A stretch of 64,000 bases of DNA from Acidilutibacter cellobiosedens (GTDB taxonomy: Bacteria; Bacillota; Clostridia; Tissierellales; Acidilutibacteraceae), in NCBI RefSeq assembly GCF_004103715.1, contig NZ_CP035282.1:1912673-1976672 (forward strand), given 5' to 3'. A program made the translations under genes and the position numbers. Of the stretch, positions 1 through 64,000 are shown one piece after another (the stretch's first letter is position 1; every line of letters starts with the position of its first letter). A model generated the notes under the pieces. It had not been told where the DNA came from and did not search any database. It saw nothing but the letters and a program-made list of their open reading frames with translations.

Positions 1-1250
1 ATCCATTCTATATATAATCCGTATCCTTTCGACGGATCATTGACAAATACGTGAGTTACCGCACCTACTATCTTTCCATTTTGAATTATAGGACTTCCGC
101 TCATCCCCTGAACAATTCCTCCGGTTTTCTGCAATAGCTTCTTATCTGTAACCCTTATAATCATACTTTTTTGTTCCGGAACTGTTTGATTATAAGCTTT
201 GACTATTTCGATATCAAATTTCTCCACTTTTTCTCCGTCTATTGTACTTAAAATATAAGCTTTCCCTTCTTTAACTTCTTCTTTAAATGCAATGGGATAA
301 GCTTTTGATTTACTCAGACTATTATTGTATAGATCTCCGTATATACCAAAGGAAGTGTTCTTATTTATATCTCCTATTGTACCTTCCGTTTCATAGAATA
401 TTCCTCTTATTTCTCCCGGGCTTCCTTTTTTGCCTTGTTCTACATTAGAAATCTTAGCATTCATAATTTTGCCGTTTTCCACACTTAAAAGTTTGCCCGT
501 ATCTATATCGGTAATTCCATGACCTAATGCGCCAAATACTTTCGTATTTTCGTCATAAAATGTTAATGTTCCTATTCCCGCTGTTTTATCTCTAACCCAA
601 ATTCCCAGCCTGTAGCAATTATCCTGCATGCTCTTTACCGGTTTTACTTCGGTTGTAAAATTAGCTTTATTCCTTTCTATCTCTACTTTTATACGAGTAT
701 CTTTTAAATCATTTAAAAGTTCAACCACATGTTGAGCATCTCTGATTTTTTGACCATTTATCTTTACTATACTATCTCCTGCTTTTATTCCGGCATCCTT
801 AGCAGGATTATATTTTTTACCGTCTATACCTATAATATCTGCAACTGCAACTACCAATACACCCTTTGTATTTAACTTTACACCAATGGAATTTCCTCCA
901 GGAATTAAATAGGGTCTTTCTATTACTTTCACTTTTACATCTTTTACAGGTATTAATCCAAGTAATTTAAATTGAAACTCAGTATTACCTATTTCTATTC
1001 CATCTATACTATAAGATCTTTTAAAAGACGAATTATCTTTTTCATAACTCACCGGCTTAACTATTTGATTATTTGACTCTGTTTCGTCAAAGGTAAAGGG
1101 TAAAAGAATATCAAGAACTTTATTCTCTCCTTTAATTACATTTATTTCTACCGGTAAGCTGTAAACACTGATTAATTGTATAATGGAAATAAAAAACAAA
1201 ATCAGAAAAAAATTACAGAAAATTCTTTTATGTCTATAATGTTTAGTCAA
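1..1250 (-). CDS. spoIVB: SpoIVB peptidase, nearly complete (C-terminus cut by window edge)
   Basis: SpoIVB is the forespore-secreted serine peptidase that triggers pro-sigma-K processing in the mother cell by acting on the SpoIVFA/BofA complex. The translation shows an N-terminal membrane anchor, a central PDZ domain (around 640-900) and a C-terminal S55 peptidase domain carrying the active-site motif GMSGSP near 85-105. About 416 codons are present and the reading ends in ...YIEW at the window edge, close to the natural end. A TGA lies in frame just upstream, so the start is the TTG at 1250, preceded by GGGAG with about 10 nt spacing. It follows recN and, as in Bacillus, spo0A would be expected beyond the left edge. 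A terminator separates it from recN, so it probably has its own forespore promoter. Confidence 0.95.
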   Translation of the reverse strand, partial: MTKHYRHKRIFCNFFLILFFISIIQLISVYSLPVEINVIKGENKVLDILLPFTFDETESNNQIVKPVSYEKDNSSFKRSYSIDGIEIGNTEFQFKLLGLIPVKDVKVKVIERPYLIPGGNSIGVKLNTKGVLVVAVADIIGIDGKKYNPAKDAGIKAGDSIVKINGQKIRDAQHVVELLNDLKDTRIKVEIERNKANFTTEVKPVKSMQDNCYRLGIWVRDKTAGIGTLTFYDENTKVFGALGHGITDIDTGKLLSVENGKIMNAKISNVEQGKKGSPGEIRGIFYETEGTIGDINKNTSFGIYGDLYNNSLSKSKAYPIAFKEEVKEGKAYILSTIDGEKVEKFDIEIVKAYNQTVPEQKSMIIRVTDKKLLQKTGGIVQGMSGSPIIQNGKIVGAVTHVFVNDPSKGYGLYIEW

Positions 1251-1390
1251 TAAAAATCACTCTCCCAATCTTGCCTTTTCTATCTTCACCTCCAAAAAAA
1301 AATTTTTTGTGCAAATATAATTTAGCCTTTTTGAGAGTTAATTATTCTCTGTAATTATTTATTGATATGTAAAGCACAATAATTTTTGGA

Positions 1391-1419
1391 AAAAAAAACA
1401 CTTTAAATTATAAAGTGTT
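1391..1419 (-). terminator. intrinsic terminator after recN
   Basis: A 9-bp stem (1397-1405 with 1411-1419, loop AATTA) lies directly against the recN stop codon and is followed on the minus strand by eight T. It separates recN from spoIVB. Confidence 0.85.
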
Positions 1420-3120
1420 CTAAGTAATTTTTTTAAATTTTTTTGACATTTCCAACATTTCCTTTGCGTGAAGCTTAGTTGTATCAGTTAAATTCACTCC
1501 ACCTAAAAGTCTCGACATTTCAGCTATTCTTTCCTCATAATTAAGTATTTTAACTTTTGTGCTTGTCCTCCCATTTACGATTTCTTTTTTTATAGAAAAA
1601 TGCGTATCAGCTAATGCGGCAATCTGAGGTAAATGAGAAATACATATTACTTGACGTCCTTTTGATATTTTATAAATCTTTTCTCCTACTATTTGTGCCG
1701 TTCTTCCGCTGATCCCAGCATCTATTTCATCAAAAATTAAACAAGGTATTCTGTCGTATTTTGCAATGACCGTTTTAAATGCAAGCATTATTCTTGACAT
1801 TTCTCCTCCGGAAACTATTTTTGATAATGGTTTCAATTCTTCTCCCAAATTAGTTGAAATTAAAAATTCAATTATATCAAATCCCTCTTCTCCATAATAC
1901 TTCATTTTTTTAAAATTTATTTTAAATATAGAATTTTTTATATTCAATGTATGAAGTTCCTTTGAAATATCCGATTCTAATTTTTTAGCTATTTTTTTTC
2001 TCATTTCCGATAAAATGGTTGAATTTTTATTTAGTTCATTTTCCGTTTCCTCTATTTTTTTATTTATTCTCTCTATTTCCTTTTCATTATTAATCAGTTG
2101 ATAAAGTCTTTCCGAGATACTGTTTTTATAATTAAGTATTTCCTCTAAACTGTTCCCATATTTTTTCTTTATTTTATATATGAGATTCAGCCTTTCTTCT
2201 AAAAATGCAAGCCTTTCTTCATCGAATTCGGTATTTTCAATATAATTTTTAAGTCCTCTTGAAATGTCCTGGATTTCAAAGTTTACATTTTCCAAAGCTG
2301 ATGAATATTGATTTAAATCTTCATCATATCTCTTTACCGAATTCATCAGACTTATACTCTTATTGATTCCATCCGATACGGAAATGCTGTTATAGTCTTC
2401 CGAATCCAGTATATTTATAATCTCTCCTACATTTAAGGAAATATTTTTAATATTGGACATTTTATTGTACTCATCATATACTTTCTTTTCTTCTCCATCA
2501 GAAAGTTTAGCACTATCTATCTCCTCTATTTCATATTTTAATAAATCTATTTCTCTATCCTTTTCTTTTGAATCAATTGAAAGCTTTTTAAGCTCTCCCT
2601 TTAAAGAAACAATTTGATTATATTCTTCACTGATTTTTTTCTTTAAAATATTAAATTTATCGTCGCCGAAATCATCTATCAACTTTATGTAACTTCCTAC
2701 ATTCAGCAGGGACTGATGTTCATGTTGACCATGAATATCAATTAATTTCTGTGTCACATCATTTAGGATATTTAATGTAACCGTTTGTCCATTTATTCTT
2801 GACACACTTCTTCCAGTTGAAAAGATTTCCCTTGATAAAAGAAGGGAGTTGTTATCTTCCTTTTCAATGCCGTACTTTTCAAGAATATCATCGATTTCTT
2901 TGGAATTCTCAATATAAAACAGTCCCTCCAATATTGCTCTGTCGCATCCTGTTCTGATCAAATCCTTATTAGCTCTACTCCCCAGAATTAAATTTATAGC
3001 ATCTACAACTATTGATTTTCCTGCTCCGGTTTCCCCGGTTATAACATTTAGCCCTTCAGAAAAATTAATCTTCAGGCTATCAATAATAGCAAAATTTTTA
3101 ATATTTAATTCAACAATCAT
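1420..3120 (-). CDS. recN: DNA repair protein RecN
   Basis: RecN is an SMC-like ATPase that binds DNA ends early in double-strand break repair. The 566-residue length is normal for the family. Walker A GETGAGKS is at residues 29-36, a long coiled-coil arm fills roughly 150-370, and the ABC signature VSGGE (436-440) and Walker B CLIFDE (about 460) form the C-terminal half of the ATPase head. The ATG at 3120 has an AGGAG ribosome site. The gene follows argR by 16 nt in the conserved argR-recN-spoIVB order. Confidence 0.97.
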   Translation of the reverse strand: MIVELNIKNFAIIDSLKINFSEGLNVITGETGAGKSIVVDAINLILGSRANKDLIRTGCDRAILEGLFYIENSKEIDDILEKYGIEKEDNNSLLLSREIFSTGRSVSRINGQTVTLNILNDVTQKLIDIHGQHEHQSLLNVGSYIKLIDDFGDDKFNILKKKISEEYNQIVSLKGELKKLSIDSKEKDREIDLLKYEIEEIDSAKLSDGEEKKVYDEYNKMSNIKNISLNVGEIINILDSEDYNSISVSDGINKSISLMNSVKRYDEDLNQYSSALENVNFEIQDISRGLKNYIENTEFDEERLAFLEERLNLIYKIKKKYGNSLEEILNYKNSISERLYQLINNEKEIERINKKIEETENELNKNSTILSEMRKKIAKKLESDISKELHTLNIKNSIFKINFKKMKYYGEEGFDIIEFLISTNLGEELKPLSKIVSGGEMSRIMLAFKTVIAKYDRIPCLIFDEIDAGISGRTAQIVGEKIYKISKGRQVICISHLPQIAALADTHFSIKKEIVNGRTSTKVKILNYEERIAEMSRLLGGVNLTDTTKLHAKEMLEMSKKFKKIT

Positions 3121-3136
3121 ATATTACTCCTCCAAT

Positions 3137-3589
3137 TTAATTAAGAAAACTGGTAAGTATTTTTAATACATAATCGGTTTTTTCCTCTTTTTCAATCGCA
3201 ACAAATATAGTATCATTTCCGGCAATAGAACCTGCTATTCCATCAATTTTAGCAGTATCTATTGCTGAAGCGCAAACTTGAGCTGCTCCCGGCAATGTTT
3301 TTATTATTATTATATTTTCGGCAACATTAAAATCGATTACTGAACTTTTAAAAATCTTTATAAGCCTTTCCGTAGTCCCTTCCTTGTTATCTTCCATTAA
3401 TGCATATTTGTATTTTCCATTCTTTGATAATACTTTTACAAGTCTTAGTTCTTTAATATCTCTGGATATAGTGGCCTGCGTTATATCAATTCCAGCCCTT
3501 TTCAAATAATTAGATAAATCTTCCTGGGTTTCTATTTCAAAATTTTCAATTAGTTCAAGAATTTTGCTTTGTCGCTGATACTTTTTCAT
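3137..3589 (-). CDS. argR: arginine repressor ArgR/AhrC
   Basis: This is the hexameric arginine-sensing regulator of arginine biosynthesis and catabolism. The 150-residue protein has an N-terminal winged helix with the recognition segment TQATISRDIKELRL and a C-terminal arginine-binding and oligomerisation domain (GAAQVCASAID, IAGNDTIFVA). The start chosen is the ATG at 3589, preceded by AAGGAGG at good spacing; an upstream in-frame start at 3619 has no such site. Linkage between tlyA and recN is conserved in Firmicutes. Note that the NAD kinase gene often found here in Clostridia is absent. Confidence 0.95.
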   Translation of the reverse strand: MKKYQRQSKILELIENFEIETQEDLSNYLKRAGIDITQATISRDIKELRLVKVLSKNGKYKYALMEDNKEGTTERLIKIFKSSVIDFNVAENIIIIKTLPGAAQVCASAIDTAKIDGIAGSIAGNDTIFVAIEKEEKTDYVLKILTSFLN

Positions 3590-3625
3590 GTTTGCCTCCT
3601 TCGTACAGAAATTAATCATAATATT

Positions 3626-4429
3626 TTATAATAATTTATGAGCAGATTTAATAACTTCCTTAATCCTGCTATTGTCTACAACCTCTTCTGTCTTCCATTC
3701 CTTTTTTATAAACGATAAATACTCTGTATTTCCTTCTTTCCCTTTTATGGGAGAATAAGTCAATCCGCACATACCCATTCCTATACTGTCACAATAATCT
3801 CTTAAGCCTATTATAACATTTTCATGAATTTTATAATCTCTGACTATACCTTTTTTGCCTACATTATTTTTTCCGGCTTCAAACTGAGGTTTTATAAGGG
3901 CTACCATTTCTCCCTCTCCTTTCAATAATTCTTTAACTACGGGAAGAACCAACCTAAGGGATATAAAAGACACATCTACGGATGCGAAATCTCCTTCTAC
4001 ATCTAAATCTTCTTTTTTTAGATATCTAATATTAGTCCTCTCTTTCACAATAACTTTGGGATTATTTCTTATCTTTAAATCAAGTTGTCCATAACCTACA
4101 TCTATGGCAACTACAATACCTGCTCCCTTTTGAAGCATACAATCCGTAAATCCTCCCGTAGAAGCTCCTATGTCTAAAGCCGACTTTCCCTTTAAAGTTA
4201 TATTAAATTCATTAATTGCCTTTTCAAGTTTAAAACCACCTCTTCCAACATAGACAAGAGGGTCTTTCTTAACTTCTATAACACTGTCTTCATCTATTTT
4301 TTCTCCTGGTTTATCTATTTTTTTTGTACCAACATATACCGATCCTTCTTTAATAATCTTCTTAGCCCTTTCTCGTGAGTCAGCAAATCCCTTTTCTGTC
4401 AGCAAAACGTCAATTCTTTTTTGTATCAT
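3626..4429 (-). CDS. tlyA: TlyA family rRNA 2'-O-methyltransferase
   Basis: TlyA-family enzymes methylate ribose 2'-OH groups in 16S and 23S rRNA; older annotations call them hemolysins. The 267-residue protein has an N-terminal S4 RNA-binding domain (about 1-60), then an RrmJ-type methyltransferase fold with the SAM motif DIGASTGGFTD at 86-96, the DVSFISL segment and the LIKPQFEAGK segment. The start has an AGGAG site. It lies between oapA and argR; in Bacillus the homologue is yqxC, next to dxs. Confidence 0.93.
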   Translation of the reverse strand: MIQKRIDVLLTEKGFADSRERAKKIIKEGSVYVGTKKIDKPGEKIDEDSVIEVKKDPLVYVGRGGFKLEKAINEFNITLKGKSALDIGASTGGFTDCMLQKGAGIVVAIDVGYGQLDLKIRNNPKVIVKERTNIRYLKKEDLDVEGDFASVDVSFISLRLVLPVVKELLKGEGEMVALIKPQFEAGKNNVGKKGIVRDYKIHENVIIGLRDYCDSIGMGMCGLTYSPIKGKEGNTEYLSFIKKEWKTEEVVDNSRIKEVIKSAHKLL

Positions 4430-4439
4430 AAAACCGCTC

Positions 4440-5054
4440 CTAATATTTATCAGCTTTTTTGTTATTCTTCTTTTTTAAATCTGGAAGAAAATTAATATGA
4501 AATTTCTCTTCCATAAATTTAAAAAACTTTGAAGTCTGAATTATTATGTTGTTTTTATATTTAATTGCTATTTCTTTCCCAAAAGCCTTGCCTCCTACGG
4601 TAAGAGCTGCTATCAAAGAAGTAAAAATAACGCTAAGCATTGTCCCCCGTTTTATACTATATATATCGATTAATTCATAAATAATTGTAGTTCCCACGGC
4701 ACCACTTATTATTCCACATATATCTCCTATTACATCATTACAAAAATTTGAAACCTGTCCCGCATTTCTTATCAATTTTATTGCATATACCGCCTCGTCG
4801 ACTTTATCTGCAGCCATGGAATGAAAGGGCTTTTCTATCGCGGAAGTAATGGCTACCCCTATTATGTCAAATATGATTCCAATAAGTATTATAATTACGA
4901 GGAGTAAAAAACCCAATATTATATTCAACTCTTTTAACAGACTTTCTGAAATCAAAGTAAAAAATACAGACATTCCAAAAGTCCATAACAATATAAAGGT
5001 AATCCATTTAGTATTAAATTCATTGGAAAAAAATTTTTTCCCTCTTTTCCCCAT
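4440..5054 (-). CDS. oapA: OLE-associated membrane protein OapA (CorB/DUF21-like)
   Basis: This is a 204-residue membrane protein with four predicted membrane segments (about 17-37, 45-72, 105-130 and 137-158) and a conserved cytosolic patch that includes AIKLIRNAGQVSNFCNDVIG. It resembles the transmembrane part of CNNM/CorB magnesium proteins but lacks CBS domains. Sequence type, length and position directly after a ~600-nt untranslated gene between ispA and tlyA match OapA, which binds OLE RNA at the membrane in extremophilic and anaerobic Firmicutes and is linked to ethanol, cold and Mg2+ tolerance. The start has GGAGG. The call rests on family resemblance plus context; a plain CorB-like annotation is the alternative. 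Confidence 0.85.
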   Translation of the reverse strand: MGKRGKKFFSNEFNTKWITFILLWTFGMSVFFTLISESLLKELNIILGFLLLVIIILIGIIFDIIGVAITSAIEKPFHSMAADKVDEAVYAIKLIRNAGQVSNFCNDVIGDICGIISGAVGTTIIYELIDIYSIKRGTMLSVIFTSLIAALTVGGKAFGKEIAIKYKNNIIIQTSKFFKFMEEKFHINFLPDLKKKNNKKADKY

Positions 5055-5080
5055 TATTTTACCTCCAAGACCATATTAAA

Positions 5081-5108
5081 TAAAAAGCTGATAGCTCTTG
5101 CTATCAGC
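5081..5108 (-). terminator. intrinsic terminator at the 3' end of the OLE RNA
   Basis: A perfect 9-bp stem (5087-5095 with 5100-5108, loop of 4) is followed on the minus strand by five T. It sits between the untranslated RNA and oapA, so oapA depends on read-through or an unseen promoter. Confidence 0.85.
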
Positions 5109-5693
5109 CATAAAAGTGGCAGTATAATAGGTAAATTTTACGGCTTAAGGTCTAGTTGGATTTCCCAGATAGAAACTGCATGTCGCCATAACAGTGGTTT
5201 CCCTTTAATTCCATCTCTGCTCTGTTGCCAAAAGCAAGGCTAGATTACCATTTAGTCCGCACTGTAATCCCTAAAATACCTCTCATCTGAACAGTCTAGG
5301 AGTTTTCCTCTGACAGTCAGCCTATTTCTCAGCCTCTTTTGCAAATTAGGTTTCGATAACATAATTCTACACATTTTAGGCCTAAATCAGGTAGAATCGA
5401 ACTTATCATCCGCCTATTTCACTCAAGGCAGGCTACTATGCGGTAATTCAATTAAAACCACAAGTTTATCATGTCATAATTACTGTATAGTATTTATAAC
5501 AAGTCTCCACAAAGGCAGGGTCAACGCCTGCATGCCGTTGCAAGTCGCCCCATCCTTTTTACTCCCAGAAAAGACCCTCAACTGGGCGTCGAAAGCCTCA
5601 ACCAGGAACTTCATCGATATGCCCTTTAACGGATTTTTAGCCCCGTTTTCAAAAATAGCTGTACTGACTAGAATACTGTACCACTTCTTTGCC
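5087..5693 (-). ncRNA. ole: OLE RNA (ornate, large, extremophilic)
   Basis: About 607 nt of untranslated DNA, visibly richer in G and C than its surroundings, lie between ispA and oapA. It starts just below a consensus promoter and ends in an intrinsic terminator. OLE RNAs are about 600 nt and lie at this very place in the nusB-xseAB-ispA cluster next to oapA. Many short complementary segments are visible. A 71-codon reading frame at 5480-5695 has no ribosome site or recognisable protein and is regarded as chance. The RNA is known to form a membrane ribonucleoprotein with OapA. I could not align it to the Rfam model (RF01071), so identity rests on place, size and signals. Confidence 0.88.
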
Positions 5694-5699
5694 ATTTAA

Positions 5700-5728
5700 A
5701 TTATATCATAATAAAATTATATTTTCAA
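5700..5728 (-). promoter_or_regulatory. sigma-A promoter for OLE RNA
   Basis: TTGAAA (5723-5728) and TATAAT (5700-5705) are separated by 17 nt on the minus strand, placing transcription start near 5693. It lies between the ispA stop and the OLE RNA. Confidence 0.85.
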
Positions 5729-5739
5729 TAATAAAATGA

Positions 5740-6615
5740 TTATTTATTCCGCCCAGTTAAATAATATGCAAATTTTTCAAAAAATTTAGCTCTATTTCTG
5801 TCCTTATTCACAAAATATTTAACTATATTTATGGCATTATTGTCAAGTTCTTCAATTTCTTTTTTTGCCTCGTCAACGGTATGAAAAGATAAGTAAGTGG
5901 TTTTGGAATCATCTTCTCCGCTGTTATAGTCTAATACATCATCTTTAATTTGATAACTTACGCCAATAGCTAACCCGTACTCTTCTAATTTTTTTAATTC
6001 TTCTTCACCTGCTCCTCCGATTATTCCTCCGGAAATCAATGAGGCTTGAATTAAAGCGGCAGTTTTATTTTTATACATAAAAAAAAGCTCGTCTCTTTCA
6101 ATATTCTTTCCTTCCGATAATATATCAACTACCTGTCCTCCTACCATACCGTATATTCCTGAAGCATTTGCTATAACATTCATTGCTCTTACATACCTTC
6201 TGTAATCTTCTAATGTATGGCTTTTGTTAATAATATTTTCAGCCATGGTTTCATAGGCAAGATTTAAAAGACCGTCTCCTGCGAGTATTGCCAATGCATC
6301 TCCGAAAACTTTATGATTAGTAAGTTTCCCTCTTCTGTAATCATCGTTATCCATTGACGGCAGATCATCATGGATTAATGAATAAGTATGTATCATCTCT
6401 ATTGCCAATGCAAATGGTATTGCATCTTCATACTCTCCCTTAAAAAGCTCGCAACTTTCTAAAAGCAAAATAGGCCTTAATCTCTTTCCTCCCGTAAACA
6501 AACTATATTCCATAGCTTCTACAATCTTTTTCTGATAACTGCATTCTTTAATGACGTTTTTTAATTCTTTGTCTATAACTTCTTTCAAGTTATTCATCTC
6601 TTGTAATAAATCCAT
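5740..6615 (-). CDS. ispA: geranyl/farnesyl diphosphate synthase
   Basis: It condenses IPP with DMAPP and geranyl diphosphate to farnesyl diphosphate for isoprenoid synthesis. The 291-residue protein has the GGKRLRP motif at 42-48, the first aspartate-rich motif DDLPSMD at 83-89 and the second, DDVLD, near 220. The start has GGAGG. It follows xseB by 3 nt, the usual operon arrangement. dxs, which normally follows it, is not present here. Confidence 0.96.
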   Translation of the reverse strand: MDLLQEMNNLKEVIDKELKNVIKECSYQKKIVEAMEYSLFTGGKRLRPILLLESCELFKGEYEDAIPFALAIEMIHTYSLIHDDLPSMDNDDYRRGKLTNHKVFGDALAILAGDGLLNLAYETMAENIINKSHTLEDYRRYVRAMNVIANASGIYGMVGGQVVDILSEGKNIERDELFFMYKNKTAALIQASLISGGIIGGAGEEELKKLEEYGLAIGVSYQIKDDVLDYNSGEDDSKTTYLSFHTVDEAKKEIEELDNNAINIVKYFVNKDRNRAKFFEKFAYYLTGRNK

Positions 6616-6618
6616 TAA

Positions 6619-6855
6619 TTAGTCCTCCAAATAAAAATCATTCTCCAAAATATTTCCTTTATCATCTTTTAGTAATACTTTTACATCCCCTTCAACTTTA
6701 TTTAAAATATCAAAACAATATTTATAAAGTTCTACCCCTCTCTTGAAATTTTCAAAAGATTCTTCTAAGGTCAGATCTTTACTTTCCATTCTATCTACAA
6801 TATCCTTTAATTCCTGGAGGGCCTTTTCAAAAGACAATTCGTTATTTAAATTCAT
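6619..6855 (-). CDS. xseB: exodeoxyribonuclease VII small subunit
   Basis: This 78-residue protein is typical in length and contains the family core FEKALQELKDIVDRMES and LTLEESFENFKRG. It partners XseA in exonuclease VII, which degrades single-stranded DNA from both ends. The start has AAGGGG and overlaps the end of xseA by 14 nt, suggesting translational coupling. Confidence 0.96.
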   Translation of the reverse strand: MNLNNELSFEKALQELKDIVDRMESKDLTLEESFENFKRGVELYKYCFDILNKVEGDVKVLLKDDKGNILENDFYLED

Positions 6856-8068
6856 TTTTAAGTACCCCTTTTTGTATTTTTGCCACTTTTCCTTTTATCA
6901 TACCATCTTTTAATAAAACATTAAAGTTATCTCCGACTTTTATTTCTTCCACAGATTTTACTACCATTCCTTTATCATCATATATTACTCCATATCCCCT
7001 CTTTATAGATGACAAAGGGCTCAAAACATTCAGCTTATGCTTATATAAATCCAACTTGTTTTTTTCTTCCTTATACTTTGCCGTAAATAAAATATTTAAA
7101 TGTTTAAATATGCCATCCAAATACTGTTTATCATCATTGATGACATTTGCTGGATTAGAATTTTTAAGCCTTTTTCCCATATACTCCATCTGAACAAAAT
7201 TCCCCTTCATCACAGATAGAAAATTGGATTTTAAACTCTTATAGGAATTCTCCAGATCTTCTTTCAATAAACTCAATTTGGGAACAGCCAATTCTGCACC
7301 TGCTGAAGGAGTAGGAGCTCTTAAATCCGAAACAAAATCCGCAATAGTAAAATCTCTTTCATGGCCTACCGCTGAGATGACGGGAGTATTTAAATTATAA
7401 ATTATTCTTGCAAGGTTTTCATCATTAAAGGAAAACAGTTCCTCATAAGAACCTCCTCCTCTTCCCATAATAATTAAATCAATATCATTCCTTGAATCTA
7501 AGTACTTTAATCCTTCTATTACATTTGAAGCTGCATTTTCTCCCTGAACCAAAGACGGATATATTATAATGTCCGCAATGGGAAATCTTCTTTTAATTAC
7601 ATTTAAAATATCCTTTATTGCAGCTCCCGTAGATGAAGTAACTATTCCGATTTTTTTAGGAAAAGCAGGAATAGCTTTCTTATTTTCAATATTAAATAAA
7701 CCTTCTTTTTCTAATTTTAATTTTAAATTTTCAAAGGCTTCATATAATTCTCCGATTCCGTTTTTTTTGATATTTCTAACATATAACTGATAATCCCCAT
7801 CTCTTTCATAGACGGATATATATCCTAACGCTATAACTTTCATGCCGTCTTCCAAAGAAAAATTCAAGGATTGATTATCATTCTTAAACATTACACATTT
7901 TAGCTTTCCACTTTCATCCTTCAATGAAAAGTACATATGACCGCTGTAGTGATGTTTAAAATTAGAAATTTCCCCTTCTACACACACATTGCAAAGTATC
8001 GGGTCCCCTTGAAAAAGTCTTTTTATATAAAAATTTATTTCACTTACCTTTAAAGGTTTTATATCCAT
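6842..8068 (-). CDS. xseA: exodeoxyribonuclease VII large subunit
   Basis: This 408-residue catalytic subunit has an N-terminal OB fold (KVSEINFYIKRLF, VEGEISNFK) and the nuclease core with GIVTSSTGAAIKDIL, GRGGGSYEELFSFNDE and AVGHERDFTIADFVSD, followed by a coiled coil. The ATG at 8068 is preceded by GGGAG at 8 nt and is preferred to an upstream TTG at 8083. It begins 3 nt after the preceding gene ends. Confidence 0.96.
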   Translation of the reverse strand: MDIKPLKVSEINFYIKRLFQGDPILCNVCVEGEISNFKHHYSGHMYFSLKDESGKLKCVMFKNDNQSLNFSLEDGMKVIALGYISVYERDGDYQLYVRNIKKNGIGELYEAFENLKLKLEKEGLFNIENKKAIPAFPKKIGIVTSSTGAAIKDILNVIKRRFPIADIIIYPSLVQGENAASNVIEGLKYLDSRNDIDLIIMGRGGGSYEELFSFNDENLARIIYNLNTPVISAVGHERDFTIADFVSDLRAPTPSAGAELAVPKLSLLKEDLENSYKSLKSNFLSVMKGNFVQMEYMGKRLKNSNPANVINDDKQYLDGIFKHLNILFTAKYKEEKNKLDLYKHKLNVLSPLSSIKRGYGVIYDDKGMVVKSVEEIKVGDNFNVLLKDGMIKGKVAKIQKGVLKNEFK

Positions 8069-8070
8069 AT

Positions 8071-9036
8071 TTATATCTCCCAAACATGACCCTTTTTTAT
8101 TCTCCCAAGGTTTGCCATTCCTACTCCGTTATCAGTACATATATCGGTATTGGGAAAATAACATTCAATATCATTATAATTTAAGCCTTTTAGAAGTTCA
8201 TCCCTGATTATTGAATTAGATGAAACGCCTCCAATAAACAAAATATATTTTACATCGTATAAATAGGAGGCTTCTAAAACAATTCTAATAATAAATTGTG
8301 AAATACAATAGAATAGGGTATTAGCAATATCTTCCCTATAATATATATTCTCGCCGTAAATTTTTTTAAAATAATTTTCCATTCCGGAAAAATTGGCCCA
8401 TGTGCCATGAGTACTCATCGGTAACTTAAGATTTATCCTCTTTCCTTTTTGAGAAATATAATCCAATTCCCTCCCACAAGGAAACCTAATTCCCATTGCC
8501 ACTCCTATTCTATCGATAAGTTGTCCTATATTTAAGTCTTTTGTCCCACCAATTATATTAATATCAAAATTATCTTTCTCATTGTCAATTAATAACAATT
8601 CGGTAGTTCCGCCTGACAGGTGAAAGGCAAGAAATCTTTTTTCATCTTCTAAAGGACTATTTAACATTCCCGAACTTATATGCCCTTCCTGATGGCTAAA
8701 CTGTTTTAAAGGTTTCTTCAATATGGAAGAAAGAATAAATGCCTGTCCTTTTCCTACTTGAAATACAGGCATGTATGAATCCTTAACTGTTCTTGGAGCT
8801 ACACTTACGGATATAGTATTAATATTTCCCGGATCAATTATATTTGAAAGCTTATCGATCATTAGAGGTAAATTTTTCATATGCTGAAAAATTGCATCTT
8901 GTTGTCTCAACCCAACTTGATTTTTCTTCACTTCAAGTATCTTTCTTAAATCAATCAACGTGTTTCCTCCAGCGTCAATAACAGCCAAAGATGTAGTATA
9001 ATTACTGGTATCAATTCCAACATAATATTTATCCAT
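8071..9036 (-). CDS. TsaD/Kae1-type ASKHA paralogue (peptidase M22 family)
   Basis: This 321-residue protein belongs to the TsaD/Kae1 family (tRNA t6A synthesis) but is a divergent paralogue common in the nusB-xseA interval of Clostridia. It starts with the phosphate-binding GIDTSNYTTS, has the metal-binding HxxxH as H115-H119, and a C-terminal DNGVGMANLG that supplies the third ligand, so the nucleotide and metal site looks intact. The start has GGAG. Its job is not established; the true tsaD is expected elsewhere in the genome. It is translationally packed between nusB and xseA. Confidence 0.8.
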   Translation of the reverse strand: MDKYYVGIDTSNYTTSLAVIDAGGNTLIDLRKILEVKKNQVGLRQQDAIFQHMKNLPLMIDKLSNIIDPGNINTISVSVAPRTVKDSYMPVFQVGKGQAFILSSILKKPLKQFSHQEGHISSGMLNSPLEDEKRFLAFHLSGGTTELLLIDNEKDNFDINIIGGTKDLNIGQLIDRIGVAMGIRFPCGRELDYISQKGKRINLKLPMSTHGTWANFSGMENYFKKIYGENIYYREDIANTLFYCISQFIIRIVLEASYLYDVKYILFIGGVSSNSIIRDELLKGLNYNDIECYFPNTDICTDNGVGMANLGRIKKGHVWEI

Positions 9037-9444
9037 TTATCTATTCTCCATTGTTCGAACGAAATTTCCCAGCATTCCGTTAATAAATTTTGAAGATTCT
9101 TCTGTACTATACTTTTTGGCAATTTCTATCGCTTCATTTATGCATACTTCTATAGGTATATCCTCCCTGTATAAAAGTTCGTATATGGCGATTCTTAAGA
9201 TGGACAAATCCACCTTCGCAAGTCTGCTTATTTTCCACCCTCTGATATTTTGAGAAATATTCTTGTCAATAGTATCCAAATTCTTTAAAATAGTAACTGC
9301 CGAAGAAGAAATGTACTCTTTCTCTTCTTTATTAAGTTCTCCGTTTTCTATAAAATCTTTTACACTGCTCTCAGAATAATCATTGTTCATATCCATTTGA
9401 TATAATAACTTCATCGTTTCTTCCCTTGCCAATTTCCTTCCCAT
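9037..9444 (-). CDS. nusB: transcription antitermination factor NusB
   Basis: This 135-residue all-helical protein has typical NusB features: an N-terminal R-E-E-T-M-K-L-L-Y-Q-M-D segment and a C-terminal segment YSTEESSKFINGMLGNF. NusB with NusE binds boxA RNA for rRNA antitermination. The start has GGAGG. Its stop abuts the start of the TsaD-like gene. Confidence 0.96.
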   Translation of the reverse strand: MGRKLAREETMKLLYQMDMNNDYSESSVKDFIENGELNKEEKEYISSSAVTILKNLDTIDKNISQNIRGWKISRLAKVDLSILRIAIYELLYREDIPIEVCINEAIEIAKKYSTEESSKFINGMLGNFVRTMENR

Positions 9445-9475
9445 TATGATCCTCCTTTAGCAGAAACATTATATA

Positions 9476-9715
9476 CTATTGCTTATTTTTACCTTGCGGA
9501 AGAAATTTATCCAAAAAGTGCTTTAAAGCCTCCATTTTGTCGGTTTTACCTCCTAAATAGCAGCCTATGCAAATACACAATACTATAAACAAAGTTTTAA
9601 AAAATCCCACTGTAAGTATAAAAATTCCAATCAAAAAACCTATTATCCCGCCTATAGTTTTTCCTCGGTTAGTATTCAAAATATTTACGATATTATCTAA
9701 TATCTCTTTAAACAC
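9476..9715 (-). CDS. DUF2273 small membrane protein
   Basis: A 79-residue protein with two hydrophobic segments (about 19-37 and 39-55) separated by a short turn, matching DUF2273. These small proteins regularly accompany amaP and asp23. The GTG start at 9715 is preceded by GGGGTG. It probably helps anchor the Asp23 layer at the membrane, but no activity is known. Confidence 0.85.
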   Translation of the reverse strand: MFKEILDNIVNILNTNRGKTIGGIIGFLIGIFILTVGFFKTLFIVLCICIGCYLGGKTDKMEALKHFLDKFLPQGKNKQ

Positions 9716-9735
9716 TTTTTAAACACCCCTGCTCT

Positions 9736-10287
9736 TTATTTTACTACTCTTGATGCAGTTGTAACATTGGATATTTCTATTTTTACTTCATTTACAGGAA
9801 CACCTGTACATTCCTCAATATGTTCCTTAACTTTTTTTTGAAGTTCTTCGGACATTTGGGGAATATTTATTTCGGAAGAAACTTCCCCCTTAAGTCTGAC
9901 TGACAAATTTCCTTCTGATATATCAACAGCATTTTTAACATTTCTGATTCCGCTAAATTTATCTGCAACGCTTTGTACTAATCCTTCTATTGTTTGAGAT
10001 GAAATCTTCACTTCTCCCACATTATTATATTTTATAATATAAGCTTCTTTTTCGCCGCCATTTTCTCTTCCCTTAACTACCAAAAGAAAAAACCTTATAC
10101 TTGCCAACAAAAAAGCAACGCCAATAACGGAAAAAACAAATTCTCCCTTCATGTTTTGCAAATATACATTCAGGTTTTCATCCGACAGGAACCATATATT
10201 ATCAAAGGGAAATAATATAAGGACAATAGACAGTATCCCAATGCAAAATGTATAAATTGCCAACATCAATTTATCCAGCATATTCAT
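9736..10287 (-). CDS. amaP: alkaline shock membrane anchor protein AmaP
   Basis: This 183-residue protein has two membrane segments (about 8-28 and 50-70) and a C-terminal cytosolic domain related to Asp23. In Staphylococcus, AmaP anchors Asp23 at the membrane. The start has AAGGAGG. It follows asp23 after a strong hairpin and precedes DUF2273, the usual trio. Confidence 0.87.
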   Translation of the reverse strand: MNMLDKLMLAIYTFCIGILSIVLILFPFDNIWFLSDENLNVYLQNMKGEFVFSVIGVAFLLASIRFFLLVVKGRENGGEKEAYIIKYNNVGEVKISSQTIEGLVQSVADKFSGIRNVKNAVDISEGNLSVRLKGEVSSEINIPQMSEELQKKVKEHIEECTGVPVNEVKIEISNVTTASRVVK

Positions 10288-10311
10288 AATATTACCTCCT
10301 TAAAAGTATTT

Positions 10312-10345
10312 AAATTTACCCTCTGTACGATCAGAGGGTAAATTT
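10312..10345 (-). terminator. strong hairpin between asp23 and amaP
   Basis: A perfect 14-bp stem (10312-10325 with 10332-10345, loop of 6) begins at the asp23 stop codon. No long T run follows on the minus strand, so it is more likely a partial terminator or an mRNA-stabilising 3' hairpin that lets Asp23 outnumber its anchors. Confidence 0.6.
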
Positions 10346-10741
10346 TTACTTTACTCTTGGTTCTTCCTCTAATTTAGGTTCTTTAGGAATATTTACCCCC
10401 TGTACATTTACATTTACTTCCACTACGTTCAATCCGGTCATAGTCTCAACAGTTTCTTTTACATTTTCCTGTACTTGTTTTGCTACTTCTCCAATCTTTG
10501 AACCATATTCCACTATTAAAAAAAGATCTATTGCCGTTTCTTTATCTCCAACTTCAACTTTAACACCCTTGGACAAATTTTTCATCCCGAGTATTTCAGT
10601 TATTCCGCCTGTTATTCCTCCGCTCATTCCGGCAACTCCCTTAACTTCCGTTGCTGCTAAACCTGCTATTATAGCTACTACCTCATTAGCAATCCTAACA
10701 TTTCCATATTCGCTTTTTTCTTTATCATTAATTTCTGCCAT
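10346..10741 (-). CDS. Asp23/Gls24 family envelope stress protein
   Basis: A 131-residue Asp23-family protein with the core VRIANEVVAIIAGLAATEVKG, a glycine-rich segment and NVNVQGVNIP near the end. Asp23 proteins form a layer at the inner membrane face linked to cell-wall homeostasis; Bacillus has yqhY at this place. The ATG at 10741 with GGAGGTG is preferred to an upstream in-frame start. A strong hairpin follows. Confidence 0.93.
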   Translation of the reverse strand: MAEINDKEKSEYGNVRIANEVVAIIAGLAATEVKGVAGMSGGITGGITEILGMKNLSKGVKVEVGDKETAIDLFLIVEYGSKIGEVAKQVQENVKETVETMTGLNVVEVNVNVQGVNIPKEPKLEEEPRVK

Positions 10742-10813
10742 AATATCCACCTCCATAAATTTTAATCTCCTCCAGTATATTATACCAAATGTGCATTAGT
10801 TTTACAAACTATT

Positions 10814-11446
10814 CTATGCCTTTTTCATTATTTTTATCTTATCTGAATCCAGATTTGTCTCACTTTTAATTATTTCCAATATTTTTACCACATCCTGCTC
10901 AGTCAGTTCCTTTGCAGATACTACAACCTTTGCACTGTCCTCCTTTAAAAATACCAAAGCATCATCAAACCCCTTTGCTTTAATCAGTCCTTCTATATAT
11001 AATTCATTTTCCGATAAAGCTCCTATTCTCATAATTTCTTTTTGAGCTTCATCTCTTGTTTCGGCCTTTGTTTTTTCATTATTTACAATATCATTCAATT
11101 TATCAATTAATCCTGCTCTCATTTTATCTCTGGATAATCTGTACTCCACAAAATAATTACTTTTTTGGGCACTTACTTCTTCCGTAAGGGACTCCTCGAT
11201 ATTCTTATTGGTGTCTTCAATTAAATCTGCCGGATTTTCGCTTTCCACAACCTGAACCTTTTCTTCACTTATTGTTTGAAGAGAGTTTTTTTCATTTTCT
11301 TCTGCGAGTTTTTCCTCTTCATATTTCTGATATTCATTAGAAGATTTAATTGCTGATTTCTGAGTTAAATAATGATTTAAATATCCCGCCAATACCAACA
11401 GCACAACTAAAATAGTAATAAATGCAGGTTTTTTCACTGAAAACAT
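10814..11446 (-). CDS. spoIIIAH: stage III sporulation protein SpoIIIAH
   Basis: SpoIIIAH is the mother-cell part of the SpoIIQ-SpoIIIAH channel that crosses the two membranes around the forespore. The 210-residue protein has one N-terminal membrane segment (about 8-27), a glutamate-rich linker and a C-terminal ring-building domain of the YscJ/FliF type (KTKAETRDEAQKEIMRIG, SAKELTEQDVVKI). The ATG at 11446 has GGAGGGTG. It is the last gene of the spoIIIA operon. Confidence 0.95.
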   Translation of the reverse strand: MFSVKKPAFITILVVLLVLAGYLNHYLTQKSAIKSSNEYQKYEEEKLAEENEKNSLQTISEEKVQVVESENPADLIEDTNKNIEESLTEEVSAQKSNYFVEYRLSRDKMRAGLIDKLNDIVNNEKTKAETRDEAQKEIMRIGALSENELYIEGLIKAKGFDDALVFLKEDSAKVVVSAKELTEQDVVKILEIIKSETNLDSDKIKIMKKA

Positions 11447-11459
11447 TAATATCACCCTC

Positions 11460-12044
11460 CTAATTACTTGAATATACATCTACCTTACTGCCTGAAATTC
11501 CCAAAACGGTTTTTACCGCTTCATATAATTTTTCCTTTACCACAGCATCATCCGCTCCTTGGGCCACAACTATTACTCCGTTAACTTCCGGATTTATCTC
11601 CTTCAACGTTATAAATGAATCTTCATTTTCTTTTGTAACTATTTCGTAAACCGTATCCTCTTTAAGTGTTTCCCTAACTCCCCCTTGGGAATCCTTTTCA
11701 CTTGTATTTTCTTGATTCTTGGTCGTATTTACTGCAGGTACTTTTTCCGTAGTATTTTGTAATGTAATCATGACATTTACCTCTCCTGCTCCTTTTATTT
11801 GGCTTAAGATGTTTTCTAATTTTCTTTCCAATATTGTCACGTAATCCTCCGTAGAATCTCTCTTCGATTTATCTGTCGTATTCGTTTCCCCTAAATTATA
11901 ATTTCCTTTATTTTTACTGTCAGTAAACATACTTACTGTTATCAATATCATTACTCCAATAATTAGTATAATGACGAGTTTAGTTATATATTCTTTATTT
12001 CCCATTTTTTCTAACTCATCTTTTATTTTATTTAGTAATTTCAT
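11460..12044 (-). CDS. spoIIIAG: stage III sporulation protein SpoIIIAG
   Basis: The 194-residue protein has one membrane segment (about 20-42), a linker and a ring-building domain (IKGAGEVNVMITLQNT, INPEVNGVIVVAQGADD, GISGSKVDVY). SpoIIIAG forms a large ring in the feeding-tube complex. The start at 12044 is placed 6 nt after AGGTG and overlaps the end of spoIIIAF by 17 nt. Confidence 0.94.
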   Translation of the reverse strand: MKLLNKIKDELEKMGNKEYITKLVIILIIGVMILITVSMFTDSKNKGNYNLGETNTTDKSKRDSTEDYVTILERKLENILSQIKGAGEVNVMITLQNTTEKVPAVNTTKNQENTSEKDSQGGVRETLKEDTVYEIVTKENEDSFITLKEINPEVNGVIVVAQGADDAVVKEKLYEAVKTVLGISGSKVDVYSSN

Positions 12045-12699
12045 TTTCATCACCTGCCAATTTAGTATTTTTATATAAAACGATATTCTCATAAGGTACA
12101 TTAAAATTTTCGGATATTACATCCTTAATATCTTTATTATCTATTATTTCTCTATTTGTAGAAGAGGGCTTTTGATTTTTACTAACTGTTATCTCTTCAA
12201 TGTCATCAATTTTTATATTCTTTTTTTCACCCTCTTCTTCCTTTTTTTCTTCTTTAGCTTCTTTTATGTCCATTTCTATTTTTTTGATATTCCCGTAATC
12301 CTCCCTTTCTTCATCTTCTTGAAGCTCTATTTTAATGTCCGAAACGCTATAGTTTGTATTGGAACTTATAATTTCTTCAATTTCTCTTTTTAACTTATTT
12401 TTATATGCAGTTATCACCTGTTCTTTTTGAGCTGCCAACAAATCATCATTTTCTTTATAGCTTATATTCATGGTTTCAACAGAACTTGTAAGTAAGGATT
12501 TATCAACATCTATATCCTTGTTCTTATTTAAAAGCTTTATGATAGGGTTCATAATTGCTATAATTACTAAAATTCCTATTACCATATCCAAGAATCTTTT
12601 CATGTTTCCACTGGGAAGAATAATCTCAAGGAATGATATTAATATAAATAAAATCACTATATTTACAGCCCAGTCTTTTAAAAAACTTATATATTCCAC
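12028..12699 (-). CDS. spoIIIAF: stage III sporulation protein SpoIIIAF
   Basis: This 223-residue protein has two N-terminal membrane segments (about 7-26 and 33-50) and a soluble domain longer than usual because of a lysine- and glutamate-rich insert near residues 140-165. The GTG start at 12699 is preceded by AGGTGG. It belongs to the SpoIIIA channel complex and overlaps spoIIIAG. Confidence 0.92.
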   Translation of the reverse strand: MEYISFLKDWAVNIVILFILISFLEIILPSGNMKRFLDMVIGILVIIAIMNPIIKLLNKNKDIDVDKSLLTSSVETMNISYKENDDLLAAQKEQVITAYKNKLKREIEEIISSNTNYSVSDIKIELQEDEEREDYGNIKKIEMDIKEAKEEKKEEEGEKKNIKIDDIEEITVSKNQKPSSTNREIIDNKDIKDVISENFNVPYENIVLYKNTKLAGDENEITK

Positions 12700-12707
12700 T
12701 TTTCCAC

Positions 12708-13892
12708 CTACCTTAACATCAAAGTAGCATTTCCTGCCTCTATAATAATAGTTATGGTTATAAAAAACATGGTTGCTACAGAAAGTATCGATGCTAATAT
12801 TAAAGTCAAAGACTTACTTACCTCATTTAAACATTCAATTTCTTTCTGACCTGATATTGGTTCGATAATAGCTATTGTCAATTTATATAAAAATATTATG
12901 GAAATTATCTTCATGACCGGTATTATACATATTAAAAATAATGCAAATAACCCTATTACGCCTACCGCATTCTTAAGTATTGCAGAACATCCTACCACAG
13001 TTTCCACAGCATCCGAAAGAAATTTCCCTATTATTGGTATGAATTTATCTACCGCAAATTTAGCAGTCCTTATAGTTACACCATCAACCTTGGAAGCTAC
13101 CCCATACATTGATATAACTCCTATAAAAACCGTTAATGCAATGCCAATTATCGTTACTGCAGCACCTCTTATAAGCTCAGCCAATCTTCCGAACTGAATT
13201 TTGTCCGATATTTTGCTTAACAAACCTATAATAAATGAAAAGAATATCAGCGGAAATATTATTCCTCTTATCACAGTTCCTACGATATTTACAGTCCCAA
13301 TTATCAAGGGATTAAACATTACACTTGTGGTGGTTCCCCCAACTGCTATTAGCAAGCCCAACATGGGAGGAAGCATAATTTCCATGAAATTTACCATGTT
13401 ATCTACCGCTTCCTTGCCTATAGATAATGATATGCTGAAGCTTCGTATCAGTATTATTGAAATAACCATATAAGAAACAAAATAAGCAAGTTTACTGACA
13501 TTATTTGTTTCAAAAGAACTTTGAAGATTAGTAAGGATGCCCGATATTATCACTATAGATAATATATTTATTAGAATTGTAATATTTGCTAAGACCTCCT
13601 TTAAAAAAATCTTCAATATACCTATAAGAATCGACTTGCCATCTATTCGGTTTTCTCCCTTTATCATAGATAATATAAATTCTTTAAGGCTGATTTTGGG
13701 AAAATAATCATAAGTGGTTTTATCCAAATTATCAAGAAAATTTTCTATTCCGCTTAAATTCAATTTGTCAAACTGTTCTTCAATTAAACTTTTATTTTCC
13801 TCGTGTATTTCATCTTCAACCTCACTACAGAAACTTATTTGAGGGATTAGCAACAATAAAAATATTAAAAATAAACTTTTGTTTTTTTTCAT
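12708..13892 (-). CDS. spoIIIAE: stage III sporulation protein SpoIIIAE
   Basis: A 394-residue polytopic membrane protein with an N-terminal signal-like segment and about seven further membrane segments. It is the large integral membrane component of the SpoIIIA-SpoIIQ channel. The ATG at 13892 has AAAGGTGG at 5 nt and is preferred to the GTG at 13901. Confidence 0.94.
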   Translation of the reverse strand: MKKNKSLFLIFLLLLIPQISFCSEVEDEIHEENKSLIEEQFDKLNLSGIENFLDNLDKTTYDYFPKISLKEFILSMIKGENRIDGKSILIGILKIFLKEVLANITILINILSIVIISGILTNLQSSFETNNVSKLAYFVSYMVISIILIRSFSISLSIGKEAVDNMVNFMEIMLPPMLGLLIAVGGTTTSVMFNPLIIGTVNIVGTVIRGIIFPLIFFSFIIGLLSKISDKIQFGRLAELIRGAAVTIIGIALTVFIGVISMYGVASKVDGVTIRTAKFAVDKFIPIIGKFLSDAVETVVGCSAILKNAVGVIGLFALFLICIIPVMKIISIIFLYKLTIAIIEPISGQKEIECLNEVSKSLTLILASILSVATMFFITITIIIEAGNATLMLR

Positions 13893-13903
13893 AAAATCCA
13901 CCT

Positions 13904-14290
13904 TTAAGGAAAAATTTTTATAATCATATCCATAAGAGCTATAAATATGGGCATTGATATAACCATTATTATTACTTTTCCTCCCAGTTCAATTTTATTT
14001 GCAATATTTTCTTCTCCGGCATCTTTAGAAATCTGAGCTCCAAATTCAACTACGTAAGATATTCCTATGATTTTTAAAATTGTTGTAAAATATGCAAAAT
14101 CCACATTCGCTCTTTGGGCTAAATTACTTAATACTTGTACAACATTAAAAAGTTTGTCAATAACCATGGAAAATATAATAATACCTGTAGCTACACTTAC
14201 AAGTAATGCATATTCAGGTCTTATACCTTTAAGTACTACTATTATTACTGTAGCTATAAGGCCTATTCCTACAATTCTGAATATATCCAT
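13904..14290 (-). CDS. spoIIIAD: stage III sporulation protein SpoIIIAD
   Basis: A 128-residue membrane protein with about four hydrophobic segments, the normal size for SpoIIIAD. The start has AAGTGGGG. It lies in the standard order between spoIIIAC and spoIIIAE, and its family resembles SpoIIIAC in the first two helices. Confidence 0.94.
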   Translation of the reverse strand: MDIFRIVGIGLIATVIIVVLKGIRPEYALLVSVATGIIIFSMVIDKLFNVVQVLSNLAQRANVDFAYFTTILKIIGISYVVEFGAQISKDAGEENIANKIELGGKVIIMVISMPIFIALMDMIIKIFP

Positions 14291-14305
14291 AACCCCACTT
14301 CCCAG

Positions 14306-14503
14306 CTAATAAAGTTGAAATAAAGATTTTACATTTTCAAATAATTTGCTTATTAAATTTATAACTACTCCCAATACTATTATTACTCCAGCTAAAGTCG
14401 CTAAATAAGCATATTCTTCTTTCCCCGCTCTCTCCAATAATGTATGGAGTACTGCAGATAAAATTCCAATACTTGCTATTTTAAATATCAAATCCACATT
14501 CAT
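14306..14503 (-). CDS. spoIIIAC: stage III sporulation protein SpoIIIAC
   Basis: A 65-residue protein with two membrane helices (LIFKIASIGILSAVLHTLL and YLATLAGVIIVLGVVINLI), the expected size for SpoIIIAC. The start has GGGAGAG. It forms the small membrane base of the SpoIIIA complex. Confidence 0.94.
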   Translation of the reverse strand: MNVDLIFKIASIGILSAVLHTLLERAGKEEYAYLATLAGVIIVLGVVINLISKLFENVKSLFQLY

Positions 14504-14516
14504 GCTTTTCTCTCCC

Positions 14517-15041
14517 TTACAACAATATAATTACTAGAGCTACTCCAAACAGTAATCCTAAATTTTTATAAACCTTCTCGTTTTTTTCCTTTTCTTCTCT
14601 TGCTTCTTCTTCCAAATTTCCTATTTCCATAAATATAAGTTTAAAATTCTTTTCCTGATCACTTCTGTCGGAATTACCCAACATTCTTCCTAAAGATAAA
14701 AATACTTCTACATCTTCTTTTTTGAACAACAGTTCTTCCTTCAATACATCTTCAACACTTAAAAAGCCATCCAACAGATTGGCATTTTTATTTTGAAATA
14801 AATAATCTCTTATATATTTAAATATGAATGAAAATTTCTTATTTCCTTTGTTATATATATTTAAGAATGCTTCAGGAATAGGATTTGCTCCATATATAAT
14901 TTCAGTCTCCAACAATCTTATGCAATTCTTCATATGTAGGATATTATTGAGTCTGTCTGAATATTTTTTCCCATAAATATATCCTATTAATGAAGAAGAA
15001 GTAACTATTAAAAGACTTCCTATAATCCTTAAAATAATCAT
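14517..15041 (-). CDS. spoIIIAB: stage III sporulation protein SpoIIIAB
   Basis: This 174-residue protein has an N-terminal membrane segment, a helical cytosolic domain resembling the GspF/PilC fold and a C-terminal membrane segment (GLLFGVALVIIL). The ATG at 15041 is preceded by GGGAG; the annotated region abuts the end of spoIIIAA. It is the presumed partner of the SpoIIIAA ATPase. Confidence 0.93.
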   Translation of the reverse strand: MIILRIIGSLLIVTSSSLIGYIYGKKYSDRLNNILHMKNCIRLLETEIIYGANPIPEAFLNIYNKGNKKFSFIFKYIRDYLFQNKNANLLDGFLSVEDVLKEELLFKKEDVEVFLSLGRMLGNSDRSDQEKNFKLIFMEIGNLEEEAREEKEKNEKVYKNLGLLFGVALVIILL

Positions 15042-15042
15042 A

Positions 15043-16032
15043 TTAATATTTCTCCCGATTAAGAACTGAATTAAAAGAATATCCTTCAACTATGTCCCTT
15101 ACAGTGCCTACGCCCTTAGAATTATCCAAAAATATTATCCTTTCAAATATCTTTTCTTCGATTATCCAGCTTAAACTTTTCTTAGACAGCAGGTCTTCTA
15201 TATCTTTACCATGAACGGTCGATATCAATTTGACTCCTGCCTTTAATGCTTCATGAACGGCATTGATGTCCTTATAATCTCCCAATTCGTCTGTAGCCAC
15301 AACTTGAGGTGACATAGCCCTGATAAGGATCGTAATACCGTCACTTTTCAAACAACCGTCCAGTATATCGGTTCTGATTCCCAAATCATTCTGGGCAACT
15401 CCATTGTACACTCCTCCTATTTCAGATCTTTCGTCTACCAATCCTACTTTTAACCCTCTAAAATCGTACTCTTTCATTCCGTTACTGATATTTCTTATCA
15501 TGTCTCTCAATAAAGTGGTCTTTCCACATTGAGGAGGAGAAACGATAAGAGTATTAAAAATTGAATCCGGAGGAATTATTATAAATTTCATTATATTATC
15601 GGATATACCTTTCTTTTCTCTGCCGATTCTCATATTAAGAGAAGATATATCCCTGATACTTTCTATTCCCTTTATCCCATAAACAGTTTTTCCTGCTATT
15701 CCTACCCTATGTCCTCCCTTCAAAGTTATAAATCCACTTCTCATTTCTTCTTCAAAGGCATATACGGAATATCTGCTTATGAGCTGAAAAGTTCTGACCA
15801 AATCCTCATGGGTTGTAATCAGTGCGCCTTTTTCTTTTTTAGATACAGACCCTTCATTCATTAAAAAATATTCTGTTCCTCCTCCAAATATCATAAGAGG
15901 TTTTTCTTTTCTAAGCCGAATTTCTTCTGCATTTTTTTTTATATAATCTGGAACTTTCCATAATTTCTTACTCAACTCTGGTGAAATATATTCTAAAATA
16001 CTGTTAAAAGTTTCCGTTCCGTTCTTATCCAT
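15043..16032 (-). CDS. spoIIIAA: stage III sporulation ATPase SpoIIIAA
   Basis: The 329-residue cytosolic ATPase belongs to the secretion-type AAA group. It shows Walker A PPQCGKTTLLRD, the acidic VDERSEIGG motif, the ATDELGD segment and STVHGKD. It is thought to drive the SpoIIIA channel. The ATG at 16032 has AAGGAGGG. It is the first gene of the eight-gene operon and is preceded by a sigma-E-like promoter. Confidence 0.95.
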   Translation of the reverse strand: MDKNGTETFNSILEYISPELSKKLWKVPDYIKKNAEEIRLRKEKPLMIFGGGTEYFLMNEGSVSKKEKGALITTHEDLVRTFQLISRYSVYAFEEEMRSGFITLKGGHRVGIAGKTVYGIKGIESIRDISSLNMRIGREKKGISDNIMKFIIIPPDSIFNTLIVSPPQCGKTTLLRDMIRNISNGMKEYDFRGLKVGLVDERSEIGGVYNGVAQNDLGIRTDILDGCLKSDGITILIRAMSPQVVATDELGDYKDINAVHEALKAGVKLISTVHGKDIEDLLSKKSLSWIIEEKIFERIIFLDNSKGVGTVRDIVEGYSFNSVLNREKY

Positions 16033-16055
16033 AACATGTCCCTCCTTTTTATATA

Positions 16056-16083
16056 TAAATATGACTTTTAAAAAAGAATATGC
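16056..16083 (-). promoter_or_regulatory. candidate sigma-E promoter of the spoIIIA operon
   Basis: On the minus strand GCATATT (16077-16083) and CATATTTA (16056-16063) are 13 nt apart, a fair match to the sigma-E -35 (kmATATT) and -10 (CATACAHT) elements. spoIIIA is sigma-E controlled in Bacillus. The -10 match is only partial. Confidence 0.5.
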
Positions 16084-16088
16084 TATGA

Positions 16089-16156
16089 ATTTAATCAAAA
16101 AAAATAAAACTCTGAAATAGGGCCCTATTTCAGAGTTTTATTTTTTTTGATTAAAT
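16089..16156. terminator. 68-bp perfect palindrome, terminator for the CD1247-type gene
   Basis: The arms 16089-16122 and 16123-16156 are exact reverse complements with no spacer. The core GC-containing stem (about 16106-16139) is followed on either strand by eight T, so it can act as a strong bidirectional terminator. It isolates the upstream acidic-protein gene from the spoIIIA promoter. Confidence 0.85.
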
Positions 16157-16157
16157 C

Positions 16158-16535
16158 TTATTCTTCATCGTCAAAGTTTTTATCATGACTATATAAGCCA
16201 TTTCCATCTTCTTCCTCTTCGTCATCTTCATCGTCATCTTCATTATCATATTCAAAATCGTCATAATCTTCATCATCATAATCTTCATCATAATCTTCGT
16301 CGTCAGATCCGAATATTCTTTCTTCTACATCTGCCAAATCCTCATCCATATAATCTACATATTCTTCCAAATCCGACTGGTCATCATTCAATTCACTGAT
16401 TGCATCGGCAAACTCTTCTAACGCATCAATTATATGTAGAATCATTTTGCCCTCTTTTGACCCTGCTTCAATCTCCATCCCTTCGGCTAATCCCTTTAGA
16501 TAAGATACCTTTGCATATAAATGTTCCATTTTCAT
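16158..16535 (-). CDS. CD1247-type protein with acidic tail
   Basis: A 125-residue protein. The first ~60 residues (LYAKVSYLKGLAEGMEIE and HIIDALEEFADAISELNDD) match the small helical CD1247 N-terminal domain of Clostridia. Most of the rest is Asp, Glu and Tyr (about residues 75-113), probably a disordered polyanionic tail. ATG codons at 16535 and 16529 both follow AGGAGGGG. No function is known. It sits between efp and spoIIIAA. Confidence 0.8.
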   Translation of the reverse strand: MKMEHLYAKVSYLKGLAEGMEIEAGSKEGKMILHIIDALEEFADAISELNDDQSDLEEYVDYMDEDLADVEERIFGSDDEDYDEDYDDEDYDDFEYDNEDDDEDDEEEEDGNGLYSHDKNFDDEE

Positions 16536-16576
16536 TTTGACCCCTCCTTATATTTTTTTCTTAATATTATTGTTTC

Positions 16577-17134
16577 CTAAGCTCTTGATAAATACTCTCC
16601 TGTTCTTGTATCAATTTTAATTTTATCCCCTTCATTTACAAATAAAGGCACTAATACAGTGGCTCCTGTTTCCAGAGTAGCAGGCTTATTGGCACCTGTT
16701 GCGGTATCTCCCTTTAATCCCGGCTCTGTATGAGTTACAACAAGTTCCACAAAATTCGGCGGAAGAACTTCAAAAGGCTTTCCCTGATAAAATCTTATTG
16801 TAGCACTATCATTTTCCTTAATATAAGTTATGGCTTCTTCTACTTGATCTTTATTTAATGGAATCTGTTCATAACTTTCGTTATCCATAAAATAATATAA
16901 TTCTCCATCATTATATAAATACTGCATTTCCTTAGTTTCAATATGGGCCTTAGGAAATTTATCATTTGGATTAAATGCAATTTCTTTTATTGCACCTGTC
17001 ATAACGCTTTTAATTTTTGTCCTTACAAAAGCCGCACCTTTACCTGGCTTAACATGCTGAAAGTCAATAACTTGATATACATCTCCGTCCATTTCAAATG
17101 TTACGCCCTTTCTGAATTCACTTGCAGAAATCAT
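16577..17134 (-). CDS. efp: elongation factor P
   Basis: EF-P relieves ribosome stalling at polyproline stretches. The 185-residue protein has the KOW-like N-terminal domain with the exposed loop PGKGAAF (Lys32, the residue modified in many bacteria) and two OB folds ending in [17 protein letters not shown]. The ATG at 17134 follows AGGAGG. efp next to spoIIIA is a conserved arrangement. Confidence 0.97.
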
Positions 17135-17353
17135 AAAAAAACCTCCTATTAAAAATTTCATCTCCTGAATAATTTAGTACTTCTAATTTTATCGAGCAAT
17201 ATATAATTATCTCACTATATGGAGCAATAAATAGTTTTAATTAATAGTTAAAAAAATAATTATATCATTTTAATTATAACAACTCCTAACAATTCCTACA
17301 AGATTAAAATTTATGCTATATTAATTATTTCCTATATTTAATAAAAATATTTT

Positions 17354-17635
17354 TTACCTCTCCATATCCGTATGATGAGGAGAATCTTTAACTATTTGTA
17401 TTGCCTTTTCTACCTCCTTAACCAAATCCGCTTCAAACTGAAAATTCATAATATCCAGCCTCTCATATATCTCTCCCATCTTTGTAACTACATACTTAGG
17501 CGGTAAATTATTTAACGATATTGCTTCAATATCGAGTCTGCACTTTTCGCAACTACACACATCTTTTCTTTTCTTTAGCAATTTATCTATTATATATTCC
17601 ACTTCGTCTTCCATTAAATTATGTAATTTTATCAT
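17354..17635 (-). CDS. comFB: ComFB family late competence protein
   Basis: A 93-residue ComFB-family protein with the CxCxxC segment CSCEKC followed by RLDIEAISLNNLPPKYV. ComFB is of unclear biochemical role; related proteins have been reported to bind cyclic dinucleotides in cyanobacteria. It is the last gene in the type IV pilus operon, 1 nt after the PilX-like gene, and has GGAG before its ATG. Confidence 0.85.
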   Translation of the reverse strand: MIKLHNLMEDEVEYIIDKLLKKRKDVCSCEKCRLDIEAISLNNLPPKYVVTKMGEIYERLDIMNFQFEADLVKEVEKAIQIVKDSPHHTDMER

Positions 17636-17636
17636 T

Positions 17637-18677
17637 TTATCTTTTCTCCTTAATAGCTATTAATTTAGGATTTATATAATTATCAATATAAATTCCAAAT
17701 TTTCTGATTAACCTCTTATCAAAGCTAAACTCTATTCTTTCTGACAAATCATCTATTTGTCCCTTATATTCATTTAAAAAAGTTATTCCACTAACAGATG
17801 GTTTCCCCAATGAATTACATACTATTTCCCCTCCGTCAATCATTAAAATGCCCTCTATATTTATTTGATCATTAATAATTAAATTTCCCTGAACATATAA
17901 TATCCCTTTGACCTTTTTGTCCTTATCAGAAAAATCATTTAAAATACTCACAAAAGGCTGTATTCCTTTCTCTCTTTTAACAACCAAAAATAATTCTTCC
18001 GAATTCAAAACAAACCTTTCATGGGGAAATCTTTCTTTTGGTCTGTACAACTCAACGGACACCTTTTGCCCATCCTCACTAAAAACAACATCTATTCTTT
18101 CATTTCCAATTGAATTAATCACTACTTTATTATCTACAATCAGATGATCAAATTCTCTTATTGTCTCTGATAAAAAAGCATTAAATTCTTCTTTTTCTTC
18201 TTCCTCAAAAAGATCTTCCCTAAGAATCGGAAATCCCATTTCATAAAAAGAATTTAAAATATTAAAATATCCTTCTATATTTTTTTTTGAGTTTATATAT
18301 ATGCTGTTTGTGTTGAGACAACCTCTTAATTTATCGTCTTTCTCAGATATTTTCATGGTTACGTAAGGATTGTCATTTTGAATCAGCAAATCCTCTTCAG
18401 CGATCTTTATCCTGTTTCCTTTAGGAAAATTACCCTCTCTTCCAAAAATCAAATAATGTTTAATCCTCGGAAGAATTTCTTCTTTATAATACCTTTCATC
18501 ATTCAAACATAAATAAATCTTGCCTTCTCCTGAATAAAAACATTGATCCGCTTGAATTGCAGAATTAACAATCATTCTTTCCAAATAAGAAAGATATAAA
18601 AGAAAAATTCCCATAAACATTAGTATTGCCATTACAAATAACGAAATTATCGTTATATAACCTTTATTCTCAGACAA
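17637..18677 (-). CDS. PilX-like pilus assembly protein
   Basis: About 346 residues. It starts with NKGYITIISLFVMAILMFMG, a prepilin-like hydrophobic helix without the usual Glu5, then a soluble domain of β-rich character with no family I can name. Such proteins, of PilX/GspK type, are often last in pseudopilin clusters. The start is uncertain: a TTG at 18677 lies 5 nt after AGGTG, while the GTG at 18683 overlaps that site. Confidence 0.65.
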   Translation of the reverse strand: MSENKGYITIISLFVMAILMFMGIFLLYLSYLERMIVNSAIQADQCFYSGEGKIYLCLNDERYYKEEILPRIKHYLIFGREGNFPKGNRIKIAEEDLLIQNDNPYVTMKISEKDDKLRGCLNTNSIYINSKKNIEGYFNILNSFYEMGFPILREDLFEEEEKEEFNAFLSETIREFDHLIVDNKVVINSIGNERIDVVFSEDGQKVSVELYRPKERFPHERFVLNSEELFLVVKREKGIQPFVSILNDFSDKDKKVKGILYVQGNLIINDQINIEGILMIDGGEIVCNSLGKPSVSGITFLNEYKGQIDDLSERIEFSFDKRLIRKFGIYIDNYINPKLIAIKEKR

Positions 18678-18691
18678 TTTCACACCTCAAA

Positions 18692-19276
18692 TCAATAATC
18701 CCTCAGGCATCTTATAAAGATATCAGTTTCTAACAATAAATCATCGTTAATCTCTCCGTCGAATATAAAGGAAAGCCGAATTATACTTCTTTCAAAGTCT
18801 ACATAGGTATCAGTTGATTTTATATGCTGGCAAATTGAATTATGGCCTCCTTCTTTAAATCTCTTTCCATGAGGATATTCATTTCCTCCGCTAACCGACA
18901 GACGTATAATTTCTTTGGTTTCTTCCTTATGATAATATGTAATATATTTATATTCTTCCTTGTCATCAGCATCAATGATCCTTTGAATCACAAACCCCAT
19001 ATTATTCTTTATTATTCTGTTCAGGTCGGGAATTTTCTCTGATGATATAATTTTATCCCCATCTTTAATTTCTCCTTCAATATAATCCATGAGATACCTT
19101 CCGTTTAAATACATATCATCCAATTCTTCAACTTTCCTATTCATCTTTGCATAATGATTTAAAACATAACTTAAAGTTAAAATAATGACAGAACATATAC
19201 ATAAAGAAAACACAACCTCGATAAGAGTAAATCCTTTATTCCCTTTTCTTGATAATATATGATTTATATTCCACAT
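18692..19276 (-). CDS. prepilin-type pseudopilin (PilW/PulJ-like)
   Basis: A 194-residue protein with a prepilin signal, GNKG/FTLIEVVFSL, followed by a single hydrophobic helix and a soluble domain. Conserved Gly-1, Phe+1 and Glu+5 fit cleavage by the PilD encoded in the same operon. The ATG at 19276 follows GGGAG at about 10 nt and overlaps the preceding gene by 41 nt. It is probably a minor pilin that helps start pilus assembly. Confidence 0.82.
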   Translation of the reverse strand: MWNINHILSRKGNKGFTLIEVVFSLCICSVIILTLSYVLNHYAKMNRKVEELDDMYLNGRYLMDYIEGEIKDGDKIISSEKIPDLNRIIKNNMGFVIQRIIDADDKEEYKYITYYHKEETKEIIRLSVSGGNEYPHGKRFKEGGHNSICQHIKSTDTYVDFERSIIRLSFIFDGEINDDLLLETDIFIRCLRDY

Positions 19277-19661
19277 CCTTAACTTTTCTCCCATTATGAG
19301 AAATCAGCACTCTAATCTTCCACAGGACTCCTTCTTCTTTATAAATACGGATTGTAAAGGGATATTTATTCTTCTCAGAACCAGAGGGAAGAAATATTTC
19401 GGCATTTCCCTCGGGTTTAAATTTATCCATTATATTATCAAGGCTTTCATCTAAAATAAAAAAATCGGAACCTAATTTATAATCATAACTTTTAATATTC
19501 TCTATGACTGTTTCCCCATAATATTTCATTTTCATTTTATGTTCCAATAAAGAAAAATTGTATAATGCATTATTTAATATGGGAAGAACAAAGACGGCTA
19601 CAATTCCCAATATGAATAATCCCAAAAGAATTTCTATAAGGAAAAAACCTTTTCTTTTCAT
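19236..19661 (-). CDS. prepilin-type pseudopilin (PilV/GspI-like)
   Basis: A 141-residue minor pilin with the short leader MKRKG/FFLIEILLGLFILG, a membrane helix and a small soluble domain. Glu5 is present. The ATG has AAAGG. It is overlapped at its 3' end by the next pseudopilin gene, suggesting coupled translation. Confidence 0.82.
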   Translation of the reverse strand: MKRKGFFLIEILLGLFILGIVAVFVLPILNNALYNFSLLEHKMKMKYYGETVIENIKSYDYKLGSDFFILDESLDNIMDKFKPEGNAEIFLPSGSEKNKYPFTIRIYKEEGVLWKIRVLISHNGRKVKDVEYKSYIIKKRE

Positions 19662-19663
19662 AT

Positions 19664-20146
19664 TTACCTTTCTTTTCTTTCTATATTGATCTTTCCTGTT
19701 ACAGGTTGAATTGTAATCTCAAAAATTTCTTCTCTCCGGTTTTTTAATCCGATTGTTCCTCCCTGAGAGGGTGAACCCGTAGGGTTAAATATTATCTGGT
19801 TGTCATGAAAATTTTGTCTGTATAACAATAAACCACTCTCAAAATAAACTCTTTTTATCAATTCCTTTTTCATTTCTTCTTTATATAAAGAATAGCAATT
19901 CTCCTTTGTGTCAAGCCTTACAATATACATCTTTCCTTCCGTTATTGATTTGTTCCTGCAATAAATTAAATCCCTTTTAAAAGTGTTTATTTCGGCTCTT
20001 TCTCTTATTCTTAAGGCGGTCTCCCATTTAGGCAGAGCAATGAACAAGATCAGAGAAAATATGGCAATAACTATTATCAGCTCAATAAAAGTAAATCCCT
20101 TCTTGAGAAATTTTCTTTTTATAGTATCTATTTCTACAAAAAACAT
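19664..20146 (-). CDS. prepilin-type pseudopilin (FimT/GspH-like)
   Basis: A 160-residue protein with the prepilin motif KKG/FTFIELIIVIAIFSLI and a C-terminal GspH/FimT-like segment (NPTGSPSQGGTIGLKN). The ATG at 20146 with AAGGAAATTT is preferred to the TTG at 20167. It is the first of three minor pilin genes in the operon. Confidence 0.82.
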   Translation of the reverse strand: MFFVEIDTIKRKFLKKGFTFIELIIVIAIFSLILFIALPKWETALRIRERAEINTFKRDLIYCRNKSITEGKMYIVRLDTKENCYSLYKEEMKKELIKRVYFESGLLLYRQNFHDNQIIFNPTGSPSQGGTIGLKNRREEIFEITIQPVTGKINIERKER

Positions 20147-20163
20147 AAATTTCCTTCTTCTTT

Positions 20164-21936
20164 TCAATATTTTTCTTCATTGATAATATTAAGCATATAT
20201 ACAACTTCTCCCCGTGATATATAGCTTTTCATACTATTGTAACTCTTAGAACGGGTATCTTTAATATAAAGAATTTTATCGGCGATATTTCTCCATTTAA
20301 AACCGTCGGTATTCATAAGTTTCTTCATTATATTATCAATTTCCTCATAAGTAATAAAATTATTTGGCCTGAAAGTATCGTCATTGTAGCCTCCTATATA
20401 CCCTTTATCCAAGGCATAGCCGATAACTTTCTCATATCCCTTCATGGAATTTGCATCTTTAAACTTTTCTATATTTTCAACATCATCAGGAAGATGCCAA
20501 TCATATACTCTGCTCAATATAATTAAAAACTCTCCCCTTCTTATGGGGTTGTCCGGTTTAAATGTATTGTCGGAATATCCGAAAACATATCTTCTTTTAA
20601 TATATGTTGTAATTTCATCTCTTGCCCAGTGTCCCCTTATATCATATAAACCGGAAAAATTTTTATCTACCAGTACCCTGAATATTCCTCCTTCTCCCTT
20701 TATAGAAGATGGAGAAACCAGAGCGGAAATACTGTCTTCCTCAATATTGCTTGGAATATAAATCCAATTATTATCGATAAGTTTGTATATTCCTCCCTTT
20801 TCATCCCCGTAATATTCAAAGGATATTTTCACTTTACTATTATCATTAAAAACTCCAGATTCATTGTTTAATCCTATATTTACTATTTCAGACCCCTTAA
20901 TCATATTATCGGGAAGTGAAAAATTTCCTCTCGGGTTTGTATTGATGTTTAATATACTGTCTTCATAAAAAGTTCCTTTTTCTATTTTAACATTTATCTT
21001 TCCGTTATCGCTTTTTACTTCTTCTCCCTTTGCAGAAATAAGCTTAGTCAAGGAACTCTGAGATAAATTCTGATTTTCCTCTGTCTGATAAGATTTTGCA
21101 TATCCTTCATTAAAGCCGTCTCTGTACCCGTCTATAAACCCATCAATATATTTCTCATTTTCCATCTTCAAGTTAAAATTCTGTATAATGCTTAAATCAG
21201 AAACATAATGATCATTCGGATCATCGGCATATCCCATATAATAATCAAAAGTCCCTGCCTGTTCTCCGTTTCTCATTCCTATTTCTTTTCCGTAATCATA
21301 TGAATTCTCATAAAATATTTTTACATTATTCAGATTAGCCTCTCTGTAGCTTTCCTCATATTTCTCTTTAAAAAATGTTCTGAAATCATTTATAAAAGCA
21401 CTCCTGTAAGAACTACTGTCCAAAGATAAATTAAACATTGATATGATAACTGAATTTGATGGAAGAGATTGATAATAATTATTCTTCTTGCCTAAATAAT
21501 AATCCCTTATACCATATATTTTCCCCAAAAGTTCTCCCATGTCTTTTCCATCTGTATTATCTGCATTTTGACTATCCGAGCTTTTGTCGGTTTTTTTGTC
21601 TGGTTTAAGTATTTCTTCATATCCAACCTGAAATCCTTCATAGTATCCCTGGGAAAAGTACAGAAAATACTCATCATTCTCATCTTCCAGAATATTTTTA
21701 AACTTTGTCTTTAAGCTTGCAGCAGAAGGCAAATATTTATAATATTCATCATCTATTTTCTTCAATTTATTTTCCAGAGCTTTTTCCCGTCCGTCGGCAA
21801 TTCCCCTTTCATATCCTTTTGTCCTTGCCTCGGTATAATTTTCTTCGTCAGCAGAATCTCCATAAGAAATCCCGTTAAATAAGAATATAAATAAAATAAA
21901 AAATACTGCCACCAAAATGCTTTTCTTATTCTTCAT
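20164..21936 (-). CDS. secreted SLH-domain protein of the pilus operon
   Basis: A 590-residue secreted protein. A signal peptide (about 1-27) is followed by clusters of GYxxGFxxGY-like repeats (about residues 40-270), a β-rich middle domain, and a C-terminal region with two clear S-layer homology domains (HWARDEITTYIKRRYVFGYS; YALDKGYIGGYNDDTFRPN) and part of a third. SLH domains bind pyruvylated wall polymers. Its place between pilO and the pseudopilin genes suggests that it helps hold the pilus machine in the cell wall. The ATG at 21936 follows AAGGTG. Confidence 0.85.
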   Translation of the reverse strand: MKNKKSILVAVFFILFIFLFNGISYGDSADEENYTEARTKGYERGIADGREKALENKLKKIDDEYYKYLPSAASLKTKFKNILEDENDEYFLYFSQGYYEGFQVGYEEILKPDKKTDKSSDSQNADNTDGKDMGELLGKIYGIRDYYLGKKNNYYQSLPSNSVIISMFNLSLDSSSYRSAFINDFRTFFKEKYEESYREANLNNVKIFYENSYDYGKEIGMRNGEQAGTFDYYMGYADDPNDHYVSDLSIIQNFNLKMENEKYIDGFIDGYRDGFNEGYAKSYQTEENQNLSQSSLTKLISAKGEEVKSDNGKINVKIEKGTFYEDSILNINTNPRGNFSLPDNMIKGSEIVNIGLNNESGVFNDNSKVKISFEYYGDEKGGIYKLIDNNWIYIPSNIEEDSISALVSPSSIKGEGGIFRVLVDKNFSGLYDIRGHWARDEITTYIKRRYVFGYSDNTFKPDNPIRRGEFLIILSRVYDWHLPDDVENIEKFKDANSMKGYEKVIGYALDKGYIGGYNDDTFRPNNFITYEEIDNIMKKLMNTDGFKWRNIADKILYIKDTRSKSYNSMKSYISRGEVVYMLNIINEEKY

Positions 21937-21942
21937 CACTTT

Positions 21943-23379
21943 TCACCTTCCATCCTGTACCGGAAGTACCAATATTTTTCCCGGAATCAAATCCTGATCC
22001 CCGGATATTTCATTATATTTAAGTATATCATTCTTCCTGTTTCTGTTGCTATGTGTTTTATCACATATCTTATCTAAAGTATCTCCCTTTTCCACCACAT
22101 AAAATATAAAGGTGTTTTTATCTTCGGATGCACTTTGCCCTTGGTTTAAAGGGTAATTCGCTTCCAATTCATCTATAAGTATTACTCCGTAATCATTCTT
22201 GTTTTCATTTAATTCCACGTATATCCTGTCAATCTTTAAAGGATAAACTTTTAAATCGGAAGGAGGCTTAGCTTCAACATATTTCCATCCTGTCCACCCT
22301 ATGCCGTTGGAAATATTCGTATATATTTTTTCTCCGTCCTGAGTTGAAAATCTGATTCCCACCGTGACGGGAGAATATCCGTAAGAATAAACCCACATCC
22401 CGACAGAATCGGGAGGATAATCAATCTTGATATTTTCATCGGTTAAATCCACAAAAGCTCTGTTTTCCTTCTCCGATCCCAAAATATTGTACTCCAGTCT
22501 TAAAGAGTATTTCCCTTCTTTGAAATTGCTGGATTTGGATATTCTTCCCCCGATATCAACGTGGGAAGGCATAAAATATATTTCTCCGTCATCAAAGCTT
22601 TCTAAAAGTTTTTTATTAGCTTTCTGTTCTCCGCTTTCTTCTTCGCTTCCATATGGATAGCTGCTATTACCGGAAATTTCGGAAAAATTTTCTGCGTTTT
22701 CTAAAGAGTCGGAAAGATCCTCAGAATTTTTGATTTTCTCATAATTAAAATCTGATTTAAAGGGATCTTCTTTATAACTGTTTTTAGGTTCTTCCATATA
22801 AACAAAATCTTTATTTTCATCATCATTTCCCTCTATACTGTAAGCCCTCAGAAAAATATCCCCTTTTACCGCATCATTATCTGTTTTGTCAATTGTAAGC
22901 CCTGTAATAACCAGCTTTTTAGAACTTATCCCTATATTTTCCAAAATATCCATAAGTCCGTCATAATATCCTTCATATGGAATAGATATGTCAACATAAT
23001 CAAAGGTAATACCTTCAATTTTTTCTTTAGAATAAGGGCTAAAGGAAATATCATTTATTTTAACCTCAGAATTTTCGATCATATTGTTAAGCATATATAA
23101 AATCTGTGCTTGATCTAAAGACGGAAAATATTTTCTGTATATATCATCTTTATTTTCTTTCAGCGTTATCAATTCCTTTTCCGTTTTATCTTCTCTTCTG
23201 AATATTCCATTTCTCCTATCCAATATATCAGTATATTCGTCCTTTGTTGAATTCAACATAAAAATTTTATCTCTTTGGGGAAAAACAAAAAATTTTAACA
23301 TTCCCCAAAATACTATTAAAAAAACCAATATAGATAAAAGTATTCTTTCATTCTCCGTCAGGCTTATTTTGAAGTTCAT
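21943..23379 (-). CDS. pilO: PilO-like protein with wall-binding C-terminus (LysM)
   Basis: About 478 residues, roughly twice the usual PilO. The N-terminus has one membrane helix (about 15-33), a coiled coil and a PilO-like ferredoxin fold to about residue 170. A low-complexity linker and a β-sandwich resembling carbohydrate-binding modules (about 270-415) follow, then a C-terminal LysM domain (VVEKGDTLDKICDKT, IPGKILVLP). PilO links the inner-membrane platform with outer parts of the pilus machine; the extra domains probably bind peptidoglycan. The start at 23379 is a judgement; an in-frame ATG at 23451 lies inside pilN. Confidence 0.75.
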   Translation of the reverse strand: MNFKISLTENERILLSILVFLIVFWGMLKFFVFPQRDKIFMLNSTKDEYTDILDRRNGIFRREDKTEKELITLKENKDDIYRKYFPSLDQAQILYMLNNMIENSEVKINDISFSPYSKEKIEGITFDYVDISIPYEGYYDGLMDILENIGISSKKLVITGLTIDKTDNDAVKGDIFLRAYSIEGNDDENKDFVYMEEPKNSYKEDPFKSDFNYEKIKNSEDLSDSLENAENFSEISGNSSYPYGSEEESGEQKANKKLLESFDDGEIYFMPSHVDIGGRISKSSNFKEGKYSLRLEYNILGSEKENRAFVDLTDENIKIDYPPDSVGMWVYSYGYSPVTVGIRFSTQDGEKIYTNISNGIGWTGWKYVEAKPPSDLKVYPLKIDRIYVELNENKNDYGVILIDELEANYPLNQGQSASEDKNTFIFYVVEKGDTLDKICDKTHSNRNRKNDILKYNEISGDQDLIPGKILVLPVQDGR

Positions 23380-24013
23380 CTTGGGAATTTTCCTCGCCGG
23401 AACTGTCCTTATGAGATTCCCTCTTTGTTCCTTCCGTACTTTTTTCCCCATCACTATTTTTCACACCTTCAAATTGAATATTTAATGTAAAATTATAATA
23501 ACTTTCCCGTGAAGATATATCTGATATAAATATACTTTTAAAATCCTTTATTTCATTTAAGCCACGTTCAAAATCCGCAATCAGATATCTGTTCTTTGAA
23601 TTTCCCGATATCTCAATGGAAGAAGGATTAATATTTATTGAAGTGAGAAAAAGATTGTCCGGCATCTTGTCCGTAATTTTTTCTAATATAGCATTATCTA
23701 TTTTATCCATTGAAGTAATCTTTTCATCGGCTTTATTTAATCCCGTAACAATTTCTTCTTGACTTTTAAGCTCTTTTTCCTTATTTTCCGTGTACTTAAC
23801 CTCTTCTTTAGCTCCTTCATCTTCCACTTTTTCTTTCAGGAGAAGTGTTTCCCTACTTAGTTTTCTAACCCTAATGGCATTCGAAACAGAATATATTGCA
23901 GTAAAAATTATAACTAATGCTATGGAAAAATAAAAAATTATTTCCTTATTGATTTTATTGGTTCTTTCATTTTTCTTTTCAATATAAGGCTCAAAAAAAT
24001 TTAAATCTCTCAT
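23348..24013 (-). CDS. pilN: type IV pilus assembly protein PilN
   Basis: A 221-residue protein with the short N-terminal segment RDLNFFEPYIE, which in PilN binds PilM, one membrane helix (about 26-46), a coiled coil and a small periplasmic-type domain. The ATG has GGAGAG. It lies between pilM and pilO in the normal order and overlaps the pilO start by 32 nt. Confidence 0.85.
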   Translation of the reverse strand: MRDLNFFEPYIEKKNERTNKINKEIIFYFSIALVIIFTAIYSVSNAIRVRKLSRETLLLKEKVEDEGAKEEVKYTENKEKELKSQEEIVTGLNKADEKITSMDKIDNAILEKITDKMPDNLFLTSININPSSIEISGNSKNRYLIADFERGLNEIKDFKSIFISDISSRESYYNFTLNIQFEGVKNSDGEKSTEGTKRESHKDSSGEENSQDELQNKPDGE

Positions 24014-24014
24014 A

Positions 24015-25085
24015 TCACTTCTCTCCCGACAACCGTATTATTAACCCGATACAATTAATGTACTTATTCAATTCTTCATTTATAAACACCTTATTCAAAC
24101 TATCTATTCTTGCCGAAGGAATACTGTAATAATTAGAAAAGATATTTTCCATTCCAGATATTTGAGAGTATCCTCCATATATAAATATCATATCGATTTT
24201 GTTTCCTGTTTCCCTCGAAGTATAATATTTAAATACTTCTTCAATCTTCTCAAGTATGCTTTCAATTGAAGTTTTCATTATATTTTTCAACCTGTTATCA
24301 TCGGAATATTCATTATCAATATCCCTTATTTCTCCCATAGTCTCTTTTTTTTCATTCAATTCTTCTCTTCCTATTCCAAGGAAATTCATCATATTATTAT
24401 CTACATATCTGCCGCCTTTTTCTACTATTCTGCTTACCTGAATAATTCCATTCTTAACTATAGTTACATTTGTGGAATCAAATCCTATATCAATAAGAGC
24501 GATAGTACCTGCCCTTGTGTTATAAACGTTATTTGCTCTATCTGAAAAATTAATTGCCTTGACAGCAGAATTCGACTGATAATCCAATACAGCCGGCCTT
24601 AAGTTCAACTCCTTTATGAGATTTAAATGCTGTTCGACAATTTCCTTGGGAATTGCAATCATAAGTATATTCTTCTTTTTACCTTCTTCATCTTCAACAA
24701 CTTTAATATCCTTATGCTGTATAATATAATCTTCACAATCCTTAGGAAGATACTCGTCAGCCTGATATTTCAAAATACCGTCTATTTCCTCTCCCGATAC
24801 GTTAGGAAGAATTACTTCTCTTGATATAATATCAGAACTCTTAATCGTAATATATGTTTGTCTATCCTTAATCTTATTATGTTCCATTCCTTCTTTCAAG
24901 AGATAGCAGATAAGTTCCTTATCCTTTATATATCCGTTTTCATAAGCTCCCTCGGGAGTAGAAACTGAAAAACATTTTGATATATATATTCCCTTCGGTG
25001 TTTCTCTTCCTTCTACAATTTTCATTTCATAAGCACCTATATCCATAGAAATAATATTTTTATTGATCAAAGATAAAAATTTCAA
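24015..25085 (-). CDS. pilM: type IV pilus assembly ATPase-fold protein PilM
   Basis: A 356-residue actin-like protein of the PilM family with ISMDIGAYEMKIVEG near the N-terminus, IALIDIGFDSTNVTIVKNG in the middle and FIYGGYSQISGME near the end. PilM binds ATP and the PilN tail on the cytosolic face. The TTG start at 25085 is preceded by GGAGGAA. Confidence 0.92.
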   Translation of the reverse strand: MKFLSLINKNIISMDIGAYEMKIVEGRETPKGIYISKCFSVSTPEGAYENGYIKDKELICYLLKEGMEHNKIKDRQTYITIKSSDIISREVILPNVSGEEIDGILKYQADEYLPKDCEDYIIQHKDIKVVEDEEGKKKNILMIAIPKEIVEQHLNLIKELNLRPAVLDYQSNSAVKAINFSDRANNVYNTRAGTIALIDIGFDSTNVTIVKNGIIQVSRIVEKGGRYVDNNMMNFLGIGREELNEKKETMGEIRDIDNEYSDDNRLKNIMKTSIESILEKIEEVFKYYTSRETGNKIDMIFIYGGYSQISGMENIFSNYYSIPSARIDSLNKVFINEELNKYINCIGLIIRLSGEK

Positions 25086-25096
25086 AAAAATTCCTC

Positions 25097-25864
25097 CTAA
25101 TTACTTCCCCAAAAAATATTTATATACCACAAAAGCAGTTTATCTCCCCAAAGAGATGTTATGAGAAACCCCATACATATAAAAGGTCCGAAGGGGATTG
25201 AATCCTTTCTTCCCTTCTTTTTTAAAGCTATAAGCATTAATGATATAATTGCACCTATAATAAAGGATAAAAATATATTTAAAAATACCATTTTAAGACC
25301 TAAAGCAAACCCCAACGCTCCGATTAATTTAATATCTCCCCCGCCCATTCCTCCTTTGGACAGAACGGATATAGTCAGGAAAAGTAGTCCTCCTACCAAT
25401 AGGCCTAAAATACTATTGAACCATTGAGGAGATACGCTGTAAAATATATAAAGAGATATTTTATATATTATAGAAAAAATAAGGATTAAAAAAATAAATC
25501 TGTCGGGTATAATGCCGCTATAACAGTCAATAGAGCTTAATACAATTAAGACACCGCAAATGGCCCCATAATATATGAATTCCGCAGACAATCCGTATTT
25601 ATGATAAAATATCAGATACATAACTCCGTTTAGAAATTCTATAAGGGGATACTGCAAAGAAATTTTTCCCCTACAGTATCCGCATCTGCCCCTTTGAAAT
25701 ATAAAACTAAGTATGGGTATATTATTATACCATTTAAGAGGATGCCCGCATGTGGGACAATGAGAACCCGGAAAAACTACGGATTCTCCCCTTGGTATAC
25801 GATAAACGCATACATTTAAAAATGAACCTATTATTGTGCCGAAAATAAATATAATTAAAGGCAT
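25097..25864 (-). CDS. pilD: prepilin peptidase PilD (A24 family)
   Basis: This 255-residue membrane aspartyl protease cleaves prepilin leaders and methylates the new N-terminus. It has the N-terminal zinc-type cysteine pairs (CPTCG and CGYC, near 35-65), the first catalytic Asp in SSIDCYSGIIPD and the second in GMGGGDIK. About seven membrane segments are predicted. It lies just after the major pilin gene. Confidence 0.95.
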   Translation of the reverse strand: MPLIIFIFGTIIGSFLNVCVYRIPRGESVVFPGSHCPTCGHPLKWYNNIPILSFIFQRGRCGYCRGKISLQYPLIEFLNGVMYLIFYHKYGLSAEFIYYGAICGVLIVLSSIDCYSGIIPDRFIFLILIFSIIYKISLYIFYSVSPQWFNSILGLLVGGLLFLTISVLSKGGMGGGDIKLIGALGFALGLKMVFLNIFLSFIIGAIISLMLIALKKKGRKDSIPFGPFICMGFLITSLWGDKLLLWYINIFWGSN

Positions 25865-25900
25865 GTTTTTTTCTCCTTTAAAAACTTTGATTAACAGATA

Positions 25901-26344
25901 TTATTCAGCAGGAGCTTCTTCATCAAGTACAATTTCTCCGTCATCATTTAATTTAGCATAGCCGGGCTCGACTTTGATTTTATCTTCCTCTACAGTAACT
26001 GTGTAAGTATCCGGATCGATTTCTTTTTTTACCGATTCCGGAACTTCCGGCCACTCCTGAAGATAATCTTTCCACCCTACAGCACCTTCTTCATCCGTTT
26101 CTTCAGTATCCTTTGTCCAACCGCCTTCGGGCAGAGCTTCATCATCGGTTATCGCCAAATTTGCCGCACCTTCCAAAGTCTTTACATTGGCATTGTGAGC
26201 AGCTACCGCTGCATTCCTCCTTGATTTTGTGTATCTGGGCACTGCTATTGCCGCCAAAATTCCAAGTATTGCTATAACTACCACCAATTCAATTAACGTA
26301 AATCCTCTTTTTTGTTTCATCTTTTTGACAAAATAATTAAACAT
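25901..26344 (-). CDS. pilA: type IV major pilin
   Basis: A 147-residue pilin. A 14-residue basic leader ends in KRG and is followed by FTLIELVVVIAILGILAAIA, a textbook prepilin site with Glu5. The mature C-terminal domain is short, acidic and rich in Trp, Pro and Glu, without a cysteine pair. The start follows GGGGGAAG. Strong ribosome site and position after pilC fit the main subunit. Confidence 0.92.
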   Translation of the reverse strand: MFNYFVKKMKQKRGFTLIELVVVIAILGILAAIAVPRYTKSRRNAAVAAHNANVKTLEGAANLAITDDEALPEGGWTKDTEETDEEGAVGWKDYLQEWPEVPESVKKEIDPDTYTVTVEEDKIKVEPGYAKLNDDGEIVLDEEAPAE

Positions 26345-26425
26345 TCTTTCTTCCCCCTTATTAAAATTATTAAAATTTTATTTATATAAAAAGCTGTACT
26401 ACTTTTTTATATCACCCCCTACAAA

Positions 26426-27631
26426 TTACATCTTTATTGTATTAACCATGTCAAACATCGGCATTGCCATAGCTATAACTATGAATCCCACTATCAATGC
26501 CATAAAAACTATAAGCAAAGGCTCAAGCATTGTAGTCATCCTCTGGAGGGATGTTTCCACCTCTTCATCATAAAAATCCGCTGTTTTATCGAGTATCTCA
26601 TCAATAGACCCGGATTCCTCTCCTACTTTAATCATTGAAACTACCATAGGAGAAAAAATATTTGTGTCATCTATGGTTTGAGACAAAGGTATACCTTTTT
26701 TTATGTTTTCCTTTACAATTTCAAATTTATCGGATATAACACTATTTTCCAATACCTTTTCCACCACATCCAACGACTGAATAAGAGGTATGCCGCTGAA
26801 CATAAGAGTTGACAAAGTCCTTGCGAATCTCGAAGTAATCACCTTAATATTGAAGTCCTTAATTATCGGAAGCCTGATTTTCAATCCGTCAAAAAATAAT
26901 TTCCCCGAAACAGTCTTTTTATAGGCATTCAACGATCCTACAACCAAACCGATTATCAATATATACAAATACCAAAAATTCTTTATGCTGTTACTTATGC
27001 TCAGTAAAATTCTTGTAGGCAAAGGAAGAAGAGCGCCATTACTTTCAAACATTCCTATAAATGTAGGCATGACTACCACAATAAGAAATATCACAACTCC
27101 TATAGTTACTATACTTAAAATGGCGGGATATATAAAAGCATTTTTAATCTTATTCTCAATTTTATTTTCTTTTTCATAATGAGAAGCCATTCTTTCCATT
27201 ATTGTATCTAAATTACCGCTTACTTCCCCGGCCTCTACCATATTTATCAAAAGAGACGGAAATATCTTCTCTTCTTTTTTCATAGCTTCAGATATGCTTA
27301 AACCTTCCTGCACATTTTCACAAACAGAATTTAGCCCTAATCTTAATTTTTTATTTTCGGTTTGAATGCTTAATATGTCCAAACATTTCACAATACTTAT
27401 TCCTGAATTAAACATTGTATAAAATTGCCTGCAAAATACTCCCATGTCCTTTTTGGAAATCTTCTTGGAAAAAGAAATATTTCTATTTTCGTTAACCTTT
27501 TTTTCTTCAACGGACACGGGATAATATTTTTTGTCTTTAAGCATTGCTACCACATCATTAGAACTTTCCGCTTCATATACTCCTTCTATAGGCTGCCCCG
27601 TCTTTGATACCGCTCTATATTTAAACCACAT
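26426..27631 (-). CDS. pilC: type IV pilus platform protein PilC
   Basis: A 401-residue inner-membrane platform protein with two T2SF domains. It shows GVFCRQFYTMFNSGISIVKCLD and the paired RFARTLSTLMFSGIPLIQSLD, three membrane segments and the C-terminal LEPLLIVFMALIVGFIVIAM. The ATG at 27631 follows GGATGGTG. It sits between pilT and pilA. Confidence 0.96.
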   Translation of the reverse strand: MWFKYRAVSKTGQPIEGVYEAESSNDVVAMLKDKKYYPVSVEEKKVNENRNISFSKKISKKDMGVFCRQFYTMFNSGISIVKCLDILSIQTENKKLRLGLNSVCENVQEGLSISEAMKKEEKIFPSLLINMVEAGEVSGNLDTIMERMASHYEKENKIENKIKNAFIYPAILSIVTIGVVIFLIVVVMPTFIGMFESNGALLPLPTRILLSISNSIKNFWYLYILIIGLVVGSLNAYKKTVSGKLFFDGLKIRLPIIKDFNIKVITSRFARTLSTLMFSGIPLIQSLDVVEKVLENSVISDKFEIVKENIKKGIPLSQTIDDTNIFSPMVVSMIKVGEESGSIDEILDKTADFYDEEVETSLQRMTTMLEPLLIVFMALIVGFIVIAMAMPMFDMVNTIKM

Positions 27632-27643
27632 ATTCACACCATC

Positions 27644-28696
27644 CTATTTCAAATACCTTTTAATAACATCGGGAAATACAGATTGGCTTAATACAGTTTC
27701 CTCGGATATCTTTCCTTTATTGAAAAGTTTCAACATGGAATTATCCATGGTTTGCATCCCATATTTGCTTCCTGTCTGTATTGCCGTATCTATTTGGTGA
27801 GTCTTTTCTTCTCTTATTAAATTTCTGATAGCGGGAGTGGCAACCATTATCTCAAAGGCTGCAATTCTCCCTTTTCCATCAATCGTCGGAAGAAGCTGTT
27901 GAGATATTATTCCCTGTATTACAGAAGAAAGTTGAATTCTCACCTGCTGCTGCTGATAAGAAGGAAATACATCTATTATTCTGTCTATGGTACTGGCTGC
28001 TCCTATAGTATGAAGAGTAGAAAGAACCAAATGCCCTGTCTCTGCGGCCGTCAGCGCAATACTCATGGTTTCAAGATCTCTCATCTCACCTACAAGTATT
28101 ACATCGGGGTCCTGCCTTAAAGCAGCTCTCAATGCATTGGCAAAGGATAAGGAGTCACTTCCTATTTCTCTTTGATTGACTATGCTTTTGTCATGCTTAT
28201 GAAGATACTCTATGGGATCCTCTAAAGTCAGTATATGGTATTTTTTGTTATGGTTTATCAAATCCACTATGGAAGCAAGAGTTGTAGATTTACCACTTCC
28301 TGTAGGTCCCGTAACTAATATAAGGCCTCTGGGCAGCATGGATAAATCCTTTACAATTGGAGGAATCCCCAATTCATCCATAGTGGGTATTGTCAAAGGA
28401 ATTATTCTTAGAGCCATTCCAAAGCTTCCTCTCTGTTTAAAAACGTTAATCCTAAACCTTCCTACGCCTGAACTTGAAAAGGATATATCAAGTTCTCCTT
28501 TTTCCTCAAGAATTTTAAATTTATCTTCGGATAAAATTTCTTTGACCAAATATTCCGTATCCTTCGGAGTAAAAATATTTTCCCCATAATTTTGAAGAAT
28601 ACCGTTAATCCTAAATACAGGAGGAACTCCAACGGTTATATGAATATCCGATGCTTTTAATTTTATCCCCACTTTTATTAAATCCGAAATCTCCAT
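27644..28696 (-). CDS. pilT: pilus retraction ATPase PilT
   Basis: A 350-residue hexameric ATPase for pilus retraction. It has Walker A GPTGSGKST, the Asp box DPIEYLH, Walker B ILVGEMRD, the His box HLVLSTLHT and the PilT-specific AIRNLIREEK. The presence of PilT suggests dynamic, retractable pili usable for twitching or DNA uptake. The start has GGAGG. Confidence 0.96.
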   Translation of the reverse strand: MEISDLIKVGIKLKASDIHITVGVPPVFRINGILQNYGENIFTPKDTEYLVKEILSEDKFKILEEKGELDISFSSSGVGRFRINVFKQRGSFGMALRIIPLTIPTMDELGIPPIVKDLSMLPRGLILVTGPTGSGKSTTLASIVDLINHNKKYHILTLEDPIEYLHKHDKSIVNQREIGSDSLSFANALRAALRQDPDVILVGEMRDLETMSIALTAAETGHLVLSTLHTIGAASTIDRIIDVFPSYQQQQVRIQLSSVIQGIISQQLLPTIDGKGRIAAFEIMVATPAIRNLIREEKTHQIDTAIQTGSKYGMQTMDNSMLKLFNKGKISEETVLSQSVFPDVIKRYLK

Positions 28697-28709
28697 ATCT
28701 GCCTCCTAA

Positions 28710-30383
28710 TTATAAAGTGTATCCTACCTTCAAAGCTTCCTCCATAGTTATAGTGCCACTTTCCACTAACCGTACTGCGTTTTGAAACAGAGTTTTCATA
28801 CCCTTTTCAATCGCTAAATTCTTAATATAATCGGCACTCTCTCTTCTGTCAATACCTCTCCTTATATCCTCGTCTATGGGCATTACCTCATGGACAGCTG
28901 TTCTCCCTTTATATCCTTTATTACATAAATTGCACATATTAGGCTTGTAAAAGACCATGTCCTTTTCCGTATCCAATCCCAGAATCTTTTTTTCTCTATA
29001 ACTTGTCTCGTAAGGTGTCTTACAAAAAGGACATAATTTTTTTATCAGTCTTTGAGAAATTATCCCGATAACTGCCGAAGAAACCAAATATGGTTCAATT
29101 CCCATATCAACAAGCCTTGTTATAGAAGATGCAGTATCATTGGTATGAAGGGTTGAAAAAACCAAATGCCCCGTTATAGCTGCTCTTACAGCCATTTTCG
29201 CCGTCTCGCCGTCTCGTATCTCTCCCAACATAATAATATCCGGATCCTGCCTTAATATGGATCTGAGTCCGTTGGCAAATGTAAGCCCTGCTTTATTATT
29301 GACCTGAACTTGATTTATTCCGCTAAACTTATATTCCACGGGATCCTCCACCGTTATAATGTTCTTTTCTATGGAATTAAGCTCACTAAGTATAGTATAA
29401 AGAGTAGTCGTTTTTCCGCTGCCTGTAGGACCGGTAACTAAAATCATTCCATAAGGCTGATTAAGAATATTTTCAAAGGATATAAAATCTTCTTCAGTAA
29501 AGCCTAAATCCTTCTTAGTAAATAAAAAACTTCCTCTATCCAAAATCCTTAAAACTATTTTTTCTCCGTAAATTGTGGGAAGAGTAGAAATACGCAAATC
29601 AATATCTCTTCCGTCCACATTAATTTCAACTCTTCCGTCTTGAGGAATTCTTCTTTCCGCAATATTCATCTTCCCCATTATTTTTATTCTGGTAATTATA
29701 GCAGAAATGGTGTTTCTAGATAAATTCATTATTTCCTGTAAATCTCCGTCTATACGAAACCTCACTCTGACATTATCGTTAAAGGGTTCGATATGTACAT
29801 CACTGGCTCTCATGTTAACAGCCTGTGCTATCATAGAGTTTAAAAGCTTTACAACGGGAGCACTATTTATCTCCTCTTGGTTTTCCTCGATTGTTTCATC
29901 ATTTGGAATATAATTTTCTTTAAACTCTTCAAGTACTCTCTTTGTTCTTTCTTTTTCATAATATTTATCTATTGCCCTTTCAATATCCTTTTTTGTAGAG
30001 ATTACAGGTTGTACATTAAATCCAGTGGTCAATCTAACATCATCAATTGCAAATATATTAAGAGGATCCGCCATCGCTACAATCAGATAATCATTTTTCT
30101 TATCTACTGCAATTAGATCATACCTTCTGGCTAAATTTTCCGGTATCAGCCTTGATACTTCCGAATTTATTAAATATCTGTCCAAGTCTACATGAGGTAT
30201 ACCCAGTTGAAATTCTAACACCTCTATAATGTCTTTCTCACTTACCCAACCTTTTTCCACTAAAATTTCTCCAATTTTTTTATCGCTGTTTTTCTGTTCT
30301 GAAATTGCTTCATTTAATTGCTCTTTTGTTATCTTCCCTACATACAAAAGCAAATCACCAAGTTTTGCATTATTTCCCTTCAT
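28710..30383 (-). CDS. pilB: pilus extension ATPase PilB
   Basis: A 557-residue assembly ATPase. The N-terminal MshEN-like domain (about 1-150) is of the type that can bind c-di-GMP. The core has GPTGSGKTTTLYTILSE, DPVEYKF, GEIRDGETA and HLVFSTLHTND, and the tetracysteine zinc site CPFC...CNLC is present. It is the first gene of the pilus operon, directly below a consensus promoter, with AAGGGAG before the ATG. Confidence 0.96.
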   Translation of the reverse strand: MKGNNAKLGDLLLYVGKITKEQLNEAISEQKNSDKKIGEILVEKGWVSEKDIIEVLEFQLGIPHVDLDRYLINSEVSRLIPENLARRYDLIAVDKKNDYLIVAMADPLNIFAIDDVRLTTGFNVQPVISTKKDIERAIDKYYEKERTKRVLEEFKENYIPNDETIEENQEEINSAPVVKLLNSMIAQAVNMRASDVHIEPFNDNVRVRFRIDGDLQEIMNLSRNTISAIITRIKIMGKMNIAERRIPQDGRVEINVDGRDIDLRISTLPTIYGEKIVLRILDRGSFLFTKKDLGFTEEDFISFENILNQPYGMILVTGPTGSGKTTTLYTILSELNSIEKNIITVEDPVEYKFSGINQVQVNNKAGLTFANGLRSILRQDPDIIMLGEIRDGETAKMAVRAAITGHLVFSTLHTNDTASSITRLVDMGIEPYLVSSAVIGIISQRLIKKLCPFCKTPYETSYREKKILGLDTEKDMVFYKPNMCNLCNKGYKGRTAVHEVMPIDEDIRRGIDRRESADYIKNLAIEKGMKTLFQNAVRLVESGTITMEEALKVGYTL

Positions 30384-30418
30384 AATTCTCCCTTCAATTT
30401 TTTCATTTATTATCTATG

Positions 30419-30447
30419 ATTATACAAAAGATTTTATGTTTTTTCAA
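30419..30447 (-). promoter_or_regulatory. sigma-A promoter of the pilus operon
   Basis: TTGAAA (30442-30447) and TATAAT (30419-30424) are 17 nt apart on the minus strand. Transcription would start near 30412, giving a leader of only about 30 nt before pilB. The promoter is intact although an insertion sequence lies just upstream. Confidence 0.85.
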
Positions 30448-30610
30448 TATTTCATAAATATTTGATAGAGTCAAGTTACTGTAGGGAAAAAATATATAGA
30501 TATCATCCATATTTTAAAAAATAAATTGTTTTATACAATTATTCCCTATGTTTGTAAAATAAGTTCTCCTTTTATTTCTTTTGGTATAAAATTTTTTATT
30601 ACTTCGTTGC

Positions 30611-30740
30611 CGATTTGCTATTGACATGGAGCCTCTGCCTGCATGGTTTGTGTACCTAAAGGGGGTAACCCATAGATAAACGTACCACCCTCCTTTACAG
30701 GTTACCATGCAGGCTACTCCATATCAATGGCCCGCTACGC
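30611..30740 (-). repeat. long imperfect hairpin downstream of the transposase
   Basis: Segments 30620-30646 and 30705-30728 pair as nested helices (ATTGA, ATGGAG and GCCTGCATGG with their complements), and the inner part continues the pairing. The ~350 bp from 30490 to 30847 have no convincing gene; a 64-codon frame within is taken as chance. Confidence 0.6.
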
Positions 30741-30847
30741 CAAATCTTTTATCTCTATGGTTTTCTAACTAATATGCTAACTTTATAACTCTATTATATA
30801 ACTTTTATTTTTTGCTACAACTATTCTTACCTCTTATTTTACTTTAC

Positions 30848-32275
30848 TTAAATTCTACCCATTATTGCTCTTATTTCGTTATATAATCCTGTCTTTTCTC
30901 CTCTCACTATTGCTGTCGGCCTAATGTCCCAAGTATCATTATACCTGTTCGCAATACTTCTTGCTTCTTTTATTAATTCATCTTGTATCTGTTCTTTCTC
31001 TTCTTTTTCCCTTTTCATCTTTTGCGCCATTACTAAATCATATACTTTCCCTCCGTTCCCTTTGTAAATTAATAACTTCGACATTTTACCGACTCCTATT
31101 TTTGACCATCCTTTTGGTCTGCTGCTCAAACGGCTTGAAAATATATGGCTTACGTGTCCTTCCGTACTACATCCTATTATTCCTATCCCTTCTTCTGCTC
31201 TTATCTCTATTCCATCCCAATTGTTTAATATATATTGTTCTGCTCTTTTTACTGCTCCCTTCTTTGTTTTATTTTCTGTAAGGCTCAATATCTCTTTAAA
31301 TACTTTTTTTACTTCTTCTCTGTCCGGCCAGTCAACCGCATCTTTCAATTCCTGTCTTATTATTTCATTATTTAGATGCGCGGTTGCTGTTATTATACAC
31401 TTTTTCAGATGATATCCGTCAAGCACAAATTTACTCTTTTCAATCCACTTTACTCCTTGGCGTATCCAGGATGCTCCATCTCCCGATATATATATTTTCT
31501 CTACATAATTCATGTTGTATTGTTTGTCTATATAATCTGCTGCTTCAAGCCATAATTTTTCCGTATTTTCATACATCCCTCCAAAATATTTTACATTCTT
31601 TAACCTCTTTCTGCTTTTACTGCTTTTTTCTGCATCTATTCCTTCATGTACATAAACGATCTTTGGCATTGCTATATTATACTTGCTTTTGTTAATTCCT
31701 TTTTGCTGTAGATGCACATGATCTTCATCCGCTTCTATATATAATGTTTTTATATCCTTTTTCTTGTGTTTTTTAGTTTCTGTTGTTGTAAAATCAAGGT
31801 TGTGTATTTTATCCATCACGGCCTGTTTACTTATTTCATTCATATATGACGCTTTTTCTCCCGCTTTTCTATAGCTGCTTTCTGCTGCCTCATCAACTGC
31901 ATTTATTATTACATCCTCACTCATTTTTTCATGCGGTTTTATTCCAACCATATCATCAACAAGATGATGCCTTTTCCCTCCCATTTTGGGTTTAAAATAT
32001 GTTCTTTCATATGTTACAATACCAAAACTTGTTAAAATCCTATTTTTATCTTTTCTTACTATTTCCCATTTTTTCTTTCTAACTCCGCTGTTACGTAGAT
32101 ATTCATCCATATTCTCCAATACTTCTGTTATAATATCTCTTCCAAGCTCAAATAAAATTTTTTGTAAGGCAAGTATTAAACCAACAATATTTTTATTCCC
32201 TTCCATGAAATTTTTTATCTCATTTTCAATTTTTTTTACTCCAAACTCATTAAAATGTTGTATACTATTATACAT
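30848..32275 (-). CDS. ISLre2 family transposase (UPF0236)
   Basis: A 475-residue protein of the UPF0236/ISLre2 family. Recognisable pieces include ILTSFGIVTYERTYFKPKMG near residue 95, an acidic pair in LYIEADEDHVH, YISGDGASWIRQGVKWIEKS and GCSTEGHVSHIFSSRLSSRP. The reading frame is full length and looks intact, so the element may be active. ATG codons at 32275 and 32287 are both possible; only the former has usable spacing from AAAGG. Confidence 0.9.
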   Translation of the reverse strand: MYNSIQHFNEFGVKKIENEIKNFMEGNKNIVGLILALQKILFELGRDIITEVLENMDEYLRNSGVRKKKWEIVRKDKNRILTSFGIVTYERTYFKPKMGGKRHHLVDDMVGIKPHEKMSEDVIINAVDEAAESSYRKAGEKASYMNEISKQAVMDKIHNLDFTTTETKKHKKKDIKTLYIEADEDHVHLQQKGINKSKYNIAMPKIVYVHEGIDAEKSSKSRKRLKNVKYFGGMYENTEKLWLEAADYIDKQYNMNYVEKIYISGDGASWIRQGVKWIEKSKFVLDGYHLKKCIITATAHLNNEIIRQELKDAVDWPDREEVKKVFKEILSLTENKTKKGAVKRAEQYILNNWDGIEIRAEEGIGIIGCSTEGHVSHIFSSRLSSRPKGWSKIGVGKMSKLLIYKGNGGKVYDLVMAQKMKREKEEKEQIQDELIKEARSIANRYNDTWDIRPTAIVRGEKTGLYNEIRAIMGRI

Positions 32276-32276
32276 A

Positions 32277-32341
32277 GAAGATATCATCCTTTCTTAATTT
32301 ATTGGTGTTTCAACTTATATTTTAATAGGATGATATCTTCT
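32277..32341 (-). promoter_or_regulatory. hairpin able to hide the transposase start
   Basis: The 15-mer AGAAGATATCATCCT (32277-32291) is repeated as its reverse complement at 32327-32341. The downstream arm on the minus strand covers the AAAGG site and first start codons of the transposase. Transcripts entering from outside would fold and block translation, a known protective device in other insertion sequences. Confidence 0.55.
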
Positions 32342-32484
32342 TTTCAACTATATATGGAAATATATTCTATTTCCCTACTGTAATTTTACACTAACTAAAT
32401 ATTTTGGTATTATATAGCTAATCTACTTTTTATTTAATAATTTTAAATTAAACAGCGTTTTTTTGTAATTTAAAGTCAAATTTT

Positions 32485-32661
32485 CATTTATAAACCATAG
32501 GAAAGCTGCATTTACATCATTAGATATCTTTCATTAAATAGGATTTAAAAATCCTTTTTTATAGTATACAGAAGGATCATATTCCCATTAATTTATATTT
32601 TCCGTTAAATGGGTTTCAAAAAAGGCTTCATTATTATTAATTTTTAATTAAAGCCTTTTTT
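32485..32661 (+). repeat. two diverged copies of the hairpin-terminator repeat
   Basis: Copy one (about 32485-32570) runs from AACCATAGGAAAG to CTTTCATTAAATAGG and a weak terminator with GGATT/AATCC. Copy two (about 32585-32661) has TTTTCCGTTAAATGGGTTTC and then a terminator stem 32618-32628 with 32651-32661. The remaining intergenic bases up to 32884 show no gene. Confidence 0.6.
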
Positions 32662-32884
32662 ATATTTTGATTTTATGAAAAAATTTGTTGCCTAATTGTT
32701 TTTTATTTTATTGGATATTAGTATTTATCAATTATGATAAAATTTTTTATGATATTATTTTTCTTTCCAAAGATATGTTTATTTTCATTTTCTGTTTTTC
32801 TCAATCCATTATTAAGTATATTGATTATAAACTGTCTTAATAAAAAAAATATAAAATGAGAAAATAATAAAAGGAGGTGATTAG

Positions 32885-33478
32885 TTGAAAAAAAATAATA
32901 AATTAATTCTTATTTTAACTGCTTCGATATTGTCAGTCTCAATGGCCGGCTGTGGAACCAAAACTTCCCAAAGGCCAAACAGCAGAGTAGAAACAAGGAT
33001 TGGTAATCAGGCTCAAAGAAGAACTCCAAACGTTATGCCGAGAAGTAATGTTCCAAGACTTGAATCAAACTTAAATAACAACTCTGGAATTGATAATAAT
33101 GGGAATACGAATCTAAGCACAAATAATAATGGAAACATGACTCAAGGTTCTTATCAAAGAGCACAAAATATTGCTCGTAGAGTTGCAGCATTAAATGACA
33201 TAAATAGTGCAACAGCAGTAATAACAGGAAATACTGCCTTAGTCGGAGTAGATCTGAAGGGAACAACTAACGATAATCTTACAACGAATATACGAAATAA
33301 AGTTGAAACCGCAGTTAAAGAAGCCGATAAAAATATAACAACGGTAAATGTAACAACTAATCCTGACTTATATTCAAGAATCAGTACTATAGCAAGAAAC
33401 ATAAGTAACGGAAGACCTCTGAATGATTTTGCAAATGATATACAAGACATATTAAGGAGAATGAATTTAAACAGATAG
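32885..33478 (+). CDS. YhcN/YlaJ family sporulation lipoprotein
   Basis: A 197-residue lipoprotein. The signal ends in a lipobox, SVSMAGC (Cys22). An Asn-rich linker (about 25-85) is followed by the YhcN/YlaJ domain (RAQNIARRVAALNDINSATAVI, TALVGVDLK). These proteins are made in sporulation and lie in the spore inner membrane; the exact role is unclear. The TTG start at 32885 follows a perfect AAAGGAGGTGAT. Confidence 0.9.
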   Translation: MKKNNKLILILTASILSVSMAGCGTKTSQRPNSRVETRIGNQAQRRTPNVMPRSNVPRLESNLNNNSGIDNNGNTNLSTNNNGNMTQGSYQRAQNIARRVAALNDINSATAVITGNTALVGVDLKGTTNDNLTTNIRNKVETAVKEADKNITTVNVTTNPDLYSRISTIARNISNGRPLNDFANDIQDILRRMNLNR

Positions 33479-33512
33479 TAAAAGACGGTGAAGGCAAAAT
33501 ATAATATATCTA

Positions 33513-33550
33513 AAAGCTCAAAAATCTAAATTATTAAATTTTTGAGCTTT
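33513..33550. terminator. bidirectional terminator after the yhcN-like gene
   Basis: The 13-bp stem 33513-33525 with 33538-33550 is followed by T-rich DNA on both strands. It lies between the YhcN-like gene and the convergent LysM gene. Confidence 0.8.
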
Positions 33551-33654
33551 CTTTATATTAATCAAGTAAATTTTGAAACCCATTTGACGTCAAGTCCTGT
33601 CAAGGTAAATTATGACTTTACTATGGGTTATAAATAATTGTTCAAATTATAATA

Positions 33655-34362
33655 TTAAGTTGGTATGCATATCACTTGGCCTATTTGCAAATTATTCGGG
33701 TTAATCCCCGGATTGGCATTTATGATAGCCTGAACGCTTACATTAAATCTTTGACCAAGGGTAAACAATGTATCTCCTGCTCTTATCGTGTATAGAAATC
33801 CGTTCGGACATGAAGGTGTAGGCCCTACCATAGTTGGTATACATATTACCTGGCCTATTTGTAAATTATTCGGGTTAATTCCCGGATTGGCACTTATGAT
33901 AGCCTGAACGTCTATATTGAATCTTTGGCTAAGGGTAAACAATGTATCTCCTGCTCTTATCGTATATAGAAATCCGTTCGGACACGGAGGTGTAGGCGTT
34001 GCCATAGTTGGTATACATATTATTCTTCCTACCTGTAAATTGTTCGGATCAATCCCTGGATTAGCGTTTATAATAGCCTGAACGCTTACATTAAATCTTT
34101 GGCCAAGAGCAAACAGAGTATCTCCTGCTCTTATTGTATATAAGAATCCATTTGGACATGAAGGCATAGGTCCTGCCCCAGGTATGCATATTATTCTTCC
34201 TATCTGTAAATTATTCGGATCAATCCCCGGGTTGGCATTCATAATCTCTTGAACACTTACATTAAATCTTTGACTAAGGGCAAATAAAGTATCTCCTGCT
34301 CTTATTATATATTGAAAGCTTCCACCAGGACATACTTGTTCCATTCCATAATCATTGTACAT
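33655..34362 (-). CDS. four-LysM repeat protein, probable spore coat or wall protein
   Basis: The 235-residue protein consists almost only of four LysM repeats at residues 16-61, 73-118, 131-176 and 189-234, each with IRAGDTLF, QRFNV, ANPGI and NNLQ, joined by short Pro- and Cys-containing linkers (PSCPNGF). LysM domains bind N-acetylglucosamine polymers. There is no signal peptide, so a mother-cell product laid on the spore surface, such as SafA-like coat proteins, is the likeliest place. The repeats are nearly identical in DNA, pointing to recent internal duplication. The start has AAAGGTGG. Confidence 0.88.
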   Translation of the reverse strand: MYNDYGMEQVCPGGSFQYIIRAGDTLFALSQRFNVSVQEIMNANPGIDPNNLQIGRIICIPGAGPMPSCPNGFLYTIRAGDTLFALGQRFNVSVQAIINANPGIDPNNLQVGRIICIPTMATPTPPCPNGFLYTIRAGDTLFTLSQRFNIDVQAIISANPGINPNNLQIGQVICIPTMVGPTPSCPNGFLYTIRAGDTLFTLGQRFNVSVQAIINANPGINPNNLQIGQVICIPT

Positions 34363-34473
34363 AAATAACCACCTTTCTTTCTAATATATATTTCCCTTAT
34401 ATATTATGCTGGAAAGGTGTCAAATGACAAAATATTATATAATAAAATTAAATATCTTCCTGCTTTTCGTATC

Positions 34474-34765
34474 ATGTTCTCCTTAATCTATATTTCCCGT
34501 TAAGTGGGTTTCAAAAAAGGCTTCATTATTATTAGTTTTCGATTGAAGCCTTTTTTATAACCCATAGGGAAATTATGTTCTCCTTAATTTATATTTCCCG
34601 TTAAGTGGGTTTCAAAAAAGGCTTCATTATTATTAGTTTTCGATTGAAGCCTTTTTTATAACCCATAGGGAAATTATGTTCTCCTTAATTTATATTTCCC
34701 GTTAAATGGGTTTCAAAAAAGGCTTCATTATTATTAGTTTTCGATTGAAGCCTTTTTTATATTTT
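34474..34765. repeat. three tandem copies of a 101-bp hairpin-terminator repeat
   Basis: Units start at 34474, 34575 and 34676, with period 101 and only a few differences; the third is cut short at about 34765. Each has an outer hairpin (AACCCA with TGGGTT, GGGAAAT with ATTTCCC) and a terminator stem built on AAAAAAGGCTTC. The third unit contains the last codons and terminator of the GntR gene. This accounts for most of the gap between 34363 and 34733; no gene is seen in the rest. Confidence 0.9.
34715..34758 (-). terminator. terminator of the GntR gene
   Basis: The 13-bp stem 34715-34727 with 34746-34758 is flanked by six T on each strand and overlaps the last four codons of the GntR gene. 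The same stem recurs in the two tandem copies to the left. Confidence 0.85.
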
Positions 34766-35402
34766 CCAATAAATACTCCTTAGCATGTTTAAAATGATTT
34801 TTCATTAAAAAAGATGCTTTGCTGAAATCATTATCTTTCATTGCTCTTGCAATATCCTTATGTTCTAAAAGAACTACTGATTTTGTAACTGTTAAATTTT
34901 GATATATATTTGCCAATATACTGAATTGACTTCTTATGTTTTTAGAAGCATTATATAATCTCGAATTATCTGCATATCTAAAAAGGATATCATGAAAATT
35001 GTCAGATTCTATCATAAATTCCTCTATATTGTCAGATTCTAAATACTTTTCCTGGAGTCTGACAGAATTATTTATCTCCAATACAAGTTCTTTCTTTTTA
35101 ATGCTTTCCATGGATAATCTGAGAGCTTCCAAATCTAAACAGGCACAAAAATCATATATCTCATTAATATCCTTCTCATTAAATTCAATTACCTTGCCGC
35201 CTACATTTGTTATATGGTCAATCAGCCCTTCCTGCCCCAATCTGTTTAAGGCTTCCCTAATCGGCGTAGAACTGACATTAAATCTTTCCTGCAAGATCTT
35301 TGATGTTAATTTTTCACCGCATTTAATATTTTGATTTATGATATCCTCTTTTAAAATATTATAAATTTGATCTGCAAGAGTCATTTTTACTACATTATCC
35401 AT
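34734..35402 (-). CDS. GntR/FadR family transcriptional regulator (FCD domain)
   Basis: A 222-residue regulator. The N-terminal winged helix (about 8-72; GEKLTSKILQERFNVSSTPIREALNRL) is typical of GntR proteins and the helical FCD domain follows (ESDNFHDILF, LLEHKDIARAMKDND). FCD proteins bind small organic acids through a metal site. It is divergent from the FAD oxidoreductase gene, and the spacer holds a 34-bp near-perfect palindrome, so it probably controls both directions. The start has GAGGGAG. Confidence 0.9.
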   Translation of the reverse strand: MDNVVKMTLADQIYNILKEDIINQNIKCGEKLTSKILQERFNVSSTPIREALNRLGQEGLIDHITNVGGKVIEFNEKDINEIYDFCACLDLEALRLSMESIKKKELVLEINNSVRLQEKYLESDNIEEFMIESDNFHDILFRYADNSRLYNASKNIRSQFSILANIYQNLTVTKSVVLLEHKDIARAMKDNDFSKASFLMKNHFKHAKEYLLENIKKASIEN

Positions 35403-35489
35403 AATATTTTCTCCCTCTTATCATCTTAAATTATTTATGTTAATTATAATTTCACTACTTTATTATAATAAATTTAATCTAATAATGCA

Positions 35490-35523
35490 ATACATTCTGC
35501 AAAATATATTTTGCAAAATGTAT
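35490..35523. promoter_or_regulatory. candidate GntR operator palindrome
   Basis: A 34-bp inverted repeat, centred between 35506 and 35507, with one mismatched pair. The core is TTTTGCAAAATATATTTTGCA-like and runs directly into TATAAT (35524-35529), a possible -10 for the rightward gene. Bound repressor would block it. Confidence 0.65.
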
Positions 35524-35641
35524 TATAATATGATATCATAATTAGTATATATTAAACTTTCTATCATTTCCTCATAATATTAAACTCAATTTAATGTGTA
35601 AGTATTATAAAGTTTAAATTTAAAGGCAGAAAGGAGAAATT

Positions 35642-37573
35642 ATGTATAATATCAAATGGCCATATTCTTTGGAATATGAAAAAGAAGAAAAAATAACTAC
35701 AGACGTTTTGGTCCTTGGAGGCGGAATTGCAGGATGTATGGCTGCCATTGCCGCTGCAGAAAGAGGACAAAAAGTCGTGCTGGTAGAAAAGGGAGCTACC
35801 AAAAGAAGCGGTGCCGGAGGTTCCGGCTGTGATCATTGGGAATCCGCCGCTACAAATCCCTGTTCAAAAATAAGTCCTGAAGAACTCACCTCTGCTATGC
35901 TTGACGATAATGACGGATACAATAACGGTATATCCCACTATATCGAATGCCGGGAAGGATATGACAGACTTTTGGATATTGAAAAAATGGGCGGAAAAAT
36001 AAGAGATACGGAGGATGAATTTAAAGGTGCAGCCTTTCGAGATGAATCTACAAAGCTTATGTTCGCCTATGATTACGAAAACAGGTATACTTTAAGGATA
36101 TGGGGTTCTACTTTTAAACCTGCCATGTATAATAAATTAAAAAAATTAGGTGTAAAAATTTATGACAGAGTAATGGTCACTTCCCTACTCAATGAAGAAG
36201 GCAAACAAGGCAATCGGTGCATCGGTGCAACAGGTATGCACACAAGAACCGGAAAGTTTTTTATCTTTAGAAGTAAAGCCACTATTTTATGCATGTCAAG
36301 GCCTGCCAGAATATGGTTATTTTCTCCCTCCCTTCCCGGACTATGCGAATTCAGGCCTACCCAATGCATTGGAGACGGTCATGCCATGGGATGGAAAGCA
36401 GGAGCTGAATTTACCATGATGGAAAAATCCGTAGTAGGTGAATTTTCTGCTGCAGGAAGAAGTTATCCTCCCTATGGAGCGGGAAATAATCATAATACCT
36501 GGTATCCTGCTTCTCTGATAGATTCTGAGGGAAAGGAAATCCCTTATGCGGACAGAGATGGAAATATCCTAAGAAATGTATCGGAGAGATTTAAACCTGC
36601 CGATAGTCAAAAATTTTTCTTAAAAGGAGGAGGAATTGATAATCCAAAATATGACTACGAAGGTCCTGAAACCCTTCCATTTTCCGAAATGATTGAAGAA
36701 GGTTATAAATTGCCATTTTATGCCGATTTATCTACACTGCCGGAACTTGAAAGGAAAGTTATATGGGGCATGATGATAGGAGAAGAAGGAAAAACTAAAA
36801 TACCCGTTTATAAAAATTATACTGATGCAGGATTCGATCCGAAAAAAGATGTGCTTCAGTGTTACGGTACCGGATGGACTTCAGCTGAATTTCTGCCTCA
36901 GGAGCGTCAGCTCTTTGGCCTTCCCGGAGGGTTCTTAAATGATTGGAATTTGAGAACCAATATAGAAGGGTTATACGTTGCCGGTGATGCTTTATTTGCA
37001 TCAGACTGCTTTGGACATGCTGCAACTACAGGATATTATGCCGGAAGGCATGGAGCAAAATACGCTGAAACTGCAAGTATATCAGAAGTTAATCCAGTAC
37101 AAATAGAAAAGGAAAAATTAAGAATATATTCTCCTATCAATAATGATCCTTATACAAGCATAGGATGGAAAGAATTAAACATGGGAATATCAAAAACAAT
37201 GCAAAATTATTGCGGGGACATTAAAAGAGACGAACTTTTGAATATAGGATTAAAGCAATTGAAAGAATATGAAAAACAAGTTATTCCAAATACTTTTGCC
37301 TATAATCCTCATGAACTTGTAAGGCTTCTTGAAGTATTTGATATCCTTACCGTGTCTCAAATAATCATACAATCTTGTTTATCAAGAAAAACCAGTTCAA
37401 AGCCTCTCCATTTTAAAAGAGGCGATAATAACGGAGAAGACGAGAAAAGATTTATTACATTAAAACAAGCTGATGATAAAGTGATAATAAATAAATTGCC
37501 TCTTAACTACTTCGGGGATTTAAAAGAGAATTACGAATTTCACAATAAAGATTATGTTGGGAGGAAAAAATAA
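35642..37573 (+). CDS. FAD-dependent oxidoreductase, AprA/fumarate reductase type
   Basis: A 643-residue flavoprotein. The dinucleotide-binding motif GGGIAG is at 26-31, followed by the acidic VLVEKG strand end. The FAD fold, the VAGDALFASDCFGHAATTGYY segment and the helical C-terminal domain fit the fumarate reductase/adenylylsulfate reductase alpha family. The next gene supplies a matching two-cluster ferredoxin, as aprB does for aprA, but nothing else from sulfate metabolism is near, so the substrate is unknown. An aliphatic or keto acid is a guess from the GntR/FCD regulator. The start has AAAGGAG. Confidence 0.82.
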   Translation: MYNIKWPYSLEYEKEEKITTDVLVLGGGIAGCMAAIAAAERGQKVVLVEKGATKRSGAGGSGCDHWESAATNPCSKISPEELTSAMLDDNDGYNNGISHYIECREGYDRLLDIEKMGGKIRDTEDEFKGAAFRDESTKLMFAYDYENRYTLRIWGSTFKPAMYNKLKKLGVKIYDRVMVTSLLNEEGKQGNRCIGATGMHTRTGKFFIFRSKATILCMSRPARIWLFSPSLPGLCEFRPTQCIGDGHAMGWKAGAEFTMMEKSVVGEFSAAGRSYPPYGAGNNHNTWYPASLIDSEGKEIPYADRDGNILRNVSERFKPADSQKFFLKGGGIDNPKYDYEGPETLPFSEMIEEGYKLPFYADLSTLPELERKVIWGMMIGEEGKTKIPVYKNYTDAGFDPKKDVLQCYGTGWTSAEFLPQERQLFGLPGGFLNDWNLRTNIEGLYVAGDALFASDCFGHAATTGYYAGRHGAKYAETASISEVNPVQIEKEKLRIYSPINNDPYTSIGWKELNMGISKTMQNYCGDIKRDELLNIGLKQLKEYEKQVIPNTFAYNPHELVRLLEVFDILTVSQIIIQSCLSRKTSSKPLHFKRGDNNGEDEKRFITLKQADDKVIINKLPLNYFGDLKENYEFHNKDYVGRKK

Positions 37574-37839
37574 TGTATGAAATGCCTGCGGCAAATCCTA
37601 TTATATATGAAAAAGAAAAATGTATAGGTTGTAACAGATGTGTGAATATATGCCAAGTAGATATTTTAATTCCAAATCCCGAAAAGGGTAAACCTCCCAT
37701 TGTGTTATATCCGGGAGAATGCTGGTATTGCGGATGTTGTGTGATGGAATGTCCTGTGGAAGGAGCCATTACCCTTCGTCATCCTCTAATGAACCAAGCT
37801 CATTGGATAAAAAAAGATTGTTTAACAAATAAATTATAA
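37573..37839 (+). CDS. 2[4Fe-4S] ferredoxin subunit (AprB-like)
   Basis: An 88-residue ferredoxin with two cluster motifs, CIGCNRCVNIC and CWYCGCCVMECP. Its start overlaps the stop of the flavoprotein gene (TAATG), so the two are translated together and are probably one electron-transfer enzyme. It matches AprB in the ferredoxin part but lacks the AprB tail. Confidence 0.9.
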   Translation: MYEMPAANPIIYEKEKCIGCNRCVNICQVDILIPNPEKGKPPIVLYPGECWYCGCCVMECPVEGAITLRHPLMNQAHWIKKDCLTNKL

Positions 37840-37867
37840 TAAAAATATAAGAAAGTGAGGGAAATTT

Positions 37868-38866
37868 ATGCTTTTAAAAGAATTAACTCAATTATGTGGA
37901 GTAAGTGGATATGAAAAGGAAACAAGAGATTTTATCAAAAAAGCTGTTTCTGAATATGCTGATGAAATTTCAGTAGATGCTTTGGGTAATTTAATCGTGT
38001 TTAAAAAAGGTACAGGAAAAAATAAGAAGAAAATCATGTTAGCTGCCCATATGGATGAAATAGGAATCCAAGTAACAAAAATTGAAGAAAACGGAATGAT
38101 CAAAATAAAATCATTAGGATTTCTCTGGCCTTATACGACATACATGAGCAGAGTCAAATTCAGAAATGGAATAACAGGTATAATATCCAGCACAGTTAAA
38201 GCAGAAGACATTAAAAATGATTTTACTAAACTATACGTAGATATCGGCGCCAAATCAAAAGAAGAAGCACTAAAACATGTAAAAGTGGGAGATGTCGCTT
38301 CCTATATCGGTGAATATGTCGAACTTAAGGATAATGACGTTACCGCAAAGGCAATGGACGACAGAGTAGGATGTTATATAATGATTGAATCATTAAAAAA
38401 GATAGATAACCCTAAAAATGATATTTATTTTGTGTTTACTGTACAGGAAGAAGTAGGCTGCAGAGGCTCGAAAGTTACTGCAGCAAGAATAAAGCCGGAT
38501 TTGGGAATAGCTATTGATGTAACTCCCGCTCATGATTATCCGTGTGATTTGGAAGGAAGTAATACGGTAGGAGGAGGTACTGCCGTCAAGGTATCCGATA
38601 CTTCTGTAATATGTGATGAATATCTTGTGGAAGAGATGGTTAAATGCTGTAAAGAAAATAACATAAAATACCAACTTGACGTTATTGCAGTTGGAGGAAC
38701 CGATGCAAGTTCTATAAATCAGTCTAATTTTGGGGTAAAAGCAGCAGGTATATCCGTTGTAACAAGATATCCCCATGGCCCAAATTCATTGGTAAATATG
38801 AAAGATGTAGAATCTTCCATAGAATTACTTAGCAAATATGTAAATCGAGATTTTAATTTTGACTAA
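37868..38866 (+). CDS. M42 family metallopeptidase
   Basis: A 332-residue cytosolic aminopeptidase of the M42/TET family. Metal ligands are visible in AAHMDEIG, KAMDDRVG, VQEEVG (catalytic Glu pair), IAIDVT and TRYPHGP. Family members form dodecamers that trim peptides; some act on endoglucan or cysteine-rich peptides. It lies 28 nt after the ferredoxin gene with GTGAGGG before its ATG, so it is probably part of the GntR-controlled operon. Confidence 0.92.
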   Translation: MLLKELTQLCGVSGYEKETRDFIKKAVSEYADEISVDALGNLIVFKKGTGKNKKKIMLAAHMDEIGIQVTKIEENGMIKIKSLGFLWPYTTYMSRVKFRNGITGIISSTVKAEDIKNDFTKLYVDIGAKSKEEALKHVKVGDVASYIGEYVELKDNDVTAKAMDDRVGCYIMIESLKKIDNPKNDIYFVFTVQEEVGCRGSKVTAARIKPDLGIAIDVTPAHDYPCDLEGSNTVGGGTAVKVSDTSVICDEYLVEEMVKCCKENNIKYQLDVIAVGGTDASSINQSNFGVKAAGISVVTRYPHGPNSLVNMKDVESSIELLSKYVNRDFNFD

Positions 38867-38870
38867 ATAA

Positions 38871-38908
38871 AAAAAAGGGTGGTAAAATTTTTATTTACCA
38901 TCCTTTTT
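38871..38908. terminator. terminator after the M42 peptidase gene
   Basis: Stem 38874-38886 with 38894-38906 (one G-U pair) is followed by T runs on both strands. It separates the peptidase from the convergent VanZ gene. Confidence 0.85.
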
Positions 38909-38958
38909 ATACAACTTTTATACAACGCTCTCTTATCTTTCTTCCATTTAAAAATATG

Positions 38959-39423
38959 TCAATACTTGTTCTTTTTAATCTTACTTATTGCTTCATATAT
39001 GGCAATACCCATAAGAGATCCTGCACTATCAATCAACACATCTTTTATCTGAGCACCTCTGCCGGATACAAAAATCTGATGAAATTCATCGCTGATTGCA
39101 TAAACAATGCAAAATGAGATAGAGATAATAAATATTTTAAATCTTCCCATCTTACTTTTTTTCATCAAATTTATTATCAATATTCCTAAAATTAAATAGG
39201 AAAAAAAATGAGCATTTTTCCGTATTAAGTGATTCGTTCTGTCAAAATCAAAATTTGAATTAGGTGCAGCTCTTTCTGCTGAATTTATAACGATTTCCGT
39301 TATCTTTTTGCTCAGAGCGTTAGACTTTGATACGGGTTGAGACGATAAAACAAAGATAATTGACAGCCAAAATAATATAACAACATAAAATATAATCCGT
39401 TTTTTGTTCTGATTCATTTTCAT
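38959..39423 (-). CDS. VanZ family membrane protein
   Basis: A 154-residue membrane protein with four predicted segments and VanZ signatures: FVLSSQPVSKS near the N-terminus, RKNAHFFSYLILGI and YAISDEFHQIFVSGRGAQIKDVLIDSAGSL. VanZ gives low teicoplanin resistance in Enterococcus, but most chromosomal members have no known role. The ATG follows GAGGGAA. Confidence 0.9.
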   Translation of the reverse strand: MKMNQNKKRIIFYVVILFWLSIIFVLSSQPVSKSNALSKKITEIVINSAERAAPNSNFDFDRTNHLIRKNAHFFSYLILGILIINLMKKSKMGRFKIFIISISFCIVYAISDEFHQIFVSGRGAQIKDVLIDSAGSLMGIAIYEAISKIKKNKY

Positions 39424-39513
39424 AATTCCCTCTATTGATTACTTTATTTATATATAATTTCATTTTATCATTAATTTGTCCTGATTCAAAGGAAAAGAAC
39501 TGTTTTATTTGAT

Positions 39514-39987
39514 TTACCGCTTGGTATAATATATGACATGAGTCCCTTCATTGTCTATATCTATGGAAGGATTGTTTTCTAAAGGTATTTCCGTTTCTAT
39601 TTCATAATTATCTCGAGATATTTTTAGACTCAATCCCCCATTCTTCGGTTTAAAGAGTATATCCGATAATTCGGCAATTACCTCTTCCTCGTCTTCTTCT
39701 GAATATTTCTTAACCAACTTATTTTCTTCCAACCCAATAGAATAATACTCGCTTTTTCCATTAATTTTTCCATCTTCGGAGACTTTAGAGGTTATAAAAT
39801 CTGCCATTCTAATTTCCTCTGTTACTTTATCCATAGCTACTCTTACATTTCTTTGTATATCGCCTTGATCTACAGATCTATTGAAAATATTATTCCCAAG
39901 AAAATATATATTGAATATCAATAACAATGCTATTAATAATAAAGCTAGAGATAATATCAATTCCACAAGAGTGAATCCTTTATTCAA
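39514..39987 (-). CDS. prepilin-type protein (PilW-like)
   Basis: About 157 residues. The prepilin site is NKG/FTLVELILSLALLLIALLL, followed by a soluble domain with QGDIQRNVRVAMDKVTEEIRMA, a PilW-like feature. The TTG at 39987 has AGGGGATG upstream at 9 nt; a TTG at 40017 without a clear site would add ten residues. It is the last of a three-gene pseudopilin set far from the main pilus operon. Confidence 0.78.
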   Translation of the reverse strand: MNKGFTLVELILSLALLLIALLLIFNIYFLGNNIFNRSVDQGDIQRNVRVAMDKVTEEIRMADFITSKVSEDGKINGKSEYYSIGLEENKLVKKYSEEDEEEVIAELSDILFKPKNGGLSLKISRDNYEIETEIPLENNPSIDIDNEGTHVIYYTKR

Positions 39988-40047
39988 TTCATTACATCCC
40001 CTATCCAATTTGTGCAAAACATAAAATCACTATCTACCTTTCTCATT

Positions 40048-40386
40048 TTATTGCGGAATATAAGTTGATATTGTATTTTTATTTTTATCATGTAAATTCA
40101 CTTGAATTTTAATACCATCAGATTCACACTTAAAATCTTCTCCATTATCATCATGAAATTCTAACTTTAATGTATATTCCTCCCGATTCGAATCTTCTCC
40201 ATTATTCTTAATTGCCTTTTCAATGTTTTCCTGAGCTTGAAAAATATACCGAGTTTTCTCCCCCGAAGAAAATATATTTTTCATATTTCCTGAAAGCACA
40301 GTTAAAAGTATAGCAGCAAGCATACCTACTATACCTATGGAAACCACTACTTCAATCAAAGTAAAACCCTTTCTCTCCAAGTGCAT
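40048..40386 (-). CDS. prepilin-type protein (PilV/GspI-like)
   Basis: A ~112-residue small pseudopilin with the leader HLERKG/FTLIEVVVSIGIVGMLAAIL and a short soluble domain. The start is uncertain between ATG codons at 40386-40389 and a nearby TTG, all after GGAG. It abuts the end of the 447-residue gene upstream. Confidence 0.78.
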   Translation of the reverse strand: MHLERKGFTLIEVVVSIGIVGMLAAILLTVLSGNMKNIFSSGEKTRYIFQAQENIEKAIKNNGEDSNREEYTLKLEFHDDNGEDFKCESDGIKIQVNLHDKNKNTISTYIPQ

Positions 40387-41729
40387 CATCTCCAATAAGC
40401 TATTTTATAGGCACTGCCGGAAGAACCATCTTCCTCTGAATCTGGCAGTGTTATTTTTATTTCTTTATTTGGTGAATCTATTCTGCAACCTCCTCCCAAC
40501 ACAATACTGCCTCCGACTATCCCCCCTGTAACCGATGCCCCGCCGCCGATGTCTATGGAAGCCTTCGGTGCATATATATTCATGGATCTTGCTCCTCCAT
40601 TAATTGTAATTTTACTTCCCGCCGTAATCAAATCTCCATAAACACTTCCGCTTCCGCTGATATTTATTTCCCGGCTGTTTGAGTACAGGGATGCATATAT
40701 TTGAGTTTCATTATCTACGTTAATTGTATTTGCGGAATTAGAATATATTTTAACATTATCCGTCTTCCCTTCTCTTTCATTTATTCCACCCTTAACTTTA
40801 AAATTATTATCCACATACAGATACAGCTTTCCGTCTCCGACAACTTCTATACGTCCTTGTTCTATATTTAAATTTCTTACTCTCAGCACTATGTCCCCAT
40901 CACTTGTATCCACACGCAAAGTGGTATTTTGTATTATATTTATACTGTCATAATATCTGCTGCTTCCTATAACCGTGTTATTATTCTGCCAATATACTGT
41001 TAATATCCCATTCTCAGCGTGACTTTCAGGATTTTCTGTAGGCAACCCTTCGGACAAATCTTCGGGAAACTCAGGCAGTAAAGGAATAGGATAATTTTGC
41101 TTTTCAATGTACTCTACATCAGGCATCATTTGTTTTTTCCATTCGCTATTATCAACCTTAATCACATCATCATTTAAAGCCTCTATATTTCCCTCTATAG
41201 TAGGCCATCCTGAAATATGTATGGAACCCGGCTCCTCTGAATTACTTCCTATATTGCCTTTTACGGTTCCTCCCCGGATCTCAATGCTGCTGTTTCCAAA
41301 TACCGCTGCAATTAACTCTACAGTTTGAGAATCTCCACTTTTATCTCCAGACATGACCAATTCCGCTTTTCTGTCTACAGTACTTTTATTATACGGAACT
41401 TTTCCCGTAGAAATTATATACAAATTATCTCCCGATTTAACTATACTTACCACAAATTCTCCTTCTCCGAATTTTACCGGCTCACTATAAAGAGGAAGGG
41501 ATTCATTAAATTTCTTCAAAGCATCTCCGCTCATCTTTGATATCCAATCTGCAGTTCCTATCGCTCCGGATCTTGCTATATAGTAAGCTTTCACTTTTTT
41601 CTCTTGAATCAAAGTTTTGTTAAATTCTCCCCCAGCTACCGTAATCATAGTCAAACCAAATATTAAAATTATGCTTAATATCATTACAACCGAAAGAAGT
41701 ATGTACCCCTTATCGTTTTTCATTGACAT
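40386..41729 (-). CDS. PilX-like protein with β-helix surface domain
   Basis: A 447-residue protein. An N-terminal hydrophobic helix (GYILLSVVMILSIILIFGLTM) and the following KAYYIARSGAIGTADWI are typical of PilX N-terminal proteins. The C-terminal half (about 290-430) is a run of short Gly/Ser-rich strands (GDLITAGSKITINGGARSM) suggesting a right-handed β-helix like bactofilin or DUF7305 domains. It is the first gene of the small pseudopilin set. The ATG has AAGGGA at 8 nt. Confidence 0.72.
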   Translation of the reverse strand: MSMKNDKGYILLSVVMILSIILIFGLTMITVAGGEFNKTLIQEKKVKAYYIARSGAIGTADWISKMSGDALKKFNESLPLYSEPVKFGEGEFVVSIVKSGDNLYIISTGKVPYNKSTVDRKAELVMSGDKSGDSQTVELIAAVFGNSSIEIRGGTVKGNIGSNSEEPGSIHISGWPTIEGNIEALNDDVIKVDNSEWKKQMMPDVEYIEKQNYPIPLLPEFPEDLSEGLPTENPESHAENGILTVYWQNNNTVIGSSRYYDSINIIQNTTLRVDTSDGDIVLRVRNLNIEQGRIEVVGDGKLYLYVDNNFKVKGGINEREGKTDNVKIYSNSANTINVDNETQIYASLYSNSREINISGSGSVYGDLITAGSKITINGGARSMNIYAPKASIDIGGGASVTGGIVGGSIVLGGGCRIDSPNKEIKITLPDSEEDGSSGSAYKIAYWR

Positions 41730-41865
41730 TTATTTAATCCCTTCATTTCTAATTATTATCATAATTTTATCACGGTTTTACTGCACTATCAACAACTTAT
41801 GCATATTTGTATATTCTTTTCTCATAAGGGTAGCGTATATGCACCTTCGCTGGTTTAATATGTCT

Positions 41866-42759
41866 TTATACATTGTTTAAATATTTCACAATCAATCTGT
41901 CCAATTCCCTGCTTAATTTTAGTACCTCTTTACTGCTTGCATTACTGCCATCTTTCGGAATTTTTCTGTCCAATTCATTTTTCATCTTTTCAATATTTTG
42001 CTTTAGATTTTTTAAATCATTTACTTCTATCCGCTTTTCTTCTTGCTTTGTTCTCTTTTCTTTATATAAATCCTTATCTGCTGTTTTTATCATTTCTTTT
42101 AAATTATCAAAATATTCGGAACAAGCTATACCTGCACTGACATGAATATCAGCGTTAACTTCCATGGTGCTTTTATTAATCTCTTTTTCTATTCTTTGAA
42201 TCACTTTATTCAAGCCTTTTTTGCCTTGCTTGTGTAGTAAAACTAAGAATTCGTCTCCACCATATCTTATTCCTAAGTCTTCTTTTCTTATACTCCTTTT
42301 AATTGCCTGTCCAACTATTTCTATTGCCTTATCTCCCGCTAAATGTCCGTAATTGTCATTAATTTTTTTTAAATTATCTATATCTATCAGTATTACGGAA
42401 ATGTCTTTAAGCTCGGGATGACAAAAAAATTCACTATTCATTTGCTCCCAATAATTTCTATTATATAATCCTGTTGCAGTATCAATAAGGGCCTTATTGC
42501 AATTACAGCATTTATAGTTCTTTGGATTAATGACAATTATGTAATAAAGTTGGTCAGTAATATAAAATCCATCAATATTTACAAAATAGTTATCCGAAGT
42601 ATACTGAATAGGTAAATCTACAGCTAAATTTTCTAAAATATTTAGTTCTTTAAGGTAGTCATAAGTCATCCGATATTCAATATTACTGTAACAAATCTTA
42701 TGTTCCCGATTCATTACAATTTGAATTACCCCGTTGGTTTCAAAATTTCCCTCATGCAT
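41866..42759 (-). CDS. diguanylate cyclase (GGDEF) with C-terminal Spo0E-like domain
   Basis: A 297-residue cytosolic protein in three parts. Residues 1-80 look like a small sensory fold, followed by a CCNC motif (84-87). The GGDEF domain (about 90-240) has DTATGLYNR, the catalytic RYGGDEF at 165-171 and, exactly five residues before it, the inhibitory I-site RKED (158-161), so it should make c-di-GMP and be product-inhibited. Residues 256-296 match Spo0E phosphatases, including the SRELD signature (283-287) and LIVKYL. Spo0E proteins dephosphorylate Spo0A~P. Divergent from an XRE gene with shared operators. The ATG has TTGGAGG. Confidence 0.88.
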   Translation of the reverse strand: MHEGNFETNGVIQIVMNREHKICYSNIEYRMTYDYLKELNILENLAVDLPIQYTSDNYFVNIDGFYITDQLYYIIVINPKNYKCCNCNKALIDTATGLYNRNYWEQMNSEFFCHPELKDISVILIDIDNLKKINDNYGHLAGDKAIEIVGQAIKRSIRKEDLGIRYGGDEFLVLLHKQGKKGLNKVIQRIEKEINKSTMEVNADIHVSAGIACSEYFDNLKEMIKTADKDLYKEKRTKQEEKRIEVNDLKNLKQNIEKMKNELDRKIPKDGSNASSKEVLKLSRELDRLIVKYLNNV

Positions 42760-42785
42760 TACTGTTAACCTCCAAATTTACAATA

Positions 42786-42802
42786 TGTTTTTTATTAGAA
42801 CA
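42786..42802. promoter_or_regulatory. operator copy 1 for the XRE regulator
   Basis: On the minus strand this reads TGTTCTAATAAAAAACA, one base in the second half-site different from the perfect operator at 42834-42850. It lies between the GGDEF start and the shared promoter region. Confidence 0.6.
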
Positions 42803-42833
42803 TATTATTCCATAATTTCGGATAAAATACAAT

Positions 42834-42850
42834 TGTTCTAATAACGAACA
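42834..42850. promoter_or_regulatory. operator copy 2 for the XRE regulator
   Basis: TGTTCTAATAACGAACA is an inverted repeat TGTTC-N7-GAACA that lies just before the ribosome site of the XRE gene. Two more copies with the same seven-base spacer type flank the divergent pair. Confidence 0.7.
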
Positions 42851-42863
42851 GAGGTGATATATT

Positions 42864-43109
42864 ATGAAATTAGTTTTAGATTCTAAAGAACACAATATCG
42901 CAGGCCCTAAAGTAAAAATCGCAAGGTTAAAAAGTAACATGACGCAAAAAGAGTTATCGATAAAACTCGAAACATTAGCTGTTTATATTGATAGAGCCAG
43001 CATTTCCAAACTCGAACACCAAAAAAGAATTATTACCGATATTGAATTAATGGCTTTATCTCAAATTTTAAATGTAAGTACCAACTATCTTTTGGGGTTA
43101 GAAGAATAA
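42864..43109 (+). CDS. XRE family transcriptional regulator
   Basis: An 81-residue helix-turn-helix protein with KVKIARLKSNMTQKELSIKLE and RASISKLEHQKRIITDIELMAL, typical of lambda-repressor-like regulators, and no sensing domain. Three copies of TGTTC-N7-GAACA surround it, so it probably represses itself and the divergent GGDEF-Spo0E gene. The half-site GTTCT recalls SinR targets. The ATG follows AGAGGTGAT. Confidence 0.9.
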   Translation: MKLVLDSKEHNIAGPKVKIARLKSNMTQKELSIKLETLAVYIDRASISKLEHQKRIITDIELMALSQILNVSTNYLLGLEE

Positions 43110-43113
43110 TTTG

Positions 43114-43130
43114 TGTTCTAATAAAGAACA
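43114..43130. promoter_or_regulatory. operator copy 3 for the XRE regulator
   Basis: TGTTCTAATAAAGAACA lies just after the XRE stop codon, a repeat of the operator at 42834-42850. A downstream site could support DNA looping. Confidence 0.65.
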
Positions 43131-43192
43131 TTATAACATTTATATTTCCTTTTGTGAACATAGCATTATATCTTTTTTCCTTCTATCAAAAC

Positions 43193-43239
43193 AAAAGAGG
43201 CTTCTCTTAAAATATTGATAAATTAAGGAAGCCTCTTTT
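43193..43239. terminator. bidirectional terminator between XRE and GNAT genes
   Basis: Stem 43193-43204 with 43228-43239 (GAGGCTTC core) extends further inward through CTTAA/TTAAG. T runs follow on both strands. Confidence 0.85.
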
Positions 43240-43282
43240 AAAACCCTTTTAACAAAACATGTTTCTTAATCTAATTTATGAT

Positions 43283-43795
43283 TCAACAGTCAAATATTTT
43301 TTCATAACAATTAAAAATTCCTTTTCTAAACACAATCTGCCCTCTAAAAACATATCCGTTTCTTTTATAGAAATTAAGTGCAGAAAGATTCTCCGTAAAA
43401 ACATCAAGTCTAACAGATGAATATCTCTTCTTCATTATATAATCTTCAGCAGACAATAAAGTTTTATTGCCTATTCCCCGCCTTTGAAAAACAGGTTCTA
43501 CACAAAACCTATGTATAACACATATTTTTCCTTTAGTGTTAGCCCAATTAACCGATTTATATTCTGGCTCCTGAGATCCATTAATTACTATCGAAGATAT
43601 GGGAATATTATTTAATGTATCAAAAACTACAAATAAACTTCTTTCTTCTATATCATTCCTCAAGATTTCTTTAGTCGGATAAACTTCATCCCACTGATCT
43701 ATATTCAGTTTTCTCAGGTGAAAAACAACATTTTGATATATTTTAAATATTTTATCTATATCATTCATTTCAGCCAATCTAAATATATAACTCAT
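43283..43795 (-). CDS. GNAT family N-acetyltransferase
   Basis: A 170-residue acetyltransferase. The acetyl-CoA motif is RFCVEPVFQRRGIGNKTLL, and the C-terminal FYKRNGYVFRGQ closes the fold. An N-terminal segment EMNDIDKIFKIYQ is common to the family. The substrate is unknown. The ATG follows AAGGGA. Confidence 0.88.
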   Translation of the reverse strand: MSYIFRLAEMNDIDKIFKIYQNVVFHLRKLNIDQWDEVYPTKEILRNDIEERSLFVVFDTLNNIPISSIVINGSQEPEYKSVNWANTKGKICVIHRFCVEPVFQRRGIGNKTLLSAEDYIMKKRYSSVRLDVFTENLSALNFYKRNGYVFRGQIVFRKGIFNCYEKIFDC

Positions 43796-43967
43796 GTTTA
43801 TCCCTTCTTCCTGATTTCTCTTTCAATAACTCATTTTGCATCTGTTATTTGAATATTATTTTTAATTTGATATTAAGAAAGGATTTCTTTCTTTTTACAT
43901 CAAGACAAAAATAGTATAATAATATAAGATATTATATAAAATATAAAAGATCTATAAAACAAGGCAG

Positions 43968-44696
43968 GTGATCAATATCAATTCCTATTATACAGAAATA
44001 TTAAAGGAATTAAACGAATGGAAAAAGAAAACAAGAAGGAAGCCTTCTATAATCAACAATGCTTCAAAGACTATACAAAATAAATTCAACAGTATTCTTC
44101 CAGAACCATATCACGAAGCTGTAACCGCAGCTATAAAGACCATGGTTAAAGCCGTACTTACAGGCTCCCAATTTTTAAGCAAAAAACCGTATCTCCAAAT
44201 ATCTCTTCCCGAAAGAGAAAATTTAGTAAAAGAAAAAATAAACTTTTACAGAAAAACCGCGATGATAGAAGGAGCAGGCACAGGAGCAGGAGGTTTTTTA
44301 ATAGCCCTTGCCGATTTTCCGTTACTTTTAAGCATTAAAATAAAGCTTCTCTATGATATTGCCGCTATTTACGGTTTTGACACGAATGATTACAAAGAAA
44401 GACTTTATATCCTTCACATTTTCCAACTTGCTTTCTCAAGTCAGGCCAAAACAAATCAGGTATTTTCAAAGATGGAAAACTGGGAGGAGTATTCAAAAAC
44501 ACTTCCTGATGATATAAATCTCTTTAATTGGAGAGACTTTCAGCAGGAATACAGGGATTATATAGACATTGCAAAACTCATGCAGATGCTTCCGGTAATA
44601 GGAGCATTGGTAGGCATGTCTGTAAACTCCAAACTTATAAATAAGCTGGGAATCACCGCTATGAACTCCTACAGGATGAGAATATATGACTTATAA
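43968..44696 (+). CDS. EcsC family protein
   Basis: A 242-residue EcsC-family protein with the glycine-rich membrane-associated segment AMIEGAGTGAGGFLIALADFP and FQLAFSSQAK. EcsC was named from the Bacillus ecsABC transporter locus, but here it stands alone and its role is unknown. The GTG start at 43968 overlaps AAGGCAGGTG. Confidence 0.82.
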   Translation: MININSYYTEILKELNEWKKKTRRKPSIINNASKTIQNKFNSILPEPYHEAVTAAIKTMVKAVLTGSQFLSKKPYLQISLPERENLVKEKINFYRKTAMIEGAGTGAGGFLIALADFPLLLSIKIKLLYDIAAIYGFDTNDYKERLYILHIFQLAFSSQAKTNQVFSKMENWEEYSKTLPDDINLFNWRDFQQEYRDYIDIAKLMQMLPVIGALVGMSVNSKLINKLGITAMNSYRMRIYDL

Positions 44697-44775
44697 AGCA
44701 ATAATCCCTATTGTTTTATATTTTTCTGCATAAGTACAGACAATGCAAGCTGTAACCTCCACACCTCCCCCTGTA

Positions 44776-45963
44776 TTAATCATACTCCTCTTTTATTACA
44801 GTACATATCCTCTTAAGTCCCTCTTTAAGCAAACTCCTCGGGCATGCAAAATTTATTCTTAAAAATCCGTCTCCTCCATTTCCAAACCATGTCCCGCCAT
44901 CTAAAGCAACCTTCCCTTTATGATAAACAAAATTTTCCAACTTCTTACCGCTTCTTTCGTATTCCCTAAAGTCCAGCCAACCTAAATATGTTGCTTGAGG
45001 ATTAATGAGCTTAGCCTTTGGAAGGTTTTCAGCGAGATATTTATGTATAAAATCAATGTTTTCTTCAAGATAATTCAGCAGATGGTCCAACCAATCCTCA
45101 GATTTGTTGTATGCCGCTTCAAGAGCTACAATACTTAAGGGATTTTGATTCCCTATAGAATTTTTGTCCAAAACTTTTTTATATTTTCTCCTATATTCCG
45201 GGTTTGGTATGATAATATTGGAGATTTCCATTCCTGCTAAATTAAATGTCTTGCTTGGAGCAGTACATGTTATGGAATTCATTCTAAAATCTTCTCTAAT
45301 GGAACCAAACATTATATGTTTATATCCGGAAAATACCAAATCATTATGGATTTCATCGGCTACTACGATTACATTATTTTTTAAGCAAATATCTCCTAAT
45401 CTTATAAGTTCTTCTTTCGTCCAAACTCTGCCTATAGGATTATGAGGGCTGCAAAGTATAAACATTTTCACTTTAGGATCTCTTGATTTTTTCTCAAAAT
45501 CTTCAAAATCAATTTCATAGTGATCATCATTAAATATTAATGTATTGTCTGCCACAGTACATCCGTTTTCCTTTATAGAATTTGAAAACGGATAATATAC
45601 AGGATTCTGTATTATTACTTTGTCTCCCGGTTCACAAAAAGCTTGTATTAGATAATTAATTGCAGGAACCACCCCTGGAGTATATTCAATCCATTCCTTC
45701 TCAATAGTCCAACCATGGCGTCTCTTAATCCAATTGATTATTGCCTCAAAATAAGAATCCGGCCTGACACTATAGCCGTATATACCATGCTCGGCTCTTT
45801 TTACAATTTCATCGATAATAGGCTGAGCCGATTTAAAATCCATATCTGCTACCCAAAAAGGAATTGCGTCCGATTCACCAAATAAATGTTTTAAACTTTC
45901 TTGATCCCATTTTACGGAATTAGTTCCCGAACGGTCAATCACTTCATCAAAGTTATATTTCAT
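44776..45963 (-). CDS. patB: MalY/PatB family PLP-dependent C-S lyase
   Basis: A 395-residue fold-type I PLP enzyme with FWVADMDFKSAQPI near residue 35, the Asp of VVADEIHNDLVF and the Schiff-base lysine in CTAPSKTFNLAGME. Family members cleave cystathionine or cysteine to pyruvate or act as aminotransferases. Single gene with GGGAG before its ATG; no partner nearby. Confidence 0.92.
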   Translation of the reverse strand: MKYNFDEVIDRSGTNSVKWDQESLKHLFGESDAIPFWVADMDFKSAQPIIDEIVKRAEHGIYGYSVRPDSYFEAIINWIKRRHGWTIEKEWIEYTPGVVPAINYLIQAFCEPGDKVIIQNPVYYPFSNSIKENGCTVADNTLIFNDDHYEIDFEDFEKKSRDPKVKMFILCSPHNPIGRVWTKEELIRLGDICLKNNVIVVADEIHNDLVFSGYKHIMFGSIREDFRMNSITCTAPSKTFNLAGMEISNIIIPNPEYRRKYKKVLDKNSIGNQNPLSIVALEAAYNKSEDWLDHLLNYLEENIDFIHKYLAENLPKAKLINPQATYLGWLDFREYERSGKKLENFVYHKGKVALDGGTWFGNGGDGFLRINFACPRSLLKEGLKRICTVIKEEYD

Positions 45964-46104
45964 TCACACTCACTCCCGCAAATTTATTATAATATAAATA
46001 ATTTTGGTACTAATTGAGTCTCACAAGACTTAAGTCACGTGCTTTAATATTTATATATTATATACTAATATTAATACTTGTACAACAAATCAGGCATTAA
46101 CTAT

Positions 46105-46983
46105 TTATATCCCCGTATTTTTAAATCCCTTTCCTCTTACCTCTACGACATCGCTTGCTATAAAAAATGCTTTCGGATCTATTTCATCAATAATATGTTT
46201 TAATTTTACCGTTTCTCTGGAAGTAACCACACAATATATAACCTTTTTGCCCTCTTTTGTATAAGCACCTGAGCCTTCCAAAAAGGTAACCCCTCTGTTT
46301 AACTGCTTTAGTATGGTATCTGCCAATTCTTCAGGCTTATTTGATATTATGATTATTTTTTTCCTTACATTAAGCCCTGTTTGTACTTTGTCTAAAATCC
46401 TGTATCCTATATACATGGATATCAATGTATACATTGCGGATTTGTATCCAAATAACAAAGACGAAAAAGATATTACTATCGTATTGGCTGCCATCAATCC
46501 AGACCCGATATTTATATTATATTTGGATTTAAGTACGGCGGCTATTATGTCAAATCCCCCTTGACAAGTTCTGTGCCTAAACATAAGCCCCATACCTATT
46601 CCGTTAAATATACCGCCAAAAATTGCCCCCAGCAGTATATCCTTTACCGCTAAATATTGATTGATGTCCTTGGTTACAGTCAATAAAAAAGAAAAAACCA
46701 GCATGGAAATAAATCCAAATACAGCAAATTCTCTATCCACCAGTCTGCTTCCTATTAAAAAAATAGGAAGATTTAAAATGAATACCATAATACCTGCCGG
46801 CATACCTGTCAGGTACTGAATTAATATTCCAATGCCTCCTATACCGCCGCTTAGAAGTCTGTTAGGTACAAAAAATACATTAAACGCGACAGCACAAAAG
46901 AGATTACCCAACAGTATAAAAAACAATTTTCTTACTACATCTTTGGACTTATCATTTTTCAATTTTTCAATATAATTTGACAT
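46105..46983 (-). CDS. YitT family membrane protein
   Basis: A 292-residue protein with five or six membrane segments in the first 200 residues (GNLFCAVAFNVFFVPNRLLSGGIGGIGILI) and a C-terminal DUF2179 domain (EGSGAYTKEGKKVIYCVVTSRE). YitT proteins are widespread in Firmicutes and of unclear function, perhaps transporters. Confidence 0.9.
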   Translation of the reverse strand: MSNYIEKLKNDKSKDVVRKLFFILLGNLFCAVAFNVFFVPNRLLSGGIGGIGILIQYLTGMPAGIMVFILNLPIFLIGSRLVDREFAVFGFISMLVFSFLLTVTKDINQYLAVKDILLGAIFGGIFNGIGMGLMFRHRTCQGGFDIIAAVLKSKYNINIGSGLMAANTIVISFSSLLFGYKSAMYTLISMYIGYRILDKVQTGLNVRKKIIIISNKPEELADTILKQLNRGVTFLEGSGAYTKEGKKVIYCVVTSRETVKLKHIIDEIDPKAFFIASDVVEVRGKGFKNTGI

Positions 46984-47125
46984 AGAATTTACTTATCCTT
47001 TCAGCACGAAATATTTTGTTTTTATAACTATATATTATTATAATATATATTGCCCACTAATTCACGGCTGAAGTCACGGATAAACATAAATATTTTTATT
47101 CAATCCAGGACTTCGGAGTAATAAA

Positions 47126-47160
47126 ATAAGCTGTCACAAATTAGTTTTGCAACAGCTTAT
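47126..47160 (-). terminator. terminator after the dimethylargininase gene
   Basis: Stem ATAAGCTGT (47126-47134) with ACAGCTTAT (47152-47160), extended inward through CAAA/TTTG, is followed by TTTTATTA on the minus strand. Confidence 0.75.
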
Positions 47161-47176
47161 CTTACAATGTACAATT

Positions 47177-47956
47177 TTATTTTGAGCTATCTTCCGGTAT
47201 CCTAAGAGACAGGCAGGTAAGTCCGCCGTCCATCTTCTCAAATTCCGACATTTCAACTTCTACAATCTTAAAACCTGCATCAACTATGGCTTTCTTTGAT
47301 TTTGAAAATCCCTTTGGAATTATAAGATGACCGTTCATTTTAACGCAGTTTGCAGAATAAGCTTCATCATCGTCTACTTTTATCATTTTAAATTTCTTAA
47401 ATACATCATTATCCTTAAATTCACCGGCGGCAATAACTGTATTATTCCCTGCATAAATTACTCCCGTCTTAAGATGAAGTATTTGTTTTACCGGCACTGC
47501 TGAAGCGGTATACCCATATTTATTTAATATTGCCGTAAGCTGCCTTGCTCCTTCCGCATTCGTTCTCTTCGATTGTCCTATATAAAAGTGTTTGTCAATT
47601 CTCAGTATATCTCCTCCTTCAAGGCAGGCAGAACCCTCTAAATACTCGATATTGCTATAAAATTTCTTAAGAGTATCTATTATTTCCTTTTCTTCTCCCT
47701 TTCTTGAAGCAGCACCAGGTCTTGTAATTATGGCACACTTTTCAGTTACAACAGCTACATCCTCTACAAATGTGGAATCGGGATATCTTTCATCAGCTTC
47801 AAGTACAGTAACGGAACATCCGCATTCTTTTAGTGCTTCGATATAACCTTCATGTTGTTCTAATGCTTTTTCATAATCCGGTTTGCCGAGATCAGCGGTA
47901 GTTATACCATCAGCAAAATTTTTAGATGGCTTTCTCACTATTACATTTTTTATCAT
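47177..47956 (-). CDS. dimethylarginine dimethylaminohydrolase family protein
   Basis: A 259-residue amidinotransferase-fold enzyme. The catalytic triad is visible as Glu65/Asp66 in FVEDVAV, His161 in LHLKTGV and Cys248 in GGLTCLSLR. DDAH enzymes convert methylated arginines to citrulline and methylamines; arginine deiminase-like activity is the alternative. A sigma-54 promoter lies upstream and the adjacent gene encodes a sigma-54 activator, so it is probably induced by its substrate. The ATG at 47956 has GGAG at 9 nt. Confidence 0.88.
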   Translation of the reverse strand: MIKNVIVRKPSKNFADGITTADLGKPDYEKALEQHEGYIEALKECGCSVTVLEADERYPDSTFVEDVAVVTEKCAIITRPGAASRKGEEKEIIDTLKKFYSNIEYLEGSACLEGGDILRIDKHFYIGQSKRTNAEGARQLTAILNKYGYTASAVPVKQILHLKTGVIYAGNNTVIAAGEFKDNDVFKKFKMIKVDDDEAYSANCVKMNGHLIIPKGFSKSKKAIVDAGFKIVEVEMSEFEKMDGGLTCLSLRIPEDSSK

Positions 47957-48008
47957 TCCAAACATCTCCTTTTATTTATAGAGCATATTTTTTAACTGTA
48001 ATATTAAT

Positions 48009-48026
48009 AAGCAAAATTCATGCCAA
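48009..48026 (-). promoter_or_regulatory. sigma-54 promoter of the dimethylargininase gene
   Basis: The minus strand reads TTGGCATGAATTTTGCTT, with GG and GC exactly 12 nt apart, a near-consensus -24/-12 element. The start would be near 47998, about 40 nt before the ATG. Confidence 0.85.
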
Positions 48027-48074
48027 TAATAAAATACCATAACAGAGCTACTTTTAATGAAAAACAAGGAAAAT

Positions 48075-48095
48075 TTTTTTGCTTTTTAGCAAAAT
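48075..48095. terminator. inverted repeat after the sigma-54 activator gene
   Basis: TTTTGCT and AGCAAAA flank a TTTT loop and are followed by T runs on both strands. It could be the terminator of the activator gene or an upstream activator-binding site for the sigma-54 promoter about 50 bp away. Confidence 0.5.
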
Positions 48096-48101
48096 TTTTT
48101 T

Positions 48102-49466
48102 CTATTTCAAATTATATTTTAATAATTTATAATTAAGACTCTGTCTTGAAATTTTCAGAGTTTCCGCTGCTTCTGTAACATTTTTGGTATCTTTTAAAAC
48201 TTTCTCAATAATACTTTTCTCATAGTTATCCACAAGCTCTGCCAGCGATTTTTCACCTGATTTAAAATCTGTATTAAGCCGATTATGTCCTCTTACGGAA
48301 AAAATATAATCCGGCAAATCCTCTACCATTATCATATCATTAGACGCTAAGTTAAAAGATGCTTCTATTACATTTTTCAATTCCCGTATATTTCCCGGCC
48401 AGGAATACGTTTTAAATATTTTCTTTACCGATTCGCTAAGACCTTTTATGGATTTACCCATCTTCTTATTATATTCTTTTATGAAAAAATCATATAAAAC
48501 TTCAATATCATTTTCTCTATCCTTTAGATCCGGTAAATTGATTTGAACCACTCCTATTCTATAAAACAGATCTTCTCTAAGTTTATTTTCAGCAACCGAT
48601 TCCAAAGGCGGCTCATTAACTGCAGATATTATTCTGACATCCACCTTTATACTATCTACAGAGCCAACTCTTCTTATTTCCTGATTTTCGATGGCTTTAA
48701 GCAGTTTGGCCTGCATAGACAATTCCATTGAATTTATTTCGTCAAGAAAAAGAGTTCCCCCGTTAGCGGCCTCGAACAATCCCCTTCTATTTTCCGCCCC
48801 TGTATAGCCGCCTTTTACCGTACCAAACAATATACTTTCAAAAAGAGTCGAAGGAATTGCCGCACAATTTTGTGATATAAAAGGTTTTGATACTCTCTTG
48901 CTGTTCTTGTGTATGGATTGAGCAACCATCTCTTTTCCTGTCCCCGTATGCCCGTAAATCAGAACCGGAGAATCCGTCTTGGCCGTTCTCAAAATAGTCT
49001 TCTTTATATTAATCATCTTCTCGTCATTAGTAACTATATCGTCTATATTATAATAATTATTTCTGTTCTCATCTATTTCCTTTAATTTTAATGATATACC
49101 CTTCCTTCGTTTGTCCGGATCAATATATAAAGAAACCTCAACAGCTCCTACTATCTTTTCTCCTGATTTTATGGGAAATGTAGAATTTACCGCATATATT
49201 TCAATTCCCTTATAATTAACAAGATGCTGTTCTTCATTTAAAATCGCATTACCCGTATTCAATACTCTCAGCATACTGCTGTTACGTTCATTTAATCCCG
49301 GATATATATCCCAAATGTATCTTCCCACAATCTCTTCATCGTAAAGGTTATATATATCCGTCCTATAGTTTCCAGAATACTCAATAATGCCTTTATCATT
49401 TATCATTACTATTGCATCAATATAATTGTACAAACTCAATATTTGTTTAATATAATTCTGCAACAT
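48102..49466 (-). CDS. sigma-54-dependent transcriptional activator (RocR-like)
   Basis: A 454-residue enhancer-binding protein. The N-terminal PAS domain (about 10-115) senses a signal. The AAA core has Walker A GHTGTGKE, the sigma-54 contact loop GGYTGA (a variant of GAFTGA), Walker B GGTLFLDE and the arginine-finger region. A Fis-type helix-turn-helix ends the protein (NVTEAAETLKISRQSLNYKL). Similar to RocR, the Bacillus activator of arginine use, which fits the neighbouring dimethylargininase. The ATG at 49466 has AGGGTG and is preferred to the GTG at 49487. Confidence 0.92.
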   Translation of the reverse strand: MLQNYIKQILSLYNYIDAIVMINDKGIIEYSGNYRTDIYNLYDEEIVGRYIWDIYPGLNERNSSMLRVLNTGNAILNEEQHLVNYKGIEIYAVNSTFPIKSGEKIVGAVEVSLYIDPDKRRKGISLKLKEIDENRNNYYNIDDIVTNDEKMINIKKTILRTAKTDSPVLIYGHTGTGKEMVAQSIHKNSKRVSKPFISQNCAAIPSTLFESILFGTVKGGYTGAENRRGLFEAANGGTLFLDEINSMELSMQAKLLKAIENQEIRRVGSVDSIKVDVRIISAVNEPPLESVAENKLREDLFYRIGVVQINLPDLKDRENDIEVLYDFFIKEYNKKMGKSIKGLSESVKKIFKTYSWPGNIRELKNVIEASFNLASNDMIMVEDLPDYIFSVRGHNRLNTDFKSGEKSLAELVDNYEKSIIEKVLKDTKNVTEAAETLKISRQSLNYKLLKYNLK

Positions 49467-49602
49467 TTGATCACCCTTTATTTTCACTTATACTTAAAAT
49501 CCATCCTATATAAAGTATAAGATAATATACATAATATATCAACCAGTAAACATTATTCAAAAATTCCATAGTAAAACTTTCATTTAATATATTGGTTTTT
49601 TC

Positions 49603-49631
49603 TTGACAAATAATTAAATGATAACTATAAT
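49603..49631 (+). promoter_or_regulatory. consensus sigma-A promoter of the tetR-ABC operon
   Basis: TTGACA (49603-49608) and TATAAT (49626-49631) with 17-nt spacing, both perfect. The -10 overlaps the left edge of the operator palindrome. Confidence 0.93.
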
Positions 49632-49668
49632 AATGACAGGGTGTCATATGACACCCTGTCATTATTAT
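49627..49668. promoter_or_regulatory. TetR operator, 42-bp perfect palindrome
   Basis: The arms 49627-49647 and 49648-49668 are exact reverse complements around TGACAGGGTGTCA. The site covers the -10 and start point, so bound TetR would fully block the promoter. Confidence 0.88.
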
Positions 49669-49683
49669 GAAGGGAGGATACTA

Positions 49684-50304
49684 ATGCCTAAAACTACTTT
49701 TTATAATTTACCTCCTGAAAAAAAGAAAAGAATTTTTGAAGCAGCAAGAAAGGAATTCTCCAGAGTTCCTTATAATAAGGCATCTATTAACCAAATAATT
49801 CAGGATGCCAATATTTCAAGAGGGAGTTTCTATACTTATTTTGAAGATAAAAAAGATTTGGTTCAGTATATGATGGACGAATATGCTACAAAGTTGGTAA
49901 TCCAAGGAAAGAAAACCTTAGAAAATTCTAACGGAGATATTTTTGCCACATTTACAGACTTATTCAATTTTACTCTTGAATACAGTATCGTAAGAGACGC
50001 TATGTCCATGTTCAAAAATATATTCGTAGGAATGCATACCAGTGGAGATTTTGCCATAAGTGAAACCTTTAATTTCAGAAATGAAATGGAAGATATTAAG
50101 GCTCTTATATCAAATATCAATACTGAAAATCTTTGTGTTGATAATAAAGAAGAGTTAAAGGACCTTTTGGAAATTCTCATTTGTATTATGAAATTTTCCA
50201 TTTTACACGCTCCTACAACTTCGGAAAATTTACCTCAGGCAAAAGCTCATTTTTTAAATAAAATTAATATCATCAAATATGGCATATTGAAGGAGAGGAA
50301 CTAA
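49684..50304 (+). CDS. TetR family transcriptional regulator
   Basis: A 206-residue repressor with an N-terminal TetR helix-turn-helix (ARKEFSRVPYNKASINQIIQ, NISRGSFYTYFEDKKDL) and a ligand-binding helical domain. The ATG at 49684 follows AGGGAGG; further upstream starts lie inside the operator. It begins an operon with two ABC exporter genes and probably responds to a toxic compound that these export. Confidence 0.92.
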   Translation: MPKTTFYNLPPEKKKRIFEAARKEFSRVPYNKASINQIIQDANISRGSFYTYFEDKKDLVQYMMDEYATKLVIQGKKTLENSNGDIFATFTDLFNFTLEYSIVRDAMSMFKNIFVGMHTSGDFAISETFNFRNEMEDIKALISNINTENLCVDNKEELKDLLEILICIMKFSILHAPTTSENLPQAKAHFLNKINIIKYGILKERN

Positions 50305-50308
50305 TTAA

Positions 50309-52561
50309 ATGTTAAGGATTTTTAAATATCTAAAGAAATCAATCATTCCAATCTTAGTAATAATAGTACTTTTGGCTATACAAGCAGTTACAGATCTGTC
50401 TTTGCCGGAATATACTTCAAAAATTGTAAACGTAGGAATCCAACAAGGAGGCATTGATAATGCAGCTCCAACTATAATTCGAGAAAAAGAAATGAATAAA
50501 ATTTTATTGTTTATGAATAATTCAGAAAAAGAGACGGTGCTAAAAAATTATACTCTGCTCAATCAAAAAAATTTAAGTAAAAATGATTTCAAGGAATATA
50601 AAGATGAATACCCTGCATTGAAATCTCAATCTTTATATAAGTTAAAAAACATAGATGAAAATACTTTGAAAAAATTGAATTCTACTATGAGTAAATCCAT
50701 AATCATTGTCTCTCAATTAGAAACCAAATCGGATGAAGTCACCGCTTTAACCAAACAATTGATGAATGCTTTTCCTAAAGGAGCGCTGCCGAAAAATGCC
50801 GATATATTCGATATATTTTCACTTTTACCCCAAGAACAGCGTATCGAAATGTTGAAAAAGATAAACGATAAATTTGCCGGCATGTCGGATAGTATGATTG
50901 AGCAGGCAGCAACAGTCTATGTAAAAAACGAATATAAGGTTATCGGTATTAATACTGATAAAATGCAAAACCACTATATAACTTTTTCCGGTCTAAAAAT
51001 GTTAATTTTGGCCTTAATAGGTGTAATAGCGTCTATTTTAGTTACACTTTTATCTTCCAGAGTTGCTGCAAAATTGAGCAAAAAGCTGAGAGAAGAAGTC
51101 TTCACCAAAGTAATTAATTTTTCCAATAACGAGTTTAATCGGTTCTCAACTGCATCATTGATTACACGAAGCACAAATGACATACAGCAAGTTCAAATGA
51201 TGATGATGTTATTGTTCAGAATCGTAATCTATGCTCCCATTTTAGGCGTCGGCGCATTTGTCCGAGCAGGAAATGCCAATAGTTCTATGGAATGGGTCAT
51301 AGGTATAGCCATACTTATAATTTTATTCTTAGTAATAGGATTATTCTCTATTGCTATGCCAAGATTTAAAAAACTGCAACAATTAATCGACAGGTTAAAC
51401 CTGGTATCCCGTGAAATATTAACCGGTTTAACGGTTATTCGTGCCTTCGGCAATGAAAAACACGAGGAACAACGTTTTGATGATGTTAATCGTGACTTGA
51501 CGCGAATCAGCCTGTTTGTAAACCGAATAATGACTATTATGATGCCTACTATGATGCTTATAATGAACGGAATTGCCGTATTGATCGTTTGGGTAGGTGC
51601 CGAAAAAATAAATGCCGGCTCCATGCAGGTAGGCGATTTGATGGCATTTATTCAATACACTATCCAGATAGTCATGGCATTTATAATGATTTCTATAATC
51701 TCCATAATTCTTCCCCGAGCTTCTGTTTCGGCAAAGCGTATTTTGGAAGTACTGGATACGGAAATTTCAATTAAAGATCCCGGAAATCCTCAACGTTTTG
51801 ACGAATCCAAAAGAGGATACGTTGAGTTTAAAGATGTCTCTTTTAAATATCCTTATGCTAAGGAAGAAGTTTTAAGCCATATCAGTTTTACTGCAAATCC
51901 GGGAGAAACCACCGCTATTATTGGGAGTACCGGAAGCGGTAAATCTACGATTATTAATTTAATACCACGCTTTTTTGATGTAACTGAAGGTGAAGTATTG
52001 GTTAGCGGAGTAAACGTCAAAAATGTTAAACAGCATGACCTAAGAGACCAACTTGGATTTGTACCGCAAAAGGGAATTCTGTTCTCGGGAACCGTAGAAT
52101 CTAACGTTAAATACGGTAAAAAGGATGCCTCTGCAGAAACAATAAAAAAAGCTGTCCGGATTGCACAAGCCACCGACTTCGTTGAAAGCAAACCGGATAA
52201 ATACCAAAGCGAGATTTCACAAGGCGGAGACAATGTATCCGGAGGACAAAAGCAGCGATTGTCTATTGCAAGGGCGATTGCGAAAAACCCCGATATTTAT
52301 GTATTCGATGATAGTTTTTCAGCCTTAGATTTTAAAACCGATGCTGCTCTTCGTCATGCTCTTAAAAAAGAAACCCAAAAATCTACCGTTATAATCGTTG
52401 CACAGAGAATAAGCACCGTCTTACACGCAGAACAGATTATAGTACTGGATGAAGGCAAAATTGTGGGAAAGGGCACTCATCATCAGCTCATGAAAGACTG
52501 TGAAATTTACAGACAAATTGCTTTATCACAACTTTCAAAGGAGGAACTTACAAATGAGTAA
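50309..52561 (+). CDS. heterodimeric ABC exporter subunit with large external loop (BmrC-like)
   Basis: A 750-residue half-transporter: membrane domain (six segments) plus nucleotide-binding domain (about 505-745). A ~175-residue helical insert (about 50-225) lies between TM1 and TM2 on the outer face, far larger than usual. The NBD has Walker A GSTGSGKST and signature VSGGQ, but the catalytic Glu after Walker B is replaced (VFDDS), so this NBD forms the degenerate ATP site. This asymmetry is typical of BmrCD/LmrCD drug exporters. Partner: the next gene, overlapping by 8 nt. Confidence 0.92.
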   Translation: MLRIFKYLKKSIIPILVIIVLLAIQAVTDLSLPEYTSKIVNVGIQQGGIDNAAPTIIREKEMNKILLFMNNSEKETVLKNYTLLNQKNLSKNDFKEYKDEYPALKSQSLYKLKNIDENTLKKLNSTMSKSIIIVSQLETKSDEVTALTKQLMNAFPKGALPKNADIFDIFSLLPQEQRIEMLKKINDKFAGMSDSMIEQAATVYVKNEYKVIGINTDKMQNHYITFSGLKMLILALIGVIASILVTLLSSRVAAKLSKKLREEVFTKVINFSNNEFNRFSTASLITRSTNDIQQVQMMMMLLFRIVIYAPILGVGAFVRAGNANSSMEWVIGIAILIILFLVIGLFSIAMPRFKKLQQLIDRLNLVSREILTGLTVIRAFGNEKHEEQRFDDVNRDLTRISLFVNRIMTIMMPTMMLIMNGIAVLIVWVGAEKINAGSMQVGDLMAFIQYTIQIVMAFIMISIISIILPRASVSAKRILEVLDTEISIKDPGNPQRFDESKRGYVEFKDVSFKYPYAKEEVLSHISFTANPGETTAIIGSTGSGKSTIINLIPRFFDVTEGEVLVSGVNVKNVKQHDLRDQLGFVPQKGILFSGTVESNVKYGKKDASAETIKKAVRIAQATDFVESKPDKYQSEISQGGDNVSGGQKQRLSIARAIAKNPDIYVFDDSFSALDFKTDAALRHALKKETQKSTVIIVAQRISTVLHAEQIIVLDEGKIVGKGTHHQLMKDCEIYRQIALSQLSKEELTNE

Positions 52562-54389
52562 TCAAAATAAACGTTATAATAAACGTCCCAGAAATATGAT
52601 GAGCAGTGAAAAAGCTAATGATTTCAAAGGTACTTTGAAAACTTTGATTTCTTACTTATCAGTATACAAAGTCAGAATTGCCTTTGTCATTGTATTTGCA
52701 ATAGGAAGCACTGTATTTTCCATTGTCGGTCCTAAAATTTTAGGTAATGCCACCACGGAAATCTTTAATGGACTTGTAAGTAAAATTTCAGGAGGCAAAG
52801 GAATCGATTTTAATAAAATCGGACAGATTTTAACGATGCTTATAGGATTATATATAGTTAGTGCACTTTTTTCCTATGTCCAGAGCTTTATCATGACAGA
52901 CATCTCTCAAAAATTCACTTATAATCTCCGTAAAAGTTTATCGGAAAAGATTGATAAGATGCCCGTAGGTTATTTTGAGACTCAAACCCATGGTGAAGTT
53001 TTATCTAGGATTACAAACGATGTTGATACTTTGAGCCAAAGTTTAAATCAAAGTTTAATTCAGATTATCACATCCTTTTGTTCAATTATCGGATCATTAG
53101 TAATGATGTTGTCTATCAGTTGGCAAATGACTTTAGTCGCTGTTCTGATCCTGCCATTTTCAATGGCTATTATAAGTTTCGTCATTAAAAGATCCCAGGG
53201 ATATTTTAAACAGCAGCAAAGTCATTTAGGCCATGTAAACGGTCAAGTAGAAGAAGTCTACGGAGGGCAAAATATCGTCAAAGTATTTAACGGAGAAGAT
53301 GAAGCTATCAATAGCTTTTCAAAAGAAAACGAACAGTTGTATCAATCAGCATGGAAATCCCAATTTTTCTCCGGAATAATGCAGCCAATCATGTCTTTTG
53401 TAGGTAATATCGGATATGTGGGAGTATCAATTCTTGGAGGATATTTAGCAATTAAGGGAACTATTACAGTAGGTAATATCCAATCCTTTATTCAATATAC
53501 CAGAAGTTTCACAATGCCTATCGGACAAATTGCTCAGGTATCAAATATGTTACAATCGGCAGTTGCCTCTGCAGAAAGAATATTTGAATTTTTATCCGAA
53601 AAAGAAGAGGTACAGACAGTTCCTAATCCTGTATCAATTAACGGGCTGAAAGGAAATGTGGAATTTAAAAACGTCAACTTCGGATATACACCGGATCGTA
53701 CTATTATCAACAACTTCAATGCTAATATAAAAGACGGGCAGACTATTGCAATTGTTGGTCCTACAGGCGCCGGAAAAACTACAATAGTGAAACTCCTTAT
53801 GCGGTTTTATGATGTGAACAATGGGGCTATTTTAGTAGACGGCCATAATATAAAGGACTTTAACAGAAGGGATCTTCGTAAAATGTTTGGCATGGTATTA
53901 CAGGATACCTGGTTGTTTAACGGCACAATAATGGATAATATCCGTTACGGAAGATTAGATGCTACCGACGAAGAAGTAATTGCTGCCGCTAAAGCTGCCT
54001 ATGTCCATCATTTTATACAAACCTTGCCAGAAGGTTATAATATGGTGCTTAACGAGGAATCAACCAATATTTCTCAAGGTCAGAAACAATTGTTAACTAT
54101 AGCTCGTGCTATCCTGGCAAACCCTGAAATTTTAATCTTGGATGAGGCAACCAGTTCGGTAGATACTCGTACAGAACTGAGGATTCAAAAAGCAATGCAA
54201 AATCTCATGAAGGGCAGGACTACATTTGCTATTGCCCATAGACTGTCAACGATTAGGGACGCGGATTTGATTTTGGTAATGAATAACGGTGATATTGTGG
54301 AACAAGGTACTCATGAACAGCTATTAAAGGCCAACGGATTCTACACCAGCATTTATAATTCTCAATTTGAAAGTGCTGAGGTTATTTAA
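52554..54389 (+). CDS. heterodimeric ABC exporter subunit (BmrD-like)
   Basis: A 611-residue half-transporter with six membrane segments and a C-terminal NBD. Walker A is GPTGAGKTT and Walker B with the catalytic Glu is ILILDEATSSVD, but the signature is altered to ISQGQ. With the preceding subunit it would give one active and one degenerate ATP site. The ATG at 52554 follows AAAGGAGG and overlaps the preceding stop. The N-terminal tail is short and basic. Confidence 0.93.
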   Translation: MSNQNKRYNKRPRNMMSSEKANDFKGTLKTLISYLSVYKVRIAFVIVFAIGSTVFSIVGPKILGNATTEIFNGLVSKISGGKGIDFNKIGQILTMLIGLYIVSALFSYVQSFIMTDISQKFTYNLRKSLSEKIDKMPVGYFETQTHGEVLSRITNDVDTLSQSLNQSLIQIITSFCSIIGSLVMMLSISWQMTLVAVLILPFSMAIISFVIKRSQGYFKQQQSHLGHVNGQVEEVYGGQNIVKVFNGEDEAINSFSKENEQLYQSAWKSQFFSGIMQPIMSFVGNIGYVGVSILGGYLAIKGTITVGNIQSFIQYTRSFTMPIGQIAQVSNMLQSAVASAERIFEFLSEKEEVQTVPNPVSINGLKGNVEFKNVNFGYTPDRTIINNFNANIKDGQTIAIVGPTGAGKTTIVKLLMRFYDVNNGAILVDGHNIKDFNRRDLRKMFGMVLQDTWLFNGTIMDNIRYGRLDATDEEVIAAAKAAYVHHFIQTLPEGYNMVLNEESTNISQGQKQLLTIARAILANPEILILDEATSSVDTRTELRIQKAMQNLMKGRTTFAIAHRLSTIRDADLILVMNNGDIVEQGTHEQLLKANGFYTSIYNSQFESAEVI

Positions 54390-54483
54390 CGATTGATAAA
54401 TTAATGAAAGTATTCTGCTATAGTAATAGCTGTATCATTTTAAAAAACATTTTTGCTTATACAATTATATAAGGGGGATAATA

Positions 54484-54726
54484 TATGAGACCGAAACTTA
54501 TGGAAGATTGTCCGAAGAATATAAAGCTGACGGAGTTGTAGACCTAACATGGCAGGCCTGTCATACTTACAATATTGAGTCCTTTACTGTTAAAAATTTT
54601 GTTAAAGAAAAACTGAACCTTCCTTTTATACAAATTGAAACCGATTATTCCGATTCGGATATTGAACAATTAAGAGTAAGGATAGAGGCTTTTTTAGAAA
54701 CCATAGGAAAAACTGCCTATAACTAA
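54484..54726 (+). pseudogene. C-terminal remnant of a 2-hydroxyacyl-CoA dehydratase subunit
   Basis: The frame from about 54484 reads ETETYGRLSEEYKADGVVDL, then WQACHTYNIESF and FIQIETDYSDSD, ending with RVRIEAFLETI. This is the last ~80 residues of the HgdB/BadD-like family, which is normally over 350 residues long. No homologous upstream part is present and the first ATG (54485) is in another frame, ending after 18 codons. It is most likely debris, although translation of a 72-residue piece from a TTG at 54508 is possible. Confidence 0.8.
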
Positions 54727-54735
54727 TAGATAATG

Positions 54736-54776
54736 AAAATATGATATGAAATACAATGTATTTCATATCATATTTT
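54736..54776. terminator. bidirectional terminator
   Basis: A perfect 19-bp stem (54736-54754 with 54758-54776, loop AAT) lies between the remnant gene and the convergent epimerase gene and ends in TTTT on both strands. Confidence 0.8.
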
Positions 54777-54805
54777 GTTATAACCCAAAAGTTTTTTCTG
54801 CTAAA

Positions 54806-55897
54806 TCAGTCTAAATACTTTAACCCATTTATTTTTTTAATTCCAAGACCAGGTTCATCATTTAAGGTAATCTTGGATTCTTCAAAAGTTGACCCACCTT
54901 CTATGGTATCTTCACTGCAAAGGAAAGGACCGTCTAAATCTATTTTTGTAATAACACTTTTGGCTGCTGCCAGATGTACTGCGGCATTTACACTTACCTT
55001 TGATTCCAGCATACATCCAATCATACATTCCGTTCCGTATATTTCCGCAATAGAGCAAATTTTAAGTGCATCATGAAGTCCCCCTGTTTTCATAAGTTTA
55101 ATGTTTATAAGATCTGCCGCTCCCTGTTGAAGTATATATAAAGCATCTTTCGGGGAAAATACGCTTTCATCTGCCAAAACAGGTATAGAAACATTATCCC
55201 TTACAAATTTTAACCCCTCTACATCATGAGCCTCTACAGGTTGTTCCACAAATTCAATTTCCAGACCTTCATCTTCCATTTTTCTTAAAACCCTTACGGC
55301 TTCTTTTGGTTTCCAACCTTGGTTAGCATCTATTCTAAGTTTTATATCATAGCCTACTGCCTTTCTTATAGTTTTCATTCTCTCTATATCAATCAGAGGA
55401 TCCTTCCCTACCTTTATTTTTAAAGTTTTAAATCCTCTTTTAATAGCGTCCAAGCTGTCTTTGGCCATTTCTTCCGGTTCATTCACACTTATAGTTATAT
55501 CCGTAGTTATTTCTTTTCTATGCCCTCCTAATAATTTATAGAGAGGAGCATTATACAATTGACCGTACAAATCATATAACGCTATATCTACGGCTGCCTT
55601 GGCGCTTGTATTTTTTACTATAGATCGATCAATTTTCTTCATTATCCCTTCAATGTTTTCTATATCCATTCCCATTATTGATTTTGAAATATAATCATTT
55701 ATAGCTCCTACTATGGAACCTTTAGTATCTCCGGTTATAACTGCCGTAGGAGGAGCTTCTCCGTACCCTATATTGCCTGTATCCGTATGAACCTCTACAA
55801 TTATATCTTCTATACTGGTTACAGTTCTTAACGCAGTCTTAAAAGGCACTTTAAGAGGAACTGAAATTTCTGCCACCCTAATATTTGTAATTTTCAT
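54806..55897 (-). CDS. dipeptide epimerase (enolase superfamily)
   Basis: A 363-residue member of the muconate-lactonising subgroup. The catalytic lysines are Lys162 in KIK (160-162) and Lys267 in INIKLMK; metal ligands are Asp190, Glu218 and Asp243. The DLD segment (320-322) near the end is where dipeptide epimerases bind the substrate amino group, so L-Ala-D/L-Glu epimerisation in murein peptide recycling is likely. Other dipeptides cannot be excluded. The ATG at 55897 follows GGGGG at 8 nt. Confidence 0.88.
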   Translation of the reverse strand: MKITNIRVAEISVPLKVPFKTALRTVTSIEDIIVEVHTDTGNIGYGEAPPTAVITGDTKGSIVGAINDYISKSIMGMDIENIEGIMKKIDRSIVKNTSAKAAVDIALYDLYGQLYNAPLYKLLGGHRKEITTDITISVNEPEEMAKDSLDAIKRGFKTLKIKVGKDPLIDIERMKTIRKAVGYDIKLRIDANQGWKPKEAVRVLRKMEDEGLEIEFVEQPVEAHDVEGLKFVRDNVSIPVLADESVFSPKDALYILQQGAADLINIKLMKTGGLHDALKICSIAEIYGTECMIGCMLESKVSVNAAVHLAAAKSVITKIDLDGPFLCSEDTIEGGSTFEESKITLNDEPGLGIKKINGLKYLD

Positions 55898-55943
55898 ATT
55901 CATTACCCCCATAATATTAAATTTATAACCCTGATAATTATAC

Positions 55944-55987
55944 AAAAAACCAGCGAAAAACAAATCTTTTCGTTTTTCGCTGGTTTT
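55944..55987 (-). terminator. terminator after the DUF3870 gene
   Basis: Stem AAAACCAGCGAAAAAC (55946-55961) with its complement at 55972-55987 is followed by six T on the minus strand. It lies between DUF3870 and the epimerase gene. Confidence 0.85.
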
Positions 55988-56048
55988 CATTTACTCCGAT
56001 ATAGTTGTGCTATATCACATAAACAAAGCAGCTTTTCCTTTTAATATT

Positions 56049-56375
56049 TTACTTATAATATTTTTGTTTTACTTCCTGGTATTTTTTTAACGCATCCTTA
56101 TAGGAAACCAAAATTGCTTTCTGGGATGTGCCATGATAGCGTTTTTTCAATTCCTGTTCTATATCGTCATCGTATTCATTTAATCTTTTTCCAATAAAAA
56201 TTCCCCTTATAAAATTTTCAGTGATACTAAGAGTATGGGTACATCCTACATCTACTATCTCATCAGTTTCTACGTTCACTTCATAGGCCATATAAAATGA
56301 ATGATATATTACACTAATGGCATTATCCATATTTGTCCTGGATTCACCTATAATATAAACCGTATTATCAGACAT
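56049..56375 (-). CDS. DUF3870 domain protein
   Basis: A 108-residue protein with TVYIIGESRTNMDNAIS, VDVGCTHTLSITENFIRGIFIG and RYHGTSQKAILVSYKDALKKY, matching DUF3870. Small proteins of this type occur near amino-acid and hydantoin metabolism in Clostridia, but no activity is known. Its upstream region was duplicated by the neighbouring insertion sequence. Confidence 0.85.
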   Translation of the reverse strand: MSDNTVYIIGESRTNMDNAISVIYHSFYMAYEVNVETDEIVDVGCTHTLSITENFIRGIFIGKRLNEYDDDIEQELKKRYHGTSQKAILVSYKDALKKYQEVKQKYYK

Positions 56376-56399
56376 AACATCACCTTACATAATCGTCTT

Positions 56400-56470
56400 A
56401 TATACTATAATCATCTACACCATATATAATATAATAACTTAAAGATTTTTTCAACAATTTTTCATAACAC
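56400..56470 (+). repeat. 71-bp target duplication, left copy
   Basis: Exact match to 58426-58496, on the other side of the IS1634-family element. Confidence 0.95.
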
Positions 56471-58425
56471 GGGTCTTTGACAGTTGAAGAATAAAAAAAT
56501 CGCTAAAGTCATTGAAATGGCTTTATTTTTTTGTCAAATTTAAAATATTTATATTGCGGAATAGACCGGAATGTGTTATAATATTCTTATATATAGGAGG
56601 TGTCGTCCATGAGGTTATCAATCTCTAAATCTAAAAATGCTACTTCACTTTATGTTAAAAAAGATGTTGTGGTCAATGGTAAAAGGACTACTAAAATAGT
56701 TGAAAAATTAGGTACTGTTGCCGAATTGGAAAAAAAGTTGGGCGGCGAAGATCCTGTTGAATGGGCAAAAAAATATATTGCTCAGATGAATCTCCTTGAA
56801 AAAGAAGGCAAAGAAACTGATGTTATTGCTAAGTACTCTCCATCAAGATTATTGAAAAAAGATGTTCAATTTAGTTTCAATGGTGGCTACCTATTCCTCC
56901 AAAAAATTTATCATGATTTAGGGATACATAATATCTGCAGCGAAATTAAAAAAAAATATAAATTCAATTTTAATTTAGATTCCATTCTTTCAAGGTTAAT
57001 TTATGGCAGAATACTTTTCCCCGGTTCTAAACTGTCGACCTATGAACTTTCTTCTGAATTAATTGAGCCACCGGATTTTCAACTCCAGCATATATACAGG
57101 GCACTTGAAATTATTGCAAAGGAATCAGATTTTATTCAATCATCTTTGTATCAAAACAGCTTAAAGGGTTCTAAACGAAATACCGGGATTCTTTATTACG
57201 ACTGCACTAATTACTTTTTCGAAATTGAACAATCAGAAGGATTAAAACAATATGGCTTTGGAAAAGATCACAAACCAAATCCCATTGTACAGATGGGACT
57301 GTTTATGGATGGTGACGGCATTCCTCTTGCTTTCTCAATCAGCAAAGGAAATACAAATGAACAGCTTACCTTAAAGCCTTTGGAAAAAAAGATTTTGTCA
57401 GACTTCAATGTTTCAAGATTTGTGGTATGTACTGATGCAGGGCTTGCGTCTAATGCTAACAGGAAATTCAACGATAAAAACGATCGTGCTTTTATTACAA
57501 CTCAATCGATCAAAAAATTGAAAAACTATCTTAAAGACTGGGCTCTTGATCCGAAAGGATGGCATCTTTCAGGAGATGATGGGCTCTACGATATCATGGA
57601 GCTTGATGAAAAAAATGATATTGAAAAAATATTTTATAAAGAACGCTGGATAAAAGAAGATGGATTAGAGCAAAGATTGGTTGTTACATATTCAATAAAA
57701 TACAGAAATTATCATAGAAAGATACGCAGCTCGCAGATTGAACGTGCTATGAAATTGATAAATACAAATCCAAAAGCAAAATTAAAGAAGGCAAATCAAA
57801 ATGACTATAAAAGATTCATAGAAAAAAAACATTACACTTCTGATGGGAAACAAGCAAAAAAAGAGATTTACAGCATAGATACGGATCTTATATCAAAAGA
57901 AGAAACATATGACGGTTTCTATGGTGTATGTACAAATCTTGAAGATGATGTTGATATAATCGTCAAAGTAAACAGAAAGCGCTGGGAAATTGAAGAATCA
58001 TTCAGGATTATGAAAAGTGAATTTAAAGCAAGGCCTGTACACCTAAGCCGTGATGACAGAATTGAGGCGCATTTTATGACCTGTTTTATGGCTTTATTGA
58101 TCTATAGGATATTGGAGAAAAAATTAGAAGAGAAGTTTACATGTAGTACTATTATCAACAGCTTACGTAAAATGAATTTTAAATTAGAAGAGGGAGAAGG
58201 ATATATTCCCATATACACCAGAACAGATTTTACTGATGCCTTGCATGAGGTATTCGGATTTCGTACTGACTATGAAATCGTAACATTAAAACAAATGAAA
58301 AAAATTTTTAAGCTGACAAAAAATCGATAAACATTCCGCACTTTTATATTAATCTATAAAAGCTTGTATCCTATTGTTTTCAATAGCCTACAAGCTTTTT
58401 CTTTTCTCCAACTGTCAAACTTGGG
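56471..58425 (+). mobile_element. IS1634-family insertion sequence
   Basis: A 1955-bp element. The ends carry TTTGACAGTTG as an inverted repeat (56471-56486; complement at 58409-58425) and it is flanked by a 71-bp direct repeat. It has terminator-like hairpins inside both ends (about 56506-56547 and 58358-58400), which would insulate it. The family is known for long and variable target duplications. Confidence 0.92.
56609..58330 (+). CDS. IS1634 family transposase (DDE)
   Basis: A 573-residue transposase. Recognisable are the N-terminal RLSISKSKNATSLYVKKDV, YYDCTNYFFE with the first Asp, FVVCTDAGLAS with the second, and RKRWEIEESFRIMKSEFKARP with the Glu and the YREK-like region. The frame is intact, suggesting a recent, possibly active copy. 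The ATG at 56609 follows AGGAGGTG. Confidence 0.95.
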   Translation: MRLSISKSKNATSLYVKKDVVVNGKRTTKIVEKLGTVAELEKKLGGEDPVEWAKKYIAQMNLLEKEGKETDVIAKYSPSRLLKKDVQFSFNGGYLFLQKIYHDLGIHNICSEIKKKYKFNFNLDSILSRLIYGRILFPGSKLSTYELSSELIEPPDFQLQHIYRALEIIAKESDFIQSSLYQNSLKGSKRNTGILYYDCTNYFFEIEQSEGLKQYGFGKDHKPNPIVQMGLFMDGDGIPLAFSISKGNTNEQLTLKPLEKKILSDFNVSRFVVCTDAGLASNANRKFNDKNDRAFITTQSIKKLKNYLKDWALDPKGWHLSGDDGLYDIMELDEKNDIEKIFYKERWIKEDGLEQRLVVTYSIKYRNYHRKIRSSQIERAMKLINTNPKAKLKKANQNDYKRFIEKKHYTSDGKQAKKEIYSIDTDLISKEETYDGFYGVCTNLEDDVDIIVKVNRKRWEIEESFRIMKSEFKARPVHLSRDDRIEAHFMTCFMALLIYRILEKKLEEKFTCSTIINSLRKMNFKLEEGEGYIPIYTRTDFTDALHEVFGFRTDYEIVTLKQMKKIFKLTKNR

Positions 58426-58496
58426 ATATACTATAATCATCTACACCATATATAATATAATAACTTAAAGATTTTTTCAACAATTTTTCATAACAC
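58426..58496 (+). repeat. 71-bp target duplication, right copy
   Basis: Identical to 56400-56470. Bases 58497-58544 carry a weak GGGGGAAAT hairpin that may terminate the ABC operon on the minus strand. Confidence 0.95.
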
Positions 58497-58544
58497 AAAT
58501 CAAAAGGAGGAAAATAGATTTCCCCCTACATGATTCAAAAATTT

Positions 58545-59669
58545 TTATTTAACATTATTCTTGCCGCCGGTATCCAATCTTAGCATGCGTCGATCCATAT
58601 CTTTATCCTTTTGGCGTTTCCATGAATGGAGTATCAATGCTGTGGTAACAACGCCGTAAGATATAAACATTCGGAAGTACTCTCCTATCATTGCCTGACC
58701 GGTAATATACTTACCTGCCATCGGCATAACAATAAACATCAAATGAAACAAAATCGTACCAATAATAGCATTTGGAATAGTAGCTCTGGCAACAGTCGCG
58801 CCTCCTACTAAAAGAGAAGCTGCCGCAAAAAGAGCTGCCTGATCCGCTCCATTATATGTGTTTAAAGTCCCAATGTTCTGAAGATAAATAATTTGTCCGT
58901 AACAAGCAAGAACCGTTGAAATTACTATTGATTGAATACGCGTTTTTTCTACATTGATGCCGGCAGAATCAGAAACATTCATTTCCAATCCTACTGCTCT
59001 CATATCATGACCAAGCTTCGTTTTTCTAAACCAGAAGGTAAAGAGACAAAGCAAGCCGATAATCATAAAAGTCCCGAGAGGTATATTCACGCCTTCACTT
59101 GCACTTCCTATGCGTATCATCCACAAATTATCAAAACCCTTAGCCGTAGCTAAATTTAAAGCATTACGCACGCCATATCCTCTTGAGAGCAGCATGCCGG
59201 GATTTTTGAAATTGATTAAAGAGCCGCATACATACAAAAGGAAGAACTGATAAATCCCCGAAATAAAAAGTCCCAACATCATGGAAGTAATCATTTCTCT
59301 TCCTTTAGCCCTATTTAATACTACTCCTCCAAAATACCCAAGAACAATGGCTATGGGCGTCGAAACAAGAGCCGCCAACATAAGGCCCCAAGCACCTCCT
59401 ACACCCCAGTCATTTATAAATATCAGTCCAATCTGTCCTGCCATAGCTCCTAAAGTCATTCCAAAATTTATACCCATCCCTGCCATTATAGGAAGGAGCA
59501 ACGATAAAACTAAGAAGGAATTCCTCACTAATCGTGTTACAATCTGGTCTGCCAAATAAATTCCGGAAAACTGCGAAAGCGGAATTGCTATTATACTGAT
59601 GACCAAAAACAGTACCGGAACAGCGCTGCCGGTAAGCAGTCGGCCCATTTTTCTTTTATCATAGTTCAT
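58545..59669 (-). CDS. ABC transporter permease 2 (RbsC/BPD_transp_2 type)
   Basis: A 374-residue permease with about ten membrane segments, of the branched-chain/simple-sugar family. It has MAGMGINFGMTLGAMAGQIGLI and a C-terminal GATVARATIPNAIIGTILFH segment. It pairs with the preceding permease to form the channel. The ATG follows GGAGG; the two permease genes are 3 nt apart. Confidence 0.9.
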   Translation of the reverse strand: MNYDKRKMGRLLTGSAVPVLFLVISIIAIPLSQFSGIYLADQIVTRLVRNSFLVLSLLLPIMAGMGINFGMTLGAMAGQIGLIFINDWGVGGAWGLMLAALVSTPIAIVLGYFGGVVLNRAKGREMITSMMLGLFISGIYQFFLLYVCGSLINFKNPGMLLSRGYGVRNALNLATAKGFDNLWMIRIGSASEGVNIPLGTFMIIGLLCLFTFWFRKTKLGHDMRAVGLEMNVSDSAGINVEKTRIQSIVISTVLACYGQIIYLQNIGTLNTYNGADQAALFAAASLLVGGATVARATIPNAIIGTILFHLMFIVMPMAGKYITGQAMIGEYFRMFISYGVVTTALILHSWKRQKDKDMDRRMLRLDTGGKNNVK

Positions 59670-59672
59670 AAT

Positions 59673-60710
59673 TTACCTCCTCCCCTTTCGAGTCAACGCA
59701 TATACTATCATTCCATTAGAAACTATTATCCTGATAATTTCGGATATATCAATGTTAATGGCACTGTTGATTACTGACGGAGTCATTGTTAAAATACCTT
59801 GAAACAGAAGTGTTCCGATAATCACGTTACCAATTGACGCCTTATTAACAGAAGCTCCCCCCAGGAGAACTGCAGCAACTGACGGAAATGAAAAAGCCAG
59901 CGGAGAATTATACATTTGTATAAATCCAAAACTCTGTTCATAGACAATCATTCCAACAGCCGCTATCATAGTTGAAAGCATAACAGATATAATACGCATT
60001 TTATCAATACTTATCCCGGAGGCCCTTGCATAATCCGGATTAGACCCGACTGCAGTGATGGCAGTACCGGTCTTAGTTTTGAAAAATCCCCATACGATTA
60101 AAGACATAACAGCAAAAATTAAAATCATACCTGTAGGTATAGTTAAATAATTTGAAATATCAATTTTCAAAAAATTGCTAATCTGATGAAACCAGTAGTT
60201 CTCAACACTAATTGTTACACGAAGACCTTCCCCCTTAAATCCTTGAACACTCGCGGGATTTCTGAAGGGAAGAACCAGCCACATCATATTCATAAAAAAT
60301 ACGAAAGAAAATCCTACATAAGTGGCTATAATCATCTCATCACCTTTAACACGGTTTAAAAGCAATCCATAAAAAAATCCGAAAACAGCCGCAATAGCTA
60401 TTCCTATAAGAAAGGCCATTAATATTCCTGCAAAACCTGCGAGATTAAGTTCAAGGCTGACTACAGCTCCAATCATTCCGGCTATTAATCCCACGGGAAT
60501 ACCAAAATTCAGTCCACACCCTGATTGAATCATAGGAACCATAGACAAAACCATAATTGCATTCATACCAAAACGCGTAATAACATCATTGAAAGAAGTA
60601 TCAACCCTTACTCCAAAAAATGGAGCGATAACAAACAAAGACAGTAAAAAAAGTGCAATAATAATGCGGGGCCATCCAAATTTTTTTACGAATTCCTTTA
60701 TCGCAACCAT
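59673..60710 (-). CDS. ABC transporter permease 1 (RbsC/BPD_transp_2 type)
   Basis: A 345-residue permease with about ten membrane segments (MIQSGCGLNFGIPVGLIAGMIGAVV; LLGGASVNKASIGNVIIGTL). It is similar to permease 2, as in heteromeric importers for nucleosides or sugars. Its start overlaps the ATPase stop by 13 nt. Confidence 0.9.
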   Translation of the reverse strand: MVAIKEFVKKFGWPRIIIALFLLSLFVIAPFFGVRVDTSFNDVITRFGMNAIMVLSMVPMIQSGCGLNFGIPVGLIAGMIGAVVSLELNLAGFAGILMAFLIGIAIAAVFGFFYGLLLNRVKGDEMIIATYVGFSFVFFMNMMWLVLPFRNPASVQGFKGEGLRVTISVENYWFHQISNFLKIDISNYLTIPTGMILIFAVMSLIVWGFFKTKTGTAITAVGSNPDYARASGISIDKMRIISVMLSTMIAAVGMIVYEQSFGFIQMYNSPLAFSFPSVAAVLLGGASVNKASIGNVIIGTLLFQGILTMTPSVINSAINIDISEIIRIIVSNGMIVYALTRKGRR

Positions 60711-62326
60711 ACTTTTTCACCTTCTTCATTAATCTGACATTCTCCGGACATTAAGAGTCCAAAATCAGTTGCATCAGCATCAGGCGGCAAAATTCCAAAT
60801 ACTTTTCCTTCACAAACGACAACAACCCTATCGCTTATAGAGCGAAGCTCTTCTAATTCAGAAGAAACTATAACTATAGTCGTTCCATTTTCTTTATTAT
60901 ATTTTCTTAGGGCATCCAGAACCAATTCTTTTGCTCCAACATCAATACCGCGAGTAGGTTCGGATACAAACAATAATTTGGGATTCATAGCAAAAGCTTT
61001 GGCAAGGCAAACTTTTTGTTGGTTACCTCCTGAAAGATTTCGTGCTAACTGACGTTCGCCGGTACATTTAATTTCCAATGCTTTAATATAATCCTGTGCA
61101 CATTTTCTCATAGCCTTATCGTCTCTCCATTTAATAATTCCGCCTAAATAACTCTTAATAAACCTATTATGAACCTGCATTGCATTAAACCCGATATTCC
61201 AATCGATAGGCTCGTCCAAAAGCAAACCTACTCCTCGGCGATCTTCAGAAACAAAAGCTAAACCATTTTTAAGAACTTCAAATGTATTGTTCAGAGGGAT
61301 TGGTTTATTTTCAAAATAAATCTCTCCGCCGGCTTCGAAAAGTCCCATTATTCCGTTAGGAATTCCCAACTTTCCCTGCCCGGCCAGTCCTCCAATACCA
61401 AGAATTTCTCCTCTGTAAACCTTCAAGGATAAATCCTTTACTACTTCTCCAGGCATATCCACCCAAAGGTTCTTTGTTTCAAAGATAACATCTTCTTTAT
61501 TAATAGTATTAAAAGATTTAACAGCTTTATTTTCTTCTTTATCAACGTCTCTACCGACCATCCATTTGGCAATCTGATGCACGCTAACATCTTTCGTAGG
61601 CCTTTCCACCACCACCGCACCATCTCTTAATACAACAATACTATCACAAATGGATGTTATTTCACGAAGCCGGTGAGATATAAATATAATGGAAACACCC
61701 GAATCAGCCAATCTTCGCATAGATTTGAGAAGAATTTCAGCTTCCGATTCTGTTAAAACAGCAGTCGGTTCATCTAAAATAATAAGCTTAACTTTCTCTC
61801 TTCTGATTTCACGAGCTATTTCTATAAATTGCTTATAACCGACAGGTACCTCAGAAACTAAAGTATCTGTGCCCAATTGAACTCCCAACGTATCTATAAC
61901 ACTCGCTGCACTTTTTCGAATTTTGGGTAAATCTACGGTTTCAAGTCTCTTCCCCAAAATTTTGGAAATTACACTGCTTTTGGTTATTTCCATATTAAGC
62001 AATACATTTTCTGCAACTGTAAACCCGGGAATCAAAGAAAATTCCTGATGTACCATACCTATTCCCGCATTCAGTGCTTCAACGGGATTATCAAATTCAA
62101 CTTTTTCTCCATTAAGATATATATTACCTTCATAGCCGCCGGTTTCAGCAATTACATTCATGCCAAAGAGTATATTCATTAAGGTAGATTTCCCGGCACC
62201 ATTTTCTCCAACAAGACCTAATATTTTTCCTTCTTCAAGGGTAAAGCTTACATCTTTCAATACTTGGTTTCCGTTAAAATCTTTTCCGACATTTTCTAAT
62301 CGAAGTAACTCATCTTTCATAGACAA
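60698..62326 (-). CDS. ABC transporter ATPase with two nucleotide-binding domains (RbsA/YufO-like)
   Basis: About 542 residues with tandem NBDs. The first has GENGAGKST, the VPVGYKQFIEIAREI signature region and LIILDEPTAVLTESE; the second has a degenerate Walker A (GLAGQGK), signature LSGGNQQKV and LLFVSEPTRGIDVGAKE. This layout is that of sugar and nucleoside (BMP-type) importers. The TTG at 62326 lies 6 nt after GAGGTG; an ATG six bases on is the alternative. Confidence 0.92.
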   Translation of the reverse strand: MSMKDELLRLENVGKDFNGNQVLKDVSFTLEEGKILGLVGENGAGKSTLMNILFGMNVIAETGGYEGNIYLNGEKVEFDNPVEALNAGIGMVHQEFSLIPGFTVAENVLLNMEITKSSVISKILGKRLETVDLPKIRKSAASVIDTLGVQLGTDTLVSEVPVGYKQFIEIAREIRREKVKLIILDEPTAVLTESEAEILLKSMRRLADSGVSIIFISHRLREITSICDSIVVLRDGAVVVERPTKDVSVHQIAKWMVGRDVDKEENKAVKSFNTINKEDVIFETKNLWVDMPGEVVKDLSLKVYRGEILGIGGLAGQGKLGIPNGIMGLFEAGGEIYFENKPIPLNNTFEVLKNGLAFVSEDRRGVGLLLDEPIDWNIGFNAMQVHNRFIKSYLGGIIKWRDDKAMRKCAQDYIKALEIKCTGERQLARNLSGGNQQKVCLAKAFAMNPKLLFVSEPTRGIDVGAKELVLDALRKYNKENGTTIVIVSSELEELRSISDRVVVVCEGKVFGILPPDADATDFGLLMSGECQINEEGEKVWLR

Positions 62327-62364
62327 TAGATTCACCTCATCTTTGAATATAAATAATATTATTT

Positions 62365-62445
62365 TATAACCCATAGGAAAGTTTTATAAATGAGTTTTAA
62401 AAAAGGCTTCCTTAGTTTATTAATGCTTCGATAGAAGCCTTTTTT
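62365..62445. repeat. hairpin-terminator repeat copy between binding-protein and ATPase genes
   Basis: It has AACCCATAGGAAAG, ATGAGTTTT and the terminator stem AAAAAAGGCTTC (62399-62410) with GAAGCCTTTTTT (62434-62445), resembling the tandem repeats at 34474-34765. T runs on both strands allow termination either way. Confidence 0.7.
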
Positions 62446-62450
62446 GTTAT

Positions 62451-62496
62451 AATAATATTTAGAAACGGTCCTAAAGGACCGTTTCTAAATATTATT
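62451..62496 (-). terminator. strong hairpin at the end of the binding-protein gene
   Basis: A perfect 21-bp stem (62451-62471 with 62476-62496, loop TAAA) overlaps the stop codon at 62492-62494. Together with the repeat that follows it probably stops most transcripts after the binding-protein gene or stabilises its mRNA. Confidence 0.85.
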
Positions 62497-63718
62497 TTAT
62501 ATCCTTATATTTTTCAGGAACAACTTCTTTACTATTTCCTAAATATCCTTGGCCAAATACATAGGTGTCTTGATAAACAAGCACATGGTTTTTAATATCT
62601 TCTTTGTTAACACGATCATAGTACAGGGAACCATTCCAATCAGCTCCGGGAGTATATTCTCTGAAAGCATCGAGTACATCTTCAAGAGAACCTTTCTCCA
62701 TTGTACCCTCCACTACATTTTTACCATATTCAACTAAAGCTTCCGTAGCTGTATATCCATAGGAGTAAGCCCATGTCCCCATTCTTTTAGCTCCGCCTTT
62801 TTCAACTACAACGTCCTCGACTTTTTTAAGAATAGCAGGCCAATCTCCCGCTTCTTCCTTCAGATCAATGCCAAACGCTCCCGGATATCCCATTATCGGT
62901 GAAGGAAGGTCAGGTTCAACAAATATGGCTCCCAGTTCTGCAACCCTCTTTAACAACGGCTCTGTCTGAGCATCATTTGTACAGAAGAAGGCGGTATCCT
63001 TGCCATATTTTTCAACCCATGCAGGCATCTTTTCAAGAATAAACTGTTGTGCGCCTGGAATTCCAACGTCACTCATTGGGTCCGGAGCTGTTTCAAATAC
63101 AAACTTTAATCCTAAGTCTTTACAAGCTTGTTCCATGATATTTCTTCTTACTGACAATAGTTCTATACTCATATGTCTTGGAAAGGAAATGTGTACAAAA
63201 GTCTTTGCACCCATTTTCTTAGCGGCAAGAACTATAAGATACCCACGATTTATGTTGTCAGGGTCAACAACCAAATCTGCAGCCCCTTCAATCATCGCTG
63301 TATCTTCTTGAGAAGAATTCGCTAAAAGCAATATATCAGGTCTCTTCTCACGAATCTGCTGAAAAGCCGCAACAGTTCCGGGAACAGCTTGATTTACTAC
63401 AATTGCTTTCATATCAGGATCATCGGAAAGACCTACAATCTGCGCAATAGTAGTTTCCTGCTCTTGCATAAAATTATCAGGATAGGTAACATGCTTTATC
63501 ATTCCTCCCGAATCAGCATCTCCATACTTTTCAATCATGGCTTCAGCACCACGAAGCTCATCCTCACCTTGAGATACTATTCCGGTAACGATACCAATAT
63601 GCATTTTACTTTCTTCACCATCTGTGGAACCAGCCGGTGGTGTTTCTGATTTAGAGCATGCTATTAATCCAAATACCATAACAATGCTTAAACCAATTAA
63701 CAATACTCTTTTAAACAT
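62492..63718 (-). CDS. DUF3798 substrate-binding lipoprotein
   Basis: A 408-residue lipoprotein. The signal ends in the lipobox VFGLIAC (Cys21), and the rest is a periplasmic-binding fold like BMP or sugar-binding proteins (HIGIVTGIVSQGEDELRGAEAMI, IVVNQAVPGTVAAFQQI, FCTNDAQTEPLLKRV), matching DUF3798. It is the binding protein for the ABC importer downstream. Substrate unknown. The start follows GGGGAG. Confidence 0.88.
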   Translation of the reverse strand: MFKRVLLIGLSIVMVFGLIACSKSETPPAGSTDGEESKMHIGIVTGIVSQGEDELRGAEAMIEKYGDADSGGMIKHVTYPDNFMQEQETTIAQIVGLSDDPDMKAIVVNQAVPGTVAAFQQIREKRPDILLLANSSQEDTAMIEGAADLVVDPDNINRGYLIVLAAKKMGAKTFVHISFPRHMSIELLSVRRNIMEQACKDLGLKFVFETAPDPMSDVGIPGAQQFILEKMPAWVEKYGKDTAFFCTNDAQTEPLLKRVAELGAIFVEPDLPSPIMGYPGAFGIDLKEEAGDWPAILKKVEDVVVEKGGAKRMGTWAYSYGYTATEALVEYGKNVVEGTMEKGSLEDVLDAFREYTPGADWNGSLYYDRVNKEDIKNHVLVYQDTYVFGQGYLGNSKEVVPEKYKDIK

Positions 63719-63926
63719 TTATACTCCCCATCACTATTTAGTTAAACCCATTTATAATACACGAATTCCACATTTTATAATTCCATTGTTAAGAAAAGAC
63801 TAATTTTACGCAGAATTCAGTATTTTCTGTATTTTCGTTATCCTTGACCCACCATTTAAATTAATAATAAAACCATATAAACCCTTTATTATTTTTAATT
63901 TATTTTCATATTTGGAAATTATTTTA

Positions 63927-63956
63927 ATAATACAATAAACATATATACATTGTCAA
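63927..63956 (-). promoter_or_regulatory. probable promoter of the ABC importer operon
   Basis: TTGACA (63951-63956) and TATTAT (63927-63932) are 18 nt apart on the minus strand. The leader of about 200 nt up to 63718 shows no riboswitch or gene that I can recognise. Confidence 0.65.
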
Positions 63957-64000
63957 ATAACAATATGAACAATTTCGCATAATATTAATGCCAATATCTG

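Follow-up and report, generated by a model that had tools for sequence, protein, structure and literature searches.

A full-length OLE RNA gene of Acidilutibacter cellobiosedens with its own promoter and a sequence-conserved terminator hairpin in front of oapA

The 64,000-nucleotide stretch of Acidilutibacter cellobiosedens DNA analysed here (hereafter, the window) harbours on its minus strand a canonical full-length OLE RNA gene which, to judge from the identity of the RNA, the conservation of its promoter and terminator, the gene order and the homologues of three partner proteins encoded in the genome, very probably forms a transcription unit of its own, with partial termination at a 3' hairpin, expression of oapA by read-through and assembly of the products into an OLE complex. 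OLE ranks among the largest of the structured bacterial RNAs for which, to our knowledge, no biochemical function has been established. Its gene is genomically associated with oapA, usually its immediate downstream neighbour.

A covariance-model search of the window with the Rfam OLE family (RF01071) produced a match at 5700..5100 (-) of 471.8 bits (E = 2.5e-135; gathering score 50), the only Rfam hit above gathering score in the window. The 601-nt match aligned over all the positions of the model (1-616), which assigned the gene to the full-length class and not to the shortened variants 1 or 2; the two hairpins in the middle of OLE (about 5500-5440) were present, but shorter and weaker than the consensus. 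A preliminary description of this DNA had taken the segment for an OLE RNA gene, and the search confirmed this assignment over the whole model. The gene had also been placed correctly, with its strand left unstated, and the size then given to the RNA (~607 nt) was close to the roughly 610-615 nt predicted here (about 5693 to about 5079). Among sense-strand open reading frames of at least 60 aa, the OLE RNA contained one, of 71 aa (5695..5480), for which a Pfam search returned no match, and a protein encoded in the OLE region was rejected for lack of such a family. The gene was single-copy in the genome (3.74 Mb, one contig). A split OLE gene, seen in Clostridium sp. Cult1/Cult2-like genomes with matches 2.3 Mb apart in one of them (G062, L149/L150), was put down to faulty assembly: in that genome the OLE 5' half runs into a row of 10 Ns, and in its sister genome (G068, L151/L152) the two halves stop at contig ends whose sequences overlap. 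G062 also has a molybdenum/tungsten riboswitch (RF01055; L149 6344-6463) close to its displaced OLE half.

All the genes around OLE lie on the same strand. Upstream are xseA (6842-8083, named by position and sequence), xseB (6619-6855) and the farnesyl diphosphate synthase gene ispA (5740..6615), whose stop codon lies about 12 nt before the -35 box of OLE; downstream, oapA (4440..5054) is followed by a tlyA-type rRNA methyltransferase gene (3626..4429), the arginine repressor gene argR (3137..3619) and, in the same cluster, recN (1420..3120). The flanks were therefore as first described, with ispA on one side and the gene for a CorB-like membrane protein, oapA, on the other, and OLE gene neighbourhoods of this kind have been reported previously (PMC12265935). 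Some other OLE loci (e.g. L138, by eye) carry a dxs-like gene between oapA and tlyA, which is absent here (window 4430-4440).

Directly behind the ispA stop, a sigma-A-type promoter was found at 5728..5700 (-), composed of TTGAAA (5728-5723), a 17-nt spacer and TATAAT (5705-5700), with 11 of 12 consensus matches and the TG of an extended -10. In a scan of 7 kb, promoter-like sites were as frequent as expected by chance (33 found, 31.6 expected from shuffled sequence), so the motif scan by itself was not significant, and the promoter was judged real because of its position and conservation. For the latter, we compared the sequences flanking 168 full-length, non-identical OLE genes (44 of the same order, 58 of named relatives and 66 of other members of the phylum). 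A promoter score of at least 10/12 was found at the OLE 5' end in 38/44 genes of the order, 42/58 of the named relatives and 39/64 of the rest of the phylum, compared with 4-6% of shuffled OLE flanks, and the consensus TTGAA...TATG.TATAAT was visible in the OLE flanks, that of Halalkalibacterium halodurans (L134) included. The ole gene of H. halodurans has already been described as having its own promoter and belonging to a large operon (PMC9723947). As far as these flanks tell, a private promoter is a general property of OLE genes, with counterparts across the phylum. The TTGAAA-17-TATAAT element of the preliminary description was thereby upheld. In the same kind of motif scan the stretch between ispA and OLE showed no terminator, which means that OLE RNA should also arise by read-through from the upstream operon; the earlier statement that the RNA can be made apart from the housekeeping operon was accordingly right as to the private promoter and incomplete as to this second source.

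At the other end of the gene, an intrinsic terminator hairpin occupies 5109..5086 (-) and occurs once in the genome: GGCTGATAGC-AAGA-GCTATCAGCT forms a perfect 10-bp stem with a loop of 4 nt and is followed by the U-tract TTTTATTT (-15.9 kcal/mol, z -4.7), which is interrupted (TTTTTATTT). The sequence thus has the composition of an intrinsic terminator, a stable GC-containing hairpin and then a U-tract. Terminator-like sites in the 7-kb scan were again at chance level (3 found, 2.6 expected from shuffled sequence), and this one was judged real because of its position and its conservation across relatives. When an adjacent terminator was defined as a hairpin with a U-tract no more than 12 nt from the OLE 3' end, it was present in 35/44 OLE genes of the order, 26/58 of the named relatives and 0/66 of the rest of the phylum, with 0 in shuffled sequences, which bore out the terminator first noticed behind the gene. 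The named relatives possessing one were Tissierellales plus Natronincola-, Anaerovirgula- and Alkaliphilus-type clostridia, and a U-rich tract stood behind the hairpin in nearly all the relatives that have it. In nearly all OLE genes of the rest of the phylum, H. halodurans too, a short linker leads to the oapA ribosome-binding site. On this sampling, the adjacent terminator is specific to Tissierellales and some relatives, most OLE genes sampled elsewhere being without one. The conserved hairpin is also missing in 8/44 OLE genes of the order, mainly in one family plus single cases, and so is not essential for OLE. The Rfam OLE model does not include it, and the literature searched, which did not cover all early H. 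halodurans OLE papers, did not mention any conserved terminator hairpin of OLE. The OLE RNA, its association with oapA and, in H. halodurans, its own promoter were known; the conserved terminator hairpin is apparently new.

The 204-aa product of oapA shared 46% identity with H. halodurans OapA over 180 residues (E = 6e-54) and carried the DxxxD motif (D107-V-I-G-D111), invariant in 30 sequences, which identified it as the OapA homologue that had been proposed; its closest named loci were mostly from Tissierellia/Tissierellales. The motif is specific to OapA and absent from CNNM domains (PMC11332333). An AlphaFold model of the protein (pLDDT 82) matched the CNNM/CorB structure 7m1t with Z 13.6 and an rmsd of 2.5 over 133 residues, and four CNNM chains (CorB/CorC) matched it at Z 12-13.6, the next match scoring 8.3. 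A Pfam search revealed neither CNNM at E<=0.001 nor further domains, and a direct profile search against PDB sequences gave no meaningful match, so that the relation to CNNM proteins was seen by fold comparison alone. The earlier wording, a CorB-like membrane protein, is therefore correct at the level of the modelled fold. Of the remaining partners, an OapB homologue is encoded between adk and infA (L147 9818-10159; match to PDB 7k9b, E = 1.5e-11) and a YbxF/OapC homologue of the L7Ae type between rpoC and rpsL (L148 3017-3280; match to 4lck, E = 2e-11), so that homologues of both further components of the OLE ribonucleoprotein are encoded in the genome. The genome also encodes a CNNM (MpfA-like) protein of 434 aa (G000:C1:1296120-1296701, L146), which here coexists with OLE; MpfA is reportedly anticorrelated with OLE.

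The oapA start codon (ATG) lies 31 nt past the terminator stem and is preceded by TTGGAGG. At 60 loci, oapA began a median of 42 nt after the stem core (33 nt in the window), and a Shine-Dalgarno sequence preceded it in 58 of them. That oapA has a promoter of its own downstream of the terminator was rejected, as most loci are too tightly spaced there to hold one. The best promoter scores in the region taking in the terminator were mostly 7-9/12, and motifs of this kind may represent a weak promoter for oapA that overlaps the end of the OLE gene. Because in most loci a promoter would hardly fit behind the terminator, read-through is the simplest route to oapA expression and probably the one used. 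A single mRNA is translated many times, and the earlier conclusion that the terminator would keep OapA protein at a much lower level was overstated, as it implies fewer oapA mRNAs and not necessarily much less protein. Binding of OapA to OLE has been reported at a 2:1 ratio (PMC12286853, PMC11332333). Given this ratio and repeated translation of each mRNA, partial termination is compatible with a balanced supply of RNA and protein, and assembly in balanced amounts may in fact call for less oapA mRNA.

From these elements we infer the 5' and 3' ends of the RNA, partial termination and assembly of the complex as follows. The sigma-A promoter with its extended -10 would start OLE RNA at about 5693, and read-through from xseA-xseB-ispA would add to it. 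The majority of polymerases would halt at the hairpin (5109-5086), releasing an RNA of about 610-615 nt with the hairpin as its 3' end, and the remaining ones would continue into oapA, whose start lies 31 nt on behind a Shine-Dalgarno sequence and which lacks an evident promoter of its own. The terminator would thereby set the ratio of OLE RNA to oapA mRNA, and OLE RNA would assemble with OapA, OapB and OapC into the membrane OLE complex, as known from H. halodurans.

Conservation of the hairpin extended to its sequence. The stem GCUGAUAGC/GCUAUCAGC was nearly frozen across families and, in 63 loci, GCTGATAGC/GCTATCAGC was nearly invariant, with changes consisting mostly of G-T wobbles, although these loci had been selected with the stem pattern and the count is circular by itself. 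An unbiased check was provided by an alignment of 35 genes of the order chosen solely for having any adjacent terminator, in which the stem was as conserved as the OLE core tracts, and linker, loop and tail were not. Mean pairwise stem similarity within the order was 0.86 for OLE, compared with 0.47 for tmRNA terminators and 0.44 for those of RNase P, the latter a rougher control based on RF00011 matches under the curated cut-off with approximate 3' ends. The exact hairpin was found at most once per genome of the order, in 42/68 genomes with OLE and 1/82 without it; 42 of the 43 hairpin-bearing genomes thus have OLE (Fisher p about 5e-18, not corrected for relatedness). The sole exception, G145, shows the order xseA-xseB-ispA, hairpin, tlyA, recN, with both OLE and oapA missing and the hairpin at 2460 between ispA and tlyA (L155 2384-2727); it appears to be the remnant of a jointly lost OLE-oapA pair, and the segment before the hairpin contains a TATAAT, perhaps an old -10 box. 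The hairpin can also serve to locate the ends of OLE genes and what is left of lost ones. One family (L089, L096, L197 and L206) has an alternative pairing, in which the terminator's 3' arm can join a segment further downstream in a hairpin exceeding 20 bp, ahead of oapA. In L197 and L206 a change in the arm is accompanied by a matching change in that segment, a hint of a switch confined to this family.

A plain terminator, its similarity due to inheritance with the gene and to little time to change, is a possible if somewhat doubtful explanation for the frozen stem. The hairpin works on paper as a terminator and is confined to one order and its neighbours, but the terminators of tmRNA and RNase P have drifted far apart in sequence within that order, and linker, loop and tail are unconserved while the stem is as well conserved as the OLE core tracts. 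This pattern suggests that the hairpin also has a sequence-specific role, for instance as a 3'-end domain binding a partner. In a more tentative form, with the odds against it, the GCUGAUAGC/GCUAUCAGC hairpin would be an extra sequence-specific 3'-terminal domain of OLE in Tissierellales and neighbouring clostridia, a terminator and at the same time a sensor or binding site coupling OLE output to oapA read-through; if true, the OLE gene would be a self-balancing RNA-protein operon.

It is rather unlikely that the hairpin works as a conditional attenuator, with OLE folding, or OapA or another partner on the stem, altering read-through and thus coupling OLE and OapA by feedback. The stem is conserved beyond what base pairing demands, oapA follows immediately behind it without an evident promoter, and in the family mentioned above the 3' arm can switch to a longer hairpin downstream, which has changed along with it. 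No conserved anti-terminator partner was found within OLE, and we know of no protein that binds the OLE terminator stem, both of which count against an attenuator. Complements of the 5' arm inside OLE, considered as a candidate anti-terminator, clustered in 21/63 compared with 17/63 for a reversed-arm control, and the candidate was discarded.

Still less probable is that the hairpin serves mainly for 3'-end processing or stability within a long ispA-OLE-oapA transcript, termination being minor. The ole gene of H. halodurans is embedded in a large operon and its RNA is presumed to be processed (PMC9723947); such post-transcriptional processing could define the OLE 3' end here instead of termination, in keeping with the lack of a detected terminator between ispA and OLE. 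A processing hairpin needs no U-rich tract, though, and nearly all relatives retain one behind the hairpin; besides, OLE has its own promoter. Finally, a palindromic DNA element at the OLE-oapA junction (a protein binding or recombination site) would account for the conservation of both arms and for the persistence of the hairpin in G145, where OLE and oapA are gone, but it is highly improbable, since one-arm changes giving G-T wobbles are tolerated, as RNA pairing predicts, and the element is never repeated within a genome and is nearly confined to genomes with OLE.

Termination at the hairpin with read-through into oapA is our preferred reading. The locus can be compared with several known systems. 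As in the MpfA/CorB/CNNM Mg2+ transporters, the OapA model has a CNNM transmembrane fold (Z 12-13.6), whereas OapA here consists of a single membrane domain with DxxxD and without a CNNM Pfam match at E<=0.001. With the other OLE genes of Tissierellales and of Natronincola/Alkaliphilus type (L001-L031 and part of L063-L114) it shares the promoter, the GCTGATAGC/GCTATCAGC terminator and the place of oapA, and differs from them in sequence divergence only, loop and linker being variable. The 3' domain of OLE is reportedly unresolved in cryo-EM, and this promoter-to-terminator clade gives defined RNA ends for structural work. Like H. halodurans OLE (RF01071), the gene specifies the full-length fold directly before oapA, has its own promoter with an extended -10, and is found in a genome encoding OapA, OapB and OapC homologues. 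Unlike in H. halodurans, where none was found, a terminator hairpin here parts OLE from oapA, and through this hairpin the setting of the OLE RNA to OapA ratio can be tested directly.
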